Shown here piece after piece: positions 1-64,000 of a stretch of 64,000 nt of DNA. The first letter of the stretch is position 1, and each line of letters starts with the position of its first letter. The notes beneath the pieces were generated by a model. That model had not been told where the DNA came from. It searched no databases and saw only the letters and a program-made list of their open reading frames with translations. The DNA comes from Bacillus sp. 491mf (GTDB lineage Bacteria > Bacillota > Bacilli > Bacillales > Bacillaceae_G). The stretch is taken from positions 124,001 to 188,000 of the forward strand of contig NZ_FOLV01000002.1 in assembly GCF_900112415.1 (NCBI RefSeq). Direction: 5' to 3'. A program made the position numbers and the translations under genes.

Positions 1-105
1 GCGATTAATACAGCGGAGAATGCGCACCAAATTGAAGAAGTAGGTCGAAAACTACGTGAGATGATGCCATTTGTGAAGCCGAGAGTGAAAATGGAGGTTA
101 AGTAA
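1..105 (+). CDS. ilvC: Ketol-acid reductoisomerase, C-terminal end (partial)
   Basis: Only the last 34 codons are in the window. The reading frame is open from base 1 and stops with TAA at 103-105. The translated tail ([20 protein letters not shown] then PFVKPRV) matches my memory of the end of bacterial ketol-acid reductoisomerase, the NADPH-dependent second step of valine and isoleucine synthesis. leuA starts one base after the stop, with its ribosome site (GGAGG) inside these last codons, which fits the ilv-leu operon order of Bacillus. The identification rests on a short stretch plus context. Confidence 0.85.
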
Positions 106-106
106 T

Positions 107-1630
107 ATGAAGCAAATTTTGTTCATGGATACGACGCTTCGTGATGGGGAGCAATCACCTGGAGTAAATTTAAATGAACAAGAAAAATTACAAATTGCAC
201 GGCAGTTAGAGAGGCTTGGAATTCATGTGATGGAGGCGGGCTTTGCGTCCGCTTCCGAAGGTGATTTTTGCTCAGTAAAACGGATTGCCGAAACAATTCA
301 AAATGCTTCTGTTATGAGTTTAGCCCGTGCTAAGGAAAGTGATATTCGTACTGCATATGAAGCGTTAAAAGGAGGCGTTTCCCCTCGGTTACATGTCTTT
401 CTGGCAACGAGTGATATTCATATGAAATATAAGCTCCGTATGTCAAAGGATGAAGTATTAAATACAATTTATCGCTCAGTAAAGCTTGGGAAATCATTAT
501 TTCCAGCAGTGCAGTTTTCTGCAGAAGATGCAACGCGAACAACCTCTTCTTTTTTAGCGGAAGCTGTAGAAGTTGCGATTCGCGCCGGCGCAGATGTCAT
601 TAACATTCCTGATACAGTAGGATATACCAATCCGGAAGAATATTATTCTCTTTTTCAATATTTGCAAGAACATGTTCAATCTTATGAGAAAGCTATTTTC
701 TCTTGTCATTGTCACGATGATCTCGGCATGGCAGTAGCCAACTCACTAGCGGCAATTGAAGGCGGTGCCCTTCAAGTAGAAGGGACGATTAATGGTATTG
801 GAGAACGTGCTGGTAATGCTGCTCTTGAAGAAATTGCAGTTGCACTTCATATTCGAAATGATTACTACGAGGCGTCATCTTCCATACAATTAAAAGAAAT
901 TAAAACGACGAGTACACTTGTAAGTCGATTAACAGGAATGGTTGTTCCAAAAAACAAAGCAATAGTTGGTGCCAATGCGTTTGCCCATGAATCTGGTATT
1001 CATCAAGATGGGGTTTTAAAAGAAGCATCTACTTACGAAATTATTTCACCTTCTCTAGTAGGAGAAGAGCGAAATCAATTTGTACTTGGGAAACATTCCG
1101 GACGCCACGCATTTACAGAGAAGATGAGAGAGTTAGGTTATGATTTTACAGAAGAAGAGAGGGACATAGCATTTCGTGCTTTTAAACGATTAGCGGATCG
1201 AAAGAAAGAAATTACAGAAGAAGATCTGCGAGCACTTGTATTAGGAGAAACTGCATTTGCTAAGCAGCAGTACGATATTAAACAGCTGCAGGTCCATTTT
1301 GTATCAAACAACATTCAAAGTGCAACTGTCTGTTTACAAGATACCAATGGCAATGAACTAGAGGATGCTGCAACTGGAGCTGGCAGCATTGAAGCCATTT
1401 ATAATGCCATTCAAAGAATTCTTCATTTACGGTGTGAGCTTGCTGACTATCGGATTCAATCTATTACGCAAGGGCAAGATGCATTAGCCCATGTTCATGT
1501 TGAATTAAAAGAAGATGGACATCAAGTTTCAGGTTTTGGAGTAGCCCAAGATGTCCTGGAGGCTTCGGCCCGTGCTTACGTATATGCAGCAGGGAAATTA
1601 AAAGCATTACGATCACTTACAAAATCGTAA
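107..1630 (+). CDS. leuA: 2-isopropylmalate synthase
   Basis: This enzyme condenses acetyl-CoA with 2-oxoisovalerate, the committed step of leucine synthesis. At 507 residues it has the usual Bacillus length. The N-terminal TIM-barrel domain starts with the signature [12 protein letters not shown] (residues 8-19), and metal-binding HCHDD lies at 201-205 (His201, His203). A C-terminal leucine-sensing regulatory domain occupies roughly residues 370-507, so feedback inhibition is expected. The gene begins one base after ilvC with GGAGG upstream and is followed after 14 bases by leuB. It is probably cotranscribed with ilvC-leuBCD; the operon promoter and leader lie outside the window. Confidence 0.97.
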
Positions 1631-1644
1631 AGGAGTGCTTGAAG

Positions 1645-2709
1645 ATGGAAAAACGAATCGTTTGTTTAGCCGGTGATGGAGTTGGGCCAGAAATTATGGC
1701 GAGTGCGAAGCAAGTGTTAGAGATGGTAGAAAGGTTATTCGGTCATAAATTTTATTTGCAAGAAGAATTGTTTGGAGGCGCAGCAATTGACGTATACGGC
1801 CAGCCTCTTCCTCCCCGCACATTAACGGCATGTTTAGCAAGTGATGCAGTATTACTAGGGGCAGTTGGAGGCCCGTATTGGGATCATAAAAAAGAACGTC
1901 CTGAACAAGGACTTCTTACACTGCGAAAAGGGTTAGGAGTTTTTGCAAACGTTCGCCCAGTTTCTGTAGAAGAAGCGACGGCGCACTTATCACCGCTAAA
2001 AACAGCCGAGCAAGTTGATTTTGTTGTCGTTCGTGAATTAACAGGCGGAATCTATTTTTCGTTTCCGAAAGAACGAACAGAAGAAATGGCAACAGATACA
2101 CTTACTTATCACCGGCGTGAAGTAGAACGAATTGTTTCTTATGCATTTCAATTAGCGAAAAAGCGCCGGAAAAAAGTAACTTCTATTGATAAGGCAAATG
2201 TTTTAGAATCTAGTAAACTATGGCGACAAGTAACAGAAGAAGTAGCAGTACACCACCCCGAGGTCGAGTTAGAGCACTTATTAGTAGATGCTGCCGCAAT
2301 GGAACTCATTCGCAATCCAAGCCGATTTGATGTAATCGTTACAGAAAATTTATTTGGTGATATTTTAAGTGATGAAGCATCTGTACTAGCCGGTTCATTA
2401 GGAATGTTACCGTCTGCAAGTCATGCGGAGAACGGTCCGTCTCTGTACGAACCAATTCATGGATCGGCGCCAGATATTGCTGGGAAAAATAAAGTAAATC
2501 CAATCGCTATGCTTCGCTCCGTTGCAATGATGCTTGGACAATCATTTGGGTTAAGAATAGAAGGAGAAGCAATTGAAGAAGCCATTTCTACAGTTCTTCG
2601 TTCTGGAAAATGTACAGCCGATTTGGGCGGGAATGAAACGACAACTTCGTTTACAAAGTGTGTATTACAAGCGCTGGAAGAGCAGGCGCTTGTGGGGAGA
2701 TGGCGATAA
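1645..2709 (+). CDS. leuB: 3-isopropylmalate dehydrogenase
   Basis: This NAD-dependent enzyme oxidises and decarboxylates 3-isopropylmalate in leucine synthesis. The 354-residue protein shows the isocitrate/isopropylmalate dehydrogenase features: a substrate-site Arg/Lys region in the middle, the metal-binding stretch [17 protein letters not shown], and the C-terminal nucleotide loop [20 protein letters not shown] chose ATG at 1645 because AAGGAG at 1630-1635 then sits 9 bases upstream. The in-frame TTG at 1639 would be too close to it. The TAA stop shares one base with the leuC start, so the two are probably translationally coupled. Confidence 0.96.
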
Positions 2710-4103
2710 TGGGGAAGACACTATTCGATAAACTATGGGAACGACATGTTGTAGCAACAGATGACAATGGATTGGATTTATTATATATTGACCTTCATCT
2801 CGTTCATGAAGTAACGTCACCGCAAGCCTTTGAGGGCTTGCGGCTTGCAAAGAGAACGGTGCGACGACCGGATTTAACGTTTGCGACAATGGATCATAAT
2901 GTGCCAACAAAGGATGTATGGAACGTTACAGATCATATCGCAAAACAACAGATGGATACGCTTCGTCATAATTGCGAGCAATTTCATGTACGATTAGCGG
3001 ATATAGGAGATGAAGTGCAAGGGATTGTCCATGTGATTGGACCGGAACTTGGATTAACACAACCGGGAAAAACAATTGTGTGCGGTGATAGTCATACAGC
3101 GACACACGGAGCGTTTGGTGCTCTGGCGTTTGGGATTGGTACGAGTGAGGTTGAACATGTATTAGCGACCCAAACTTTATGGCAACGGAAGCCAAAAGCG
3201 ATGGGAGTAGAATTAAAAGGAACATTGCCAAAAGGTGTATATGCAAAAGATATTATTCTACATTTACTCGCCATATACGGTGTTTCTGTTGGAACAGGAC
3301 ATGTGATAGAGTTCTATGGAGATACTGTACAAGAAATGACAATGGAAGAGCGAATGACACTTTGTAATATGGCGATTGAAGGAGGAGCAAAAGCAGGTAT
3401 GATTGCTCCGGATGAAACGACGTTTGCGTATGTAAGAGGGCGCCAATATGCACCGAAAGAGTTTGAACAAGCAGTGGGAAAATGGCGTGAATTATATACG
3501 GATGAAGATGCGGTGTATGACACGGTCCTTACAGTCGATGTGACAAAATTGGCACCATATGTAACATGGGGGACTAATCCAGGAATGGGACTTCGCGTCG
3601 ATGAAATGCTTCCGGCGGCAACTGATAAAAATGCTGAACGTGCCTATGCGTATATGGATCTTCAACCGGGTCAACGTGTAATGGATATTCCAATTCAACA
3701 CGTGTTTATTGGTTCTTGTACAAATTCCCGTTTATCTGATTTAGAAATTGCTGCTGCGGTTGTGAAAGGGAAGAAAGTAAAAGAAGGAGTAAGGGCTCTT
3801 GTTGTCCCTGGATCAAAACAAGTGAGAGATGCAGCAATGAAAAAAGGATTGCACCTTATTTTTGAAGAAGCGGGATTTGAGTGGCGGGAACCTGGATGTT
3901 CGATGTGTCTTGGCATGAATCCAGATCAAGTGCCAGAAGGTGAACATTGCGCTTCTACTTCAAACCGTAATTTTGAAGGAAGACAAGGAAAGGGAGCGAG
4001 AACGCATCTCGTTAGCCCAGCTATGGCTGCAGCCGCTGCAGTTTACGGTCATTTTGTTGATGTGAGAAAGGAGAACTACGATGGAGCCATTTCGTATTCA
4101 TAA
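2709..4103 (+). CDS. leuC: 3-isopropylmalate dehydratase large subunit
   Basis: Large subunit of isopropylmalate isomerase, an aconitase-type [4Fe-4S] enzyme working with LeuD. The 464-residue protein has the three cluster cysteines in GSCTNSR (Cys337) and GCSMC (Cys397, Cys400). ATG at 2709 overlaps the leuB stop by one base and lies 9 bases after GGGGAG. An in-frame ATG at 2700 is too close to that site, and longer N-termini would run back into leuB. The 3' end overlaps leuD by 23 bases, which suggests coupled translation of the two subunits. Confidence 0.97.
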
Positions 4104-4665
4104 AGGTACGACTGCAGTATTGATGCATGATAATATCGATACCGATCAAATTATTCCGAAGCAGTATTTAAAGCGGATTGAAAGAACCGGATTTGGAAAG
4201 TTTTTATTTGATGAATGGCGCTATTTAGATAATCGTCAAGAAAACCCTGACTTTCCATTGAACGCTTCTGAGCAAAATGGCGCTACAATTTTAATTACAG
4301 GAGAAAACTTCGGTTGCGGTTCTTCTCGAGAACATGCCCCGTGGGCTCTTGCGGATTATGGATTTCGCGTAATCATTGCAGGAAGTTTTGCAGATATTTT
4401 TTATATGAATTGTACGAAAAATGGAATACTTCCGATTGTAATGGAAAAGGAGATTCGTAAGCAACTTGCGGCTACTCAGCCGCAGACGATGATAGAAATA
4501 GATTTAGAGAATGAAGTAATAATAACTCCTAAGATGAGCTTTTCTTTTTCTATTGAACGCATGTGGAAAGAAAAATTGCTAAGTGGTTTAGATGATATTG
4601 GGGTTACACTTCAGTATGAGAATGCGATTACAGAATATGAGATAAAAATATGTGTGAATGGATAG
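4081..4665 (+). CDS. leuD: 3-isopropylmalate dehydratase small subunit
   Basis: Small subunit of isopropylmalate isomerase, providing the swivelling domain that binds substrate next to the LeuC iron-sulfur cluster. The 194-residue protein has the family motifs [13 protein letters not shown] near the N-terminus and [17 protein letters not shown] near residue 80. It starts inside the end of leuC after AAAGGAG and is the last gene of the leu group. No strong terminator hairpin is visible directly after it. The next feature is the his promoter and attenuator. Confidence 0.97.
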
Positions 4666-4714
4666 AAATACAAAATAAATAACTAATTTTGTAAAAAAAA
4701 TTAAATGAAAATGA

Positions 4715-4743
4715 TTTACTTTCAATTTAATTGGTAGTATACT
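4715..4743 (+). promoter_or_regulatory. Candidate sigma-A promoter of the his operon leader
   Basis: TTTACT (4715-4720) and TATACT (4738-4743) are separated by 17 bases, close to the vegetative consensus. Transcription would begin near 4750, about 20 bases before the leader-peptide start. The assignment is by pattern only. Confidence 0.6.
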
Positions 4744-4772
4744 GACTTAAAACTAAGAGGAGAAAGGGAGTA

Positions 4773-4829
4773 ATGAGAATGTTTACTTTCCAATCAGTCA
4801 TTTTATTTACACAACATCATCATACATAA
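4773..4829 (+). CDS. his operon leader peptide with three consecutive His codons
   Basis: An 18-residue ORF starts ATG AGA ATG and ends with QHHHT then TAA. Three CAT codons lie in a row at 4815-4823, four codons before the stop. It is preceded by a purine-rich ribosome site (AGGAG, then AAGGGAG, 4758-4770), lies just after a good promoter, and is followed at once by overlapping hairpins and an intrinsic terminator ahead of hisZ. This is the layout of a classical amino-acid attenuator leader. No function for the peptide itself is implied; its translation would sense charged tRNA-His. No gene name is assigned because I do not know an established one for Bacillus. Confidence 0.75.
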   Translation: MRMFTFQSVILFTQHHHT

Positions 4830-4937
4830 ACCCTTGAACCTAGCGTGAAAAAACGTGTAGGTACAAGGGTTATTCCTGTTGTACCTACATTCTCCAAAGA
4901 GCTATGTAGGTATTTTTATCTACATAGCTCTTTTTTT
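4829..4937 (+). promoter_or_regulatory. his operon attenuator (alternative hairpin ladder plus terminator)
   Basis: Five segments can pair as neighbours. S1 4829-4842 pairs with S2 4858-4871 (13 of 14 bp, one A-A mismatch). S2' 4856-4866 pairs with S3 4879-4889 (11 bp, perfect). S3' 4882-4890 pairs with S4 4904-4912 (9 bp, perfect). S4' 4896-4909 pairs with S5 4920-4933 (14 bp) and is followed by a U-run to 4937, i.e. the terminator. S1 begins inside the leader-peptide stop codon. Inferred logic: a ribosome stalled at the His codons leaves S1 free, so S1:S2 and S3:S4 form and transcription continues. A ribosome reaching the stop covers S1, so S2:S3 and the terminator form. Confidence 0.75.
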
Positions 4938-5156
4938 CGTTTATAAGCGCTATGTTATGAATGTATGAGTATTGACGAAGATGAACTCGTAGCAAATCTG
5001 TCGGAATATTCCTAATTTTATCGTGTTACAAGGGATAGCTGAGTGTTGAGTTGGAGAAGTTCAAGAAGTTAAAAATGGACATATAAAAGAAGCATAATAG
5101 ACATGTTATCATTGTAGATTTTTTGTATATATGTGCCGAGAAAGTAGGGGGGGGTA
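4938..5156. other. Spacer between his attenuator and hisZ
   Basis: About 220 bases with no gene-like ORF, no repeat copy and no further strong hairpin that I can see. It ends with a run of G residues (GGGGGGGG just before the hisZ start) that provides the ribosome site. Nothing else is supported here. Confidence 0.5.
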
Positions 5157-6422
5157 ATGATGAAAAAATGGAAACGAGCCAATCCGAATGGAACAAGAGA
5201 TTTTTTATTTCAAGAATGTACAATAATGGAAGAAATTGAACAAAGATTAAGACGAACATTTATCGATAGGGGATATGAAGAAATCCGGACACCTATGATT
5301 GAATTTTATGATGTATTTGCATTTCAAAATCGTCCTGTTGATGAGGAAAAAATGTATAAGTTTTTTGATTCTGAAGGACGTATCGTCGTTCTGAGACCAG
5401 ATATGACAATTCCGTTAGCACGTGTAATTGGGACAAAAAAGATGAAAACACCATTTAAATTAACATATAGTGGAAATGTTTTTAGAGCAAATGAATCTTT
5501 AACGGGAAAATATAATGAAATTACACAAACTGGAATTGAAATTATAGGTATTGGTAATATACGTGCGGAAGTTGAGTGTATTGTAAGCACGATTGCAGCT
5601 TTACAATCAGCTGGTATTCAATCATTTAAAATTGAAATTGGCCAAGTGGAGCTCTATAAATCTATTGTGAAAAAATTATCTTTGCGAGAAGAAGATGAAT
5701 ATGCATTGCGAGAGTATATTGAAAGTAAAAACCTTGCTGCTTTGTCCCGCTTTTTACAAGAAAAGCAGTTAGATATGCAAGACGAAACAGTGCGATTATT
5801 ACAAAAGTTGCCTCGTTTATTTGGAGGATTAGAAGTAGTTGAAGAGGCCGAAAAACTTGCTGTGAGTAAAGAAATGAAAAGAGCCATTACGAGAATAAAA
5901 AATATATATGAAAACATTGATCGTCTTGGTTATGGTCAATATATATCTATTGATTTGGGGATGATTCAACATCTTAATTATTATACCGGTGTAATCTTTC
6001 GAGGATATATATGTGATGTTGGAGAAGAGATTGTGAGCGGCGGGAGATATGATGAATTGATTGGGAATTTTGGTGAGTCTTTACCGGCTGTAGGCCTAGC
6101 GATTCAAGTAAATCAAATTGTACGTACTTTACAAGAACGTAAAGAAAATTCATACAAAAAACAAATAGATTCCCTCATATATTATTCGTTAGATATGATT
6201 TCAGAAGCAGAAAAATTACGTATTTTACTTGGGAAAGATGGTATAAAGGTAGAACTGTCCATGTTAGAAAATTTACAAGATACATTTCAATTTGCAAGAG
6301 CACATGATGTGAAAACTGTAATTGATGTATCAGGAGATACTTTAGTTGAATATGTTTGGCAAGGTAAATGGATCATGCAGAAAAAAGGAGAATCCTCATG
6401 CGTAGCATTCAAATTGCGTTAA
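5157..6422 (+). CDS. hisZ: ATP phosphoribosyltransferase regulatory subunit
   Basis: HisZ is a histidyl-tRNA-synthetase-like protein with no aminoacylation role. It forms a hetero-octamer with short-form HisG and is needed for its activity and histidine feedback. The 421-residue protein begins with the HisRS-like [10 protein letters not shown], has the class II core motif [13 protein letters not shown] near residue 80, and [12 protein letters not shown] near residue 270. It lacks the anticodon-binding domain of true HisRS. The start is the first of two adjacent ATG codons after a long G-run. It opens the his operon, overlapping hisG by 25 bases, as expected for partner subunits. Confidence 0.95.
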
Positions 6423-7033
6423 CGAAAGGGAGATTAGAAAAATATGCGATTTCGTTATTCGAACGAATCGGCATGGATTGCTCAGAGCTAAAGGATAAAG
6501 GAAGGAAGCTTGTATTTCAAAGTAAAAACTCACAAGTTTCATTCATTCTTGTAAAAGCAGTTGATGTCGTAACATATGTCGAGCATGGTATCGCGGATAT
6601 TGGTGTTGTTGGGAAAGATATTTTGCTTGAATATGAAAACGATGTATATGAAATGATTGATTTAGGGGTAGGACGTTGTAGATTTTGCGTTGCTTCCGTT
6701 TCGTCGTATAGTCCAAACGGTTATAACAAAAAGAGGATTGCAACAAAGTATCCGAATATTACTTCTGCATATTTCCGTAAGAAGGGAGAAGATGTAGAGA
6801 TTATTAAAATAGAAGGTTCTGTAGAGATTGCCCCTCTGTTAGGATTAGCAGATGCAATCGTTGATATTGTAGAAACGGGACAAACGTTGAAAGAAAATGG
6901 ATTACTAGTGTTTGAAGAAATTTGTGACATTTCAGCACGTTTAATTGTAAACAAAGCATCTTTAAAAATGAAAAAAGACGAAATATTCAATATTATAAAT
7001 AAAATGGAAGGTGTTCTAGTAGAAAAGAAATAA
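6398..7033 (+). CDS. hisG: ATP phosphoribosyltransferase, short form
   Basis: First committed enzyme of histidine synthesis, joining ATP and PRPP. At 211 residues it is the short form lacking the C-terminal ACT-like regulatory domain, so it depends on HisZ, encoded immediately upstream. The protein starts [17 protein letters not shown] and contains the PRPP-binding region [23 protein letters not shown] at 6398 follows AAAAAAGGAG by 7 bases; the earlier in-frame ATG at 6368 lies in hisZ coding sequence without a ribosome site. Confidence 0.96.
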
Positions 7034-7046
7034 TAGGAGGATAGAT

Positions 7047-8339
7047 ATGGGAATTATATATGAGGATTATTCAAATATTTTATGGAAGGTAAAACAACTA
7101 AGAGAACAGGCTAATACAATAGAAGAAAAAATACAACAAGATGTAAGGGAAATTGTCGTAAATGTAAAAGAAAAGAAAGATGATGCGCTATTTTCGTATA
7201 CGAAGGCTTTTGACAAAGTAGAGTTGACCCAATTTCAAGTTTCGGAAGAAGAACTAGAGTTAGCTTATCAAAGTGTTGAACCAGCATTTTTAGCAGCATT
7301 GGAAGAAGCAAAGAAGAATATCATTTCCTATCACGAAAAGCAAAAAAGACAAGCTTTTATTGATACAGAGAAAGAAGGGATTATTCGCGGGCAGCTTGTT
7401 CGGCCATTGCAAACTGTTGGTGTATATGTACCAGGAGGAACGGCAGCGTATCCATCATCAGTGCTCATGAATGTCTTACCAGCAAAAATTGCGGGCGTCA
7501 ATAAGATTGTCATGGTAACACCGCCGAATTGTGAAGGCGTAGATCCACATATTTTAGCTGCGGCAAAAGTTGCTGGAGTTGATGAGGTATATACAGTAGG
7601 GGGAGCACAAGCAATTGCTGCGTTAGCATACGGGACGGAATCGATTCCGTGTGTTGATAAGATTGTAGGACCAGGAAATATATATGTTGCATTAGCGAAG
7701 CGAGAAGTATTTGGTTCTGTTCATATCGATATGATTGCTGGTCCGTCTGAAATTGTTGTTATTTCTGATGAAACGGGAAATGCAGCGTATATTGCTGCTG
7801 ATTTATTATCGCAAGCAGAACACGATGTACAGGCAACTGCTATTTGTATCACAACTAGTTTAGAATTAGCACAGAAAGTGAATAGAGAAATAGAAAAACA
7901 ATTGATGAGCCTTCCGAGAAGCGAAATAGCTCGTGAATCCATTAATAGAAACGGAGCGATTCTTGTTGCAGATTCATTGGAACAAGCATTTCAGCTCTCA
8001 AATGAAATTGCTCCGGAACATCTAGAGTTACATGTAAAAGAACCGATGACCGCTCTTCCGTATATTCAACATGCAGGCTCTATCTTTTTAGGCCCGTATG
8101 CTCCGGAACCATTAGGTGATTATATGGCAGGTCCGAATCACGTGTTACCAACGAGTGGAACAGCAAGGTTTTTTTCTCCATTATCTGTTGATGATTTTGT
8201 GAAAAAATCGAGTTTTTTATTTTATACAAAAGAGGCTCTTGGAAGATTGCAACAACATATTGTCAATCTAGCAGAAAAAGAAGGATTACAAGCTCATGCA
8301 AGAGCAATTGAAATTCGCTTTGAAGGAGGGGAAAAGTAA
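7047..8339 (+). CDS. hisD: Histidinol dehydrogenase
   Basis: Zinc enzyme that oxidises histidinol to histidine in two NAD-dependent steps, the end of the pathway. The 430-residue protein has the normal length and motifs: [45 protein letters not shown], the zinc-site region QAEHDVQAT, and EHLELH near residue 330. AGGAGG precedes the ATG. The TAA stop overlaps the hisB ATG by one base. Confidence 0.97.
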
Positions 8340-8923
8340 TGCGCGCTGCCAAACAAACGAGAAGTACGACGGAAACAAAAATTTCTGTAGCACTGCAATT
8401 AGATGATAATCAAGAAGTTTCAATTCAAACGGGAGTTGGTTTTTTTGATCATATGTTGACATTATTTGCAAGGCACGGCCGCTTCGGGTTGCAGATTGAA
8501 GCTGATGGCGATGTGTATATTGATGCTCATCATACGGTAGAAGATGTTGGCATTGTTCTTGGAAACTGTTTAAAAGAAGCGCTTGGTGATAAAGCAGGAA
8601 TTAATCGTTACGGCACAGCCTATGTACCGATGGACGAAGCGTTAGGATTTGTTACTGTTGATATAAGTGGAAGGTCCTACCTCGTGTTTGACGGTGAATT
8701 TACAAATCCAAAATTGGGTGATTTTGACACGGAGCTAGCTGAAGAATTTTTTCGCGCGGTAGCTCATGCAGCAAACATAACTTTACATGCACGAGTTATA
8801 TATGGAAGTAATACGCATCACAAAATTGAAGCACTTTTTAAAGCGTTTGGACGTGCACTACGTGATGCAACCGAAAAAAACGAAAAAATTATAGGGGTAA
8901 ATTCCACGAAAGGACTGTTGTAA
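8339..8923 (+). CDS. hisB: Imidazoleglycerol-phosphate dehydratase
   Basis: Manganese enzyme that dehydrates imidazoleglycerol phosphate. The 194-residue protein is the monofunctional type, without the N-terminal histidinol-phosphatase domain of enterobacterial HisB; that reaction is assigned to the PHP-type HisJ at the end of this operon. Metal-binding motifs are visible: [27 protein letters not shown] and [15 protein letters not shown]. It overlaps the hisD stop by one base and is followed two bases later by hisH. Confidence 0.97.
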
Positions 8924-8924
8924 T

Positions 8925-9554
8925 ATGATTGCGATTGTAGATTATGGAATGGGCAACATTCGCAGCGTAGAGCAAGCGTTAAGACATATTGGAGCAGAGT
9001 ATATTGTAACAGGTGAAGCAGAAGCATTTCTAAATAGCGACGGCGTTATTTTGCCGGGGGTTGGTGCGTTTCCAAGGGCGATGCGTTGTTTAGAAGAGAA
9101 AGGACTAATTTCTGTTTTGAAGCAAGTCGCGATTGCAGGAAAACCGCTATTTGGAATTTGTTTAGGGATGCAGCTATTATTTGAAGGAAGTGAAGAGATT
9201 GAAAGAACGAAAGGGTTAGGGCTGCTTCCAGGAACGGTAAAGAAACTAGATGTACCATATAAAATTCCTCATATGGGATGGAATAAGTTGGAGAAGAAAA
9301 AGGAACATCCTTTATGGAATAAAATAGAGGATGGTGCTTTCGTCTATTATGTTCATTCTTATTATGCACAATGTCCGAGTGACGTTGTAGTAGGTGCTAG
9401 TGATTATGGTGTTCCCGTACCGGGAATTGTTTCAAAAGGAAATGTATTTGGGGCTCAGTTCCATCCTGAAAAAAGTGGTGAAATAGGAATTCAAATATTA
9501 CGAAATTTTAAGGAGGTTATAGAAACATGGAAATCTTCCCAGCTATTGATTTAA
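8925..9554 (+). CDS. hisH: Imidazole glycerol phosphate synthase, glutaminase subunit
   Basis: Class I glutamine amidotransferase subunit that supplies ammonia to HisF. The 209-residue protein has the nucleophile elbow GICLGMQ with Cys79 and the His-Glu part of the triad in FHPEKSGE near residue 180. Its end overlaps hisA by 28 bases. HisH and HisF act as a heterodimer; hisA lies between their genes in the usual Bacillus order. Confidence 0.96.
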
Positions 9555-10246
9555 AAAATGGCCGCTGCGTTCGTTTGTATCAAGGACAATTTCAACAAGA
9601 AACAGTAATGAATGAAAACCCAGTTGCCCAAGCATTACTATTTGAACAACTTGGTGCACGTGTACTGCACATTGTCGATTTGGACGGAGCTGTTGCTGGT
9701 CGTTCAGAGAATTTGTCTGTCATTGAAGATATTTGCAAAGCAGTGCGAATTCCAGTGCAAGTAGGGGGCGGGATTCGCTTGGTTGCTGCAATTGAAACAC
9801 TGTTATCAGTTGGAGTAATGAAAGTAATTCTTGGAACAGCAGCATTGTATGATCGTTCATTTGTAGAAGAGGCAGTTCGATTATATGGCGATAAAATTAT
9901 TATAGGAATTGATGCGAAAAATGGCTATGTAGCAACGCGAGGATGGCTAGATGTGTCTGAAACGTCTTATATACAACTCGCAAAGGAAATGGAGAAAATA
10001 GGTGTACAGACGCTTATTTTTACTGATATTTCTAGAGATGGAACACTTGCAGGTCCAAATTTCGAACAATTACAAAAATTGCAAGATGAAGTATCGATTC
10101 AAATTGTTGCTTCCGGCGGTGTGAGTTTGCTTGCTGATGTTGAGAAGTTACAGGATATGAACTTATATGGCGTTATTATTGGGAAAGCATTATATGATAA
10201 AAAAGTTATGTTAGAAGAAGCATTGCAGGTGACAGGCATATGCTAA
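9527..10246 (+). CDS. hisA: Phosphoribosylformimino-5-aminoimidazole carboxamide ribotide isomerase
   Basis: A beta-alpha barrel isomerase (Amadori rearrangement) of the histidine pathway. The 239-residue protein starts [20 protein letters not shown] with the catalytic Asp in AIDLKNG, has QVGGGIR in the first half and [14 protein letters not shown] with the second catalytic Asp, and ends with the phosphate-binding IVASGGV and GVIIGKALY stretches. AAGGAGG precedes the ATG, which lies within hisH. It overlaps hisF by 7 bases. Confidence 0.96.
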
Positions 10247-10998
10247 CAAAGCGAATTATTCCATGTTTGGATGTGAAAAATGGTCGTGTTGTAAAAGGAA
10301 TAAATTTTGCCTTGTTACAAGATGTTGGTGATCCTGTTGCAATTGCCGCAGTATACAATCAAGCAGGTGCAGATGAACTTGTGTTTTTAGATATTACAGC
10401 AACGTATGAAGAACGAAAAACAATGATTGATGTTGTAGAACGTACAGCAAATCAAGTATTTATTCCTCTAACCGTTGGAGGTGGAATCTCGTCTGTCCAA
10501 GATATGTATGCATTACTTCGAGCAGGTGCCGATAAAGTTTCATTAAATTCAGCGGCAGTACGAAGACCAGAATTAATACAAGAAGGAGCAGAGCAATTTG
10601 GTTCTCAATGTATAGTCGTTGCAATTGATGCAAGAAAGGTCGAAGAAAACAAGTGGAATGTATATGTAAATGGAGGCCGCAATGATACAGGAATAGATGT
10701 AATCGAATGGGCAAAACGCGTGGAAAGTTTAGGCGCCGGGGAATTACTTTTAACGAGTATGGATGCAGATGGGACGAAAGATGGCTATGATTTACTTTTA
10801 ACAGAAACAGTTTCAAAAGCAGTTGGTATTCCGGTAATTGCTTCGGGTGGATGCGGGGCAATTGAACATATTGCAGAAGTTTTTCAGCAAACATCAGCAA
10901 ATGCAGCGTTAGCGGCTTCTATTTTTCATTACGGCATGGCAACCATTCAAGAAACGAAGCAAAAGTTACAAGAAGCGCAAATTGAGGTGAGATTGTGA
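10240..10998 (+). CDS. hisF: Imidazole glycerol phosphate synthase, cyclase subunit
   Basis: Beta-alpha barrel cyclase that uses ammonia from HisH to form imidazoleglycerol phosphate and AICAR. The 252-residue protein starts [20 protein letters not shown], has PLTVGGGI, then [19 protein letters not shown] with the second catalytic Asp, and VIASGGCG. It is the same length as other HisF proteins. Its TGA stop overlaps the GTG start of hisI. Confidence 0.97.
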
Positions 10999-11300
10999 AG
11001 CCAGATTTTTCAAAAGGATTATTGCCAGCTATTGTGATAGAAGAAGGGACAAAAGAAGTGTTAATGCTAGCTTATATGAATGAAGAAGCGTATGAAAAAA
11101 CATTAGACACAAAAATGACCTGGTTTTATTCTCGTTCACGAAGCGGTTTGTGGAATAAGGGAGAAACATCAGGACATTTCCAACGTGTGAAATCATTATA
11201 TTTAGATTGCGATCAAGATTCTATTATGGTAGTTGTCCAGCAAGTAGGGGTAGCTTGCCATACAGGAGAAAAGTCATGTTTTCATAATAAGGTGTTATAG
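10995..11300 (+). CDS. hisI: Phosphoribosyl-AMP cyclohydrolase
   Basis: Opens the purine ring of PR-AMP. The 101-residue stand-alone enzyme starts with GTG overlapping the hisF stop (GTGA). It contains [20 protein letters not shown] and the zinc/magnesium-site region LDCDQDS, followed by the two cysteines in [10 protein letters not shown]. The HisE activity is on a separate downstream gene, not fused as in many bacteria. Confidence 0.96.
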
Positions 11301-11312
11301 GGGGAAAAGGAA

Positions 11313-11636
11313 ATGAGCGATGCGTTGCAACAGTTATATGAAACACTTCTACAGCGAAAAGAGAATCCTATTTCTGAGTCGTATACAAATTACTTATTTA
11401 CAAAAGGTGAAGACAAAATATTAAAGAAATTAGGAGAAGAATGTACTGAAATTGTAATTGCAGTGAAAAATGATGAGAAAGACGAGCTTATAAAAGAAAT
11501 TGCTGATTTTACGTATCATTGCTTAGTGTTACTAGTAGAAAAAAATGTCTCATTACAAGAGATAGTAGAAGAATTAAATAAACGCCAAGGACAATTGTCA
11601 AGAGTGGGCGAAAGAAAAGAAATTGATACATTATAG
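11313..11636 (+). CDS. hisE: Phosphoribosyl-ATP pyrophosphatase
   Basis: MazG-like helical pyrophosphatase that removes PPi from PR-ATP. The 107-residue protein has the family core [19 protein letters not shown] and the acidic helix [13 protein letters not shown] that binds magnesium. It stands 12 bases after hisI with GGGGGAAAAGG upstream. Having separate hisI and hisE genes is normal in this genus as far as I recall. Confidence 0.95.
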
Positions 11637-11648
11637 GAGGGGAGAAAG

Positions 11649-12668
11649 ATGAGAGTAGATTATCACCTTCACTTAGAAGAAGGGCCGTATTCAATGCGGT
11701 GGTTATCACGCACAAATGAAGCGCTCGAGTATTTTGCACCGATTGAGGAAGAGAAACATTCAATGGAATGGATCTTAAAGATAGGGGAACGTTTGCAAAA
11801 GCGGGTAAAGGAAGGTGCGTTTTCACAGGAGTGGATTGATTTATACTTAGAGGAAGCAGTGCGCAAAGGAATACGGGAAGTTGGAATCGTTGACCACTTA
11901 TATCGTTTTTCTGAAGCGAAAGAATACTATGAGCGCTATGTCGATATTAGTGATTCTGAACTTGGACATCTGCAAAAAGAATGGCTAGATCAAGTAAGAG
12001 TAGAGTCGATTGGAAACTTTACGAAAGCAATTGAAGATGCGAAAGAAAGATGGAAAAAACGAGGCGTGACATTACGCCTTGGGATAGAAGCAGATTATTT
12101 CATTGGCGGGGAAGAAGAACTGTCACAGTTATTAACGTTAGGGAATTGGGATTATGTGATTGGTTCTGTTCATTTTATTAATGGATGGGGATTTGATAAT
12201 CCGGATACAGACAATTATTTTAGACAACACGATTTACGTATGTTATATCAGACATTTTTTCAAACGTTAGAAAAAGCAATACGTTCTGGCTTATTTGATA
12301 TTGTTGCACATTTAGATAATATAAAAGTGTTTAATTATCGCTTAGATGAAAATGAACAATTACCGTATTATGAGAAAATTGCCCAGGCTTTAATCGAAAC
12401 AAATACAGCTACGGAAGTGAATGCTGGTTTATATTATCGATACCCTGTAAGAGAAATGTGTCCAAGCCCTTTGTTTCTACAGCGCTTAGTACATTATGGT
12501 GTTCCGATTACAATTTCGTCAGATGCACATTTCCCGAATGATTTAGGAAGTTACGTAAAAGAAAATATAGAAACACTTCGTAATCATGGTGTAACGCACA
12601 TTGCAACATTTGAAAAACGAATCCGAAACATGAAATCGATTGAATATGTAAAAGAGAATGCATTGTGA
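11649..12668 (+). CDS. hisJ: Histidinol-phosphatase, PHP family
   Basis: Dephosphorylates histidinol phosphate, completing the set of histidine enzymes in this operon. The 339-residue protein belongs to the PHP family: metal ligands are visible in DYHLHLEEGP (residues 4-13), EVGIVDHLYR near residue 78, GIEADYF near 142, GSVHF near 174 and SSDAHFPNDLG near 295. AGGAGGGGAG precedes the ATG, 12 bases after hisE. No strong terminator follows; a remnant of repeat family A is found instead. Confidence 0.93.
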   Translation: MRVDYHLHLEEGPYSMRWLSRTNEALEYFAPIEEEKHSMEWILKIGERLQKRVKEGAFSQEWIDLYLEEAVRKGIREVGIVDHLYRFSEAKEYYERYVDISDSELGHLQKEWLDQVRVESIGNFTKAIEDAKERWKKRGVTLRLGIEADYFIGGEEELSQLLTLGNWDYVIGSVHFINGWGFDNPDTDNYFRQHDLRMLYQTFFQTLEKAIRSGLFDIVAHLDNIKVFNYRLDENEQLPYYEKIAQALIETNTATEVNAGLYYRYPVREMCPSPLFLQRLVHYGVPITISSDAHFPNDLGSYVKENIETLRNHGVTHIATFEKRIRNMKSIEYVKENAL

Positions 12669-12676
12669 TTTTCATT

Positions 12677-12711
12677 AGTAGGGGATTTACCCCTTACTGC
12701 CCGTTAATACG
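12677..12711 (+). repeat. Remnant of repeat family A (bcr1-like) 3' end
   Basis: ACTGCCCGTTAATACGGGAT here matches the right end of the intact family A copies (ACTGCCCGTTAATGCGGGAT) except for one base. It is preceded by a short GGGG/CCCC hairpin. Only a fragment is present. Confidence 0.5.
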
Positions 12712-12769
12712 GGATGAAAACTGCTTTTTTTGTTTACACTAACGTTGAACAAAAAAGGAGGCTCTTCTT

Positions 12770-12928
12770 ATGGCGAAACAACAATATAAAGATACTGGAA
12801 AGTTAACGAATCAGAGCAATGCTTTGCAAAAAGATCAATCAGAGCAAGCAATTATACAAGAACAAATTAGTGATACAGTAGCAGAAGGAACAATTGATGT
12901 GAAGCTAGGACAAGGAAAAGATGAATAA
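12770..12928 (+). CDS. Small protein, DUF4025/YozQ-like (tentative)
   Basis: A 52-residue hydrophilic protein with a strong ribosome site (AAAAAAGGAGG) 9 bases before ATG. It has no membrane segment and is rich in Gln. The segment EQISDTVAEGTIDVKLG resembles, from memory, the conserved EQxSDTxxEGT core of the DUF4025 (YozQ) family of small Bacillus proteins of unknown function. A perfect hairpin terminator follows 13 bases after the stop, so it may be a single-gene unit with its own promoter (TTTACA-like at 12733). The family call is not certain. Confidence 0.6.
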   Translation: MAKQQYKDTGKLTNQSNALQKDQSEQAIIQEQISDTVAEGTIDVKLGQGKDE

Positions 12929-12940
12929 AGTGAGATTTCT

Positions 12941-12976
12941 ATGAAAAGAGGCTGAATGTATTCAGCCTCTTTTCAT
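12941..12976. terminator. Intrinsic terminator, bidirectional
   Basis: ATGAAAAGAGGCTGAA pairs perfectly with TTCAGCCTCTTTTCAT across a TGTA loop. The TTTT at the end of the 3' arm can serve the small upstream gene. Confidence 0.85.
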
Positions 12977-13176
12977 GTTTTTATAAAGAACGGTGATAAA
13001 ACAAAAAGAAAAACGAGTGCATATCATCTTTTGTTCCACATAACTGCAACGTAAATGTAGAACAATCAAAACGGATTTATATAGTTTAATCAAATTCCTT
13101 GTCTTTTTTCGACGGAATTTTTTACAATAATATTGAATGGGCATATTTTTATGTAAAAAAGAAAGGATGCTTAAAC

Positions 13177-14148
13177 ATGGCGAAAATTTTAATAGCAGGA
13201 CAAATTCCAGAAATCGGACTACAGTTGTTACGAGGTCATGAAGTAGAAATGTATGATAAGGAAGAGTTAATTGGCACAGAAGAACTAGTGAAACGTGTGC
13301 AAGATAAGGACGCATTATTAAGCTTACTTTCAACAAAAGTTACGGAAGAAGTTATTGATGCTGCGCCGCAATTGAAAATTATTGCAAACTACGGTGCTGG
13401 ATATGACAATATTGATTATAAATATGCAGTAGAAAAAGACATAGCGGTAACAAACACGCCAAAAGTTTCAACGGAGGCAACGGCAGAGCTTACGTTTGCA
13501 ATTCTTTTAGCAGCAGCACGCCGTATTTCAGAAGGCGATACGCTATGTCGTACAGTTGGTTTTAATGGCTGGGCACCGCTCTTTTTCTTAGGGCGTGAAG
13601 TATATGGTAAAACAATCGGTATTATTGGTCTTGGAGAAATTGGAAAAGCGGTAGCGAAACGAGCAAAGGCATTTGGTATGAATATTGTGTATACAGGGCC
13701 AAGTCGTAAGTATGAGGCGGAGCAAGAATTAGAAGCAACATATGTAACGCTAGAAGAACTATTACAAACAGCAGATTTTATTACAATTAACTGTGCGTAT
13801 AATCCAAAGTTGCATCATATGATTGATGAAGAACAGTTTAGAATGATGAAAAAAACTGCTTATATTATTAATGCGGCACGTGGTCCAATTATGAATGAAG
13901 AAGCACTTGCTCATGCTTTAGAGACAAAGGAAATTGAAGGAGCGGCACTTGATGTGTTCGAGTTCGAACCGGAAATTACAGAAAAATTAAAAGGATTAAC
14001 AAACGTTGTGTTAACACCTCATATTGGAAATGCAACGATTGAAACACGTGATGCAATGGCAGAAATGGCAATGTGCAATATTTTAGAGGTGCTAGAAGGG
14101 AATGAACCATTAACTCCGGTGTATAAAAAAGAACTTGTGACGAAATAA
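13177..14148 (+). CDS. D-isomer-specific 2-hydroxyacid dehydrogenase
   Basis: NAD(P)-dependent 2-hydroxyacid dehydrogenase, perhaps a glyoxylate/hydroxypyruvate or 2-ketogluconate reductase; substrate not determined. The 323-residue protein shows the Rossmann motif IGIIGLGEIGKAVAKRA near residue 148, and the catalytic set Arg in NAARGPIMNEEAL, Glu in FEFEPEI, and His in LTPHIGNAT. ATG at 13177 lies 8 bases after AGAAAGGA; a longer in-frame start at 13099 has no ribosome site. It stands alone, followed directly by a family A repeat whose target duplication overlaps the stop codon. Confidence 0.9.
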   Translation: MAKILIAGQIPEIGLQLLRGHEVEMYDKEELIGTEELVKRVQDKDALLSLLSTKVTEEVIDAAPQLKIIANYGAGYDNIDYKYAVEKDIAVTNTPKVSTEATAELTFAILLAAARRISEGDTLCRTVGFNGWAPLFFLGREVYGKTIGIIGLGEIGKAVAKRAKAFGMNIVYTGPSRKYEAEQELEATYVTLEELLQTADFITINCAYNPKLHHMIDEEQFRMMKKTAYIINAARGPIMNEEALAHALETKEIEGAALDVFEFEPEITEKLKGLTNVVLTPHIGNATIETRDAMAEMAMCNILEVLEGNEPLTPVYKKELVTK

Positions 14149-14302
14149 AGTGAAACTTTAATCAGTGGGGGGTTCTTTCTCCCCCACTGATTATCAGCCC
14201 TCACCAATCGGGCTTTTACGGGCAGTTTATCTCCCACCTAACTTCTTTGCTTTTGCTGAGTTTTGAGGCGGGAGTATTACTGCCCGTTAATGCGGGATAA
14301 AA
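14145..14302 (+). repeat. Repeat family A (bcr1-like), intact copy 1
   Basis: An element of about 147 bases begins GTGAAACTTTAATCAGTGGG and ends CTGCCCGTTAATGCGGG, flanked on both sides by ATAAA (14145-14149 and 14298-14302). It has two strong self-pairing parts: a C-run/G-run hairpin at the left (AATCAGTGGGGG with CCCCCACTGATT) and GGCGGGAG with CTCCCRCC on the right. It matches copy 2 at 21151-21297 almost throughout. The size, structure and ATAAA/TTTAT duplication agree with what I recall of the bcr1 repeat of the B. cereus group. Confidence 0.85.
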
Positions 14303-14330
14303 AAGAACCTTCCTATCAAGGAAGGCTTCG
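14300..14330 (-). terminator. Terminator of pssA
   Basis: Read on the minus strand, CCTTCC and GGAAGG form a short stem followed by TTCTTTTTT. The T-run continues into the ATAAA flank of the adjacent family A repeat. Confidence 0.7.
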
Positions 14331-14335
14331 CTATT

Positions 14336-15040
14336 TTATTCTTTGTTTGCTCGTTTTTTTTGTGATGGTCGCTGTCTAAGAAATTGAGATAGCATATACA
14401 AAATATAAAGTGGAATAGCAATGAATAAAAACACTGAAATATTGCCGACACTCGTTTTATACATCGTATAAATGATTCCAACTAAAAAGAGTGTAACGAT
14501 AATACTATATTTTGGAATCGGTACATCTTTCATACTTGGAATACGAATGCGACTAACCATAAGAAAAGCGAATGTTACGAATACTGTAATAAGTACGATT
14601 TTTGGAATCGTATGTGAAAATAAAGTAAGGAAGGCAACAAGACCACCTGCAGCTGTAATTGGTACACCAGTAAAATATTTCATTGATGTTGATGATGGTG
14701 TAACATTGAAGCGAGCTAATCTGTATGCTCCAAATAGAGGGAAAAGTCCTGCTATGTATAATCCGATAATACCGTAATTAGAGAAAGATGTGTAATACAT
14801 CAATACAGCGGGTGCAGCACCAAATGTAACGACATCTGCTAATGAATCAAGTTCTTTTCCGAGCTGTGAATCGACGCGAAGTAAGCGTGCGATTCTTCCA
14901 TCAAGGCTATCTAGCATCATTCCGATCAAAACTAAAATTGCCGCTGATTTGTAGTATCCTAATGAGGCGTAGCCGATGGATAGAAATCCACTATATAAAT
15001 TTCCGAGCGTAAATAAGTTTGGAATGGCTGCTCTGTACAA
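14336..15040 (-). CDS. pssA: CDP-diacylglycerol--serine O-phosphatidyltransferase
   Basis: Makes phosphatidylserine from CDP-diacylglycerol and serine, the precursor of phosphatidylethanolamine. The 234-residue protein is an integral membrane enzyme with about six hydrophobic segments. It carries the CDP-alcohol phosphotransferase motif DGx2ARx8Gx3Dx3D at residues 46-69 (DGRIAR...GKELDSLAD), and TLGNLYSGF near the N-terminus. The start is TTG at 15040 preceded by AAGGGAT; no better in-frame ATG is seen. It is transcribed opposite to its neighbours. The cytoplasmic C-terminus is basic (RPSQKKRANK). Confidence 0.93.
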   Translation of the reverse strand: MYRAAIPNLFTLGNLYSGFLSIGYASLGYYKSAAILVLIGMMLDSLDGRIARLLRVDSQLGKELDSLADVVTFGAAPAVLMYYTSFSNYGIIGLYIAGLFPLFGAYRLARFNVTPSSTSMKYFTGVPITAAGGLVAFLTLFSHTIPKIVLITVFVTFAFLMVSRIRIPSMKDVPIPKYSIIVTLFLVGIIYTMYKTSVGNISVFLFIAIPLYILYMLSQFLRQRPSQKKRANKE

Positions 15041-15237
15041 AATCTGATCCCTTGCTTTCTATTATAGATTCTTGAATAGTTTATGAAAGTTTATCTTTTT
15101 TATCATAACATAAATTTCCTATAATCGTCGAAAAAATTCTTCGTTTTGAGAAAGATTTTAGCGTATTTTTTCTTTGTTTAATTCAAAACTATTATATATA
15201 TTATTTTTAAAATATACAAGTCGCTGCTATGTAGAAA

Positions 15238-15355
15238 AAATAAGCCCCGCTACTCGCCTGCTCCCTCTGTTTTAAACCCCGCACGTGGCAGAAAAAGACC
15301 CTGACCGCTTCAATGTATGGCCAGATGCTTTCGTCCCTCCTAAAAAGAAAAGGGT
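15238..15355 (-). repeat. Repeat family B copy 1 (inverted)
   Basis: Read on the minus strand it contains the family core: GGACGAAAGCATCTGGCCAT, then ACATTGAAGCGGTCAGGGTC and the downstream GTTTAAAAC segment. It lies in the 393-base gap between pssA and the LtaS-type gene. Boundaries are approximate because copies differ at their ends. Confidence 0.75.
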
Positions 15356-15365
15356 TTTATGTTTG

Positions 15366-15399
15366 TATTTTAATTTAGATATATATCTAAATTAAAATA
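15366..15399. repeat. 34-bp perfect palindrome
   Basis: The bases 15366-15399 (TATTTTAATTTAGAT, ATAT, then the exact reverse complement) form a perfect AT-only palindrome apart from one G/C pair per arm. It lies just downstream of the LtaS-type gene terminator on the minus strand. It may be a cruciform, an added terminator stem or a protein site; nothing decides between them. Confidence 0.7.
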
Positions 15400-15430
15400 A
15401 CCCTCGAATCGTTATCGTTCGAAGGTTATT
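15396..15430 (-). terminator. Terminator of the LtaS-type gene
   Basis: On the minus strand AATAACCTTCGAA pairs with TTCGAGGGTTATT (one G-T wobble) around a 9-base loop, followed by TTAATTT. The U-run is weak, but the stem is immediately after the stop codon. Confidence 0.75.
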
Positions 15431-15433
15431 TCC

Positions 15434-17320
15434 TTATTCAAATTTCGTTGTCATCGTACCAGTTTTATATTGATTATGTGGATCAAATCGTAACAAATCA
15501 CCGTAAATGAGCTTATCAGAGTAATTCAACTCTGTTTTTGCCTTTTCGATATACGGTTGACAAATAGAAATATCAGTCGGTTCACCAGTTTTTTTGTTAT
15601 AGCAGACATTTTTTGTATACACATAATCATTTGTGACGAAGCTTCCGTCACGCATAATCATAAGAGGATCATTATTTGAATCAAATAAATCTGTTCCAAA
15701 TTCAATAGAATTGTTTGTTTTTATACCGAGTAAATGTAGAAGTGTTGGTTTCACATCAATTTGCCCAGAAACTTTTGAAATGACTTGTCCTTTTTGACCA
15801 GGTATGTGAATGATGAGTGGCACTCGTTGTAGCTGCATCGTATCAAAAGGAGTAAGTGCTTCTTTTCCTAAAAATTGGGCCATAGCTGCATTATGATTTT
15901 CAGAAATACCATAATGATCTCCGTAAATAATGATAATAGAATTATCGTATAACCCTTCTTCTTTTAATTGTTCAACAAAATGTTTTAATGCTTCATCTGT
16001 ATAACGTACAGTTGGAAAATAACGATTTACAACGCCGCTTTCTGAATTGTATTCACCAATGAATTGATCTTCTGGTTGCAGCAAAAATGGAAAATGATTT
16101 GTTAATGTAATGAATTTCGTATAGAACGGTTGTGGTAAAGATTTTAATTTCGGAATAGATTGCTCGAAAAATTCTTTATCTTTTAATCCCCAACCAACAG
16201 ACATTTGTTCTGCATTTGTATAGTCTTGCAAATTGAAATAGCGATCATATCCAAGTGTAGGATACATCAAATCACGGTTCCAAAATGATTTATCATTTGA
16301 ATGAAATACAGCGGAGTAATATCCGTGTTTTTTTAGTTGTTCTGGTGTAGCTGTATATTCATTATTCGCATGTGTAAAGAAAGCAGAGCCGCGATCAAGC
16401 GGATATAAAGAGTTTTCAATAATAAATTCGGCGTCTGATGTTTTTCCTTGTCCGGTTTGATGATAAAAGTTATTGAAGTAATAGCTTTCTTTAATAAAGT
16501 TATTTAAAAATGGTGTAATTTCTTTTCCATCTATTTTTTGATTGATAACAAAATTTTGTGTAGATTCCATTGAAATTAAAATGACATTCTTTCCTTTTGC
16601 CACGCCGAACAAATCTTTATTTGCTTGTCTATCTTTTGTTTTCACATAGTTATCAATTTCAGAAAAAGCATCTCCACTTGCAAAGGCACGCTGAGCAGAT
16701 GATTTCGATTGCAGCGCAATATCATAAATATGATATGTATATAAACCAAGATTTTTCACAACTGTTTGGCGATCAAATGAATGCGAAAAGAGTTGTGGTT
16801 TATAAATAACTGAGATAACCATTTGCAAGGCTAATATTGCTGTTACACCGCTAAAAAATGTTTGTTTTTCTTTTCGCGATAGAGAAGCTTTGTCACAAAA
16901 ATTAGGGAATTTCCGTGATAATATGACTAAAATAATGGTATCTGCAAATAAAAGGAGTGTTTTATATGTAAATAATTCTTTTATACTCGTTCCTAAATCA
17001 GCCATGTTATTCGTTTGAAATAATACTGGGAATGTTACAAAATCATTGTAAAATCCGTAAAACATCGCGTTGCCAAATAAAATAAAAGATAACACTATAC
17101 TAATGCTAATAATGATACGGTTTCGATGTTTTGCTGCTAATAAAGCGAAACCGAAAAATAATAATAATGAAGCTAACGGATTAAAGAACAACATTATTTG
17201 TTCGAAAGCGTTATTAATCTTCATATCAAAAGCTAATTTGTATACAATAAATGTTTTGATCCATAATAGAACGACTGCTAAGAGAGCGAATCGTACTTTC
17301 GGAAACAAGCGTTGCATCAT
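15434..17320 (-). CDS. Lipoteichoic acid synthase family protein (LtaS-type sulfatase fold)
   Basis: Membrane-anchored phosphoglycerol transferase of the LtaS/YfnI/YqgS/YvgJ group, which polymerises or primes glycerol-phosphate chains on glycolipid outside the cell. Of 628 residues, about the first 175 form five membrane segments and the rest is the extracellular sulfatase-fold domain. The catalytic Thr is Thr254 in SMESTQNF, preceded by metal-ligand Glu252. DAEFIIENSLYP and IIIYGDHYGI carry further metal-site residues. The start follows AGGAGGAACCAAAT. Bacillus genomes hold several paralogues, and which one this is cannot be told here. The gene stands alone. Confidence 0.9.
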   Translation of the reverse strand: MMQRLFPKVRFALLAVVLLWIKTFIVYKLAFDMKINNAFEQIMLFFNPLASLLLFFGFALLAAKHRNRIIISISIVLSFILFGNAMFYGFYNDFVTFPVLFQTNNMADLGTSIKELFTYKTLLLFADTIILVILSRKFPNFCDKASLSRKEKQTFFSGVTAILALQMVISVIYKPQLFSHSFDRQTVVKNLGLYTYHIYDIALQSKSSAQRAFASGDAFSEIDNYVKTKDRQANKDLFGVAKGKNVILISMESTQNFVINQKIDGKEITPFLNNFIKESYYFNNFYHQTGQGKTSDAEFIIENSLYPLDRGSAFFTHANNEYTATPEQLKKHGYYSAVFHSNDKSFWNRDLMYPTLGYDRYFNLQDYTNAEQMSVGWGLKDKEFFEQSIPKLKSLPQPFYTKFITLTNHFPFLLQPEDQFIGEYNSESGVVNRYFPTVRYTDEALKHFVEQLKEEGLYDNSIIIIYGDHYGISENHNAAMAQFLGKEALTPFDTMQLQRVPLIIHIPGQKGQVISKVSGQIDVKPTLLHLLGIKTNNSIEFGTDLFDSNNDPLMIMRDGSFVTNDYVYTKNVCYNKKTGEPTDISICQPYIEKAKTELNYSDKLIYGDLLRFDPHNQYKTGTMTTKFE

Positions 17321-17345
17321 ATTTGGTTCCTCCTACTACCTATAA

Positions 17346-17379
17346 GTAACCGTCTTTTTTTATGTATATAACCGGTTAC
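17346..17379. promoter_or_regulatory. Inverted repeat between two divergent genes
   Basis: GTAACCG (17346-17352) and CGGTTAC (17373-17379) are perfect inverted arms 20 bases apart, 26 bases upstream of the LtaS-type start. This could be an operator or part of a regulatory hairpin. Site shape only; no regulator is recognised. Confidence 0.35.
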
Positions 17380-17513
17380 ATCTCTCTATATTTTTTTACT
17401 ATGTGTACTATTATATAAAAACATAGTGAATTTGTGGATGCTTTTCTCATAATTGGGTAGAAAAAGGGAAGATGGATAAAATAATGTCATCTTTGGAAAT
17501 GTGGAGGAGTACT

Positions 17514-17909
17514 ATGAGGAAAATAAGTTGTTTTATATTGAGTTGCTTCATTTTACTTGGAAACCCAGCTCCTTTTTTGGCTGAACATGAACCATTATTA
17601 TTAGAAGATGCCCTTTATTCGGTGCTGTTTCCGAGAATAAATGAAGCGATTCAAAAGTATTATGGGAAGCAAAAGCCATATGAATGTCCGAAAATCATTA
17701 GTATGAAAAAAATGTACAGCGGTACATATTTGTTCCGTGCTTCTATTGAAATCATTAAATATGAGCCAGGAGTAGGAGGGAAAAAACTTCCGCCATTTGA
17801 AAAAGTAACAATCACGTTTGAAAATGATGAGGGGGAATGGTCCGTGAAGAATATAAATGTGAAGCGCTTACCAGATAATACAAAAATAAATTGTCGTAAA
17901 CCAGTATGA
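17514..17909 (+). CDS. Exported protein, DUF3888-like
   Basis: A 131-residue protein with a signal peptide (MRKISCFILSCFILLG, cleavage expected near residue 25). The mature part contains ALYSVLFPRINEAIQKYYG and a C-terminal beta-rich section ending with a basic tail and Cys. From memory this pattern (two cysteines, LFPxI, YYG) is that of DUF3888 proteins of B. cereus relatives, function unknown. ATG at 17514 follows GGAGGAG; a longer in-frame start at 17472 lacks a ribosome site. It precedes the lysine riboswitch and has no obvious terminator of its own. Confidence 0.65.
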   Translation: MRKISCFILSCFILLGNPAPFLAEHEPLLLEDALYSVLFPRINEAIQKYYGKQKPYECPKIISMKKMYSGTYLFRASIEIIKYEPGVGGKKLPPFEKVTITFENDEGEWSVKNINVKRLPDNTKINCRKPV

Positions 17910-17917
17910 AAAAGTAT

Positions 17918-17947
17918 TTGACAAATAAATCAGTCATTTGCTATTGT
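17918..17947 (+). promoter_or_regulatory. Promoter of the lysine riboswitch-lysA unit
   Basis: TTGACA (17918-17923) and TATTGT (17942-17947) are spaced by 18 bases, about 50 bases ahead of the L-box aptamer. This is a good vegetative-type promoter by pattern. Confidence 0.65.
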
Positions 17948-17996
17948 TAATAGCAATAAAAAGATGCTTGAAAATTAAATAGACTTACCTCATCTA

Positions 17997-18182
17997 CACT
18001 CAAAGGTAGAGGCCGCGATAATCAAGAGTAAGCTATAGGAAATATAGTGGGATTCATGATTATAGTCTGAAAGGGATTATCGCCGAAATATATGAATAGC
18101 CACTTTATTCATATATTGGGACTGCATTGAATAAATGTAGTACTGTCATAAGTTTTTGACTTATGGAGAGCTATTTGGAGAT
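17997..18182 (+). ncRNA. Lysine riboswitch (L-box)
   Basis: The conserved L-box blocks appear in order: AGAGGCCGCG, ATCAAGAGTA, CTGAAAGGGATTATCGCCGAA, GGACTGCATTGAATAAATGT, and GACTTATGGAGAGCTAT. From memory this follows the B. subtilis lysC aptamer closely. With lysine bound, the downstream terminator should form. Controlled gene: lysA. Confidence 0.93.
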
Positions 18183-18252
18183 GTTTGATGCGGTTTCTTA
18201 TTTGAGAAAATAACAACAAGTTTATTTTTTCATCATATATTCTTCCAATAAG

Positions 18253-18286
18253 AAACGCGTGTGAACATTGTTCCGCGCGTTTTTTG
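18253..18286 (+). terminator. Expression-platform terminator of the lysine riboswitch
   Basis: AAACGCG and CGCGTTT enclose an inner GAAC/GTTC stem and are followed by a T-run. It lies about 70 bases after the aptamer, so it is taken as the regulated terminator. lysA begins 260 bases further on, with a family B repeat between. Confidence 0.8.
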
Positions 18287-18344
18287 TTTACCTTATTTGG
18301 AATAATATGAACAACTAAGGGACGTCATATATACAAGTTAGAAA

Positions 18345-18522
18345 CCTCCTTTCTTTTTAATGGATGTCAAGAGCACCTGGCCGTGTATAGAAACGATCAG
18401 AACCTTTTCTTACCACATGCAGTGTTTAAAACAAAAGGAGGAAGCAAGTAGCGATCGTGTTGTATGCTGCATAACAGTGACTTATCTGTCAAAAAATTAA
18501 AATGGATATATATATGGTTTTG
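18345..18522 (+). repeat. Repeat family B copy 2, inside the lysA leader
   Basis: Near full-length: CTTTCTTTTTAATGG start, GAGCACCTGGCCGTGTATAG core, CCACATGCAGTGTTTAAAAC middle, AAAGGAGGAAGCAAGTAGCG and a GTGACTTAT ... AAAATGGATATATATA end. It fills most of the space between the riboswitch terminator and lysA. Confidence 0.8.
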
Positions 18523-18544
18523 AGAAAAAAAGGGAGGAATTCAC

Positions 18545-19861
18545 ATGTATTTACACGGCACAAGCCGCATTAATGAGCAAGGACATTTAGAAATTGGGGG
18601 ATGCGATGCTACTGAACTTACAGCGACATATGGAACACCTCTTTATGTATATGATGAAGCAACAATTCGTGAGAAATGTCGTGCATTTCATCGTGCTTTT
18701 AGAGAGAGTGGGTTCTCTTATCAAGTAGCATATGCAAGCAAAGCGTTCTTGTGCATGGAAATGTGCCGACTAGCTGCAGAAGAAAATATGTCGCTTGATG
18801 TTGTGTCTAGCGGAGAGTTATATACGGCGCTGCAAGCAGGATTTCCGGCTGAACGTATCCATTTCCATGGCAATAATAAAACAGAAGAAGAGATAAGAAT
18901 GGCGCTAGAAGCTAACATTGGGTGTTTCGTTGTAGATAATTTTTTGGAACTAGAAATATTGCATGATTTGGCAAAAGAATACGGAAAAGTTGTCAGTGTT
19001 CTACTTCGTGTGACTCCAGGAGTAGAAGCGCATACACATGAATATATTACAACAGGTCAAGATGATTCCAAGTTTGGTTTTGGTATTTCAACGGGGCATG
19101 CATTACAAGCAATGAAAAGTGCATTAGAAAAATCAAATTACCATGTGTTAGGAATTCATTCTCATATTGGATCGCAAATTTTTGAAACATCAGGATTTGT
19201 TCGTGCAATTGAAGTGCTTCACAAATTTTTAGAATTAGTGAGAAAAGAAACGGATTACGTAGCTCCCGTATTAAATGTAGGCGGTGGCTTTGGAATTCGT
19301 TATACGGAAGGAGATACCCCGCTTGCTCTTGGTGATTATGTGCAAGCTGTAACAGATGCAGTACGCGAGCAGTTTACAGCTTATGGATACCCACTTCCAG
19401 AAATTTGGGTAGAACCAGGTCGTAGTATTGTTGGTGATGCAGGAACAACTTTGTACACAGTGGGTGCAATTAAAGATATTCCAGGCATTCGCAAGTACGT
19501 ATCGGTTGATGGGGGTATGACAGATAACCTTCGACCAGCACTTTACGGTGCTCGTTATGAAGCATTGCTAGCAAACCGAGCAAATGAATCTGCCGAAGAA
19601 GTGGTTTCCATTGCAGGGAAGTGTTGTGAAAGCGGCGATATACTCATTTGGGATGTCGCGCTCCCAAAAGTTGTTTCTTGTGATCTCTTGGCTATTTCTT
19701 GTACAGGGGCATATGGTTATTCCATGGCGAATAATTATAATCGTATTCGTCGACCAGCAGTTGTGTTTGTGAAAAGTGGAAAATCTCATGTTGTTGTTGA
19801 GAGAGAATCGTATGAGAATATTATCGGGAACGATCGCATACGTATAAAGGAATTTGTATAA
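18545..19861 (+). CDS. lysA: Diaminopimelate decarboxylase
   Basis: PLP enzyme that decarboxylates meso-diaminopimelate to lysine, the last step of lysine synthesis. The 438-residue protein is a fold-type III decarboxylase: PLP lysine Lys66 in AYASKAFL, the phosphate-binding GGGFGIRY near residue 257, EPGRSIVGDAG near 293, and the catalytic CESGD near 362. GGGAGGAATTCAC precedes the ATG. Expression is expected to be governed by the upstream lysine riboswitch. It stands alone, ending beside a decayed family A fragment. Confidence 0.96.
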   Translation: MYLHGTSRINEQGHLEIGGCDATELTATYGTPLYVYDEATIREKCRAFHRAFRESGFSYQVAYASKAFLCMEMCRLAAEENMSLDVVSSGELYTALQAGFPAERIHFHGNNKTEEEIRMALEANIGCFVVDNFLELEILHDLAKEYGKVVSVLLRVTPGVEAHTHEYITTGQDDSKFGFGISTGHALQAMKSALEKSNYHVLGIHSHIGSQIFETSGFVRAIEVLHKFLELVRKETDYVAPVLNVGGGFGIRYTEGDTPLALGDYVQAVTDAVREQFTAYGYPLPEIWVEPGRSIVGDAGTTLYTVGAIKDIPGIRKYVSVDGGMTDNLRPALYGARYEALLANRANESAEEVVSIAGKCCESGDILIWDVALPKVVSCDLLAISCTGAYGYSMANNYNRIRRPAVVFVKSGKSHVVVERESYENIIGNDRIRIKEFV

Positions 19862-19911
19862 AATGAAACTTCTATCAATGGGGACTTCATCCCGCTACTG
19901 ATGGTTAGCCC
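19862..19911 (+). repeat. Decayed fragment of repeat family A (left part)
   Basis: ATGAAACTTCTATCAATGGG and CTACTGATGGTTAGCCC correspond to the left hairpin of the intact copies with several substitutions. The ATAAA overlapping the lysA stop matches the usual flank. The right half is absent. Confidence 0.55.
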
Positions 19912-19913
19912 AA

Positions 19914-19950
19914 GAAGGAGTTTTTTAGGTGAATAACTCCTTCTTCTTAA
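19914..19950 (+). terminator. Terminator of lysA
   Basis: AAGAAGGAGTT pairs with AACTCCTTCTT across a loop of about 13 bases. It follows the lysA end and precedes the S-box promoter; A-rich sequence rather than a clean U-run follows. Confidence 0.65.
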
Positions 19951-20022
19951 AAAAAATAAATTTTATCGGAAAACTAGGATTGAAAAAATTCAGAATTGTG
20001 TTAAAGTGGAGATATAATTAAA

Positions 20023-20131
20023 TTCTTATCAAGAGCGGCGGAGGGAACTGGCCCGAAGAAGCCCGGCAACCTACTTTATAAAAGTAAGGTGCTACTTCCA
20101 GCAAAATGGAATCCATTTTGGAAGATAAGGT
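20023..20131 (+). ncRNA. SAM-I riboswitch (S-box) ahead of yezD-cysH
   Basis: Conserved S-box elements are present: CTTATCAAGAGCGGCGGAGGG, ACTGGCCCGAAGAAGCCCGGCAACC, AAGGTGCTACTTCCAGC and the closing GATAAG. The P1 arms are CTTATC and GATAAG. A TATAAT -10 lies at 20013-20018, with no convincing -35. With SAM bound, the terminator just downstream should form and reduce sulfate-assimilation genes. Confidence 0.95.
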
Positions 20132-20148
20132 AGACACGTTACCGGAAC

Positions 20149-20178
20149 AGTCTTTTCGAAATGGGAAAGATTTTTTTT
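20149..20178 (+). terminator. Regulated terminator of the S-box
   Basis: AGTCTTTTC pairs with GGAAAGATT (two G-U pairs) and is followed by eight T residues, about 20 bases after the aptamer and 20 bases before the yezD start. Confidence 0.8.
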
Positions 20179-20199
20179 ATGAAAAAAGGGGGGCTGTTC

Positions 20200-20343
20200 A
20201 TGGGGGGACGCGAACAATTTGAGGAAGTAGCAAGTAAGATTCAAGCGATGCTTGCTGATATGAAATATGGTTCAATTACAATTGTTGTGCAAGATGGTAA
20301 AGTGATTCAACTTGAAAAAAGTGAAAAAGTACGTTTGAAATAA
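20200..20343 (+). CDS. yezD: Small YezD-family protein (DUF2292)
   Basis: A 47-residue protein with the family core DMKYGSITIVVQDGKVIQLEKSEKVRL. YezD-type proteins are linked to sulfur assimilation by S-box control; their biochemical role is unknown. I chose ATG at 20200, 6 bases after AAAGGGGGG. In-frame starts at 20161 and 20179 would place the N-terminus in the riboswitch terminator. A strong terminator hairpin follows before cysH. Confidence 0.85.
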   Translation: MGGREQFEEVASKIQAMLADMKYGSITIVVQDGKVIQLEKSEKVRLK

Positions 20344-20365
20344 GCATGCTGACTAGAAAAACTAG

Positions 20366-20408
20366 AGGCGGCTTTAATCTATTTTTAATAGATTAAAGCC
20401 GCCTTTTT
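20366..20408 (+). terminator. Strong hairpin between yezD and cysH
   Basis: A 17-bp perfect stem (AGGCGGCTTTAATCTAT with its complement) around a 5-base loop is followed by TTTTT. Only about 28 bases separate it from the cysH start, so it must be at least partly read through unless cysH has a promoter inside it. Confidence 0.85.
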
Positions 20409-20435
20409 ATATGATTTATATGTAGGAGGAGAACG

Positions 20436-21146
20436 ATGTTAACGTATGAAAATTGGCAAGATAATTTTGTTTCATTTCCAGAGGATGATGAAACGAAAGG
20501 TGCTTTAGCGACGGTGCGCTGGGCCTATGAACATTATAGGCAGGATATTGTGTATGCATGCAGTTTTGGGGTAGAAGGAATGGTCTTATTGCATATTATT
20601 AACCAAGTAAATCCATCTGCAAATGTTGTATTTTTAGATACAAATGTTCATTTTCAAGAAACGTATGACTTAATTAAAAAAGTACGAGAACGATTTCCTC
20701 AGTTGAATATTATTGAAAAGCAACCGAACCTTACACTTGGAGAACAAGCTAAAGAGCATGGTGATAAATTATGGGAACATAATCCAAACCTTTGTTGTCA
20801 ATTAAGAAAAATTAAGCCGTTAGAAGAAGGACTAACAGGTAGGAAAGCATGGATATCAGGTTTAAGAAGAGAGCAGTCTGAAACGAGAAAAAATACGCAG
20901 TTTATTAATCAAGATCATCGATTTCAATTTGTTAAAATTTGTCCGCTTATTCATTGGACTTGGAAAGAGGTTTGGCGTTATGTATACAAGCATAATTTGC
21001 CATACAATCCACTTCATGATATTGGATATCCGAGCATCGGATGTGAAACGTGCACAGTACGAGTGCAAGAAGGCAGTGATTTAAGAGATGGACGGTGGGC
21101 TGGCATGACAAAAACGGAATGCGGTCTTCATATCGATAAAAGCTGA
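20436..21146 (+). CDS. cysH: Adenylyl-sulfate (APS/PAPS) reductase
   Basis: Reduces activated sulfate to sulfite. The 236-residue protein has the PP-loop-like [26 protein letters not shown], the iron-sulfur cysteines Cys120-Cys121 and Cys203/Cys206 (GCETC), and the C-terminal ECGLH with the catalytic Cys. The CC...CxxC set shows a [4Fe-4S] enzyme of the APS-reductase type, although Bacillus CysH proteins can use PAPS as well. AGGAGGAG precedes the ATG. A family A repeat is inserted at the stop codon, between cysH and sat. Confidence 0.95.
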
Positions 21147-21302
21147 TAAAGTGAAACTTTAATCAGTGGGGGTTTTCTTCATCCCCCACTGATTATTAGT
21201 TGAACCAATCGGGCTTTTACGGGCAGTTTATCTCCCGCCTAACTTCTTTGCTTTTGCTGAATTTTGAGGCGGGAGTATTACTGCCCGTTAATGCGGGATA
21301 AA
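21146..21302 (+). repeat. Repeat family A (bcr1-like), intact copy 2
   Basis: The element 21151-21297 is flanked by ATAAA at 21146-21150 and 21298-21302. It starts GTGAAACTTTAATCAGTGGG and ends CCCGTTAATGCGGG. The left flank overlaps the TGA stop of cysH, and the right flank is 5 bases from the sat ribosome site, so it sits inside the cys operon. Confidence 0.88.
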
Positions 21303-21318
21303 AAAGGAGGAGAAGAGA

Positions 21319-22455
21319 ATGAGTGATACAAAAGTAATAGTGAATCGAATTGATACAACGTATGAAACCGCACATATCGTAAAGGAAATTGAGTTAGATG
21401 GGGTGGCGTTAAGTGATTTAGAACTGATCGCTATCGGTGGATATAGCCCGCTTACTGGTTTTTTAGGGGAAAGTGATTATGAGTCTGTAGTAGCGGAAAT
21501 GAGATTAACAGATGGAGAAGTATGGAGCATTCCCATTACATTGCCTATAACAGAAGAAAAAGCGAAAGAATTGCAAGTAGGAGAAGAAGTTAGGCTTGTA
21601 AAAGAAGGAGTGACTTATGGTGTGATTCAAGTTGAAGAGATTTACACGCCAAATAAAGAAAAAGAAGCATTCCTTGTCTATAAAACGGTAGAAGACGAAC
21701 ATCCGGGTGTGAAGAAATTATATGATCGTCCTAATGTATATGTAGGAGGACCTATTACACTTGTGAAACGAATTGAAAAAGAGAAATTTTCTGCATATTA
21801 TTTAGAGCCTAGTGAAACGCGAGCGGAGTTTCAGCGGCGCGGCTGGAAAACAATCGTTGGCTTTCAAACGAGAAATCCAGTACACCGTGCGCATGAATAT
21901 ATTCAAAAAGCAGCTCTTGAAATCGTTGACGGTTTGTTTTTAAATCCGCTCGTTGGTGAAACGAAGTCAGATGATATTCCAGCTGATGTTCGCATGGAAA
22001 GTTATGAAGTACTTCTTGAACACTACTATCCAAAAAATCGTGTCTTTCTATCAGTATTTCCGGCAGCAATGCGATATGCGGGGCCTCGTGAAGCGATTTT
22101 CCATGCACTTGTCAGAAAAAACTTTGGATGTACGCACTTTATTGTTGGTCGTGACCACGCTGGTGTTGGAAATTATTACGGCACGTATGAAGCGCAGGAG
22201 ATTTTTAGCAATTTTACAATAGAAGAGTTAGGGATTACCCCTCTCTTTTTTGAGCATAGTTTTTATTGTGCAAAATGTGAGGGAATGGCATCGACAAAAA
22301 CATGTCCGCATGGAAAGGAAGATCATGTCATTTTATCAGGCACAAAGGTAAGAGAGCTGTTACGAAATGGAGAACTGCCGCCAAGTACGTTTAGTCGTAA
22401 AGAAGTAGTAGAAGTTTTAATTCGTGGTTTACAAAAAGAAGTTGTGACAAAGTAA
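21319..22455 (+). CDS. sat: Sulfate adenylyltransferase
   Basis: ATP sulfurylase, making APS from sulfate and ATP. The 378-residue protein shows [16 protein letters not shown] with the catalytic HxxH (near residues 195-205), VGRDHAGVG near residue 275, and zinc-binding cysteines in [16 protein letters not shown] near residue 320. This is the monomeric/dimeric bacterial-archaeal type, not the CysDN pair. AAAGGAGGAGAAGAG precedes the ATG. cysC follows after 11 bases. Confidence 0.96.
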
Positions 22456-22466
22456 GGAGAGAAAAA

Positions 22467-23096
22467 ATGGGAACAAATATTACTTGGCATGCAGCATCTG
22501 TTTCAAAAGAAGAACGCCGAAAACAGAATAAGAATCATAGTTTTGTTCTGTGGTTTACAGGCTTATCAGCTTCTGGGAAGTCTACAGTAGCCAATGCAGT
22601 AGCTCGCAAATTATTTGAGGGAAATATCGGTAATTATGTATTAGACGGAGATAATATTCGTCACGGTTTAAATAAAGATTTAGGATTTTCCGAAGAGGAC
22701 CGCACAGAAAATATTCGGCGCATCGGCGAAGTGGCGAAACTATTTGTTGATAATGGAAGCATTGTAATAACAGCATTTATTTCACCATTTCGAGAAGATC
22801 GCAAGCAAGTGCGTGACATATTAGAACAAGATGAGTTTGTTGAAGTGTTTGTAAAGTGTCCGATTGAAGAATGTGAAAAGCGTGATCCAAAAGGGTTGTA
22901 TAAAAGGGCAAGAAGCGGAGAGATTAAGAAGTTTACGGGAATTGATTCTCCATATGAAGAGCCGATCCAAGCTGAGATCATTGTAGAAACACATCGCTAT
23001 TCTATTGAAGAATGTGCACAGCAAATTATTACTTACTTGCAAAAACGAAGCTTTATCCCGCAATTTGTGGGCAGTAAGACCCCGCCTCAAGATTAA
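22467..23096 (+). CDS. cysC: Adenylylsulfate kinase with repeat-encoded C-terminus
   Basis: Phosphorylates APS to PAPS. The protein has the P-loop GLSASGKST (near residue 33), DGDNIRHGLNKDLGFS and FISPFREDR. It is 209 residues, whereas homologues I recall end at about 197, after a KRxFI-type sequence. Here the codons after SFI (PQFVGSKTPPQD) lie inside an inverted family A repeat that begins at 23057, and the TAA stop is repeat DNA. The enzyme core is complete, so activity is expected. GGAGAG precedes the ATG. Confidence 0.94.
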   Translation: MGTNITWHAASVSKEERRKQNKNHSFVLWFTGLSASGKSTVANAVARKLFEGNIGNYVLDGDNIRHGLNKDLGFSEEDRTENIRRIGEVAKLFVDNGSIVITAFISPFREDRKQVRDILEQDEFVEVFVKCPIEECEKRDPKGLYKRARSGEIKKFTGIDSPYEEPIQAEIIVETHRYSIEECAQQIITYLQKRSFIPQFVGSKTPPQD

Positions 23097-23191
23097 GAGA
23101 GAATCGTTGGCTAGTTCCAGTGGCTTCGCTTCTTCCCCCCTAACATTCTGGGGGAGGAAGAAAATCCCCACTGATTAAAGTTTCACTTTGT
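23052..23191 (-). repeat. Repeat family A (inverted, rearranged) at the end of cysC
   Basis: The element 23057-23186 is flanked by TTTAT (23052-23056) and TTTGT (23187-23191). Its ends match family A in reverse (CCCGCAATTTGTGGGCAG at left, CACTGATTAAAGTTTCAC at right). The middle differs from intact copies: GGCTAGTTCCAGTGGCTTCG is the reverse of sequence found in the second repeat unit of the composite element at 55503-55625. Confidence 0.8.
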
Positions 23192-23207
23192 TTAGGGAGG
23201 AAACAAG

Positions 23208-24830
23208 ATGAGTTATGAAAAAGTGTGGGCAAACAATGAAAAATTAAATGCAACAGAGAAAAAGAAATTAAAAAAAGACGGTTTAGAGATTTTTAAAAAT
23301 ATACCACATTATGCTGAACATGGATTTGCGTCTATTCCGAAAGAAGAATGGGATTCTTTTAAGTGGGCAGGATTATATTTGCAGCGCCCAAAAGAGGCTG
23401 GATATTTTATGATGCGTGTGAATATCCCGTCTGGAATTATAACGAATGAACAAATTGAAGCTCTTGCTTCAATTGCAAAAGATTACGGCCGCGATGTACT
23501 TGATATTACAACGCGTCAAGCAATTCAGTTTCATTGGCTACAAATTGAGCAAATTCCAGACATTTTTAAGCGATTAGAAAAAGTAGGTTTATCAACAGCT
23601 GGTGCATGCGGTGATATTACACGTAATATTACAGGGAATCCACTTGCTGGAATTGATGAAAATGAATTGTTTGATACACAAGTAATTGTACGGGAGGTAT
23701 ACGAATACTTTCAGCACAATGAAGAATTTTCAAATTTACCTCGCAAATTCAAAATGTCAATTAGCTCCAATTTGTATAATTCAGCAAGTGCTGAGATTAA
23801 CTGCATAGCATTTACACCTGCAACGAAAGAAATTAACGGGGAAAAGGTCATTGGGTTTCATGTGAAAGTAGGAGGAGGTTTATCAGCGCGCCCATATTTG
23901 GCGGAAGAATTAGATGTATTTGTTTTACCAGAGCAAGTAAAAGGTGTAGCAATTGCGATTGCGACGATTTTTCGTGATTTTGGTTATCGTGAAAAGCGCC
24001 ACCTTGCACGCCTAAAATTTCTTGTTGCAGATTGGGGAGCAGAAAAGTTTAAAGAGCAGTTATTACAATATACAGGACCCTTATATGAGAGAGGAGAAAG
24101 TGCTCTAAAGGGATGGAACGCTGGTTACTTTTACGGTGTTCATAAACAGAAACAAGATAATCGATACTATATTGGTTTTAATGTACCAGTTGGTCGTCTA
24201 CATGCAGAAGAAATGTATGAGATTGCTAGAATCGCAAAGCAATATGGGAATGGTGAGATTCGGACATGTAACTCGCAAAATATTATTATACCGAACGTAT
24301 TAAAAGAGAGTGTTGATGTGTTATTACAAGAACCATTATTTGAAGCGATTTCCGCAAAGCCAAAGTCATTTATCGGCTATGCAGTTTCTTGTACAGGAAT
24401 TGAATATTGTAATTTGGCATTAGTGGAGACGAAAGAAAGATTACGTAATATCGCAGATTATTTAGATACACAGCTTGTATTAGATGTACCCGTTCGTATT
24501 CATATGGTCGGTTGTCCAAACTCTTGCGGACAAAGACAAATTGCCGATATCGGTTTGCAAGGTATCAAAATGAAAACGAAAGAAAAAGGAATGGTTGAAG
24601 CGTTTGAAATTTATGTAGGCGGGACCCTGCTTGACGGCGGTGCTTACAATGAAAAGTTAAAAGGAAAAATAGATGGTGAAGACTTGCCAAATGTTCTTGC
24701 TGCATTTTTAACCTATTTTAAGGAAAATAAGCTCCCTAGTGAAACGTTTTATGAATTTGTTGGTCGTGTTGGAATAACGAATCTACAAGGAGTATTAGAT
24801 ACAATTTTAGAAGAAGTGATTGCATCGTAG
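23208..24830 (+). CDS. Ferredoxin-type sulfite reductase (nitrite/sulfite reductase family)
   Basis: Six-electron reduction of sulfite to sulfide, inferred from its place between cysC and the siroheme genes; the family also contains nitrite reductases. The 540-residue single-chain protein has two repeated ferredoxin-like/reductase domains and the siroheme-[4Fe-4S] cysteines Cys395, Cys401, Cys436 and Cys440 (CTGIEYC and CPNSC). It has no flavoprotein partner in this window, unlike the CysJI system. AGGGAGGAAAC precedes the ATG. The promoter is probably shared with the upstream cys genes. Confidence 0.92.
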   Translation: MSYEKVWANNEKLNATEKKKLKKDGLEIFKNIPHYAEHGFASIPKEEWDSFKWAGLYLQRPKEAGYFMMRVNIPSGIITNEQIEALASIAKDYGRDVLDITTRQAIQFHWLQIEQIPDIFKRLEKVGLSTAGACGDITRNITGNPLAGIDENELFDTQVIVREVYEYFQHNEEFSNLPRKFKMSISSNLYNSASAEINCIAFTPATKEINGEKVIGFHVKVGGGLSARPYLAEELDVFVLPEQVKGVAIAIATIFRDFGYREKRHLARLKFLVADWGAEKFKEQLLQYTGPLYERGESALKGWNAGYFYGVHKQKQDNRYYIGFNVPVGRLHAEEMYEIARIAKQYGNGEIRTCNSQNIIIPNVLKESVDVLLQEPLFEAISAKPKSFIGYAVSCTGIEYCNLALVETKERLRNIADYLDTQLVLDVPVRIHMVGCPNSCGQRQIADIGLQGIKMKTKEKGMVEAFEIYVGGTLLDGGAYNEKLKGKIDGEDLPNVLAAFLTYFKENKLPSETFYEFVGRVGITNLQGVLDTILEEVIAS

Positions 24831-24842
24831 GAGGGGAACAAT

Positions 24843-25055
24843 ATGGATTTATATCGTTTTGAAGCTGTTTTAGCAAATGGTGTTGTTCCAGTAGTCGTTG
24901 TTGCGCAAAGTGAAGAGCAAGCATTTCGTCTCGTCGAAGTGGAACTTGAAAAATATTTTTTACCTTTGCCGGAAGTGAAAGAAATTTCTTTATATGAGAA
25001 AAAGAAAATTCGGAAAGGCGCAGCTTTTGTTTTACATGAACAGGAAACGGTTTAA
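24843..25055 (+). CDS. Small conserved protein, DUF3906-like
   Basis: A 70-residue protein (MDLYRFEAVLANGVVPVVVV...) starting 12 bases after the sulfite reductase gene with GGAGGGGAAC upstream. It has no membrane segment or metal motif. I recall this sequence type as DUF3906, found in Bacillus next to sulfite reductase and siroheme genes, with unknown function. The context suggests a role in sulfite reduction or siroheme supply, which is inference. Confidence 0.75.
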   Translation: MDLYRFEAVLANGVVPVVVVAQSEEQAFRLVEVELEKYFLPLPEVKEISLYEKKKIRKGAAFVLHEQETV

Positions 25056-25090
25056 TCAATGGAAGCGGAGAATAGGACGGAACATTGTCA

Positions 25091-25129
25091 ACTTCCATTA
25101 GTAGAAAATGTTCTGCTGATGGAAGTTTT
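25091..25129. other. Inverted repeat between DUF3906 gene and sumT
   Basis: AACTTCCAT and ATGGAAGTT enclose about 20 bases that include GTAGAAAATGTTCTGC. It may be a weak terminator, an RNA stability hairpin, or a decayed repeat. A related TCAATGGAAG sequence occurs just before it. Confidence 0.4.
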
Positions 25130-25156
25130 ACTTTATAGAAGAAATGAGGGGAAAGT

Positions 25157-25933
25157 ATGGGGAAAGTGTACATTGTTGGGGCAGGGCCAGGGGACCCGGA
25201 GTTAATTTCTGTGAAAGGTGTAAAATGTATTAAGCAAGCAGATGTTATTTTATATGATCGTCTTGTGAATAAAGAACTGCTTTCTTATGCAAAGCCAGAA
25301 GCGGATTTAATTTACTGCGGGAAACTCCCGAACTACCATACGATGAAGCAAGAAACGATTCATGCTTTTTTAGTGAAGTATGCAAAGAAAGGAAAGATTG
25401 TGACGCGTTTAAAAGGCGGAGATCCGTTCATATTTGGGAGAGGCGGCGAAGAAGCAGAGGTATTGGTGAAGCATGGTATTCCGTTTGAAATTATTCCAGG
25501 GATTACAGCAGGAATTGCAGCTTCTGCATATGCAGGAATTCCTGTCACACACCGCGAGGCTAGCACAAGTTTCGCAGTTGTAACCGGGCACCGGAAAGAA
25601 GGAGCAAAAGAGGAAGTGAAATGGGAAAACTTAGCAAAAGGCGTCGATACACTTGCTGTTTATATGGGGGTAAGCAATCTTCCTTATATATGTGAACAGC
25701 TTTTGAAATATGGGAAGAATGAAAACACGCCAGTAGCGATGATTGAGTGGGGAACAACATTATCTCAGCGTACAATTACAGGGACACTAGGAAGTATCGT
25801 ATCTATAGCGAAAGAGGAGCGAATTCAAAATCCGAGTATGATTGTAATCGGAGAGGTTGTACGCTATCGAGAGAAAATTCAATGGTTTGAACAAACGATG
25901 GAACAATCATATCCACTTAGCGGAGTACTTTAA
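25157..25933 (+). CDS. sumT: Uroporphyrinogen-III C-methyltransferase
   Basis: SAM-dependent double methylation of uroporphyrinogen III to precorrin-2, the entry into siroheme. The 258-residue protein starts VYIVGAGPGDPELISVKG (SAM-site loop), has RLKGGDPFIFGRGGEEAE near residue 85 and PGITAGIAASAYAGIPVTHR near residue 115. It is the stand-alone form, not fused to a CysG-type dehydrogenase; those steps are in sirB and sirC downstream. Also named cobA in other species. Confidence 0.94.
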   Translation: MGKVYIVGAGPGDPELISVKGVKCIKQADVILYDRLVNKELLSYAKPEADLIYCGKLPNYHTMKQETIHAFLVKYAKKGKIVTRLKGGDPFIFGRGGEEAEVLVKHGIPFEIIPGITAGIAASAYAGIPVTHREASTSFAVVTGHRKEGAKEEVKWENLAKGVDTLAVYMGVSNLPYICEQLLKYGKNENTPVAMIEWGTTLSQRTITGTLGSIVSIAKEERIQNPSMIVIGEVVRYREKIQWFEQTMEQSYPLSGVL

Positions 25934-25934
25934 C

Positions 25935-26693
25935 ATGAAAGCAGTACTATATATTTGTCATGGCAGCCGTTTACAGGAAGCGTGTAAAGAAGCGGCTGCT
26001 TTTGTTACATCGTGCATGGAACATATATCAGCTTCTATTCAGGAATTATGTTTTTTAGAATTAGCATCTCCTTCTATTGCAGAGGGAGTTACAGCTTGTG
26101 TACAGAAAGGAGCAACGCAAATTGTGATTGTTCCTGTCTTTTTATTAGCTGCAGTTCATGTGAAAAAAGATATTCCAGAGGAGTTAGGACGGTTACAAAA
26201 TCAATACCCTAATGTGTCTTTTTCGTATGGAAATCCATTTGGAGTTTCTCGTGAACTTGTTACTGCACTTTTAAATGGAAGCGGAATAAAAGCCATTGGT
26301 AAACGAGTTACTCTTTTACTTGTAGCAAGAGGGAGTAGTGATGAGGAAACGTTAAGAGATGTTAAGGACATTGCGTTATTGTTGGAAGAGGCAGATGAAG
26401 TAGCGAAGACTGAAGTCTGTTATTTAGCAGCAGCTAAGCCGCAATTTGAAGAGAAGCTGCGTGAACTTGTTCAAACAATAAATGCTCCAATTGTGATTGT
26501 TCCGTATCTGTTATTTACAGGATTGTTAATGAAGAGAATTGAAAAAACGGTTCGAAAATATAGCCATTCTCATATTGTATTATGTCCGTATGTAAGCAAA
26601 AATCAGGCTTTTCAAGATGTACTCATTAAACGTACAGAAGAAATGATAAGGGAGAATAAATATGTATCCATTAACGGTGCGAATAAAGAATAA
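25935..26693 (+). CDS. sirB: Sirohydrochlorin ferrochelatase
   Basis: CbiX/SirB-type chelatase that inserts iron into sirohydrochlorin. The 252-residue protein is the long form with two similar halves; the catalytic His is in YICHGSR (His9), and a second region LLVARGSSDEET opens the second half. ATG at 25935 is one base after the sumT stop, with GGAG 9 bases upstream. An in-frame start at 25857 inside sumT has no ribosome site. Its end overlaps sirC by 32 bases. Confidence 0.9.
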   Translation: MKAVLYICHGSRLQEACKEAAAFVTSCMEHISASIQELCFLELASPSIAEGVTACVQKGATQIVIVPVFLLAAVHVKKDIPEELGRLQNQYPNVSFSYGNPFGVSRELVTALLNGSGIKAIGKRVTLLLVARGSSDEETLRDVKDIALLLEEADEVAKTEVCYLAAAKPQFEEKLRELVQTINAPIVIVPYLLFTGLLMKRIEKTVRKYSHSHIVLCPYVSKNQAFQDVLIKRTEEMIRENKYVSINGANKE

Positions 26694-27303
26694 ACGTGTT
26701 GTTTTCATTGGCGGTGGACGAGTCGCAGCATTTAAAATCACTCCTTTATTGCAAGAGGAAGCTGATATTATTGTCATTAGTAGAATATTAGATAAAAGTT
26801 TAATTCCACTTGTAGAAGAACAAAAAATTCGGTGGTTTCAAAAAGAATATGAAACAAGCGATCTTATCGGGGCTTTTTTAGTTGTTGCGGCAACGGACGA
26901 TTCGTTGTTAAATGAGAGAATTGCAGACGATGCAGCGCCAAATCAATTAGTAAATGTAATTACAAATCCGGAAAGTGGTAATGTTCATTTTCCAGCAGCC
27001 ATTCATCGGGGGAAATTGAATATTGCTGTTTCTACTGGAGGAGCAAGTCCAAAACTTGCGAAAAAAATTCGTGATAAAATTGCCGGGAAATATGATGATA
27101 GCTATAAGGAATATCTAGATTTTTTATATGAAGTACGTATGAAAGTGAAGCAGTTACAACTAGATAAGAAGAAACAAAATGTTGTATTACAGGAAGTACT
27201 TAAGTCTAGCTATATACACAATATAGAAGAACAGGAAGAATTTTTGTATTCTTTAGATAAATACAAATTGAAAGATCAACCTAAAAACCTTCTTTCTTTT
27301 TAG
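26662..27303 (+). CDS. sirC: Precorrin-2 dehydrogenase
   Basis: NAD-dependent oxidation of precorrin-2 to sirohydrochlorin. The 213-residue protein begins MYPLTVRIKNKRVVFIGGGR with the Rossmann GGGRVA, and has STGGASPKLAKKIRDKI near residue 125, as in Met8/CysG N-domains. It is the last gene of the cys-siroheme group. The final codons (about QPKNLLSF and the TAG stop) fall in sequence matching the left end of a family B repeat, so the C-terminal tail is probably repeat-derived. Confidence 0.92.
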   Translation: MYPLTVRIKNKRVVFIGGGRVAAFKITPLLQEEADIIVISRILDKSLIPLVEEQKIRWFQKEYETSDLIGAFLVVAATDDSLLNERIADDAAPNQLVNVITNPESGNVHFPAAIHRGKLNIAVSTGGASPKLAKKIRDKIAGKYDDSYKEYLDFLYEVRMKVKQLQLDKKKQNVVLQEVLKSSYIHNIEEQEEFLYSLDKYKLKDQPKNLLSF

Positions 27304-27415
27304 GTGGGCGAGAGCATCTGGCCATGCATAGAAGCGGTCAGGGCCTATTTTTGCCACATGCAAGGTTTAAAACAAAAGGAGAAAGCTCGTATTGTAATAG
27401 ATTGTGATATGTTCC
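27275..27415 (+). repeat. Repeat family B copy 3, overlapping the sirC end
   Basis: It starts CTAAAAACCTTCTTTCTTTTT, then GGTGGGCGAGAGCATCTGGC, GTCAGGGCC, GCCACATGCAAGGTTTAAAAC and AAAGGAGAAAGC. Other copies show the same left end (ATAAAAACYYTTTTTTAGG), which here supplies the sirC stop codon. Confidence 0.8.
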
Positions 27416-27463
27416 TCTTTTTAATAGAATAAAGAATACGTCACTAAAAAAGGGGAAAGAGCT

Positions 27464-27928
27464 ATGAAAATTAGAAATTCAGTAAAAGCATTAATTGTAC
27501 GAGATGATCATTTTTTAGTAATTAAAAAGCATGATCAAGACGGGGAATATTATTTGTTAGTTGGCGGAGGTCAAGAGCCGGGGGAAACTTTTACAGAGAC
27601 GGTGAAACGTGAGTGTTTGGAAGAAATCGGTGCTGAAGTTCAGCCGAATGAGTTACTGTTTATTAGAGAATATATAGGTAAAAATCATGAACAAGCAGAG
27701 TTTGATTTTGATCTTCATCAAATTGAATATATGTTTTCCTGTACACTTCTAAGTGAACCGGATATGAAGCGAGCGACGCAGTTAGATACCAATCAAGTTG
27801 GGATAGAGTGGCTGCCTTTACATAACATTACACAGTATCGCTTATACCCAAAAACATTATGTGTGCAACTACAAAAACATTTTATTCACCATGAAAAAAC
27901 TGAAGTATACTTAGGAGACGTCAATTAA
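27464..27928 (+). CDS. Nudix hydrolase
   Basis: Hydrolase of nucleoside-diphosphate-linked compounds; substrate unknown. The 154-residue protein has a complete Nudix box at about residues 38-60: GGQEPGE, then TFTETVK, then RECLEEIGAE (pattern Gx5Ex7REUxEExGU). AAGGGGAAAGAGCT precedes the ATG. The T-box promoter begins 8 bases after the stop. The small size suggests a housecleaning or signalling Nudix protein, but nothing here decides. Confidence 0.88.
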   Translation: MKIRNSVKALIVRDDHFLVIKKHDQDGEYYLLVGGGQEPGETFTETVKRECLEEIGAEVQPNELLFIREYIGKNHEQAEFDFDLHQIEYMFSCTLLSEPDMKRATQLDTNQVGIEWLPLHNITQYRLYPKTLCVQLQKHFIHHEKTEVYLGDVN

Positions 27929-27935
27929 TTTATTC

Positions 27936-27964
27936 TTTACAAATGAAATAATCTCCTCTATAAT
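27936..27964 (+). promoter_or_regulatory. Promoter of the T-box leader
   Basis: TTTACA (27936-27941) and TATAAT (27959-27964) with 17-base spacing, immediately upstream of the T-box Stem I. Confidence 0.75.
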
Positions 27965-27987
27965 CACAATTAACTTCAATACATGAA

Positions 27988-28250
27988 ATCGATGAGCAAG
28001 AAGAGTATGTATATTTGAGACGTTCAGAGAGCTGGGAAAAGGTGTGAGCCCGGTACGATAAAATATACAGAATGGGCTTGCGAGAGGTATGTTGAACGAA
28101 TAGTAGGCAACCCGGGTTCCGCCGTTAAAAGGATAAGGTATCGGATATATTCCTGTACCTGAAAAGTGGGATAACTTATCCAATTGAGGTGGTACCACGG
28201 TATTATAATATCGTCCTCTACATGCATAATAGCATGTAGAGGACTTTTTT
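27988..28250 (+). ncRNA. T-box leader with UGG (Trp) specifier
   Basis: T-box hallmarks: Stem I with AGAGAGCTGGG and GGTGTGAGCCCG, the T-box core GAGGTGGTACCACGG (28186-28200), and a terminator of 13 bp (28213-28225 with 28232-28244) followed by six T. In Stem I, GCAAG (27996-28000) pairs with CTTGC (28077-28081), and TGTATATTT (28008-28016) pairs with AAATATACA (28061-28069). This leaves AAGAGTA opposite GAATGGG, so the specifier codon is TGG at 28073-28075, read by tRNA-Trp. Uncharged tRNA-Trp should turn on the transporter gene downstream. Confidence 0.88.
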
Positions 28251-28257
28251 ATTTTCT

Positions 28258-28283
28258 AAAGGAGGTGGGCGAGTATGAAATGA
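28258..28283 (+). other. Very strong ribosome site followed by a two-codon ORF
   Basis: AAAGGAGGTG (28258-28267) is followed after 7 bases by ATG AAA TGA. An overlapping ATG at 28280 gives a five-codon ORF MKLYD. It lies between the T-box terminator and the transporter gene, 50 bases upstream of the real start. The GGTGGGCGAG here resembles the family B core, so a repeat remnant is also possible. Confidence 0.45.
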
Positions 28284-28332
28284 AATTATACGATTAAGAA
28301 CAATAAAAACGATAAAATAAGGAGAAGTAAAG

Positions 28333-29676
28333 ATGAAAGAAACACAGCAATGGACGTCAAAAATTGGTTTTGTACTCGCAGCAGCCGGGGCAGCAGTAGG
28401 GCTTGGAGCGATTTGGAAATTCCCGTATGTTGCCGGGAATAGTGGAGGAGGAGCCTTTTTCCTTGTCTTTTTACTCATGACAATATTTATTGGTATGCCG
28501 CTTTTAGTGGCGGAATTTGTGATTGGCCGCAGTACGCAAAAAGAAGCGGTGACAGCTTATAAAGTATTAGTGCCAAATAGTAAACTATATCCATGGATTG
28601 GTCGTATGGGAGTCGTGACTTGTTTTAGCGTTTTATCATTTTATAGTGTTGTGGGAGGATGGATTTTACTTTATTTGTTTTATAGTGTAACAGGTGGATT
28701 ATGGGGGAATGGTGCTGATTATGCAAAGTTATTTGGTGAAACTATCTCCAATCCAATCAGTGCCATTGGAGCACAATTTATTTTTATGCTTTGTACCATT
28801 TTTATCGTAAGTAAAGGTGTAGAAAAAGGAATTGAAAAAGCAAGTAAATATATGATGCCGCTATTATTTGTTTTGTTTCTTGCCATTATTGTTCGTTCTC
28901 TTACATTAGATGGGGCGTGGAAAGGTGTCGAATTTTTCTTAAAACCTGATTTCTCAAAGTTAACAGCGAAAACAATTTTATATGCGATGGGGCAATCGTT
29001 CTTTTCGCTTACGGTTGGAGCTTCGGTTATGGTCACATATAGTTCCTATTTAAAAAAAGAAGAACATTTAGCAAAATCAGCAACGTCAATTACAAGTTTA
29101 ACAGTCTTTATTACTGTACTTGCAGGACTAGCGATTTTCCCGGCAATTTTTGCGTTAGGCGTTAGTCCGACAGAAGGACCTGGATTATTATTTATCGTTC
29201 TTCCCGCTGTATTTGGAGAAATTCCTTTCGGGCATTTTTTCTTTATTTTATTCTTAATTTTGTTTTTCTTCGCAACGATCACCTCGGCAATTTCTATGTT
29301 GGAAATTGTTGTTGCTTCTGTAGCGAAAGAGGATGAAAAGAAGCGCCCATCAGCATCGCTCTTAATTGGATTACTCATTTTCGTAGTTGGAATTCCAGCA
29401 GCATTATCATTTGGAGTTATGAGTGATGTGAAATTATTCGGAAAGACATTTTTTGATTTAGTGGATTTTTCGGTGAGTAACGTATTACTTCCGCTTGGTG
29501 TGTTAGCCATTTCGCTCTTTGTGCCAAATAAAATGAAGAAAGAGCTGTTAATGCAAGAATTAGAAGTGACAGAAACAAGAGGGAAAACGTTATTTAACAT
29601 ATGGTTCTTCTTGCTTCGTTACGTTATTCCGATTACGGTTCTTCTTGTCCTTTTAAACGTTATTGGTGTGCTTTAG
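28333..29676 (+). CDS. Sodium-dependent transporter, NSS family (probable tryptophan uptake)
   Basis: Twelve-helix, 447-residue symporter of the neurotransmitter:sodium symporter family (LeuT/TnaT group). The N-terminus WTSKIGFVLAAAGAAVGLGA forms the first helix with the sodium-site unwound region, followed by IWKFPYVAGNSGGGAF, typical of the family. The T-box upstream carries a Trp codon, so the substrate is inferred to be tryptophan or a precursor. AAGGAGAAGTAAAG precedes the ATG. A symmetrical terminator follows the stop. Confidence 0.92.
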   Translation: MKETQQWTSKIGFVLAAAGAAVGLGAIWKFPYVAGNSGGGAFFLVFLLMTIFIGMPLLVAEFVIGRSTQKEAVTAYKVLVPNSKLYPWIGRMGVVTCFSVLSFYSVVGGWILLYLFYSVTGGLWGNGADYAKLFGETISNPISAIGAQFIFMLCTIFIVSKGVEKGIEKASKYMMPLLFVLFLAIIVRSLTLDGAWKGVEFFLKPDFSKLTAKTILYAMGQSFFSLTVGASVMVTYSSYLKKEEHLAKSATSITSLTVFITVLAGLAIFPAIFALGVSPTEGPGLLFIVLPAVFGEIPFGHFFFILFLILFFFATITSAISMLEIVVASVAKEDEKKRPSASLLIGLLIFVVGIPAALSFGVMSDVKLFGKTFFDLVDFSVSNVLLPLGVLAISLFVPNKMKKELLMQELEVTETRGKTLFNIWFFLLRYVIPITVLLVLLNVIGVL

Positions 29677-29880
29677 TTAAAAAAAGCGGAGAATATTCTC
29701 CGCTTTTTTTAGTATATAAATAGAAACATATGTTCTTGTTTGGTATACTTTGGGTATACAAAACAAGAAAGGAGTGTGTCCAATAAAAAAGATACCGGAT
29801 CCAACTACTGAAAATATTCGGTCTATAAATGTCTCTTTGGCTTCTTGTAATTCTGCAACTGCTTGTAATTCTTGTTTCAT
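29677..29880 (-). CDS. Possible small membrane protein (uncertain)
   Basis: A 67-codon frame starts MKQELQAVAELQEAKETFID, followed by a hydrophobic stretch (FSVVGSGIFFIGHTPFLFCI). AGAGGT lies 7 bases before the ATG, and TTGACC ... TACAAT lies further upstream with a long spacer (19). Codon use of the first 30 residues looks genuine, but the last part reads through an inverted repeat and a terminator, so the gene may be truncated or not real. No family is recognised. Confidence 0.3.
   Translation of the reverse strand: MKQELQAVAELQEAKETFIDRIFSVVGSGIFFIGHTPFLFCIPKVYQTRTYVSIYILKKAENILRFF
29678..29710. terminator. Bidirectional terminator after the NSS transporter
   Basis: AAAAAGCGGAGAATATTCTCCGCTTTTTTT: a perfect 10-bp GC-rich stem with A-run and T-run on either side. 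Confidence 0.9.
29735..29767. repeat. Near-perfect inverted repeat with promoter-like sequence
   Basis: CTTGTTTGGTATAC (29735-29748) and GTATACAAAACAAG (29754-29767) are inverted arms with one mismatch and a 5-base loop. GAAAGGAGTGTGTCC follows, which looks like a ribosome site, but no convincing ORF starts after it. Confidence 0.5.
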
Positions 29881-29927
29881 GTGTAGACCTCTTCGAAAAA
29901 ACTTTCATGTTATTGTATGTGTAATGC

Positions 29928-29992
29928 CTAGAAGGTGGTCAACTACCCACCACTTCTCTTGCCCGTCACGCGCTTGAAGATGGGGACTTCTT
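29928..29992 (+). mobile_element. Possible end fragment of an IS200/IS605-type element
   Basis: AAGGTGGTCAACTACCCACC forms a hairpin and is followed by TTGCCCGTCACGCGCTTGAA and GATGGGGACTTCTTTCGG. I recall similar hairpin-plus-GATGGGGACTTCTT sequences at the right ends of TnpB-bearing IS200/IS605 elements in Bacillus. No transposase or TnpB coding sequence is present. This is a resemblance from memory and not proven. Confidence 0.35.
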
Positions 29993-30071
29993 TCGGAATT
30001 AAGTTAAAGATTGCAAAATAATATGTAAGAAGTATATATGAAATATGGTGCTCACTTGTTTTACATAAATA

Positions 30072-30101
30072 AAAAAACTCGGCAATTGCCGAGTTTTTTT
30101 A
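30072..30101. terminator. Bidirectional terminator, used by the M23 peptidase gene
   Basis: AAAAAACTCGGCAATTGCCGAGTTTTTTT, a perfect 8-bp stem with A and T runs on both sides. It lies next to the stop of the minus-strand peptidase gene. Confidence 0.9.
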
Positions 30102-31385
30102 TTACAGTCCAATGTAAGATGATGGATCAACTGCATTTGATTTTGCTTGATTCCATTCACCGATATGAAGTTCGAAATGTAAATGTTGTCCAAATGACTG
30201 TCCAGTATTCCCCATGAATCCAAGTTGTTGTCCTTGTTTCACAGTTTGTCCGGCAGAAACGGAACGACTGCTCATATGAGCGTAAACAGTTGTATAAGTT
30301 TTCCCGTTTATACGGTGTGATAAATATACAACATTTCCATAACTAGAAGATAAATCAGAACGAATTACGACACCGTCAGCTGCTGCAATAATTGGCACTG
30401 TTCCTGATGCGGCAATATCAATTCCTTTATGGTTGTCCATTTCACGTACACCAAATCCTGAAGTTTTCGATCCAGCTGCTGGCTTAATGAAACCGCCTGT
30501 ACTTCCCCCTTGAGGTGCAGGTGTAGGGACAGATACAGGTGCAGATGCAGTTTGAGATGAAGAAGCGGATTGTTTTTGCTCTTCAGCCTTTTTCGCTTCA
30601 GCAGCTTTTTTCTCGTCTTCCGCCCGCTTTTCTTCTTCAATTGCATTTTGAACAGCTTTACGTTGATTTTCTAAAATACTTTTTGCTTCTTCTAAACTCT
30701 CCATTTCAGAATCTAGTTTTGAAGCTTTTGCGTGTAAATCAGTAATTAAAGTTTGTTGTTGCTGCTGATTTGCTTGAAGTTCTTGTTGCTGTTTCTGTAA
30801 AGTTTTCTCAGCTTCTTTTAGTTGCTGTTCTTTTTTCTCGACCGCTTCTTTTTCTTTTTTAACGGTATCCTGGTCTTGTGTTTGTTGTTTTACGATTTCT
30901 GTATCACTATTTAAAATTAAGCTAACAGAATACACATTTTCTAGTAGTTCTGCGAAATTGTTTGTATTAATTAATACTTCTGTAATTAAATTTGTGCGTG
31001 GCTTTTCTTGCATAGATTGTAATCTGTGCTTAATTAATTCTTGGCGCGAATCGATTTGTTTTTGCAACTCTTCAATATGCTTTTTTTTCTCTGTAATACT
31101 CGCTTGTGTTTTGTCAATTTCTGTTTTTGTTGCTTTTAAATCTGCCTCGTTTTTATTAATAGAAGAAGTTAATTCATCGATTTTTTTCTGCAAATCTTGA
31201 ATCTCTTTTTCTATTTTTTGTTTTTCCTCTAATTTCATATGTAATTCTTGTTGATTACCGTCTAGTTGTGATTGAATATTAGTTAATTTATCTTGACTCG
31301 TCTCCGCATACGCTGTTGAAAGCACGGGAGAAACGAAAATAGTGCCGGCTGTCAATAAACTAAACGCTGTGATTTTTTTGTTCAT
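30102..31385 (-). CDS. Secreted murein hydrolase, coiled coil plus M23 peptidase
   Basis: Exported cell-wall endopeptidase or activator of the EnvC/CwlO-like type. The 427-residue protein has a signal peptide ending in AYA (about residue 27), a coiled coil from about 30 to 255 with Gln/Glu/Lys-rich heptads, an Ala/Ser/Pro linker (about 265-300), and a C-terminal M23 (LytM) domain. The zinc-site residues HKGID and HLHFE are intact, so it is probably catalytic. GGAAAGGAGATAGGCAG precedes the ATG. It stands alone with a terminator directly after the stop. Confidence 0.93.
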   Translation of the reverse strand: MNKKITAFSLLTAGTIFVSPVLSTAYAETSQDKLTNIQSQLDGNQQELHMKLEEKQKIEKEIQDLQKKIDELTSSINKNEADLKATKTEIDKTQASITEKKKHIEELQKQIDSRQELIKHRLQSMQEKPRTNLITEVLINTNNFAELLENVYSVSLILNSDTEIVKQQTQDQDTVKKEKEAVEKKEQQLKEAEKTLQKQQQELQANQQQQQTLITDLHAKASKLDSEMESLEEAKSILENQRKAVQNAIEEEKRAEDEKKAAEAKKAEEQKQSASSSQTASAPVSVPTPAPQGGSTGGFIKPAAGSKTSGFGVREMDNHKGIDIAASGTVPIIAAADGVVIRSDLSSSYGNVVYLSHRINGKTYTTVYAHMSSRSVSAGQTVKQGQQLGFMGNTGQSFGQHLHFELHIGEWNQAKSNAVDPSSYIGL

Positions 31386-31816
31386 CTGCCTATCTCCTTT
31401 CCCTACATTCTATTATAATCATAAAAAAGAGAAAAATGTCTATTGTTGTAATGATAATGTAAAAAAATATTTAAGGAATTGTTATTAAATGGCGAAAGTT
31501 AGAAGAATTTTACTCCTAAATTGTTCGTTTTTATTATAACGATTCATTTATATGTTAACGGATATATAATAAGGAATAAGAAAAAAGGAATCGTTCTCAT
31601 GTTAGGTTTCCTAACATGCTTTTTATTCTTGTCAACAAAAATATTTGCATACTGGTAAACTTATTTAGTTGTCAGATTAATATTTTTGCCTTATTATTTT
31701 AAAAGGGAGGAAAGTATTGAATAGTTGAACAATATTTAATACTTCTATTTTTTTGTATTTTATAGAAAAATAGAATATGAAAATTAAGAACATCTTAGAA
31801 GGGGGTTGCAGCAAGT
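31386..31816. other. Intergenic region between M23 peptidase and gltT-type genes
   Basis: 431 bases, AT-rich, without a supported gene or repeat copy. It holds a terminator-like hairpin: CATGTTAGG (31598-31606) with CCTAACATG (31610-31618) followed by CTTTTTATTC. After it, TTGTCA near 31629 and TGGTAAACT form a possible promoter for the transporter. The hairpin without an upstream gene on the plus strand may end a short transcript. Confidence 0.5.
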
Positions 31817-33088
31817 ATGAAAAGAATTGGACTTGCGTGGCAAATTTTAATTGGTCTTGCTCTCGGTATTCTCGTAGGAGCAATCTTTTATGGCAATACA
31901 GAGGTTGCAAAGATTCTACAACCGATTGGTGATATTTTTATTCGTTTAATTAAAATGATTGTTGTACCGATTGTAGTAGCGAGTATTATTGTTGGTGTTG
32001 CCGGCGTTGGCGATGTGAAAAAGCTTGGACGTTTAGGCGGAAAAACAATTATTTATTTTGAAATTATTACAACGATTGCAATTGTTGTTGGTTTATTAGT
32101 AGCAAACGTATTCCAGCCAGGAAAAGGCGTGAATATGGCAGAGTTACAAAAATCAGATATTTCTAAGTATACTGCTACAACAGAACAAGTGCAAAGTCAT
32201 TCATTTGCAGATACGTTCGTAAATATTGTTCCGACAAATATTATGAAGTCGTTAGCAGATGGTGATATGCTTGCAATTATTTTCTTCTCTGTATTATTTG
32301 GTTTAGGGATAGCGGCAATTGGAGAAAGAGGAAGACCAGTTCTGAATTTCTTCCATGGTGTAGCCGATGCAATGTTTTATGTAACAAACCAAGTTATGAA
32401 GTTTGCGCCGTTTGGTGTGTTTGCGTTAATTGGCGTAACGGTTTCTAAGTTTGGTGTAGCGTCATTAGTTCCATTAGGTAAATTAGTAATTGTTGTTTAT
32501 GGATCAATGATTTTCTTCGTTGTTGTTGTATTAGGTCTTACGGCAAAGGTATTTGGAATTAATATTTTCCAATTCTTTAAGATTTTAAAAGACGAGCTTA
32601 TTTTAGCATACTCTACAGCAAGCTCAGAGACGGTTCTACCAAAGATTATGGAAAAGATGGAGCGTTTCGGATGCCCGAAAGCAATTACATCTTTCGTTAT
32701 TCCAACAGGTTATTCATTTAACTTAGATGGTTCCACATTATATCAAGCAATTGCTGCGATTTTCTTAGCGCAAATGTATGGTATTGATTTATCGATTACG
32801 CAACAAGTTACATTACTTCTTGTATTAATGGTTACTTCAAAAGGGATTGCCGGTGTACCGGGCGTATCGTTCGTTGTATTATTAGCAACGCTTCATACAG
32901 TAGGTATTCCGTCTGAAGGTTTAGCGTTTATCGCTGGTATTGACCGTATTTTAGATATGGCACGTACTGCAGTAAACGTTGTAGGTAACTCTTTAGCTGC
33001 AGTTGTTATGTCTAAATGGGAAGGACAATATGACGCAGAAAAAGGACAAGCTTATTTGAAAGAGATTTCAGAGAAGCAAGTAGCTTAA
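31817..33088 (+). CDS. Glutamate/dicarboxylate:cation symporter (DAACS family)
   Basis: Sodium- or proton-coupled uptake of glutamate/aspartate or C4-dicarboxylates. The 423-residue protein has eight membrane helices and two re-entrant loops. The family motifs are AYSTASSETVLPKIMEKMERFG (the serine-rich HP1 loop), SFNLDGSTLYQ (helix 7) and the HP2/helix 8 region AGIDRILDMARTAVNVVGNS with the Asp/Arg that bind the substrate. It resembles GltT/GltP of Bacillus; substrate not proven. A hairpin terminator follows. Confidence 0.92.
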   Translation: MKRIGLAWQILIGLALGILVGAIFYGNTEVAKILQPIGDIFIRLIKMIVVPIVVASIIVGVAGVGDVKKLGRLGGKTIIYFEIITTIAIVVGLLVANVFQPGKGVNMAELQKSDISKYTATTEQVQSHSFADTFVNIVPTNIMKSLADGDMLAIIFFSVLFGLGIAAIGERGRPVLNFFHGVADAMFYVTNQVMKFAPFGVFALIGVTVSKFGVASLVPLGKLVIVVYGSMIFFVVVVLGLTAKVFGINIFQFFKILKDELILAYSTASSETVLPKIMEKMERFGCPKAITSFVIPTGYSFNLDGSTLYQAIAAIFLAQMYGIDLSITQQVTLLLVLMVTSKGIAGVPGVSFVVLLATLHTVGIPSEGLAFIAGIDRILDMARTAVNVVGNSLAAVVMSKWEGQYDAEKGQAYLKEISEKQVA

Positions 33089-33099
33089 ATATTAGAAGG

Positions 33100-33129
33100 G
33101 CCTTCACGGTGTACGTGAAGGCTTTTTTT
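33100..33129 (+). terminator. Terminator of the DAACS transporter gene
   Basis: GCCTTCACG and CGTGAAGGC form a 9-bp perfect stem around GTGTA, followed by seven T. Confidence 0.93.
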
Positions 33130-33142
33130 TATAGAAATACAA

Positions 33143-33235
33143 ATGAAAAAACTCTTTTTTGGTGGAGGCGAGAGGAACTGGCCGTGCATAGAAGCGATCA
33201 TTTTTGTTCTGTATAGCCGCAACTAATATGTAAAA
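33143..33235 (+). repeat. Repeat family B copy 4
   Basis: GAAAAAACTCTTTTTTGGTG start, GGCGAGAGGAACTGGCCGTG core and CATAGAAGCGATCA, then a shortened right part (TGTATAGCCGCAACTAATAT). The middle GTTTAAAAC segment is missing. Confidence 0.75.
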
Positions 33236-33250
33236 TAAGGAGAAGTGAGG

Positions 33251-33778
33251 ATGAAACGGAAATACGGAGATGGATCATCGTGGAGACGATTAACTGAAAA
33301 GACATATTCGGTTAAAGATGTACAGGATGGGATGTTAGGTATATTACATATAAAGCAAGTAAAAGAGCCGAGTTATAAGGAGTATAGTAATCGGAGCATT
33401 TGTATTGCGAATAATGGCTATACTTGGGTCCAGTATTTTATAAATGGGAAAAATTTTGCGATTACAGCTATGTTAGACGAGAAAAAAGAGCTTGTCCAAT
33501 ATTATATTGATGTTGCAAAAGCGTATAAAATTGATGAAAGAGGATTACCTTATTTTGATGATTTATATTTAGATGTTGTCTTGTTGCCAAGCGGAGATAC
33601 ATATGTATTAGATGAAGATGAGCTAGAAGAAGCATATACGGAAGACGATATTTCAAAAGAGGAGTATGATTTAGCTTGGAATACGGCAGAGTGGATTATG
33701 AAAAAAATTGAAGAAGAAGATTTTTTATGGTTTTCCATTTTAGAAGTAGAAATTCAAAAACTAAAAGATCCTCTTTAA
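33251..33778 (+). CDS. DUF402 family protein (possible nucleoside diphosphate hydrolase)
   Basis: The 175-residue protein matches the DUF402 pattern: W.QYFINGKNFAITAMLD, then YYIDVAKAYKIDERGLPYFD, DLYLDVVLLPSGDTYVLDED, and ELEEAYTEDDISKEEYDLAW. Some relatives hydrolyse nucleoside di/triphosphates with metal ions held by the acidic residues; the function here is inferred from family only. I chose ATG at 33251 (AAGGAG 8 bases before). GTG at 33245 is too close. Both flanks hold family B repeats. Confidence 0.85.
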   Translation: MKRKYGDGSSWRRLTEKTYSVKDVQDGMLGILHIKQVKEPSYKEYSNRSICIANNGYTWVQYFINGKNFAITAMLDEKKELVQYYIDVAKAYKIDERGLPYFDDLYLDVVLLPSGDTYVLDEDELEEAYTEDDISKEEYDLAWNTAEWIMKKIEEEDFLWFSILEVEIQKLKDPL

Positions 33779-33802
33779 TATATAGAAGTATAAATTAAAA
33801 AA

Positions 33803-33900
33803 CCGACATAAAAACTCTCTTTTTTAGGAAGCGGGAGCATCTGGCCATGCATAGTAGCGACTTATATGGTGAAAAAATAAAATGAATATATATAAATTTA
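33803..33900 (+). repeat. Repeat family B copy 5
   Basis: GACATAAAAACTCTCTTTTT start, GCGGGAGCATCTGGCCATGC core and CATAGTAGCGACTTATATGG end with AAAATGAATATATATA. The middle segment (GTCAGGGCC to GTTTAAAAC) is deleted, giving a short version. Confidence 0.78.
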
Positions 33901-33954
33901 TTCTGATTTTTAACATATAAGGCGCTTATGAGACACAACAAATTACTTTCTTTG

Positions 33955-34040
33955 TCTCCGTTTTGCTCGTGGCAGGAAAAGGTCTAATCGTTTCTATATG
34001 GAAGCAGATGTTCTCGTCCTCCGTAAAAAGAAAGTGGTTG
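33955..34040 (-). repeat. Repeat family B copy 6 (inverted, partial)
   Basis: Read on the minus strand: GGAGGACGAGAACATCTGCT, then TATAGAAACGATTAGACC, TTTTCCTGCCACGAGCAAAA. Several positions differ from the consensus. It lies 60 bases upstream of the S-box promoter. Confidence 0.65.
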
Positions 34041-34099
34041 TTTCGCTTGGGGTCTGTATAATATCAAAAAAATACCAACTATTTTGATAGAAATAATGT

Positions 34100-34128
34100 T
34101 TGACATTTTTTCATGCAGCGAGTAAAGT
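34100..34128 (+). promoter_or_regulatory. Promoter of the S-box ahead of the MetT-type gene
   Basis: TTGACA (34100-34105), 17 bases, TAAAGT (34123-34128), ending about 35 bases before the aptamer. Confidence 0.65.
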
Positions 34129-34163
34129 AAGAAAAGATTGATTAACAAAAAAATAATATAAAA

Positions 34164-34273
34164 CCTTCTTATCAAGAGAGGCGGAGGGACTGGCCCTACG
34201 ATGCCTCGGCAGCGGACTCATATTCGAGTGCTGTGCCAAATCCAGCAAGCGATATGCTTGATAGATGAGAAGA
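34164..34273 (+). ncRNA. SAM-I riboswitch (S-box) ahead of the MetT-type transporter
   Basis: P1 arms CTTCTTATC (34165-34173) and GATGAGAAG (34264-34272) enclose AAGAGAGGCGGAGGGACTGG, CCCTACGATGCCTCGGCAGC, and GTGCTGTGCCAAATCCAGCA, the canonical S-box blocks. A terminator follows, so SAM should switch the gene off. Confidence 0.94.
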
Positions 34274-34293
34274 GTGTTTCTTATATGATATAT

Positions 34294-34326
34294 AAGACCT
34301 CTTCTCTTCAGAAGAGGTCTTTTTCG
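34294..34326 (+). terminator. Regulated terminator of the second S-box
   Basis: AAGACCTCTTCT and AGAAGAGGTCTT pair perfectly around a CTTC loop, followed by TTTTT. Confidence 0.9.
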
Positions 34327-34368
34327 CTCTTGTGAAGGATAGGTTTAGAAATAGGAGAGGATATTACT

Positions 34369-35679
34369 TTGGAACAAACAAAAGGAAATGCATGGGCATT
34401 ATTACCACTTGGCATATTTTTAGCATTATTTATTGGTTCTGGTATAATTACAGGGGATTTTTATAAGTTACCAATTCTGGTTGCGATTTTAATTGCAGTT
34501 GCCGCTGCATTAGTAATGAATAGAAAAGAAAATTTTACGACAAAGGTTGAACGTTTTGCTAAAGGTGCTGGCAATCCAGATATCATGATTATGGTATTAA
34601 TTTTTGTATTAGCAGGTGCATTTTCTGAAACGGCAAAAGGCATGGGCGGCGTTGAAGCAACTGTAAACTTAGCGCTTTCTGTTCTGCCGCAAGGATTTTT
34701 AGTTGTTGGGTTGTTTGCTATCGGTGCTTTTATTTCATTAGCAATGGGAACGTCAATGGGGACGATTGCTGCATTGGCGCCAATTGCAGTAGGGATTAGT
34801 GGACAAACGGATATTTCTATGGCACTTGCTATGGCAACGGTTGTTGGCGGTGCGATGTTTGGCGACAATTTATCTTTTATTTCAGACACGACAATTGCAG
34901 CTGTCCGTACACAAGGAACGGAAATGAAAGATAAATTTAAAACAAATTTCTTAATTGTATTACCAGCTGCTATTGTTACGAGCATACTGTTAGTTGTTCT
35001 TACGTTAGGAACTCATACAAATATGACAGCACATGCGTTTAATTGGGTGAAAATTTTACCGTATGCAGGAGTGTTAATTACGGCGCTGCTTGGATATAAC
35101 GTATTAGTTGTATTAACGGGAGGAACGGTGTTAGCTGGTATTATCGGTATGATTGATGGAAGCTTTACACTCGCAAGCTTCTTTAAAAGTGTTACAGTAG
35201 GAATTAATGGAATGATGGAGCTTGTATTATTAGCAATTTTAATCGGTGGAATGGTCGAAATCATTCAATATAACGGCGGTATTCAATATTTAATGAATGT
35301 GCTAACACGCAATATTCGTTCGAAAAAAGGTGCAGAATTTGGAATTGCTGGTCTTGTAAGTATGACAAATATGTGCACAGCAAATAATACAATTTCTATT
35401 ATTTTCACAGGTCCATTAGCAAAGAATGTGGCAGATCAATATCATATTGATCCGAAGAAATCGGCGAGCTTGTTAGATTTATTCTCTTGTAGTGTGCAAG
35501 GATTAATTCCGTACGGTGCACAAATGTTAACGGCGGCAGGATTTGCTTCCCTTTCACCAATTGAATTATTACCGTACTCATTTTATCCAATGTTAGTCGC
35601 TGTTTGCGGAATTATCTCAATTGTCATTAATTTCCCGCGTCTTTCGCCTGAGAAAAAGGAATATCAAAAAACAGCATAA
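34369..35679 (+). CDS. NhaC/MetT-type transporter, probable methionine uptake
   Basis: A 436-residue protein with about eleven membrane helices of the Na+/H+ antiporter NhaC superfamily. Conserved parts include GTSMGTIAALAPIAVGIS, GGAMFGDNLSFISDTTIAA, MTNMCTANNTISI and SCSVQGLIPYGAQ. S-box control points to sulfur amino-acid traffic. The MetT group of this superfamily was proposed as methionine transporters on that basis, so methionine uptake is an inference. The start is TTG at 34369, 8 bases after AGGAGAGG; no in-frame ATG lies near. Confidence 0.85.
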   Translation: MEQTKGNAWALLPLGIFLALFIGSGIITGDFYKLPILVAILIAVAAALVMNRKENFTTKVERFAKGAGNPDIMIMVLIFVLAGAFSETAKGMGGVEATVNLALSVLPQGFLVVGLFAIGAFISLAMGTSMGTIAALAPIAVGISGQTDISMALAMATVVGGAMFGDNLSFISDTTIAAVRTQGTEMKDKFKTNFLIVLPAAIVTSILLVVLTLGTHTNMTAHAFNWVKILPYAGVLITALLGYNVLVVLTGGTVLAGIIGMIDGSFTLASFFKSVTVGINGMMELVLLAILIGGMVEIIQYNGGIQYLMNVLTRNIRSKKGAEFGIAGLVSMTNMCTANNTISIIFTGPLAKNVADQYHIDPKKSASLLDLFSCSVQGLIPYGAQMLTAAGFASLSPIELLPYSFYPMLVAVCGIISIVINFPRLSPEKKEYQKTA

Positions 35680-35694
35680 CTACTCAGTCGCTCT

Positions 35695-36015
35695 ATGAAA
35701 AAAGGAAGAAAAGCACTTTCTTAAATGGTCTGGGAGGGACTAGCCATGCGTAGAAGCAGTCAGTTCCTATTTCTTCCACGCGCGAAGTGTGAAAACAAAG
35801 AAAGGCAGCAGTGCATTGCCATTTTTACCCCGCATTAACGGGCAGTAAAGATAGAGGGAAATCACCGAAGATAACTGCCTGTAAAAGCCCGATTGGTGAG
35901 GGCTAACCTTTCATGGGAAAAGCATCCATGAAAGGAAGGTTCACTTTATCTTCGTAGCAGCAATCTATATGCTGAAAAATGAAGTGGATGGTTGAGTAGT
36001 TACTGTTAATTTGCA
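35695..36015 (+). repeat. Repeat family B copy 7, split by a family A copy
   Basis: Left part 35695-35825 (CTTAAATGGTCTGGGAGGGA, CTAGCCATGCGTAGAAGCAG, GTGAAAACAAAGAAAGGCAG). Right part from about 35950 (CGTAGCAGCAATCTATATGC, TGAAAAATGAAGTGGATGG, TTGAGTAGTTAC). The right end is shared with the copies at 36505 and 46362. The two parts join smoothly if the inserted family A element is removed. Confidence 0.75.
35828..35949 (-). repeat. Repeat family A (inverted), nested in family B copy 7
   Basis: Read in reverse, the element shows GTGAACCTTCCTTTCATGG, TTAGCCCTCACCAATCGGGC, TTTTACAGGCAGTTATCTTC and ACTGCCCGTTAATGCGGGG. TTTAT follows at 35945-35949; the other side reads TTTTTA. The hairpin at its left end has a different sequence from the intact copies but the same form. 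Confidence 0.75.
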
Positions 36016-36031
36016 CAGTAAATAACACGCA

Positions 36032-36067
36032 AAAAAAACTCAGAGTCCCTATATGACTCTGAGTTTT
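36032..36067. terminator. Terminator of the small membrane protein gene
   Basis: AAAACTCAGAGTC and GACTCTGAGTTTT form a 13-bp perfect stem, usable in both directions; the minus-strand gene ends 53 bases away. Confidence 0.88.
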
Positions 36068-36119
36068 ACTTTTGTATGAGGCTTATTCAATTAAAGCTCT
36101 GTTAGTGAATAAATTATTT

Positions 36120-36395
36120 TCAGAAGAAATATTTAATACCCTGAGAAAATATAAAATAAAAAGCGGAAATTGCTAAAACTAAATCAATTAATGCTAACTT
36201 CTTATTTTCTTCTTTTAAATTTATGGTAAAACCATAAATACTTCTAACCATCCAAAAAGCTATCAAAAATAACCCACCAAAGTGGTCATTTGTATAGTTT
36301 TCATCAAAAAACATTTGTATTGCACCTAAGATTAATAAAATAAGTACGATATTAGTTCCAATCCTTAAAGCCCTATTTGATTTATTATATTTCAA
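36120..36395 (-). CDS. Small membrane protein, unknown function
   Basis: 91 residues with three hydrophobic segments (about 11-29, 37-55 and 68-86) separated by charged loops (DENYTNDHFGG, NLKEENKK). The start is TTG at 36395, with GGGGGTG about 7 bases upstream. I do not recognise a family. Genes of this size and shape occur as lineage-specific members in Bacillus. It lies alone between repeat copies and is oriented opposite to its neighbours. Confidence 0.6.
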   Translation of the reverse strand: MKYNKSNRALRIGTNIVLILLILGAIQMFFDENYTNDHFGGLFLIAFWMVRSIYGFTINLKEENKKLALIDLVLAISAFYFIFSQGIKYFF

Positions 36396-36504
36396 TTCTT
36401 CACCCCCAATTCAACAATCCCTCTTAAACTATCCTGCTTTTTAGAGAACGAAGACAATTTTGCTTCTCATTATTTTAACATAAATTACCTAATTTCTTCG
36501 TTTC

Positions 36505-36685
36505 TTTTTAAGTAACTATTCAGCCATACACTTCATTAGCAGATAGATTGAGGTCATAAAGATAAAAACGGTAAAGCACCTTGCTACCTTTCTTTGTTTT
36601 AAAACGTTGCACGTGGCAGGAAAGGGCCCTGACCGCTCCTATACATAGCCAGTCCCACTCTCCCATTTAAAAAAGATGCTTTTCA
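36505..36685 (-). repeat. Repeat family B copy 8 (inverted, near full length)
   Basis: Read on the minus strand: AAATGGGAGAGTGGGACTGG, CTATGTATAGGAGCGGTCAG, GGCCCTTTCCTGCCACGTGC, AACGTTTTAAAACAAAG and the terminal GGCTGAATAGTTAC. It occupies most of the 436-base gap before the lia-like operon. Apart from the operon promoter nothing else is seen there. Confidence 0.78.
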
Positions 36686-36732
36686 GTCTTTTTTCAAAGG
36701 ATAACTGAGTAATTACGGTCTGATAATAAATA

Positions 36733-36746
36733 GGACTTAAGTCTGA
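36733..36746. promoter_or_regulatory. Candidate operator of the lia-like operon
   Basis: GGACTTAAGTCTGA contains the perfect palindrome ACTTAAGT (36735-36742), about 90 bases before the first gene and upstream of a -10-like TAAGAT. A LiaR site is a reasonable guess because LiaR is encoded in this operon; the site itself is not proven. Confidence 0.35.
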
Positions 36747-36831
36747 GAGAAAAACGGTTCTTAAGCTCGTTATAGAAAAATGAAAATCTAGGTAAGATAA
36801 GAGTATCAAAACGAAGGGAGGCAAGCACAAG

Positions 36832-37188
36832 ATGAAACAATTTTTAGCGTTTATGGCAGCCGGTATTTTGGCTTTAATTGCTCTTGGAAGTCTTGCTGGT
36901 ATTGTAGGATTAGCAATTGGAGCAGGGATTGTGTATTGGAGCTATAAATCATTTGTGCGAGCAAAATCATTTTTTGGAAAACTAGCTTGGGGGATCGTCG
37001 GTTTAATCGGCTTGTCAATTGCCCTGTCCCATTCCCCAGCATTAATCGGTATTGCGGCATTAGTCGTTCTATATTATGGATACCGTGAGTGGAAAAAAGA
37101 GAAACATGTAGTAGAGGCTGCTTCAGACAGCTCGAAGCCGTATAGCAATTTTGAAGATGAGTGGAACAGATTAATGAAAAATAACTAA
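36832..37188 (+). CDS. Small membrane protein of the lia-like operon (lmo0954 type)
   Basis: 118 residues with four close hydrophobic segments (about 4-22, 24-42, 50-67 and 68-85) and a hydrophilic C-terminus (FEDEWNRLMKNN). AAGGGAGGCAAGCACAAG precedes the ATG. It takes the place that LiaI has in B. subtilis, next to a PspA-like gene, and I recall similar proteins being listed as the lmo0954 family. A role in anchoring the PspA/LiaH protein at the membrane is inferred from position. Confidence 0.75.
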   Translation: MKQFLAFMAAGILALIALGSLAGIVGLAIGAGIVYWSYKSFVRAKSFFGKLAWGIVGLIGLSIALSHSPALIGIAALVVLYYGYREWKKEKHVVEAASDSSKPYSNFEDEWNRLMKNN

Positions 37189-37234
37189 TATGAAATAACA
37201 AAAAATAATAGAGTAGAAGAGAGGAAGATTAAAA

Positions 37235-37885
37235 ATGAAACAATCATTATTCGGACGTGTACGAGATGCAGTACTTGCAGATTTTCATAATGTGTTAGAC
37301 GAGAAAGAAAGAAAAAATCCAATTGCGATGTTAAATCAATATTTACGTAATAGTGAGCGTGAAGTAACAAAAATTGAAAAATTAATTGAGCGTCACAGAA
37401 CATTAAAATCTAATTTTGCTCATGAGCTTGAAGGGGCGCGTTATTTCGTAAATAAAAGATCCAAGCAAGCTGTAATTGCAAGGGAAGCAGGAGAAATGCA
37501 ACTACATGAACGTGCATTAGAAGAAGTAGCATACTACGAAGGGCAAGTAGCTCGCTTAGAAAAAATGTATGAAGGGGTTGTAGAACAAATAGATGAGCTA
37601 GAACGTCGTCTATCAGAAATGAAAAATAAATTAAAAGAAATGAATGCAAAACGTATGGAATTAATGGCACGTGAAAATATGGCACATGCAAACCGCCGTA
37701 TGAATACGACTCTTCATAAAATGGATGAAAATAACCCATTTTTACGCTTTGAAGAAATAGAAGATCACATTCGTGATTTAGAGCTTCGTATCAATGAAGA
37801 TCATGAACGTGACACATTTGATATGAAGATTGCAAAGCTTGAACGCGAAATGAAAGCGAAAAAAGAAGTATCTTTAGACAAATAG
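37235..37885 (+). CDS. liaH: PspA/IM30 family protein (LiaH-like)
   Basis: Membrane-stress effector that forms large oligomers on damaged membrane. The 216-residue protein is almost all coiled coil and starts SLFGRVRDAVLADFHNVLDE with the family NPIAMLNQYLR motif near residue 28. Hydrophilic, with many Lys/Glu heptads. AGAGGAAGATTAAA precedes the ATG, 46 bases after the small membrane gene. With liaF, liaS and liaR downstream it forms the cell-envelope stress module known from B. subtilis. Confidence 0.9.
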   Translation: MKQSLFGRVRDAVLADFHNVLDEKERKNPIAMLNQYLRNSEREVTKIEKLIERHRTLKSNFAHELEGARYFVNKRSKQAVIAREAGEMQLHERALEEVAYYEGQVARLEKMYEGVVEQIDELERRLSEMKNKLKEMNAKRMELMARENMAHANRRMNTTLHKMDENNPFLRFEEIEDHIRDLELRINEDHERDTFDMKIAKLEREMKAKKEVSLDK

Positions 37886-37933
37886 GTAATAAGATAATTG
37901 TAGTATATTATAAAATGAGCTTATGATATAGTG

Positions 37934-37977
37934 ATAGAAGAAAAGGTGTTGGAATACAATACCTTTTTCTTCTATGT
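37934..37977 (+). terminator. Hairpin between liaH and liaF
   Basis: TAGAAGAAAAGGT and ACCTTTTTCTTCTA form a long stem with small internal mismatches. It may reduce read-through into liaF-liaS-liaR, so that liaH is made in excess over the regulators, as reported for B. subtilis lia. Confidence 0.65.
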
Positions 37978-38004
37978 ATATATAATAAAGAAGGGGGAGC
38001 TGCA

Positions 38005-38745
38005 ATGAAGAAACAATTTTCGAAAACACAATTATTAGGGATGCTCCTCGTCATATTTGGGGTCGGTCTTTTTCTCGATATGATTCTCGGTCATTTTGAG
38101 CCTGGTGCTCTTATTTTTGCCTTTATTATGATTATGTTTGGGAGGCATTATCGAAAAAAGAATCGATATGTGAGAGGGAATGTGTGTTTATTTGTTGGGG
38201 GACTTGTTTTCTTATTTTTCCTATTTTCATCAGCAGCCTTCGTGCTCGTTTTATTTGCTTGCCTAGCTTTCATAGGCTACCAGCTGATACAAGGCCAGCA
38301 AAAGTCAAAAGCGGTACAGGTTGAAATTAAGGAAAAAGAATATATAAATGAAGAAAAACCAATCTATCGAACAGAGCCGTATATAAAGAATATAATGGTT
38401 GGTAACGTACGAATAATGGATCATATATATGAGTTAGAGGATGTTAATATTCAATATGGAATCGGAGATATTGAAATTGATTTAACAACAGCTATGATTC
38501 CAGAAGGCGAAACTGTCATTGTCATTCGCGGTGTGATTGGTAATATTCGTTTGTATGTTCCATACGATATTGAATTATCTTTGAATCATTCTGTTATTGT
38601 TGGGAGAATATTGCTTCCAGCGCATGAAGAAACAGGCTTTAATCGTAATGTGAAGTTTAGAACGGAACAGTATAAAGAAGCTCCTCGCCGTATTAAAATT
38701 ATTTCTTCGCTTATCGTAGGCGATACGGAAGTGAGGAAAGTATAA
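38005..38745 (+). CDS. liaF: LiaF-type membrane regulator
   Basis: Inhibitor of the LiaRS two-component system in the absence of envelope stress. The 246-residue protein has four hydrophobic segments in the first 100 residues and a C-terminal cytoplasmic beta-rich domain (NIMVGNVRIMDHIYELEDVN, DIEIDLTTAMIPEGE, SLIVGDTEVRKV), the pattern of the cell-wall-active antibiotic response family. AAGGGGGAGCTGCA precedes the ATG. The stop overlaps the liaS start by one base. Confidence 0.9.
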   Translation: MKKQFSKTQLLGMLLVIFGVGLFLDMILGHFEPGALIFAFIMIMFGRHYRKKNRYVRGNVCLFVGGLVFLFFLFSSAAFVLVLFACLAFIGYQLIQGQQKSKAVQVEIKEKEYINEEKPIYRTEPYIKNIMVGNVRIMDHIYELEDVNIQYGIGDIEIDLTTAMIPEGETVIVIRGVIGNIRLYVPYDIELSLNHSVIVGRILLPAHEETGFNRNVKFRTEQYKEAPRRIKIISSLIVGDTEVRKV

Positions 38746-39806
38746 TGAAAAAACAGAAGAACATTTCATGGATGTATATCCGTTATTCAATATTATCTTC
38801 TATGAGTATTGCACTTATTTGTACCATCGTTTATGTATGGAAAAGCCAGCAAAATGTGTATGATTTATTATGGAAAGAATCGATTGCTTCTGTTCCTGTT
38901 AGCTTGTTTATTATCTGTACGAGTCTTCTCATAGGTGGAATTGTTGGATATGCAATTGGGTATTATATGCAGCTGCGAATTCAAGGGTTAACGACTTTTC
39001 TATTTGAAGTAGAAAGAGGAAATTTTCCAAGAGATGCTTCGTTTACAGCAGAAGATGAATTTCATGAAGTAGAACGGAAGGTAATTGGGCTTGCTAGACG
39101 TTTAGAAGAGCAAGCAGGATTATTTCAAAAAGTAACGAATGAACGTGCGCATTGGAATGAAGAGATGAGACAACAAGCTATTTCAGAGGAACGGCATCGT
39201 TTAGCGAGAGAGCTTCATGATTCTGTCAGTCAACAGCTCTTTGCGATGTCGATGATGATGTCAGCAATTAATGAGCAAACCGCTCATATACCAGAGTCGA
39301 CTCAAAAGCAATTAAAACTTGTTGAAAATATGGTTGTAAATGCTCAATCAGAAATGAGAGCGTTACTTCTTCATTTACGTCCTGTCCAATTAGAAGGTAA
39401 AAAGTTAACAGAAGGCATTGAAGAATTATTAACAGAGCTTTCACGAAAACAACATATGAAGATTGAATGGTTGATTGAGCCAATTCAATTAAAAAAAGGT
39501 GTAGAAGATCACTTATTCCGTATTGTACAAGAAGCACTGTCCAATACATTACGTCATGCAAAAGCGAAGAAGACAGAAGTGAGGCTGCGCCAAATTGATG
39601 AATACGCAATTTTAAAAATTATTGATGATGGCGTAGGATTTGAAGTAGGAGTGAACAAGGCAGGGTCATATGGTCTTCGCTCTATGCAAGAGCGTGTTCA
39701 TGAAATTGGTGGAACTTTAAAGGTATTAAGCTTTCCGAATAAAGGAACGCAAATTGAGGTGAAAGTGCCGATTCTTTTAGAAAGAGGGGAGGAACAAGAT
39801 GATTAA
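38745..39806 (+). CDS. liaS: Sensor histidine kinase LiaS
   Basis: Bacitracin-type envelope-stress sensor of the intramembrane-sensing group. The 353-residue protein has two membrane helices (about 12-31 and 52-74) with a short external loop, a HAMP-like linker, a HisKA_3 domain with the phospho-acceptor His158 ([15 protein letters not shown]) and an ATPase domain with DDGVGF and [12 protein letters not shown]. It overlaps liaF by one base and liaR by eight, so the three are translationally coupled. Confidence 0.93.
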
Positions 39807-40431
39807 AGTATTGCTTGTTGACGATCATGAAATGGTTCGTATGGGCGTATCAGCGTATTTATCGACTCAGCCGGACATTGAAGTTGTAGGAGAAGCGGAA
39901 AATGGAAGAAAAGGTTCAGAATTAGCATTATTACTAAAACCAGATATAATTTTAATGGATCTTGTTATGGATGAAATGGACGGTGTTGAGGCCACAAGAA
40001 CAATTATTCAAGAATGGCCAGAAGCAAAAATTGTTGTTGTGACAAGTTTCTTAGACGACGAAAAATTATATCCGGTTATTGAAGCTGGTGCAACGAGTTA
40101 CTTGTTAAAAACATCTAGAGCAAGTGATATAGCCGATGCAGTTCGAGCGACATACGATGGGGAAACAGTACTTGAACCGAAAGTTACTGGAAAAATGATG
40201 TCACGTATGCGTCAAAAAAAGGAACAGCCGCTTCATGAAGAGTTAACAGAACGAGAGTTTGAAATTTTATTATTGATTGCTGAAGGAAAGAGTAATCAAG
40301 AAATTGCAGATGAACTATTTATTGCTTTAAAAACAGTGAAGACGCATGTAAGTAATATTTTAAATAAATTACATGTAAGTGATCGAACACAAGCGGTTAT
40401 TTATGCGTTTCGTCATCAGCTTGCAAACTAA
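39799..40431 (+). CDS. liaR: Response regulator LiaR
   Basis: NarL/FixJ-type response regulator paired with LiaS. The 210-residue protein has a receiver domain with acidic pocket Asp8-Asp9 and phospho-acceptor Asp54 ([13 protein letters not shown]), and a LuxR-type helix-turn-helix ([20 protein letters not shown], then [20 protein letters not shown]). GGAGGAACAAG precedes the ATG inside liaS. A long perfect hairpin terminator follows directly. Confidence 0.94.
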
Positions 40432-40465
40432 AAAAGGCTGTAGAGAAGCCTTTTTTAGTTTGCAA
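40421..40465. terminator. Bidirectional terminator after liaR
   Basis: TTGCAAACTAAAAAAGGCT is repeated in inverse after a 7-base loop (19-bp perfect stem), overlapping the end of liaR. It also serves the convergent nucleotidase gene. Confidence 0.93.
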
Positions 40466-40469
40466 GCAT

Positions 40470-42011
40470 TCACTGTATTTTTTGAATATGATTCACTTGA
40501 ACATTTTCTAAAGATGGATTAGAACGGATAAAATTTGCGAGTGCCTCTTGATCTGTCGGACCTTCAACACGATTTCGTCCTTTTTTAAAAATTGTAAACT
40601 TATCGCCCCCATTTGCCAGGAAAGAATTTACGACGACAGAGTATGTCGTATGGTCTTGAAGCGGCTCCCCATTTTCTAGTGTAATGGATTCTACTCCATT
40701 TTTTCCCCATGTGTAACGAATTCCAGATACTTGTAATATACGCATTTCATCATCCCATTGTTCGTGTAGTGCGCTTTGAATTTCTCTACCAGTTAAATCC
40801 ATTTTAATGAGTGTATTTTCAAAGGGTTGGATGAGAAATGTATTTTCCCATGTAATGAAACCTTTTGGCAAATTATGGCGTATAGTGCCGAGGTTAACAA
40901 ATGCAATGTCAGCTTGCATAGCTTGACGCTGGGATGTAGCAAGAAGAGCACCAAGATCTGCTTCCCCATCTTTATTTTGATCACGCGTCAGCTCGTGTAC
41001 GCTGTTTCCGAGTACTTGCTCGGTTAGTGGGGCTATTTTTGTTTGATAGCTTTGGAGCCATAATTGGGTGAGTGAATTAGGTTGCAGTTGATCATGATAA
41101 GTAGGGATAATCTTTGCCGTTTTTCTTGTAATATCTTTCGTTCTACGATCAATTGTGAGCTGCACATTTGCAAAAGCTCTCCCGTAAGAATATGCTTCAA
41201 CAAGTAATTTTCCATTCACATATCCATTCATATAAGAATGATTGTGTCCGCCAAATAGTATATCGACATCATCATCAAGTTTATTTGCTAAATCAGCAAG
41301 TGGTCCGTAAGTAGCTCCATTTGTTGTCTTCCCATCGAGATGAGCAAGAACGATAATAGCATGGATACCTTTTTGCTGTAATTCTCGTACGTACGTTTGA
41401 ACAGCAGTAGCTTCATCTATAAAAGTGACTGCTGACATATCGCTTTGCATTGTAAGAAAAGGTGTTTCCTTTGTAACGATGCCAATAAAAGCAATCGGAA
41501 CACCGTCAATCCATTTAATTGCATAGGGTGGGAATAGAGGTTGATTTGTGTTAGCATCTAGTGCATTTGCGCAAACATAAGGAAAAGAACTACCTGGAAA
41601 CATACCGGTTTTCGGATGAAACCCGCCATCAATTAGTCGCTTCAGCTCCCCTACACCTTCATCAAATTCATGGTTACCAATTGTTCCAACATCAAATTGT
41701 AGCATATTTAAAAAATCTATTGTTGGCTCATCTTGAAAGAGAGCTGAAATGGGAGGACTGCCGCCAATCATATCACCAGTATGGACAAGTAAGGTATGTG
41801 GAAATTGCTGTTTATAAGCGTTAATATAGGAGGCTATGTACTCAGCGCGACCGGCAGGCTTTCCGTGCAGCGGTGTAGTGGTGTTGATTTGTCCATGTAA
41901 ATCGTTTAATCCAATGATTTGTACAGGTATTTCAGGGGATTCTGAAGGAGAAAAAAATGAAGAAAGCATTATAGAAATAAGAAAAGGGATGTACATAAGA
42001 AAGATAAACAT
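40470..42011 (-). CDS. Exported 5'-nucleotidase / 2',3'-cyclic phosphodiesterase family enzyme
   Basis: Secreted calcineurin-like phosphoesterase that would hydrolyse nucleotides for phosphate and nucleoside recovery. The 513-residue protein has an N-terminal hydrophobic signal (residues 1-20), then the metal-site motifs GLNDLHGQ (near 35), HTGDMIGGSP (near 77), GTIGNHEFDEG (near 111), LAHLDG and FGGHNHSYM (near 250). A C-terminal 5'-nucleotidase domain begins near residue 330 (VLGNSVHELTRDQN). AAAGGAGTGACAAC precedes the ATG. Confidence 0.92.
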   Translation of the reverse strand: MFIFLMYIPFLISIMLSSFFSPSESPEIPVQIIGLNDLHGQINTTTPLHGKPAGRAEYIASYINAYKQQFPHTLLVHTGDMIGGSPPISALFQDEPTIDFLNMLQFDVGTIGNHEFDEGVGELKRLIDGGFHPKTGMFPGSSFPYVCANALDANTNQPLFPPYAIKWIDGVPIAFIGIVTKETPFLTMQSDMSAVTFIDEATAVQTYVRELQQKGIHAIIVLAHLDGKTTNGATYGPLADLANKLDDDVDILFGGHNHSYMNGYVNGKLLVEAYSYGRAFANVQLTIDRRTKDITRKTAKIIPTYHDQLQPNSLTQLWLQSYQTKIAPLTEQVLGNSVHELTRDQNKDGEADLGALLATSQRQAMQADIAFVNLGTIRHNLPKGFITWENTFLIQPFENTLIKMDLTGREIQSALHEQWDDEMRILQVSGIRYTWGKNGVESITLENGEPLQDHTTYSVVVNSFLANGGDKFTIFKKGRNRVEGPTDQEALANFIRSNPSLENVQVNHIQKIQ

Positions 42012-42200
42012 GTTGTCACTCCTTTATATATACTGGTATTTTTATTGTATTAGAGGGACAACTTTTTATTTTATTAAAAAATCGTAAATCTTTTATGGAA
42101 TTTTTTATTTTACAGCGAAAAGAAGGATTTAATGTTCATTATAGAGAATAATATATTTATCCACTTGCTGGAAAGAACAGACGAAGCAGAGGTGACGAAA

Positions 42201-42410
42201 ATGCTTGTAATGGGTGTATTGTTATGTATTACTGCAATCTGTGGTTTTATATGGTTATATTATTCTCGTTCGTTTAAACAAGCAGGAGTGTTACTTTTTG
42301 ATAAAGGTAGTTTGTTTGCAAATCAATCTAGATTTTTAGTATGTCCGAAGTGTGGGACTGCACAGCAAAGAAATGGTGGATATCAAGAGTGTTGCAGAAC
42401 AAGGTTATGA
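42201..42410 (+). CDS. Small membrane protein with CxxC motif
   Basis: 69 residues: an N-terminal hydrophobic helix (MLVMGVLLCITAICGFIWLY), then a short soluble tail with CPKCG and CCRTRL, suggesting a zinc-ribbon-like end. I chose ATG at 42201 with AGAGGTGA upstream; a longer frame from 42132 is possible but has no clear ribosome site. A very long terminator follows at once. No family is recognised. Confidence 0.55.
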   Translation: MLVMGVLLCITAICGFIWLYYSRSFKQAGVLLFDKGSLFANQSRFLVCPKCGTAQQRNGGYQECCRTRL

Positions 42411-42453
42411 AAGAGTAACAAGCCTCACGTGATGTGAGGCTTGTTACTCTTTC
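42409..42453. terminator. Bidirectional terminator
   Basis: GAAAGAGTAACAAGCCTCAC and its exact inverse form a 20-bp stem with a small loop, overlapping the ends of the two convergent genes. Confidence 0.93.
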
Positions 42454-43220
42454 ACAGCTGTCCAAATTGTCCAACGATCTTGTTCGATGATAGGGGATTT
42501 CTCGTAAAGCTTAGAGTGAATATGTTGTAATAACCCAGAAAGTTCATTGTTTGATAATTCATGGAGAATAGAGCGACCAGTTCGTGGTGATAAGTCTTGA
42601 AGTAAATCTTCAATTGAAGGGTGGACTTTACGAATTTCCCAAAAAGTTTGAATCGGATTTGGCAAGAAGCCATTATCATATAACAATTGAAGGATTTGAT
42701 TAGTTTCCGGTCTTCGTTTTGCTTCTATTTCGATTAATTTTGGATAGCAAGAAAAGAAATAGCCACGAATATGTTCTGGACTTCCTGGAATTGTGCAGTC
42801 TTCAATTGTCCGATCTTGGAGAATAAGGATGCCATTTCGTTTTAAAATGCGATATGCTTCTTGAAGAAATTTTGGAATATGATCTAGATGATGAATGACA
42901 GCTCGTGATAGCACAATATCAAATGTTTCATCTGCAAAGGGGATACGATAAGCGTTACCTTGTAAAAAGGAAGCATTTGATATATGAGCACAATTTTCCT
43001 TTGCAGCTTGGATCATCTGATTTGAAAAATCAACACCAGTTACTTCAACTGCCCCCATCATAGCGAGTTGTTTCGTATAAATACCACCGCCACATCCAAT
43101 ATCAACCACTCTTTTTTCTTTAATATCTACAATATTTTGTATCATATGTGTCCATGAATCTGATACTTGACGATTGGTATACGTATATTTGTTGTTTGAA
43201 CTATGAAAATCTATTGGCAT
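42444..43220 (-). CDS. Class I SAM-dependent methyltransferase
   Basis: 258 residues. SAM-binding motif I is VVDIGCGGGIYTKQL (about residues 38-52), the acidic end of strand 2 is VTGVDFSNQMI, and motif IV is FDIVLSRAVIHHLDH. This is the UbiE/Methyltransf_11 type. The substrate is unknown: the C-terminal part (DLLQDLSPRTGRSILHELSN) resembles proteins related to tRNA or small-molecule methylation but is not specific. AAGGAGGTTATAAC precedes the ATG. Confidence 0.88.
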   Translation of the reverse strand: MPIDFHSSNNKYTYTNRQVSDSWTHMIQNIVDIKEKRVVDIGCGGGIYTKQLAMMGAVEVTGVDFSNQMIQAAKENCAHISNASFLQGNAYRIPFADETFDIVLSRAVIHHLDHIPKFLQEAYRILKRNGILILQDRTIEDCTIPGSPEHIRGYFFSCYPKLIEIEAKRRPETNQILQLLYDNGFLPNPIQTFWEIRKVHPSIEDLLQDLSPRTGRSILHELSNNELSGLLQHIHSKLYEKSPIIEQDRWTIWTAVKE

Positions 43221-43322
43221 GTTATAACCTCCTTTTCATTTATATTATATCGAATTTCATTAGTTAGAATGATTTTGTTTTCTTTCAGGTACAATAAGTT
43301 TTTCTTATTTTAAGGAATGAGG

Positions 43323-44198
43323 ATGAGAGCTATGCGAAAAAAATGGTTATTCATGTTCCTTCTTTTTTTATTAGTGGCATGTAATCAAACGGATGAGAAA
43401 AAAGACCGAAGTGAAAAATTAACAAAAGAAGCGGGGCGCATGATGGAAGAGAATGTAGAAGTGATTGTATCTTTAGTAGGGAAAAAAGAAGCAACATTGA
43501 AGGGTGAAGAAGCAAAAATAGCGGCTAATATTATAAGTAAAGCAGAGAAACAAAACGTAATCGGTGAATTAGGTGAACCGGAATATGTCATTACAGTTAA
43601 GAAAAATGGACAAGAAGAAAAATATAAAGCTTGGCTTCGTACAGAAGCGAGAACAGGGTGGCTACAAAAAGAGACAGATCCAAAAAGCTTTTATCTTTTA
43701 TCAAAAGTGAATACCGAAAAACTTCTCTCTTTATTCCCAGCAGTTCCTTTAACACAAAATGGTGGCGAACAACAATCAGCTATAACACAAATCACTAAAA
43801 AAGATTTACAAATTACTCGTTTTCACATTAAAACAAAGGAAAACACAGTAAATTATACGGTGTATTATACAATTTCAGATGCATTATATAAAAAGTTGGA
43901 AAAAGAAAAAAACTATTATTTTCAATTGCAAATTCCTGTAAAAGTACAAAAGGTAATCAATAAAGAAAACAGTGAACAAGTACAAGGTGAGTTAGTGAAA
44001 GAAGGGTATAAACAATATGAAGTGAACTTTGTAGTTCCTGTTAGCAGTATTTCATCATCTCAATTAAAAATGTTAGAAGCGTATTATGATCAATACAATT
44101 TAAAAGTATTTAATAATAAAAAAGAAGAGATAGGTGCGTTTCAAAATATTATTGAAATAGTGAAAGAATATGGAGAGAAGATGCAGTTAGAAAGATAA
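43323..44198 (+). CDS. Lipoprotein, unknown function
   Basis: About 291 residues with a lipoprotein signal peptide ending in the lipobox LLVAC (Cys near residue 22), followed by a charged region rich in Lys/Glu. The sequence has an extracellular beta-rich look (TVYYTISDALYKKLEKEKNY) and no enzyme motif. Three in-frame ATG codons (43317, 43323, 43332) are possible. 43323 is preferred for its spacing from TTAAGGA. I recall similar sequences only as hypothetical lipoproteins. Confidence 0.72.
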   Translation: MRAMRKKWLFMFLLFLLVACNQTDEKKDRSEKLTKEAGRMMEENVEVIVSLVGKKEATLKGEEAKIAANIISKAEKQNVIGELGEPEYVITVKKNGQEEKYKAWLRTEARTGWLQKETDPKSFYLLSKVNTEKLLSLFPAVPLTQNGGEQQSAITQITKKDLQITRFHIKTKENTVNYTVYYTISDALYKKLEKEKNYYFQLQIPVKVQKVINKENSEQVQGELVKEGYKQYEVNFVVPVSSISSSQLKMLEAYYDQYNLKVFNNKKEEIGAFQNIIEIVKEYGEKMQLER

Positions 44199-44219
44199 TA
44201 GTTATATATAGGAAATGAG

Positions 44220-44250
44220 AAAAAGAGTGATAAGACATCATCACTCTTTT
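44220..44250. terminator. Terminator of the lipoprotein gene
   Basis: AAAAGAGTGAT and ATCACTCTTTT form an 11-bp stem with a short loop, also usable by the convergent small gene. Confidence 0.85.
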
Positions 44251-44446
44251 ATTTTGTTTTAGTTGAAGGCTCACTCATGGATTTTCGCGTAATAAAATAA
44301 GCGATAATAAGTGCAGAAAGGATAATGGAGCTAATAAAAATATTATCGGGTAGCCAATCTAATAGTAATACATGTCCAACAGTATAAAAAATTAGCATAG
44401 AAGCTAGAAAAGATAAGGCACCGATCATAACAGATTGCAATGTCAT
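44249..44446 (-). CDS. Small membrane protein (DUF2651/YuiA-like size class, family not recognised)
   Basis: 65 residues: two hydrophobic segments (about 5-24 and 32-53) and a short polar tail (RKSMSEPSTKTK). ATG at 44446 follows AAGGAGGTGAAAAC, one of the strongest ribosome sites in the region; a longer frame reaching 44638 lies in untranslated leader. The family is not certain, so no name is given. Its end overlaps the terminator of the lipoprotein gene. Confidence 0.7.
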   Translation of the reverse strand: MTLQSVMIGALSFLASMLIFYTVGHVLLLDWLPDNIFISSIILSALIIAYFITRKSMSEPSTKTK

Positions 44447-44567
44447 CGTTTTCACCTCCTTGCATTGATAGTATTGGCTAAAAATGGAGGAATTAAACGA
44501 TAGTTTCCAATAAACTAAAAAAATATGACATAATAAGATGAAAAGAATGAATGGTAAGGAGAAGAAT

Positions 44568-45665
44568 ATGAAACAAAATACAAAAGGACTATGGGGAATT
44601 ATTGCAGCGGTTGGTGTTTTTCTATTGTCTAAATTCAAATGGGTATTTGCGATTGTGAAATTAGCAAAGTTTTCTACTATATTTAGTATGTTGCTATCTC
44701 TTGGCGCTTATGCAGCAATATACGGATGGAAATTTGGCGTTGCGCTTGTATACTTAATGCTTATTCATGAAATGGGTCATTTATGGGCAGCGAGACGAAA
44801 AGGGATTGCAACATCACCTGCTATTTTTATCCCGTTTATGGGAGCTGTTATAGGAATGAAAGAAATGCCTAAAAATGCAAAAGATGAGGCATATATTGCA
44901 TATATGGGACCATTGTTTGGGTTACTTTCTTTTTTACCAGCGATTCCGTTATATATGATAACAAAAGATCCGTTTTGGGCACTAGTTATTGTACTTGGTA
45001 GTATGATTAATTTCTTTAACTTAATTCCCGTATCACCACTTGATGGTGGGCGAATTGTTTCTGTTGTAAGTACGAAAATTTGGGCAATTGGCCTTGTTAT
45101 ATTGCTTGGTTATGCAATTTTTCAAAAAAGTATTTTTCTTGGATTTATTTTTATATTAGGTTGTCTTGAATGGAACAGAGTATTAAAGCGAAATCAACCG
45201 ATCCAAGAGCTTGGTTGGAAAATAAATACTGTAAAAGAATATATGGTCCGTTTGAAGGAAGAATTGCAAGAAACAGGTGCACTTCATCGTACCATCTATA
45301 TGATGCATTATGAAGTGATGATGCTTAGCCAAAAAGAACGAGATAAAACGGTAACAAAAGAAGAGCGTCAAAGAAAAATAGCGTTAGATTACTTGCATCC
45401 TAAATTTGAACCACTTGATTATGTACCGTATGAAGAGGAAAGAGAACAGCACTTTGCATTGATGCAAGATGCAATAGCCGTGTCAGAACGAACATTAGAT
45501 AAGTGGGAAAAGGAAAAAAAACAGCATGAAAATTACTATTCTGCAAATATGAAAACACGTATAGGTATATTTATTTTATACATGTTATTATTTGCAGTTC
45601 TTGGCTATGCTTCCTATCAAGCTAATATTATTTTGCAAGATCAACTTCCGACACGTAATTTGTAA
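44568..45665 (+). CDS. Membrane metalloprotease, M50 (site-2 protease) family
   Basis: Intramembrane-type zinc protease. The 365-residue protein has several helices; the HExxH-like zinc motif HEMGH is near residue 73 (MLIHEMGHLWAARRKG), and the second zinc-ligand motif N..PLDGGR is near residue 160 (FNLIPVSPLDGGRIV). The C-terminal half (about 200-340) is a soluble charged extension and ends with a further helix, unlike SpoIVFB or RseP. GGAGAAGAAT precedes ATG at 44568. Substrate unknown. Confidence 0.87.
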   Translation: MKQNTKGLWGIIAAVGVFLLSKFKWVFAIVKLAKFSTIFSMLLSLGAYAAIYGWKFGVALVYLMLIHEMGHLWAARRKGIATSPAIFIPFMGAVIGMKEMPKNAKDEAYIAYMGPLFGLLSFLPAIPLYMITKDPFWALVIVLGSMINFFNLIPVSPLDGGRIVSVVSTKIWAIGLVILLGYAIFQKSIFLGFIFILGCLEWNRVLKRNQPIQELGWKINTVKEYMVRLKEELQETGALHRTIYMMHYEVMMLSQKERDKTVTKEERQRKIALDYLHPKFEPLDYVPYEEEREQHFALMQDAIAVSERTLDKWEKEKKQHENYYSANMKTRIGIFILYMLLFAVLGYASYQANIILQDQLPTRNL

Positions 45666-45789
45666 AAAAACGTTGTCGAAATGGTAAGAACGATTTATAC
45701 AGGAATCCTTATTTTTTTATGGAATATTACAAATATTACGCTTTTCGGAAATAAATGTAATGTTTACATAAAGAAAAGGGGTAGTGTGT

Positions 45790-46308
45790 ATGAAAAAAAT
45801 GTGGAGTATACTTGGAATTCTTCTTGTTATGGGAGGCGCTAGTTACGGTTTAAGCAAATTTTTTATACACTATGCAAGTAAGCCAGTTGGTGTAGCGTCA
45901 ATGCCAAAAGTAGAAGATGTAGATGAGACGAAAGAAGTGCAACAATTTATTAGTAAAACACATGAAAGCTACAATACTTTTTTAAATTACGGAAAAGCGG
46001 AAAAGTATTCAGATGGAGATTGGGATCATTTTATGAAATGGTATCAAGAACAGGAGAATGCTTTAAAAGATTTTGAGAAAATAGTAAAAAACAAACAAAT
46101 AAAACGAGATGTGAAACGAAGTTATGAAATTTTGAAAAAGGGAGTCACTACCCGAAATATCGAATATATTGTTTATGCACATCGTGTATACCATGATCTT
46201 GATATTATCGTAAACAAATATACAGGTGAAACGAATATTTGGGGCTATACAGAGTTTGGAAATGGAAGAGATGTGAAAGTAATTGAACAAGCATTGCAAG
46301 CATCGTAA
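45790..46308 (+). CDS. Membrane-anchored protein, unknown function
   Basis: 172 residues: one N-terminal hydrophobic helix (WSILGILLVMGGASYGLSKF), then a helical extracellular region with many charged residues and aromatic pairs (YGKAEKYSDGDWDHFMKWYQ). No enzyme motif is seen. ATG at 45790 follows AAAGGGG; the frame could start at 45784. I recall this only as a conserved hypothetical of the B. cereus group. A perfect short terminator follows. Confidence 0.72.
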   Translation: MKKMWSILGILLVMGGASYGLSKFFIHYASKPVGVASMPKVEDVDETKEVQQFISKTHESYNTFLNYGKAEKYSDGDWDHFMKWYQEQENALKDFEKIVKNKQIKRDVKRSYEILKKGVTTRNIEYIVYAHRVYHDLDIIVNKYTGETNIWGYTEFGNGRDVKVIEQALQAS

Positions 46309-46334
46309 AAAGACATACGTAGTATGTCTTTTTA
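46307..46334. terminator. Terminator of the membrane-anchored protein gene
   Basis: AAAAAGACATAC and GTATGTCTTTTT form a 12-bp stem around GTA. Confidence 0.9.
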
Positions 46335-46361
46335 TAATGGATTTAGAAATAATGACAGAAA

Positions 46362-46535
46362 AGCATTTTTTAAATGGTATAGGAGCGGTCAGGGCCTTTT
46401 CCTGCCATTAAAACAAAGAAAGGCAGCAATCTAAATGCTTAAAAATAAAAATAACTTTCTATAGGTAAGCGTATTTCTACTTAAATCATACCTCTTACCA
46501 AACTTCTAAATGAAATGTATGGCTGAGTAGTTACG
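46362..46535 (+). repeat. Repeat family B copy 9
   Basis: AAGCATTTTTTAAATGGTAT, AGGAGCGGTCAGGGCCTTTT, CCTGCCATTAAAACAAAGAA, AGGCAGCAATCTAAATGC, then GTATGGCTGAGTAGTTAC at the right end. The left core (GGCGAGAGCATCTGGCC) is deleted. Confidence 0.72.
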
Positions 46536-46650
46536 AAATAATTATTACAATCTCACAAAAGAAGTAATAAGGAAACGCATTGTTGGAAATGTTATGTTAT
46601 CGATAGGGAATTTCCACTTTACAAGTTTTTCACAAAACCATCATGTTTAT

Positions 46651-46666
46651 AGTGATTAAAATCACA
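46651..46666. promoter_or_regulatory. Fnr/Crp-type site upstream of hmp
   Basis: AGTGATTAAAATCACA matches the TGTGA-N6-TCACA consensus except for its first base. If TACAAT at 46688-46693 is the -10, the site is centred about 41.5 bases before the start of transcription, the usual class II activator position. Confidence 0.6.
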
Positions 46667-46726
46667 GTCTTTAATTTGGATATCTTATACAATAGAAGTA
46701 GATAAAGAAATAGAGGAGTGAATAGC

Positions 46727-47935
46727 ATGTTAAGTGAAAAAACAATTGAAATTGTAAAATCAACTGTACCGTTATTACAAGAAAAAGGTGTAGAGATTAC
46801 AACCCGTTTTTATCAAATTATGTTTTCTGAGCATCCGGAATTATTAAATATTTTTAACCATACAAACCAAAAAAAAGGAAGACAGCAACAAGCTTTAGCA
46901 AATGCAGTATACGCAGCTGCAAATTATATTGATAATTTAGCAGTAATTATTCCAGTTGTAAAACAAATTGGACATAAACATCGTAGCTTAGGTATTAAAG
47001 CAGAGCACTATCCGATTGTTGGAACATGCTTATTACAAGCCATTAAAGAAGTAGCTCATGCGCCGCAAGAAGTATTAGATGCTTGGGGAGAAGCTTATGG
47101 TGTAATTGCTGATGCGTTTATTAGTATAGAGGCAGAGATGTATGAAGAAGCGGCAATAAAAGCAGGTGGTTGGAAAGATTTTCGTAACTTTATCGTCGTG
47201 AAAAAAGAAAAAGAGAGTGATGTGATTACATCCTTTTATTTAAAGCCAGAAGATAAAGGACCACTATCTTCATTTTTGCCAGGGCAGTATGTAAGCATAC
47301 AGCTTAATATTGAAGGAGAAACATATACACATAACCGTCAGTACAGTTTATCCGATGCCCCTGGAAAAGATTATTACCGAATTAGTGTGAAACGTGAGAA
47401 AGGTATGGAGAGTACAGAGGGAATGGTATCTAATTATTTACATGATCATGTAAATGAAGGAGATATGTTACCATTAAGTGCACCGGCAGGAGATTTTGTA
47501 CTTAACATGGATTCACAATTACCAGTTGTGTTAATTAGTGGTGGTGTAGGAATTACACCGATGATGAGTATGTTAAATACATTAATTCAAGAATCGCCAA
47601 ACCGCAATGTATACTTTATTCACGGTGCGTTAAACAGCGATGTGCACGCAATGAAAGATTATGTTGCAAGTATAGCAAAAGAACATGAACAAGTAGAAGC
47701 ATATACATGCTATTCTGCACCAACTGAGCAAGATACGAAGGGAAAAAATTATGATAAAGAAGGATATGTTGATTTAGCATGGTTACAAACTATTATTCCT
47801 TCTACTGAAGCAGACTTCTATTTTTGCGGACCAGTACCATTTATGAAGAATATTCACGCAGCATTGACAGAATGGGGCGTTTCATCAGAGAAAATTCACT
47901 TTGAATTTTTCGGACCAGCAGCAAGCTTACAGTAA
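46727..47935 (+). CDS. hmp: Flavohaemoprotein (nitric oxide dioxygenase)
   Basis: Converts nitric oxide to nitrate with NAD(P)H and oxygen. The 402-residue protein has the three expected domains: globin (1-135) with proximal His85 in QIGHKHRSLGI, FAD domain (about 150-260) with NRQYSLSDAPG, and NAD domain (about 265-402) with ISGGVGITPMMSML and FYFCGPVPFM. ATG at 46727 follows AGAGGAG; GTG at 46718 is less likely. A Fnr/Crp-type site lies upstream, and a Crp/Fnr-type regulator is encoded convergently just after the gene. Confidence 0.96.
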   Translation: MLSEKTIEIVKSTVPLLQEKGVEITTRFYQIMFSEHPELLNIFNHTNQKKGRQQQALANAVYAAANYIDNLAVIIPVVKQIGHKHRSLGIKAEHYPIVGTCLLQAIKEVAHAPQEVLDAWGEAYGVIADAFISIEAEMYEEAAIKAGGWKDFRNFIVVKKEKESDVITSFYLKPEDKGPLSSFLPGQYVSIQLNIEGETYTHNRQYSLSDAPGKDYYRISVKREKGMESTEGMVSNYLHDHVNEGDMLPLSAPAGDFVLNMDSQLPVVLISGGVGITPMMSMLNTLIQESPNRNVYFIHGALNSDVHAMKDYVASIAKEHEQVEAYTCYSAPTEQDTKGKNYDKEGYVDLAWLQTIIPSTEADFYFCGPVPFMKNIHAALTEWGVSSEKIHFEFFGPAASLQ

Positions 47936-47943
47936 TGAAAAAG

Positions 47944-47972
47944 AACGAGGTGTTAGTTCACCTCGTTTTTTG
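47944..47972. terminator. Bidirectional terminator between hmp and the regulator
   Basis: AACGAGGTG and CACCTCGTT form a 9-bp perfect stem followed by TTTTTG on the plus strand. Confidence 0.9.
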
Positions 47973-48465
47973 TTTGTTCCCGAAGAAGACGATTTACTGT
48001 TTCACGGCGAATGCCAATTAATTGCCCAATTTCCGTTTGCGTTAAGATTTCATAAATAGGGATATCACCCAAATAGGTTGCAAACCATTCTTGTAAACGA
48101 TAAAGACGTTCTTTTGGTGAGACAGTTGTAAGTTGGTCGATACGTTGCTGCATCATGCGTAATTTTGTTTGCAGCTGGAGGGCGATCTTGGCATAAGATT
48201 CAGGGGTTGTATATAATTGTTCATACCATGTGTTACATGAAATCGGTGTTACTTCTGTTTTCATTAAAGCGATTGCAGTACCATGATATTCTTTCGGTGA
48301 GATTAATGAGTGATGAGGAATTGTTTCACCTGGAACAATAATGTTAAATAAAAAAGATGTGCCATCATCTTGGACACGAACGACCTTTAATAGACCACTT
48401 TGTATAAAATATAGAGGGCCTTCCTCTCCCTGGCGAAATAATACTTCTCCTTTATGTAAAATCAC
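47953..48465 (-). CDS. Crp/Fnr family transcription regulator without iron-sulfur cysteines
   Basis: The cyclic-nucleotide-binding-like domain (about 1-115) is followed by a winged helix with the recognition helix IGIRRETVNRLLREQ, which has the RE..R set that reads TGTGA. Only one Cys is present, so it has no Fnr-type iron-sulfur cluster; the signal is unknown. GTG at 48465 with AGAGGTG at spacing 7 is preferred; ATG at 48501 has no clear ribosome site. It lies convergent to hmp and is a candidate controller of it. Confidence 0.88.
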   Translation of the reverse strand: MILHKGEVLFRQGEEGPLYFIQSGLLKVVRVQDDGTSFLFNIIVPGETIPHHSLISPKEYHGTAIALMKTEVTPISCNTWYEQLYTTPESYAKIALQLQTKLRMMQQRIDQLTTVSPKERLYRLQEWFATYLGDIPIYEILTQTEIGQLIGIRRETVNRLLREQTKNEVN

Positions 48466-48567
48466 TATAAGCACCTCTTTATATTTTGCTTTATTATTCA
48501 TTATAGAGGAATTGTTTACATAAGACTATACTTGATAGAGATAGAAGCTCTTGTATATATCCATTTT

Positions 48568-48650
48568 GAAAAAAGACATAAAAACCCATTTTCTCTTAGA
48601 AGGGCGAGAGCAACTGGTCATGCATAGATATTTCACTTTATATAGTAGAA
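48568..48650 (+). repeat. Repeat family B copy 10 (partial)
   Basis: GACATAAAAACCCATTTTCT start, GGGCGAGAGCAACTGGTCAT core and GCATAGATATTTCACTT. The right part is missing. Confidence 0.7.
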
Positions 48651-48776
48651 AAGACATTCACCCACATAAAGTCTACTAATTGTATTGACGAAAGATACCG
48701 TATTACAGTAGTATACTGTTTAGCGTGTATGTGTAAGGACGGTATTAGAAAGGAATATTTTTTTAGGAGGCATACC

Positions 48777-49001
48777 ATGTTAGATCAAAAAATGACTGAT
48801 GTGAGAATTTCAGCTGATGCAGTGATCCATGTAGAAGAAATGCAGGGCGGAGTTGTTCTATCAGTCGAAATAGATGGACAAATCATTTATACGATGACGT
48901 ATGATGAAGAAACTGATAGTTATGCAGAATTATACGACCGAAATGATAAACGAGCTAGACAAGTTCACGAAGATTTTATGGGATGGTCACTTGTACACTA
49001 A
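48777..49001 (+). CDS. Small conserved protein, unknown function
   Basis: 74 residues, acidic and hydrophilic, with a beta-strand-like core (VEEMQGGVVLSVEIDGQIIY). TTAGGAGGCATACC precedes the ATG at 48777; a longer frame from 48729 begins upstream of this site and is not used. No family recognised. A long hairpin terminator follows. Confidence 0.65.
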   Translation: MLDQKMTDVRISADAVIHVEEMQGGVVLSVEIDGQIIYTMTYDEETDSYAELYDRNDKRARQVHEDFMGWSLVH

Positions 49002-49011
49002 CGGTAATTTT

Positions 49012-49062
49012 AACAATCCAATACATGCTTCTTTTCATTTAGGAGAGAAGCATGTATTGGAT
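49012..49062. terminator. Terminator of the small conserved protein gene
   Basis: AATCCAATACATGCTTCT pairs with AGAAGCATGTATTGGATT (18 bp), followed by GTTTT. Confidence 0.88.
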
Positions 49063-49094
49063 TGTTTTATATTTACAAGATAAAAACTGAAAGA

Positions 49095-49230
49095 AAGTCT
49101 AGATAGGCGAGAGGCTACGTCCCACCGCGTGCAATGTTTAAATCAAAAGGAAAAAGCAAGTCATGGTCATATTGGCGCTTATGGGTTGGAAAATTAAATT
49201 GAATATATTTATAAATATAAAACAATAAGA
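49095..49230 (+). repeat. Repeat family B copy 11
   Basis: AGTCTAGATAGGCGAGAGGC, CCACCGCGTGCAATGTTTAA, ATCAAAAGGAAAAAGCAAGT, CATGGTCATATTGG and AAATTAAATTGAATATATTT at the right. The GGTCAGGGCC block is lost. From here to 49432 nothing else is recognisable. Confidence 0.7.
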
Positions 49231-49432
49231 TTGTATATATAATGTAATAATTATATAGGATTTGTAATACTCATTTCTATATTGTTAGGGCATTGTAAAT
49301 GTACATGTTGTGTTTTTTCGGTATGATAAAGTAAATAGGAAATTTTCATTTTTACCTTTTTCGGTAGGAGTCATACAGTACGTTAGAGCGGGATTAAGTG
49401 AAAAAGATGCAACAAACATAGGAGTGATTGTT

Positions 49433-49525
49433 TTGGGGAAATTACATGTTTCTAACCTTATTTTATTATGTGTCTGCGCAGTTTTATGTATTATTTTAGG
49501 GGTGTTTTTATATATATGTATATAA
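49433..49525 (+). CDS. Possible single-helix small membrane protein
   Basis: 30 codons starting TTG at 49433: a basic-polar start (MGKLHVSN) and one strongly hydrophobic helix (LILLCVCAVLCIILGVFLYI). AGGAGTG stands 7-8 bases upstream. The same frame is open back to 49310, so a longer 71-residue product is possible, but that start has no ribosome site. A terminator hairpin follows directly. Its reality is not certain. Confidence 0.45.
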   Translation: MGKLHVSNLILLCVCAVLCIILGVFLYICI

Positions 49526-49527
49526 AG

Positions 49528-49556
49528 AAACGCATTCTAAAAAAGAATGCGTTATA
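49528..49556. terminator. Bidirectional terminator
   Basis: AACGCATTCT and AGAATGCGTT form a 10-bp perfect stem around AAAAA, between two convergent genes. Confidence 0.88.
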
Positions 49557-50352
49557 AAATAGAACTAATAATCAAGCGTGTGCCGAGAATAATTAAGGTA
49601 ATGCGTAATAAGTTGATAATGGCATTACCACTTAACTTTGTATTAATATAAGCTCCTAATTTCCCACCAATCCATGCCCCTGGGATTAAAACAAGGGCAT
49701 AGAGCCAGCTAACATTACCAAGGGAAATATGAGTTGCTGAATTTACAATTGCAGATAAAAGAACAATAAACATGGATGTAGCAACGGCGATTTGAGCCGG
49801 AAAAGCAAAAAGAAGCATCATTGCTGGAACTAATAAGGCACCTCCGCCAATCCCGAATAAGCCAGAAATAAAACCTACACCTAATGAAATAATGATTGCA
49901 AGAAAAGGTGGAAACTGATAGGTGATGACTTCTCCTTCTGAAGTTGTAAAAGAACGTTTAATAACAGAACTACTTGAAACGGAAATGGGTTTCATTTTAT
50001 CACGTAGCATTAGTAAAATCGATACGAAAATAAGAAAGACTCCAAAATATAAAGAAAAAGATTCTTGATTTAAAAATTTATTTGCCCAAGATCCGATGAT
50101 TCCACCAGGGCCACTCCCAATAAATAAAATAAGACCACTTTTATAATCAACTCGTTTATGCTTCATATAAGTAAGGGTAGAAGCCAAACCTGTAAATACG
50201 ACAGTAACAATTGAAGTGCCGACGGCTAATTGTGGGGATAGGCTGTGTAAGCCTATCAGTAATGGAACAATAATGATTCCACCACCAAGACCAACTAGAC
50301 TTCCAATCGTACCTGCTAATAATCCAACAAGTAGTAGCATAATATATTCCAA
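49552..50352 (-). CDS. TauE/SafE family transporter
   Basis: Predicted exporter of sulfite, sulfonates or related anions (TSUP family). 266 residues with about eight membrane segments. Two repeats carry the family signature: GTIGSLVGLGGGIIIVPLLI near the N-terminus and GFISGLFGIGGGALLVPAMM in the middle. The start is taken as TTG at 50352 (giving MEYIM...), 9 bases after GAGGAG; ATG at 50361 is immediately after the site, and ATG at 50391 has none. Substrate not determined. Confidence 0.83.
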   Translation of the reverse strand: MEYIMLLLVGLLAGTIGSLVGLGGGIIIVPLLIGLHSLSPQLAVGTSIVTVVFTGLASTLTYMKHKRVDYKSGLILFIGSGPGGIIGSWANKFLNQESFSLYFGVFLIFVSILLMLRDKMKPISVSSSSVIKRSFTTSEGEVITYQFPPFLAIIISLGVGFISGLFGIGGGALLVPAMMLLFAFPAQIAVATSMFIVLLSAIVNSATHISLGNVSWLYALVLIPGAWIGGKLGAYINTKLSGNAIINLLRITLIILGTRLIISSIL

Positions 50353-50429
50353 CAATAACATCTCCTCTTTTATAGCAAATACATCACTCATTATACAACG
50401 TTTTGAATGAAAATGATGTGTGTTTGCAA

Positions 50430-50466
50430 AAAAGTCGCCTTCTATATAAGAAGACGACTTTTTTTA
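50430..50466 (-). terminator. Terminator of the pit gene
   Basis: On the minus strand GTCGTCTTCT and AGAAGGCGAC form a stem with small wobble pairs, followed by TTTTTT. Confidence 0.82.
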
Positions 50467-51462
50467 GAAAATAAGATTTAATACGTAATAGCATAAAGCA
50501 GCTAATGAAGCTGAAATAGGAAGTGTAATCACCCATGTAATTAACATACGTTTTGCTGTTCCCCATTTTACACCCTTTACGCGATGTGAAGCGCCAACAC
50601 CTAAAATAGAAGATGAAATAACGTGTGTTGTACTTACTGGTAAATGAATGAAAGTTGCGCCGAAAATAACAAGTGATGATGATAAATCAGCAGCTACTCC
50701 ATTTACAGGGCGGATTTTCATAATTTGTCCACCGACAGTTTTAATAATTTTCCATCCTCCAATAGAAGTACCAAGACCCATTGCAGTCGCACACGCAAGT
50801 TGGACCCAAAAAGGGATATCTGATGAAGTGTGATAATTATTTGCAATAAGTGCCATTGTAATAATACCCATCGCTTTTTGAGCATCGTTTGTACCATGTG
50901 TGTAAGCTTGTAATGCAGCTGTGAACACTTGGAATAAACGGAAATTTTTGTTCGTTTTCGTCAGGTTAAAGTTTTTAAAGGAAACTTTAAAAATACTATA
51001 CACGATGTAACCAATGACGAAAGCGATAATTGGTGAAGTAACTAAAGCTTCAATGATTTTAATGAAACCTTTATAGTTTAATGAATGTACACCAGCAGCG
51101 GCAATAGCTGCCCCAGCAATAGCACCGATAATAGCATGAGATGAACTACTTGGAATCCCGTAATACCAAGTAATTAAGTTCCATGCAATAGCAGCAATTA
51201 GTGCTGCTAAAATAACGACAGAACCATTTGGTAATGTAAATGGATCAACAATATCTTTTGTAATCGTCTTTGCTACACCCGTAAATGTCATTGCACCTAA
51301 AAAGTTCATAATAGATGCCATAATAATGGCTTGCCTTGGCTTTAAAGCCTTTGTTGAGACAGCTGTTGCGATGGCATTTGCTGTATCATGGAACCCGTTA
51401 ATAAAGTCGAAAGCTAGGGCACATATGACAACTAAAACGGTTAAAATCAAGAGTGTATCCAT
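50464..51462 (-). CDS. pit: Low-affinity inorganic phosphate transporter (PiT family)
   Basis: Phosphate:cation symporter of 332 residues with about ten helices. The two PiT signatures are present: DFINGFHDTANAIATAVSTK (near residue 20) and GTNDAQKAMGIITMAL (near residue 193). ATG at 51462 lies 7 bases after AAGGAG; TTG at 51468 is too close. It follows the DUF47 gene after 11 bases, in the usual pair of regulator and transporter. Confidence 0.92.
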   Translation of the reverse strand: MDTLLILTVLVVICALAFDFINGFHDTANAIATAVSTKALKPRQAIIMASIMNFLGAMTFTGVAKTITKDIVDPFTLPNGSVVILAALIAAIAWNLITWYYGIPSSSSHAIIGAIAGAAIAAAGVHSLNYKGFIKIIEALVTSPIIAFVIGYIVYSIFKVSFKNFNLTKTNKNFRLFQVFTAALQAYTHGTNDAQKAMGIITMALIANNYHTSSDIPFWVQLACATAMGLGTSIGGWKIIKTVGGQIMKIRPVNGVAADLSSSLVIFGATFIHLPVSTTHVISSSILGVGASHRVKGVKWGTAKRMLITWVITLPISASLAALCYYVLNLIF

Positions 51463-51473
51463 GATCAAACTCC

Positions 51474-52094
51474 TTATGCGTTCTTCATAATAATTGTTTC
51501 TAAAACATTTGCTACGCTTTGGCAGCTGTCAGCAACTTCTTCTAGTTCTTCGTAAATTTCTTTGTATTGAATAATCTTAATTGGATCTTTTTCACGAGAG
51601 AACAGATGTTTAATTGCATGTCTGCGAATATCATCACATTTTGATTCGTAATCTTTAATCTTAATTGCATTTGTACGAATATCGAGTAGCTTTTTATTAG
51701 ACATCAATTCAATAGACGATGCAATCTCAATCGCACATTGGTTAATTGCATCAACGAACTTAATCATGTACTCATCAGCTTCTGTAATAGAGTACATTTC
51801 AAATAGACCAGCACTATGATCTAATCCGTCTAATACATCATCCATACTCATTGCAAGTTGTAAAATGTCTTCACGTTCAATTGGAGTGATAAACGCTTTG
51901 TTTAATTCCATAATGATTTCGTGAATATATGAGTCGCCTTTTGACTCATATTCTTTCATGCGCATGGAGAATTCTTTTAAATCACTTGCGTTTTTAATTT
52001 TATACTCCACAAAATATTGTGCGCCTTCTTTTAAATTTTCGGAAATGTTCGCTAACATTTCTGAAAATTTATCTTTCTTCGATTTAAAAACCAT
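51474..52094 (-). CDS. DUF47 (PhoU-like) accessory protein of the Pit transporter
   Basis: 206-residue all-helical protein with PhoU-like repeats (YESKGDSYIHEIIMELNKAF, the region with KGD/E and ITPIEREDILQLAMSMDDVLDG that would bind metal ions). DUF47 proteins are commonly encoded just upstream of pit genes, with a proposed role in controlling phosphate uptake. GGTGGGGGTAACA precedes the ATG. Confidence 0.9.
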   Translation of the reverse strand: MVFKSKKDKFSEMLANISENLKEGAQYFVEYKIKNASDLKEFSMRMKEYESKGDSYIHEIIMELNKAFITPIEREDILQLAMSMDDVLDGLDHSAGLFEMYSITEADEYMIKFVDAINQCAIEIASSIELMSNKKLLDIRTNAIKIKDYESKCDDIRRHAIKHLFSREKDPIKIIQYKEIYEELEEVADSCQSVANVLETIIMKNA

Positions 52095-52397
52095 ATTGTT
52101 ACCCCCACCAAAAAAATAGTTATGTAAAGCATATTGGCTAGTTCATTCTATCAAAAAGCTGTCGTTTTTTAAAACATTTTATCGAAAAGTTTACAAAAAC
52201 TTAACATTAGACATATTGAAAAATTAGCAATATTAATATAAATTAGCGATGCTCTTGTCTATAGAATGTCCTTTTCTTATAAAAGTATGACTCATAAAGA
52301 GAGCTTATACTTGACGAATTATAGCAGTATCATGGAAAATTTGAAAAGGCATACTGTACATATATACATTTGAAAGTAAGATAGAGGAAGTGAATGA
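52095..52397. other. Divergent intergenic region
   Basis: 303 bases between the divergent DUF47-pit and PBP genes. It must contain both promoters. TTGAAAAGG near 52341 and TACATATAT near 52356 are promoter-like for the PBP gene but not well spaced. No repeat copy, ORF or strong hairpin was seen. Confidence 0.45.
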
Positions 52398-54431
52398 ATG
52401 AAGTTGAGTAGCACTCATTTACAAAAGATACGGGAGTGGTTCAAAATAAGAAAAAAATTGCGAATCACATTGTTAACGATTAGCTTAATTTTCTTATCCT
52501 TGTTTATCTTTGTTAATATTATGATCACAATCCAAGATATTTCGGCATTAAAACAAGCAGTGCCTCAGCCGACAGTTATTTATGATGCAAATAAGGAAGT
52601 AGCAGCAAAATTGTCTTCTTCGAAAACGGATGGAATTAAACGGAAAGATATTCCGAAAGTTATGGTCGAAGCTGTTGTTGCAGTAGAAGATAAAAAATTT
52701 TATGAGCATAGCGGCGTCTATTATAGTGGAATTTTCCATGCGATTGTTAAAAATATAACAGCAGGAGAAGTTGTTGCTGGAGGAAGTACAATTACACAAC
52801 AGTTGGCTAAAAACGTATTTTTAACACAGGATCGGACATTTTCACGAAAATTTAAAGAGTATTTTATCGCAAAGAAAATTGAACGCACATATACAAAAGA
52901 TGAAATTATCGAGATGTATTTGAATCAAATTTATTTTGGTGAAGGAGCCTGGGGGATTAAAAAAGCGGCAAAAACGTATTTTGACAAAGAGGTAAAGGAA
53001 TTGACGATTCCAGAAGCTGCTACTTTAGCCGGGTTAATTAAAGCACCTTCTACGTATTCACCTTTTAAAGATTTTAATAAGTCGATTGAAAGAAGAAATA
53101 TTGTTCTCTCGTTAATGAAAGAACAAGGTTATATTACAGAGAAGCAATTTCAAATAGCAAAAGATGAAGGGCTTTCACTTCAGCGCGGTGTCGAAGATAA
53201 ATATAAAGGAAAGTACTCTCAATATGTTGATTACATCGTTCGAGAGGCAATGAATAAATATAAATTAACACAAAATGAAATTTTATCAGGCGGTTATCAT
53301 ATTTACACAGAATTAAATCCAAAAATGCAAGAAGCTACAGAAGCGGTTGTAAATAGTGAACAATATTTTCCAAAGACTAATTCTGATCAAATCATGCAAA
53401 CAGGTGTTGTACTTATGAATCCAAAAACAGGCGGCATTCCAGCCCTTGTAGGCGGGAGAGGACCGTATCAATTTTTACAGTTTAATCATGCGGTACAATT
53501 AAAACGTCAGCCAGGTTCCACGTTAAAACCGCTAGCAGTGTATACACCGGCATTAGAGCAAGGATATGAGGTATATGATGTATTAAAAGATGAACCGCTT
53601 GAAATTAATGAATATAAACCAAAAAATAGCGGGAATGTATACCATGGTAATGTGACGATGTATGAGGCAATCGCTAATTCTTATAATGTACCAGCTGTTT
53701 GGCTATTAAAACAAATTGGTTTAGAAAAGGGATTGAAGTCTTTAGAACGGTTTGGTATTCCGCTGCAAGAAAAGGATCGATCGTATCCATTAGCGCTAGG
53801 AGGAATGAGTGAAGGCACATCTCCTCTTGTTATGGCACAAGCGTACGCAACATTTGCAAATGATGGTGTGCAAATGGAAGCACATGCCATTCGAGAAATT
53901 CAAGATGGTGAAGGGAATATAGTAGGGAAATGGTACAAAAAGGAAATTCGTGTTACGGATGAAAAAACGGCTCAAAAGATGACATACTTATTAAAAGGAG
54001 TTGTAGAGAAAGGAACTGGAAAAAAAGCGAAACTTAAATATGCAGAGACTGCTGGGAAAACAGGAACAACACAATTAGCGGATGAATCAAATAACGGCTC
54101 AAAAGATTCATGGTTTGTTGGCTATACACCAGAATTGCTTGCATCTATTTGGGTTGGTTACGATAAAACAGATAATGAACATTTTGTGCCGGCAGGTAGT
54201 CAAATAACGACGACGATGTTTCGTGATATTATGAATAAAGCAATTGGAAAGCCAATTCAAAAAAACTTTGATTTGTCTCTTATACCAGAAGCTGAGTATA
54301 CAAAACAGTTACAAACAATTGAAGAAGAAATGAAGCGAAAAGAAGAGAAAAAACGTCAAGAAGACAAACAAGGAAAAGAACAACAAGGGAACTTGATGGA
54401 AAAAATAAAAGAATGGTTTTCATCCTTTTAG
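52398..54431 (+). CDS. Class A penicillin-binding protein
   Basis: Bifunctional peptidoglycan glycosyltransferase/transpeptidase, 677 residues, with a single N-terminal membrane anchor (about 21-45). The GT51 domain has EDKKFYEHSGV (catalytic Glu), GGSTITQQLAKN and FKEYFIAKKIERTYTKDEI. The transpeptidase domain shows STLK (QPGSTLKPLAVY, the active Ser), SYN (ANSYNVPAVW) and KTGTT. The tail is rich in Glu/Lys/Gln. Equivalent to one of the PBP1a/PBP2c-like proteins (PbpF/PbpG); which one is not decided. AGAGGAAGTGA precedes the ATG. Confidence 0.93.
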   Translation: MKLSSTHLQKIREWFKIRKKLRITLLTISLIFLSLFIFVNIMITIQDISALKQAVPQPTVIYDANKEVAAKLSSSKTDGIKRKDIPKVMVEAVVAVEDKKFYEHSGVYYSGIFHAIVKNITAGEVVAGGSTITQQLAKNVFLTQDRTFSRKFKEYFIAKKIERTYTKDEIIEMYLNQIYFGEGAWGIKKAAKTYFDKEVKELTIPEAATLAGLIKAPSTYSPFKDFNKSIERRNIVLSLMKEQGYITEKQFQIAKDEGLSLQRGVEDKYKGKYSQYVDYIVREAMNKYKLTQNEILSGGYHIYTELNPKMQEATEAVVNSEQYFPKTNSDQIMQTGVVLMNPKTGGIPALVGGRGPYQFLQFNHAVQLKRQPGSTLKPLAVYTPALEQGYEVYDVLKDEPLEINEYKPKNSGNVYHGNVTMYEAIANSYNVPAVWLLKQIGLEKGLKSLERFGIPLQEKDRSYPLALGGMSEGTSPLVMAQAYATFANDGVQMEAHAIREIQDGEGNIVGKWYKKEIRVTDEKTAQKMTYLLKGVVEKGTGKKAKLKYAETAGKTGTTQLADESNNGSKDSWFVGYTPELLASIWVGYDKTDNEHFVPAGSQITTTMFRDIMNKAIGKPIQKNFDLSLIPEAEYTKQLQTIEEEMKRKEEKKRQEDKQGKEQQGNLMEKIKEWFSSF

Positions 54432-54436
54432 AGAGT

Positions 54437-54470
54437 AAATCCCAGGTTATAAAATAACCTGGGATTTACA
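54437..54470. terminator. Terminator of the PBP gene
   Basis: AAATCCCAGGTTAT and ATAACCTGGGATTT form a 14-bp stem with a short loop. Confidence 0.9.
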
Positions 54471-54507
54471 TGTATTTTAAATTGTTAGTATAGGGATCGT
54501 TATTACT

Positions 54508-55161
54508 TTAGTCACAACGTCTTTCGCGTCGTTTACATTTCTTTCTTTTGCACTCATCTTTCTTACGATCTTGGTTACGTGTTTCATTATCATCATTGTT
54601 ATTAGCATTGTTGTTATTCTCATTGTTATTCTCATTGTTGTTATTGTTGTCGTTATTGTTATCATTATCATTGTTGTTATAGTTCCAGCGCATACTTTGA
54701 ACATGGAACGATGGTACATACGTAACCTGACCATCAACCTCTAGTAGAATATGACTATTAGTACGGCCGACAACAGTCCCTTCTATTTTCTTCGGACCTT
54801 GGTTCAATTGAACCGTTTCTCCTTTTAGCCGGTTAATAACACTTCCAAAACGAGTTCCGCTTACAATGATAGGGTCTTCATTCTGATTATTTTGATTATT
54901 TTGATTGTCGTTTTGTTCATTATCATCAGATTCTTCAGATTCATCTTCATATTGCTCGGCAAAGCCATTAATATGATGTAACGGATAATAAACAACACCG
55001 TCGTCAGATTGTACTACACAAAAATCACTTTGAACTTTTAATAATGTTCCCTCTCCTTTTTCTGGACCCCCTAAATTAACACTTACGTTTGTGCCAATTA
55101 AATTTTTAAAATTTCTCATCGAATTTCGAGAATAGTTCGACTGATTATATGGATACATCAT
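54508..55161 (-). CDS. cotB: Spore coat protein, CotB-like
   Basis: 217-residue protein that fits the CotB-type outer coat proteins: two SH3-like/LSm-like repeats (LIGTNVSVNLGGPEKGEGTL near 22 and RLKGETVQLNQGPKKIEGTV near 112, each followed by a Y/VP..HI/V.. strand), an acidic linker rich in Glu/Asp/Asn/Gln, and a C-terminal run of Asn/Asp ending with a Lys/Arg/Cys-rich tail (KKDECKRKKCKRRERRCD). AGGAGGAACTATGT precedes the first of two adjacent ATG codons. Expected to be made late in the mother cell. Confidence 0.82.
   Translation of the reverse strand: MMYPYNQSNYSRNSMRNFKNLIGTNVSVNLGGPEKGEGTLLKVQSDFCVVQSDDGVVYYPLHHINGFAEQYEDESEESDDNEQNDNQNNQNNQNEDPIIVSGTRFGSVINRLKGETVQLNQGPKKIEGTVVGRTNSHILLEVDGQVTYVPSFHVQSMRWNYNNNDNDNNNDNNNNNENNNENNNNANNNDDNETRNQDRKKDECKRKKCKRRERRCD
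54590..54675 (-). repeat. AAT/GAT-rich simple repeat in the CotB-like gene
   Basis: On the coding strand the codons AAT, AAC and GAT are repeated about 30 times with few others, encoding the Asn/Asp tract. Such tracts can vary in length by slippage. Confidence 0.8.
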
Positions 55162-55279
55162 ACATAGTTCCTCCTTAATGGAAATTATTTCTCTTTAAAT
55201 CATTTGTCGTTATATGATATTCATCTTTACAGGACAAGACCTAGGATACTTGACTAATTTATAAAAAATGTGCGTATAC

Positions 55280-55679
55280 ATAAAGTGAAACTTTAATCAG
55301 TGGGGGACTTTATCCCCCACTGATTATTAGCCCTCACCAATCGGGCTTTTACGGGCAGTTTATCTCCCGCCTAACTTCTTAAGAAAAGCGGAAGCGGCTC
55401 GCTCAGAATCGCAGGACGCCCACGCACAAGGCGGAGAGGCACTTTTTGCCTCGTCCGAGGGGGCGAAACGACCGGAGATTCTAGCCGCTAAAGCTGGACA
55501 ACAAAGAAATGTGGAAGTGGCTCGTCCAGAATGTGAGGGGGATGGAGCTTCTGACGTAGAGGTGTTTTTTACCTCGCAGGAAGAAGTGAAGCCACCGAAC
55601 ATTCTAGCCACTGGAACTGGACAATGTTTTCACTGAATTTTGAGGTGGGAGTAATACTGCCCACGAATAGCGGGATAAA
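55280..55679 (+). repeat. Composite repeat: family A copy split by a 245-bp insert
   Basis: The outer parts match family A: GTGAAACTTTAATCAGTGGG at 55285, AATCGGGCTTTTACGGGCAG, and TTGAGGTGGGAGTAATACTG then GCGGG at 55670-55674, with ATAAA at both ends (55280-55284 and 55675-55679). Between about 55381 and 55625 lies other DNA of higher GC, made of two diverged copies of a 120-base unit. The rightmost ATAAA runs into the terminator of the next gene. Confidence 0.85.
55381..55625 (+). repeat. Two tandem, diverged 120-base units inside the family A copy
   Basis: Unit 1 (55383-55502): GAAAAGCGGAAGCGGCTCGC ... GATTCTAGCCGCTAAAGCTG then GACAA. Unit 2 (55503-55625): AAAGAAATGTGGAAGTGGCT ... CATTCTAGCCACTGGAACTG then GACAA. 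Each has an inner hairpin (GAGGCACTTTTTGCCTC and GAGGTGTTTTTTACCTC) and end segments that pair (GCGGAAGCGGCT with AGCCGC; GTGGAAGTGGCT with AGCCAC). Compensatory changes between the two units suggest the structure was kept. A part of unit 2 is present in reverse at 23103. Confidence 0.8.
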
Positions 55680-55682
55680 AAA

Positions 55683-55714
55683 ACAAGCACTCTATTAGAT
55701 TAAGAGTGCTTGTT
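55683..55714 (-). terminator. Terminator of the minus-strand gene
   Basis: ACAAGCACTCT and AGAGTGCTTGT form an 11-bp stem; on the minus strand TTTTTTT follows. The stop codon of the gene lies in the stem. Confidence 0.88.
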
Positions 55715-56152
55715 GAGTTGAATATTTATATTTGTATGCACACTGCGCTCGGTTTTAGTTAATGTTGTATAAGAGATGACAATATTACCTTTGGCAATAG
55801 GTTCATAAGCAAGATCATCGAATTGGCCGTTATTTTTGTTATGGACTGTTAGTTCAATAGAGTCGAGATTTGCATTTGCATATTTTTCTTTGATTTGTGT
55901 TGCAATTGTTTCTAGTTGTTTATAGGAAGTGGCATCAGTTATTACCATTCCCTTTAGAACAATTTTTTCTTTTTGTCTAGTTTGTGTTAGTGGTATGTGG
56001 TTTTCATTTATATATAGGACTTGATAAGGAATGGTGTCGTCATTTGATTCTGCTCTTGGTCTATTGTATTCTCCAATTAAAAAGAGTGCAAAGCATAATG
56101 TTATACATGACATGAGAATAAGCCAAAAGCGGATAGATGATAATACTTTCAT
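55700..56152 (-). CDS. Membrane-anchored protein, unknown function
   Basis: 150 residues: N-terminal hydrophobic helix (FWLILMSCITLCFALFLIG), then an extracytoplasmic region with alternating strands and a helix (YKQLETIATQIKEKYANANL). No catalytic motif or cysteine pair. GAGGGTGAATACTA precedes the ATG. I recall similar sequences as hypothetical proteins of this group only. Its terminator overlaps the stop. Confidence 0.68.
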   Translation of the reverse strand: MKVLSSIRFWLILMSCITLCFALFLIGEYNRPRAESNDDTIPYQVLYINENHIPLTQTRQKEKIVLKGMVITDATSYKQLETIATQIKEKYANANLDSIELTVHNKNNGQFDDLAYEPIAKGNIVISYTTLTKTERSVHTNINIQLNKHS

Positions 56153-56249
56153 TAGTATTCACCCTCGTTTCCTATAAGTTCTTTCATTATGAATTATACA
56201 AAATGAGCATTAAATTAACGTTAAGCTGTGGTAAAGAAAAGTAAAGATA

Positions 56250-56415
56250 TAAAAACCCTTTTTTAGGGGGCGAGAGGGGTTGGCCATGCGTAGAAGCGGT
56301 CAGGGCCCTTTCCTGTTATTAAAACAAAGGAAGCAAGCAGGTATAGGTCATGTTGTATTTTGCATAGCTGCGATGTATATGGTGAAAATCAAAATGAATG
56401 TATATAGAAAAATCT
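56250..56415 (+). repeat. Repeat family B copy 12 (near full length)
   Basis: ATAAAAACCCTTTTTTAGGG, GGCGAGAGGGGTTGGCCATG, CGTAGAAGCGGTCAGGGCCC, TTATTAAAACAAAGGAAGCA, GGTCATGTTGTATTTTGCAT, GCTGCGATGTATATGGTG, AAAATGAATGTATATAG. This copy and copy 2 define most of the consensus. Confidence 0.82.
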
Positions 56416-56570
56416 CTTAGATTTGTTATAGTTAATAAGAGGTTATAGGATTTTAAAGAGTGTAAACGCGTTATGAGTTGTTTGAAAATGAAATAATGTT
56501 TTCATTTTCATTTTTTTATATATAATTATATGTTTTTTAGACTTAAAGGTAGATAGGGGATGGTGTTTAA

Positions 56571-57416
56571 ATGATTTCTATTGGGGTAACGGGATGGGGT
56601 GATCACGATTCTTTATATAAGGATCCATATGAAATAAAGCATAAACTGCAAACATATAGTGATCATTTTCCAATTGTGGAAGTGGATAGTTCTTTTTATG
56701 CTATGCAGCCTGTAAGAAATTATGAGAAATGGGCTTTAGAAACACCGTCAAATTTTTCGTTTATTGTGAAAGCCTATCAAGGAATGACAGGTCATATGCG
56801 CGGTGAAATTCCGTTTGCAAATATTGATGATATGTTTCACGCATTTAAAGAGTCAATCGCTCCTCTTCAAAAAGCCAATAAGTTAAAAATGGTATTATTC
56901 CAGTATCCACCTTGGTTTGATTGTCGAAAGAAAAATGTGGATTTATTACGCTATACAAAGGAAAAAATGCAAGATATCCCATGTTCATTAGAGTTTCGGA
57001 ATCAGACTTGGTTTTATCCACAATTTCGTAATCAAACGTTGGAATTTATGAAACAAGAAGGTTGGATTCATACAATTTGTGATGAACCACAAGCGGGAGT
57101 TGGCTCTATTCCAATTGTATTAGAATCAACGCATGAACAAATGACTTTAGTTCGATTTCACGGACGCAATGTACACGGGTGGCTGGATAAAGGAGAGAAC
57201 TGGCGGGCTGTTCGTTGTTTATATCGCTATAATAAACAGGAATTAGAAGAATGGATAGAACGAATAGAGGAATTGAAAACAAAAACAAAGGAAGTTTATC
57301 TTCTATTTAATAATAATTCTGGCGGAGATGCAGCAGATAATGCGAAACAGTTAATGGATATGCTGGGGATCACATACGGAGAGCCTAAACCTGAACAACT
57401 AAATTTATTTGAATGA
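56571..57416 (+). CDS. DUF72 family protein
   Basis: 281-residue TIM-barrel protein of the DUF72 (YecE-like) family. Start ISIGVTGWGDHD and VEVDSSFYAMQPVRNYEKWA are the family signatures, with the later FSFIVKAYQGMTGH, PCSLEFRNQTWF and LLFNNNSGGDAADNAKQL. The enzymatic role of this family is not established as far as I know. The ATG is preceded by GGGGATGGTG. A hairpin terminator follows. Confidence 0.88.
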   Translation: MISIGVTGWGDHDSLYKDPYEIKHKLQTYSDHFPIVEVDSSFYAMQPVRNYEKWALETPSNFSFIVKAYQGMTGHMRGEIPFANIDDMFHAFKESIAPLQKANKLKMVLFQYPPWFDCRKKNVDLLRYTKEKMQDIPCSLEFRNQTWFYPQFRNQTLEFMKQEGWIHTICDEPQAGVGSIPIVLESTHEQMTLVRFHGRNVHGWLDKGENWRAVRCLYRYNKQELEEWIERIEELKTKTKEVYLLFNNNSGGDAADNAKQLMDMLGITYGEPKPEQLNLFE

Positions 57417-57446
57417 AGTAAAATATTAACTAAAGAGTTAAAATAA

Positions 57447-57492
57447 AAAGAAACACACTGTACAAACAGGGGGAATGTACAGTGTGTTTCTT
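57447..57492. terminator. Terminator of the DUF72 gene
   Basis: AAACACACTGTAC and GTACAGTGTGTTT form a 13-bp stem with a loop of about 13 bases. Confidence 0.85.
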
Positions 57493-57563
57493 TATGAAAA
57501 AAGAGGGGTAACAATGTTACTGAGCGTTTGGTTGTTTCATCAATTGTTGGCTTCGTAATTAAT

Positions 57564-57582
57564 GATAATGGTTATCATTATC
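57564..57582. promoter_or_regulatory. Fur box
   Basis: GATAATGGTTATCATTATC matches the classical 19-base Fur consensus (GATAATGATAATCATTATC) at 17 of 19 positions. The next gene on the plus strand is far away, so the box may control a short transcript that ends at the hairpin at 57688-57725. Confidence 0.8.
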
Positions 57583-57589
57583 AACGTCA

Positions 57590-57725
57590 ATTGTTTTTCT
57601 AGTTTTAATCTTAAAAAATTCACGCCTTATAAAAATTAAGATGGGTGATCAATTATGTACGCTAGTGATAACTTGCTTGAAAAGATAGAAAAACTCTCAT
57701 TGTAAAGATAAATGAGAGTTTTTCT
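57590..57725 (+). ncRNA. Candidate Fur-controlled short transcript
   Basis: Inferred from a Fur box followed about 105 bases later by a good terminator, with no normal-sized gene between. A 15-codon ORF (MYASDNLLEKIEKLSL-like, from about 57655) with GGGTGAT upstream is the only coding possibility. It may be a small RNA, a small peptide, or the remains of a lost iron-regulated gene. The start of transcription is not located. Confidence 0.35.
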
Positions 57726-57726
57726 G
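57686..57726. terminator. Bidirectional terminator
   Basis: AAAAACTCTCATT and AATGAGAGTTTTT form a 13-bp perfect stem around about nine bases; serves both the possible Fur-controlled transcript and the convergent minus-strand gene. Confidence 0.9.
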
Positions 57727-57737
57727 TCATTAGAGAC

Positions 57738-57932
57738 TTATTGCTGTTCTTTTTGTTGTATGTATTGCTGTAAATCAAATGGTGAAACTTCTTGAATAAA
57801 TTCTCTTGAAATAAGAGATTGAATAAGTGTACTTTCGGTAACGACAGTACCTGTTTTCTTTTTATAAGCTTGTTGTAATAAACTTAGCTTTTCTAATGTT
57901 TCTTTCGGCAATTCAATTGTTAATGTGTTCAT
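57738..57932 (-). CDS. Small protein with ribbon-helix-helix-like N-terminus
   Basis: 64 residues: TLTIELPKETLEKLSLLQQA, then a helix and a Gln-rich tail (DLQQYIQQKEQQ). The first strand and helix resemble ribbon-helix-helix DNA-binding proteins, but the fit is only by pattern. ATG at 57932 follows GGGGGGAGAAAT; the frame is open further upstream without a ribosome site. No toxin partner is adjacent. Confidence 0.62.
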   Translation of the reverse strand: MNTLTIELPKETLEKLSLLQQAYKKKTGTVVTESTLIQSLISREFIQEVSPFDLQQYIQQKEQQ

Positions 57933-58045
57933 ATTTCTCCCCCCTGCTATTAGAGTATCACTAGAAGAGGAGAGAAACAAGAAAAGAGAAAGATATATAA
58001 GATGTGACAGGAAGTATATAAATCGATTTTAATTTATATGTATAA

Positions 58046-58086
58046 AAAAAGAAGGTAACTATTTTTAAAATAGCTACCTTCTTTTA
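58046..58086. terminator. Terminator of the recombinase gene
   Basis: AAAAGAAGGTA and TACCTTCTTTT with inner CTATTTT/AAAATAG form a long stem with one bulge, bidirectional. Confidence 0.9.
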
Positions 58087-58107
58087 CGATTTTTACAGTA
58101 AGTATTG

Positions 58108-58647
58108 TTAAGCAATACCGATGTATTTCAAAGTTTTGGATGGGGTACTATGATCAAAAAAGTGTTGTAAAAAGGCAATATCTACGCCAGATTTATAAGC
58201 ACAATATCCCCATGTTTTTCGAAGTGTATGCGAGCTAATCCCTTCTAAACCAACTTCTTTTGCTGCTTTGTTTAAAATGTACCAAGCATGTTGCCTTGTA
58301 ATAGATTTTGTTCCTTTTTGAGATTTTAATAATGGTTCATTTCGCTTCCAGACTTTGCGTTCTTTCATATATTGTTCAATTGTATGTTGCAATTCTTCAT
58401 TTACAGCGAACCATTTATGCTTTTTCATTTTGTCATTATAGAACAAAATTGAGTGACGAACATGCTCATCTTCATCGATAACATCGCCAACTTTTAACTG
58501 CAATATTTCACTTACTTTTAATCCGGAATTCACAGCTAATACGAATAATAAAGCATCGCGCTTTGATGATTGTATTAGTATATCTTTGATTTTTTCTAAT
58601 TGTTTTTCGTTTTGAATTGGTTGTCCTACTTGTTTCATTTCACGCAC
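58108..58647 (-). CDS. Short tyrosine recombinase with Lys in place of the first catalytic Arg
   Basis: 179 residues: only the catalytic domain of the phage-integrase/XerC-like family, without a core-binding domain. The later active-site residues are visible: HTLRKTW (His and Arg), HFFDHSTPSKTLKY (His and the Tyr). The position that is normally Arg in GLRxSE is Lys here (SGLKVSEIL), so activity may be reduced or absent. AAAGAGGAGAGTGCGTG precedes the ATG. No phage genes or attachment repeats are nearby. Confidence 0.85.
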   Translation of the reverse strand: MREMKQVGQPIQNEKQLEKIKDILIQSSKRDALLFVLAVNSGLKVSEILQLKVGDVIDEDEHVRHSILFYNDKMKKHKWFAVNEELQHTIEQYMKERKVWKRNEPLLKSQKGTKSITRQHAWYILNKAAKEVGLEGISSHTLRKTWGYCAYKSGVDIAFLQHFFDHSTPSKTLKYIGIA

Positions 58648-58745
58648 TCTCCTCTTTTTGTATGTGTAAAGGAAAGGATTAACTAGTTATTACTGTAAAG
58701 GAAGAGTGTGAATTTCATGTGAACTTTTCGTGAAATTAGGACAAA

Positions 58746-60563
58746 TTATTTGATTACTTCCACTTTTGACAAATGAAAGTAAAAGACAACGCCATTTTCT
58801 TTATTATAGACACCATAATTAGCATGATGCAATTCTAAAATGTTTTTTACGATGGATAGTCCAAGACCAGTTCCACCCGTATGACGGCTACGTGATGCAT
58901 CTATTCGATAGAAGCGATCCCATATTTTATCTAAACTTTCTTCGGGAATAGGTGCACCGTTATTTTCAATTTCCACTTTTACGGTTTCTTCATTCTCACT
59001 GATAGTTACTTTTATTTGCTCTCCAACTGGTGTATAACGAATCGCATTGCTTAATAAATTGACGACAACTTGTTCAATACGATTTCGATTTGCTTGTACA
59101 TAAATAGTGGAATCAAAGGCAAGCTCTACTTGTAAATCTTTTTCTTCGATGCTAAATAACAGCTTTGTATATACTTGTTGAATTAATTCTCCTATTGAAA
59201 ACGGTTCTAATTCTAATTTATATGTGCCGGACTCAAGTTTTGCAAGTTCTAGCATTTCGACAATAAGGCGGTTCATGTTATCAGTCTCTTCTAAAATAAC
59301 GTCAGTATAATACGTAGTGTCTTTACTTACGCCATCTTTAATGCCTTCAGCGAAACTTCGGATTACACTTAATGGTGTTTTTAATTCATGCGATACGCCA
59401 GATATAAATTCTTTTCTTGTTTTTTCTAGTTGCCGCTCTTTTTCAATATCTTGCTGTAGTTTTGTATTTACTACATGTAATTTATCAATTCGGTCTTTTA
59501 AATTTACAGAAAGAGAGTTAATACTACCTGATAGACTCCCTATCTCATCCTCAGTGGATATAGGAAGTTTTTCAGAGAAATCAAAGTTTGCCATTTTTTT
59601 TGTAACACGATTCATTTTAATAAGCGGATTTGCAATGATTTTTGAGTAATAAAACGATAATAAAATTATGACAATAAAGACGATCATTAACGCATAGACA
59701 TAATAATCTTTCAAAACAAGCATAGCCTCATTAACGGGCTGCAATGATGTCATTGCAAATGCAAATTCTTTTATTTCTCCATTTGTAACTACGGGTTTAA
59801 CAAAAATCTGACTTTTAATGTCGTTTTCTCCGCCGAGTGTATATGTTGTCATTTCACTCGCATTTGTTTTCCCTAATGCGACAGAAAGCTCCCAATGTTG
59901 GATGCCTTGCATTAATGTATCTTTATTTGCAAGACGAATATCGTTTGGAGAAGGCATATGCAATTTTGATATCGTACCATCGAATTTGTTAATGCTAGTA
60001 CTAAAATCTTTTGTATATAAGTTTCTTTTGATATCTGTAAGTTGAATGCCAAATAGCTTCAAATCTGAAATGATATTATCATTTTGCCATGTTTTATTAT
60101 CAGCAGTAGTAATTGTAACAGGAATAATCATATTGTTTTTTAAGATACCTTGTACACTGATTGGGTCAGATATTTTTAATCCTAAATTAATAAACGAAGA
60201 ATATTCAGGAATTGTGAAAGTATTATTCAATGGAATAAACAGTGTATTATTGAATTTGTTAACAATTTCAATGTGATAATTTTTATCATCCTTAATAATA
60301 CCATTGCGATCTAAAAGTACGAGTTCAGCGTTTGTTTTTTCATAAAACTCTTGTTTTAGCTTTGAAAGCTCCTCGAAAGTTCCGTTGCTTTTTTCATATT
60401 TGTTTACAAATTTTTCGAAATTAGTTTGGACCGTTTGAACTTTTTTATTAATATAAAATTTCTCTAAAAATAGTGATTGTCCAAGGAAAAAGAGTAGAAA
60501 TGTAGCAGTAAATAATGCTGATGTTAATAAGAAAAGCTTAAACACAATACTTCTTTTTTTCAC
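58746..60563 (-). CDS. Sensor histidine kinase, no adjacent response regulator
   Basis: 605 residues: a first membrane helix (about 8-30), a large extracellular domain (about 31-285), a second helix (about 287-310), a HAMP domain, a coiled segment, HisKA with phospho-acceptor His in GVSHELKTPLSV, and an ATPase domain with NLLSNAIRYTP, IEENNGAPIPEE-like N/G1 boxes and GGTGLGLSIVKNIL. AGGTGAAAAAG precedes the ATG. Neither flank carries a response regulator: deoD is upstream, the recombinase downstream. The stimulus is unknown. Confidence 0.92.
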   Translation of the reverse strand: MKKRSIVFKLFLLTSALFTATFLLFFLGQSLFLEKFYINKKVQTVQTNFEKFVNKYEKSNGTFEELSKLKQEFYEKTNAELVLLDRNGIIKDDKNYHIEIVNKFNNTLFIPLNNTFTIPEYSSFINLGLKISDPISVQGILKNNMIIPVTITTADNKTWQNDNIISDLKLFGIQLTDIKRNLYTKDFSTSINKFDGTISKLHMPSPNDIRLANKDTLMQGIQHWELSVALGKTNASEMTTYTLGGENDIKSQIFVKPVVTNGEIKEFAFAMTSLQPVNEAMLVLKDYYVYALMIVFIVIILLSFYYSKIIANPLIKMNRVTKKMANFDFSEKLPISTEDEIGSLSGSINSLSVNLKDRIDKLHVVNTKLQQDIEKERQLEKTRKEFISGVSHELKTPLSVIRSFAEGIKDGVSKDTTYYTDVILEETDNMNRLIVEMLELAKLESGTYKLELEPFSIGELIQQVYTKLLFSIEEKDLQVELAFDSTIYVQANRNRIEQVVVNLLSNAIRYTPVGEQIKVTISENEETVKVEIENNGAPIPEESLDKIWDRFYRIDASRSRHTGGTGLGLSIVKNILELHHANYGVYNKENGVVFYFHLSKVEVIK

Positions 60564-60694
60564 TTTTTCACCTCATAAGATGTAAATTCCATAATCGTCA
60601 CTTTATTATAGCAAACGAATAAACATAGTAGGAGCGAAAATCTGTCGCATGCTGAGATAGTTCAATTCAAAAAGTCATATAAAGTGAGTATATA

Positions 60695-60792
60695 CTGACA
60701 TAAAATCCTTTCTTTCTAAGGAGAACGAGAGCATATGGTTATGCATAAAAGTGACTTATATATCTGAAAATCAAAATGGGTGTATATAGTAG
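60695..60792 (+). repeat. Repeat family B copy 13 (short form)
   Basis: GACATAAAATCCTTTCTTTC, GAACGAGAGCATATGGTTAT, GCATAAAAGTGACTTATATA, TCAAAATGGGTGTATATAG. The middle segment is deleted exactly as in the copy at 33803. Confidence 0.78.
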
Positions 60793-60838
60793 AGGATAAA
60801 AAAGAACTTGCCAGACGTATGACAAGTTCTTATCGGAT

Positions 60839-61546
60839 TTATGATTGGATTGCAGCGTCTAATGCAATTTCAATCATTTCGTTAAATGTTGTTTGACGTT
60901 CTTCGGCCGTTGTTTCTTCACCAGTAAAGATATGGTCACTTACTGTTAAGACAGATAATGCATTTACACCGTATTTTGCAGCTAATGTATATAGTGCAGT
61001 TGTTTCCATTTCAACAGCTAATACACCGTAGTCGCCAAGTTTTTTTACCATATCCATGCTTTCACGATAAAATACATCGGCTGTCAGTACGTTCCCAACA
61101 CGGATGTGTAACCCTTTTTCTATACCAGCATCGTATGCTTTCTTCAATAAATCAAAGTTTGCACATGGTGCAAAATCAAATCCAGGGAATGTTAAACGAT
61201 TTATGTTTGAGTCTGTACAAGCAGTCATTGCAATAATAACATCACGTACTTTTACGTCTTTTTGAATGGCACCGCATGTTCCAACACGAATTAAATTCTT
61301 TACCCCATAGCTTTGAATTAGCTCGTTTACGTAAATAGAAATAGAAGGAACTCCCATACCTGTACCTTGAACAGAGACGCGTTTTCCTTTATATGTTCCT
61401 GTAAACCCTAGCATGCCACGCACATTGTTATAGCATGTTACATCTTCTAAAAAATTTTCTGCAATATACTTTGCACGTAAAGGATCTCCAGGTAATAAAA
61501 TAGATTCTGCAATTTCGCCTTCTTTTGCTCCAATGTGTATGCTCAT
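60839..61546 (-). CDS. deoD: Purine nucleoside phosphorylase, DeoD type
   Basis: Reversible phosphorolysis of purine (deoxy)nucleosides in salvage. The 235-residue protein has the hexameric PNP family features: [20 protein letters not shown] at the N-terminus, [38 protein letters not shown] and the catalytic Asp in [26 protein letters not shown] precedes the ATG. It is a single-gene unit here; no deoC or pupG neighbours. Confidence 0.96.
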
Positions 61547-61753
61547 ATAAAATCCTCCTTGTTATGTAGCAATCAATATTACTAAATATTTACTTCACTT
61601 TGTAGTATACACGAAGTAGAGCGTTTACAATAGTATATTTCTATCTATAGATCTATTCAGGCAAAAGAAAATAATTGTGCTTTAATAGATGTTTTTGTCT
61701 GATTAATAATCAGAATTATGTTACAATTTATTAAAAAATAGATGGGTGATTTC

Positions 61754-62527
61754 ATGAAAAATGTTATTATAGGAGTTATCGCTTTGCTTCTTATTGTTCT
61801 TGGTGGATTTTATATGAAAAAATATAAAAGCAGTGAAGAAACAACAGGGCAGATACAGCAGGTGAAGTGGCAACTACATGATATGGATATAAATGAAATC
61901 GCAAATATTACATTTCAATTGCAAAATAAAAAAGGAGCCGAAATTCGCGGTGTAAACGACCATATTCGCATGTTTATTGTGGACAGGCAGTTAACACAAT
62001 CATATGAAGCGAGACCAACTTTTGTTGGAGATGGCTCTTACAAAGCTACATACCAGTTTAAAAAAGAAGGAGAATATACCATTTTCCTATATGAAGAAAC
62101 AGGGGATACAACTAAACAATTTGCTGAAAAGAATATAGTAGCGGGAAAAAAAGTAGTAGAAAAAAAACAAAATCCAATTGCTGCAGATACGGTATTAACG
62201 AAATCTATTGGTCCATATAAAACATCGCTATTATTTCGTACGTTATATCCAAATGAAGAAGAAACATTAACGTTTCAATTTCAAGTGGGAAAAGGACAAA
62301 AGGTAAAGTTTCGTTCAAATGCAGGAGAACGTTCTGAATTACGTATAGTGGATGGAGAGCGACAGCATTTTTTATACGTTGTTCCTAATAATAATGAGGA
62401 ACAATTACAATTTCGCGTTACGTTTCCGAGTGAAGGACTTTATAAAATATGGGGCACTTTTTATATTGACGGAAAGAAATATGAAGAACAATTTACTTTG
62501 CAAGTTCAGAAACGAAAAGACAGCTAA
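61754..62527 (+). CDS. Membrane-anchored protein with two beta-sandwich-like domains
   Basis: 257 residues: N-terminal helix (VIIGVIALLLIVLGGFYM), then two Ig-like or FixH/YtkA-like regions (about 40-125, with YKATYQFKKEGEYTIFLYEE, and 150-255, with LQFRVTFPSEGLYKIWGTFY), both ending in the G.Y.I/W pattern of such domains. It may bind copper or be an envelope protein; no metal-binding His/Met cluster is evident. GGGTGAT precedes ATG at 61754. The end shares a hairpin with mprF. Confidence 0.68.
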   Translation: MKNVIIGVIALLLIVLGGFYMKKYKSSEETTGQIQQVKWQLHDMDINEIANITFQLQNKKGAEIRGVNDHIRMFIVDRQLTQSYEARPTFVGDGSYKATYQFKKEGEYTIFLYEETGDTTKQFAEKNIVAGKKVVEKKQNPIAADTVLTKSIGPYKTSLLFRTLYPNEEETLTFQFQVGKGQKVKFRSNAGERSELRIVDGERQHFLYVVPNNNEEQLQFRVTFPSEGLYKIWGTFYIDGKKYEEQFTLQVQKRKDS

Positions 62528-62545
62528 AATTAGCTGTCTTTTCGT
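62518..62545. terminator. Bidirectional terminator, overlapping both gene ends
   Basis: AAAAGACAGCTAA and TTAGCTGTCTTTT form a 12-13-bp perfect stem spanning the two convergent stop codons. Confidence 0.92.
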
Positions 62546-64000
62546 TTTCCGATTAATTTTGTTACAGCGAGCATTGTAATTGGTAAGGAATGATTTTTAC
62601 GAAATGCTAAATACTTCCCGCTCCATGTTGGTTTATATTTTTCTTTGAAATGTCGCAGGCCACTAAAACTATATGTATAACGAACGTTATTAAAAATGGC
62701 TGCTGCAACACGCTCTGACCAAAATGATTGTGCTGATAACCCAACATTAGAAAGCGGAGCCATTCCAATATTAAAGTATTGATAGCCATTTTCTTTTGCC
62801 CATTGGAATAAATGAATGAACATAGCATCCATAATTCCGCTAGGTGCATTAGGATAATAGCGCATTAAATCAACAGATAATTCACCGTCTTGGTAAACTG
62901 GCATAAATGTTGTAAAAGCAATAATTTTACCATCAATATCAGAAAGTGTTGCGATGGGCGCACGATTTATGTAATCACGATCAAAATAACCGAGAGAGAA
63001 GCTTTTTTCTTTTTTCCCCCCAAGCCATGCATCTGATACTTTTTTTAGTTCATCATACAATTCATCTGTAAATGGTGGTTCGTGAATCGCAAAAGTATAA
63101 CCATCTCGCTCGAAACGATTGAAAGTTGCACGCAATCCAGCTCGTTTTTTTCCTGAAATTGTGAAATTATTTAAATCGACAACTGCCTCTTCACCAAGCT
63201 TGAAGAAGTTATATCCAAAATCATGATATAAACCCAGCCATTTACTTTCAATTTGATAAAATACGCAAATATAGCCGAAACGATCCGCTTCTGTTAAAAA
63301 TTCTTCTAAAACGTTACGAAAAGAAGAAGGTTGTCCAATTGGATCACCAAGTATAATAAGACGTTTACCGGCAGGAGCAAACTGAATCATTGCTTTTCCG
63401 TCGTTACTGAAAAAGAATTGCTTATCTCCTAAAAAACCAAGGTGACTTAACACGTTTCCACCATATTCATCTAAAAAGTGTTGTAGTTGTGTCATATTGG
63501 CTGGTTGCCCGGGAAATTTAGTTTTGTAACGATTGGCAATTAGGGAACCAATTAGCAGAAAACTTGGTACAAAAAAAGCTGCTGCAATTGCACTGCGCTG
63601 TACTTGTTTAATATTACGAACAACAAAATCAGGTTTAAATACTTCTTTGGCATCGGCAAATTGTACCCCAAGTTTTTTGTACAGATACAACGTAATCAGT
63701 ACAAAGAGACAAACTTTTACTACATCTGAAAATGAAATCGCTATTTTCTCACGAACAAATCGTTTGCGAATCATATATAGTACAGTTAGCACAATGAGTA
63801 AAATAAAGGTTTCTTCTAAATCAATTCCTTTTAGTGTATTGAAGATCGCAGCTCCGATGAGAGATACAATTGTCATATAATAGGAGCGTTTCGTTCCGTG
63901 ATAAATGCCACGTGATAAAATAACGAGTAAAATACCAAATGTTAGTGATAAACTAAAGGAAATTTGTACAAGGTATTTAGGAACTAAAATATGCAATGCA
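62530..64000 (-). CDS. mprF: Phosphatidylglycerol lysyltransferase, C-terminal part (partial)
   Basis: Adds lysine from Lys-tRNA to phosphatidylglycerol, lowering membrane negative charge and giving resistance to cationic peptides. The frame is open to the window edge, so the N-terminus is outside. About 490 residues are visible: the last membrane helices of the flippase part (to about 165 here) and the cytoplasmic DUF2156/GNAT-like catalytic domain, with GNVLSHLGFLGDKQFFF, LIILGDPIGQP, GAIL-like GLRATFNRFERDG, AWLGGKKEKSFSLGYF and FNIGMAPLSNVG. Full-length family members have about 850 residues. Confidence 0.92.
   Translation of the reverse strand, partial: ALHILVPKYLVQISFSLSLTFGILLVILSRGIYHGTKRSYYMTIVSLIGAAIFNTLKGIDLEETFILLIVLTVLYMIRKRFVREKIAISFSDVVKVCLFVLITLYLYKKLGVQFADAKEVFKPDFVVRNIKQVQRSAIAAAFFVPSFLLIGSLIANRYKTKFPGQPANMTQLQHFLDEYGGNVLSHLGFLGDKQFFFSNDGKAMIQFAPAGKRLIILGDPIGQPSSFRNVLEEFLTEADRFGYICVFYQIESKWLGLYHDFGYNFFKLGEEAVVDLNNFTISGKKRAGLRATFNRFERDGYTFAIHEPPFTDELYDELKKVSDAWLGGKKEKSFSLGYFDRDYINRAPIATLSDIDGKIIAFTTFMPVYQDGELSVDLMRYYPNAPSGIMDAMFIHLFQWAKENGYQYFNIGMAPLSNVGLSAQSFWSERVAAAIFNNVRYTYSFSGLRHFKEKYKPTWSGKYLAFRKNHSLPITMLAVTKLIGKRKDS

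Follow-up and report, generated by a model that had tools for sequence, protein, structure and literature searches.

Control of histidine genes by a leader peptide is known from enterobacteria and has been predicted in bacilli: in the latter, hisZ and hisS* are preceded by a His leader peptide according to Naville and Gautheret (2010; PMC2965389), and for six species of the Bacillus cereus group, all without HisR, Ashniev et al. (2022) described His attenuators in front of the his operon (PMC9413887). These papers already correct one premise of the original prediction for the locus described below, namely, that His leader peptides are the enterobacterial solution. In a literature search on the leader and its wider targets, these two papers were the only relevant ones by titles and beginnings of abstracts; given these reports, the hisZ leader is known in kind, and the wider extension proposed here was not found in that search. 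We analysed such a leader in a 64,000-nucleotide stretch of the Bacillus sp. 491mf genome (hereafter, the window), with the result that the published prediction is confirmed at one more, fairly divergent locus and a quantitative mechanism is added.

The leader region of the his operon

The DeoD protein encoded in the window is identical to chain 2ac7_A, which we take to come from B. cereus, in 225 of 234 positions and shows 91% identity to that of Ectobacillus panaciterrae (G001), which suggests that the window belongs in or near the B. cereus group. The his operon starts with hisZ, and the upstream neighbour of the leader region is a leuD-like ORF that ends at 4665. The features of the region are the following.

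4715..4743, + strand: candidate sigma-A promoter, TTTACT-17-TATACT (9/12 consensus match, not above chance)
4758..4770, + strand: Shine-Dalgarno region, purine-rich, AGGAGAAAGGGAG (read from the sequence)
4815..4823, + strand: putative sensor, CAT CAT CAT, three consecutive His codons (codons 15-17; sequence, conserved columns)
4829..4846, + strand: S1, partner of S2 (pairing, covariation)
4853..4872, + strand: S2, partner of S1 or S3 (pairing, duplex energies)
4870..4875, + strand: TTATTC, at and after the 3' end of S2, hypothetical RNA polymerase pause element (one specified base off TTNTTT)
4879..4891, + strand: S3, partner of S2 or S4 (pairing, covariation)
4896..4913, + strand: S4, partner of S3 (antiterminator) or S5 (terminator) (pairing, masked partition function)
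4917..4940, + strand: S5 and U-run of the intrinsic terminator (17-pair stem followed by a T-run)
5157..6422, + strand: hisZ, first gene of the his operon (ORF; TIGR00443, 341 bits against a cut-off of 271.65)
6368..12668, + strand: hisG, hisD, hisB, hisH, hisA, hisF, hisI, hisE and a PHP-type histidinol phosphatase, hisJ (ORFs; names recognised from translations)

The predicted 18-codon ORF with three CAT codons was found at 4773-4829 on the + strand and encodes the peptide MRMFTFQSVILFTQHHHT; an alternative ATG at 4779 would give 4779-4829, and the sequence AAGGGAG lies 8 nt upstream of this second ATG. The HHH run falls within the three to five consecutive His codons in a short ORF that characterize the His leader-peptide attenuators of bacilli. 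A short ORF with three consecutive His codons arose in 10 of 20,000 dinucleotide shuffles of 4666-5156, and ORFs like that of the leader are present in relatives. As for the predicted promoter with a 17-base spacer, its TTTACT and TATACT elements indeed score 9/12, but such matches are no commoner in the leader region than in shuffles (3 found against 3.3 expected); another promoter-like match lies at 5069-5098, between the terminator and the start of hisZ.

The four helices and the terminator of the original prediction were all borne out, with 13 of 14 pairs formed in S1:S2, 11 of 11 in S2:S3, 9 of 9 in S3:S4 and 14 of 14 in S4:S5 at the positions given there; the terminator stem reaches 17 pairs (4896-4912 with 4917-4933). 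As in the His leader-peptide attenuators of bacilli, an intrinsic terminator (4896-4933 plus T-run) precedes the first his gene, and it is the only one found in 4600-5200, where 0.2 would be expected. The claim that the segments pair solely as neighbours holds in that the neighbour duplexes are the four strongest (S1:S2, -22.0; S2:S3, -17.4; S3:S4, -12.6; S4:S5, -23.8 kcal/mol), but not strictly, since non-neighbour duplexes are also computed to be stable to some degree, the strongest being S2:S5 (-9.5 kcal/mol), with S1:S4 at -7.3 kcal/mol. Folding of the leader RNA (4755-4940) gives z = -7.99.

The HisZ protein of the window scores 730.7 bits against NF008938, below the cut-off of 833, and its best match among 19 genomes in the family of G001 has 69% identity. 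Searches for HisZ returned nothing at 60% identity or more in plasmids and nothing in viral contigs, and the leader was not found in plasmids. Other leader RNAs in the window are a T-box at 27983-28221 (127.5 bits), which precedes a sodium-symporter-like transporter ORF (28333-29676, named by eye); a SAM riboswitch at 34166-34271 preceding an NhaC-like antiporter-family ORF (34369-35679, by eye), which may be a methionine transporter; another SAM riboswitch (20023-20131) ahead of a sulfate-assimilation cluster (genes by eye); and a lysine riboswitch at 17999-18181 ahead of a lysA-like ORF (by eye).

A computed switch dependent on ribosome position

The partition function was computed for the transcript 4755-4916, which ends short of S5, and every base as far as the ribosome edge was held unpaired. 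By convention, the edge lies 15 bases downstream of the first nucleotide of the codon in the P site, which places it at 4827, 4830 and 4833 for His codons 1, 2 and 3, respectively, and at 4839 for the stop codon. The probability that the core of S4 is paired upstream is 0.95-0.99 with the edge at or before 4833 and 0.83 at 4838; it is 0.28 at 4839, 0.12 at 4840 and 0.15-0.29 across 4841-4855, and returns to at least 0.91 once the edge is at or beyond 4858 and S2 itself is covered. The computed flip thus comes as the ribosome moves from the last His codon to the stop codon, which is where the mechanism needs it. A ribosome-position difference as large as that of the window (0.99 versus 0.12) was reached by none of 500 shuffles of 4830-4895, of which 40 reach 0.3 and the maximum is 0.69. 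The dependence of the antiterminator on ribosome position expected of a His leader-peptide attenuator of bacilli was accordingly obtained by computation. The equilibrium fold with S5 present contains the terminator, so that read-through must be a kinetic outcome. In the leader without a ribosome, the probability is 0.99, and therefore the default would be read-through, with termination needing a ribosome at the stop codon.

In the mechanism that we infer from these computations, including stalling, timing and the response to histidine, the attenuator would sense charged tRNA-His via the translating ribosome. When histidine is short, the ribosome would stall at codons 15-17 (His), its leading edge lying near 4827-4833, and leave S1 mostly free, so that S1 could pair with S2 and S3 with S4, and RNA polymerase would pass the terminator into hisZ. 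With ample histidine, the ribosome would come to the stop codon, with the edge near 4839, and mask more than half of S1; S2 would then pair with S3, S4 would be freed for S5, and transcription would stop near 4940. The masked partition function reproduces the logic of the original prediction, in which a stalled ribosome frees S1 and gives read-through and one at the stop codon covers S1 and allows the terminator to form. Direct support here extends to the sequence elements, their conservation, their covariation and the computed switch; together, these elements and the model make it highly probable that the leader is a ribosome-mediated transcription attenuator of the his operon sensing charged tRNA-His.

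Homologous leaders in other genomes

When the leader was searched by blastn in 397 genomes belonging to the order of E. panaciterrae (G001), nine genomes matched, six of them with true leaders; the matches in G264, G016 and G174 are only 22-36 bases long and were not counted. Alignment A3 (seven sequences including the window, six distinct) yielded the covariance model R1; model R2 was built from 28 aligned matches, and alignment A5 contains 28 aligned leaders, of which 24 are distinct. In A4, a stricter threshold eliminated two reverse-strand hairpin matches; L012 and L014, which are the same places as L059 and L051, were omitted. Searched with stricter filters and 8 to 10 candidates scored per genome, such that a genome without a match may still carry a leader, R1 matched 22 of the 397 order genomes and 4 of 15 in the family of G219, and R2 matched 74 of the 397, one of these (G383) by chance, which gives homologous leaders in 73, as well as 19 of 329 genomes drawn from the class, one being G001 again.

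Among the 55 new R2 places in the order, at least three consecutive His codons in a short ORF were present at 53 and at least two at 54, a count that is not independent of the search because R2 includes the His columns, in contrast to the reading frame and the downstream genes, which are independent; 52 of the 55 precede hisS*, a histidyl-tRNA synthetase paralogue. In the 18 new genomes of the class, at least three His codons were found in 15, hisS* behind the leader in six (three by blastp, three by eye) and a short hisZ in two. Matches without a run of at least two His codons in a short ORF were treated as chance, namely, L063 (G299), L064 (G194) and L069 (G115) for R1 and L145 (G383), L100 (G587) and L101 (G666) for R2; G194 and G115 each have a true leader elsewhere in the genome. 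L098 (G539) has no leader ORF by the rule used, although a HisRS-like ORF follows. After removal of three chance matches, the leader set comprises 90 distinct sequences, and an Rfam scan of 18 of these leader loci gave no match at gathering scores.

The His-codon columns are among the most conserved of the leader alignment. The covariation score of A5 is 0.381, against 0.198 +/- 0.012 in shuffled alignments (reached by 0 of 500) and at most 0.152 in slid versions, and 107 cells show changes in both partners, compared with 48 in shuffles (0 of 500), figures that are biased in favour of the structure because A5 was fitted to the structure under test. At the level of pairs, 23 of 32 changed on both sides, a number attained by 38 of 500 shuffles; in S1:S2, 12 of 16 pairs changed on both sides and 87.7% of cells are paired, and a seven-pair S1:S2 helix is present in 87 of the 90 distinct leaders. 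The terminator helix, which is poorly aligned across clades, has 66.9% of cells paired. In A3, the fraction of paired cells is 86.1% for S1:S2 plus S4:S5, 91.4% for S2:S3 and 93.2% for S3:S4 (at most 49.2% in slid versions), and 1, 2 and 7 of 500 shuffles, respectively, score as high; 8, 2 and 2 pairs changed on both sides, as reached by 1, 83 and 49 of 500 shuffles. The covariation support for the alternative helices S2:S3 and S3:S4 is thus real but modest. Examination of relatives for conserved His codons and covarying stems, as proposed along with the original prediction, found both conserved, and the prediction was not refuted by sequence.

The computed switch recurs in most leaders of A5. 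In 23 of 28 rows, moving the ribosome from the first His position to the stop codon lowers the antiterminator probability by more than 0.1, three of the exceptions being flat (L048, L049, L059) and two reversed (L056, L057). From the third His position, such a drop is seen in 19 of 28 rows, and without a ribosome the antiterminator value is above the stop-codon value in 22 of 28. For further places, mostly of the hisS* type and including the chance matches L101 and L145, 66 of 67 were scored with an automatic choice of the terminator arm that is crude and in some rows plainly wrong; stalling exceeded the stop codon in 9 and the reverse held in 27. The His codons and the S1:S2 hairpin are retained in many hisS*-type leaders, the stop codon there often lying within the hairpin, but these leaders have a different terminator and no evident S3:S4 step, and the computed switch is absent from most relatives of the hisS* type. 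The leaders L056, L057, L074-L083 and L103-L148 are mostly of this type, with the stop codon inside S1 in many and the computed ribosome effect absent or reversed. The five-segment mechanism is proposed for the window-type class and not for the hisS*-type leaders.

Target genes and loss of HisR

Apart from hisS*, the leader precedes a short hisZ in ten order genomes without hisR (G006, G007, G009, G010, G011, G012, G014, G015, G016 and G017), in G008, which has hisR, and in G005 and G013, outside the draw. An APC-family amino-acid permease follows the leader in G001, G018 and G041; G018 has no hisD match, so that the leader there precedes a permease in a probable histidine auxotroph. In G041, a genome with hisR, the leader before the permease (L138) is MLSLSLSYRHRHHHSS. 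A transporter that we take to resemble YuiF (Pfam Na_H_antiporter) follows the leader in G003 and G004, and hisD follows it in G055, with two His codons in a row. In E. panaciterrae (L001/G001), a leuD-like gene (by eye) is followed by a plain hairpin-terminator and hisZ with no R1 or R2 match; this leuD-hisZ order without a leader, combined with a leader elsewhere in the same genome, suggests that the module has changed targets.

Several other loci deserve mention. A second His leader of G001, on contig 13 (L066 / L152, MIAKKIQFMTTAHHHF), lies before an alpha/beta hydrolase, and its counterparts in G003 and G004 lie before the YuiF-like transporter; it is possibly an orphaned leader. In G003 and G004, of the genus Ectobacillus, leaders of the window kind (L036, L037) also precede a 151-aa protein with no Pfam or NCBIfam match. 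In G069, a leader with two His codons (L141 / L153, MDIYNPANNSLVQLHHIN) is followed by a HAD-like phosphatase ORF (by eye) and not by hisS*. Shortly before the Ectobacillus hisZ, at 2969-2983 of L001 and also in L002, there is a palindrome, CTTTCGTTTCGAAAG, perhaps a site for another regulator; HisR was discarded as the candidate given that hisR was not found in those genomes.

The YerC/HisR family is represented in 380 of the 397 order genomes and missing in 17. R1 matches were found in 15 of the 17 genomes without hisR versus 7 of the 380 with hisR, two of the seven by chance (Fisher p = 4e-20), and when leaders before the his operon or a transporter only are considered, the counts are 14 of 17 and 3 of 380 (Fisher p = 2e-20), although the genomes of the order are related, so that these counts represent few events. 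R2 matches are present in 15 of the 17 and in 59 of the 380 (one of the 59 by chance), the latter number reflecting the fact that most hisR-bearing genomes with a match have it before hisS*. The two genomes without hisR that have no leader match, G075 and G390, both have hisD. In the relatives G001-G004 and G019, hisR was found in none of the five. Across these genomes, leaders before the his operon or a transporter go with the loss of hisR.

Alternative explanations

The arrangement could in principle be the ordinary intergenic terminator of the upstream leu operon, accompanied by a fortuitous ORF and hairpins, with hisZ transcribed from its own downstream promoter. The leuD-like ORF does end at 4665, the only terminator in 4600-5200 is that at 4896-4933, and a promoter-like match is available at 5069-5098; however, chance hardly accounts for the His-codon ORF and the computed switch, His codons with covarying stems are found again before different histidine-linked genes, and E. 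panaciterrae has a leuD-like gene, a plain hairpin-terminator and hisZ without the leader, all of which makes this explanation very improbable. Still less credence can be given to a leader that senses a factor or tRNA, such as a T-box or a riboswitch, with the His codons incidental. That the window also carries T-box, lysine and SAM leaders speaks for it, but the best Rfam match in 4660-5180 (E = 0.025) covers the terminator alone, with 25.6 bits against a cut-off of 90, and the His-codon columns are among the most conserved. T-box RF00230 has no match in 4660-5180, the sole T-box of the window being that at 27983-28221, and the enterobacterial his leader, RF00514, has none in the window at the gathering threshold and none at E<=10 in 4660-5180. 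The T-box, riboswitch and enterobacterial His leader identities were accordingly dropped for want of a convincing Rfam match.

A third scheme, compatible with the attenuator, is a variant in which an RNA polymerase pause at the S1:S2 hairpin and TTATTC, released by the ribosome, outweighs the competition for S3. NusG-dependent pausing involves the motif -11TTNTTT-6 together with a hairpin placed 11-12 nt before the 3' end (PMC12288461), and TTATTC at 4870-4875 would set the pause at 4880. The constancy of the seven-pair S1:S2 helix fits this variant, as does the presence of TATT after S2 in 13 of 14 chosen representatives and in 49 of the 90 distinct leaders, against 5.5% expected, the latter count resting on an automatic placement that misplaces the S2 end in the hisS* class. 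The match to TTNTTT is imperfect, however, with one specified base off in the window and two in the CTATTC clades; the exact motif occurs there in 1 of 90, and eight short-hisZ loci have CTCTTC. Moreover, many hisS* leaders have these bases paired to the region around the stop codon, which weakens the variant by offering another explanation of their conservation. We regard a dominant role of such a pause as unlikely, albeit less so than the preceding two explanations, and retain attenuation through competition for S3 as the preferred reading.

A possible family of attenuators and its relation to known systems

Comparison of related sequences suggests that this kind of switch is more widespread than described. 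We lean, with some reserve, towards the broader view that the window leader belongs to a large, mobile family of homologous His-codon attenuators (found in the Ectobacillus order and in other genomes of the class and absent from Rfam 15 in the samples scanned) that would control a histidine regulon of hisS*, the his operon, the permease, the YuiF-like transporter and hisD, would have taken over the his operon and transporters after the loss of HisR, and, in the window type, would read through by default and terminate when the ribosome finishes the leader, the reverse of enterobacterial superattenuation. If so, the family could be described as an RNA motif, and a DNA-binding repressor would have been replaced by a translating-ribosome sensor across a clade. 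RNA polymerase in such bacteria is thought to outrun the ribosome, and the family would then offer a system in which to ask how ribosome-timed attenuation works under these circumstances.

The window leader resembles that of PMC2965389 in its short ORF with a stretch of His codons, the premature terminator, the hisZ target and the connection to a hisS* paralogue; unlike the present analysis, the account of the leader in the part of that report considered here does not analyse ribosome position, and a permease, a YuiF-like transporter or hisD is not among the targets it names. With the attenuators of PMC9413887, as presented in the portion used, it shares the his operon, three to five His codons and a terminator with an alternative antiterminator, and HisR is absent also from the relatives G001-G004 and G019; beyond the six species named there, leader-bearing genomes without hisR occur outside the B. 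cereus group. As in the B. subtilis yxjB (tlrB) and bmrC/bmrD leaders, a leader peptide and ribosome stalling would control a terminator, but those leaders, in the passages of the sources relied on, respond to antibiotics and not to an amino acid (PMC6851288, PMC4191407). As in the enterobacterial his leader (RF00514), a stall on the His codons would give read-through. In contrast to that leader, the ribosome would act by leaving S1 free rather than by covering it, and hence an untranslated window leader is predicted to read through. An untranslated enterobacterial leader terminates, and the window leader should thus have the opposite polarity to enterobacterial superattenuation.
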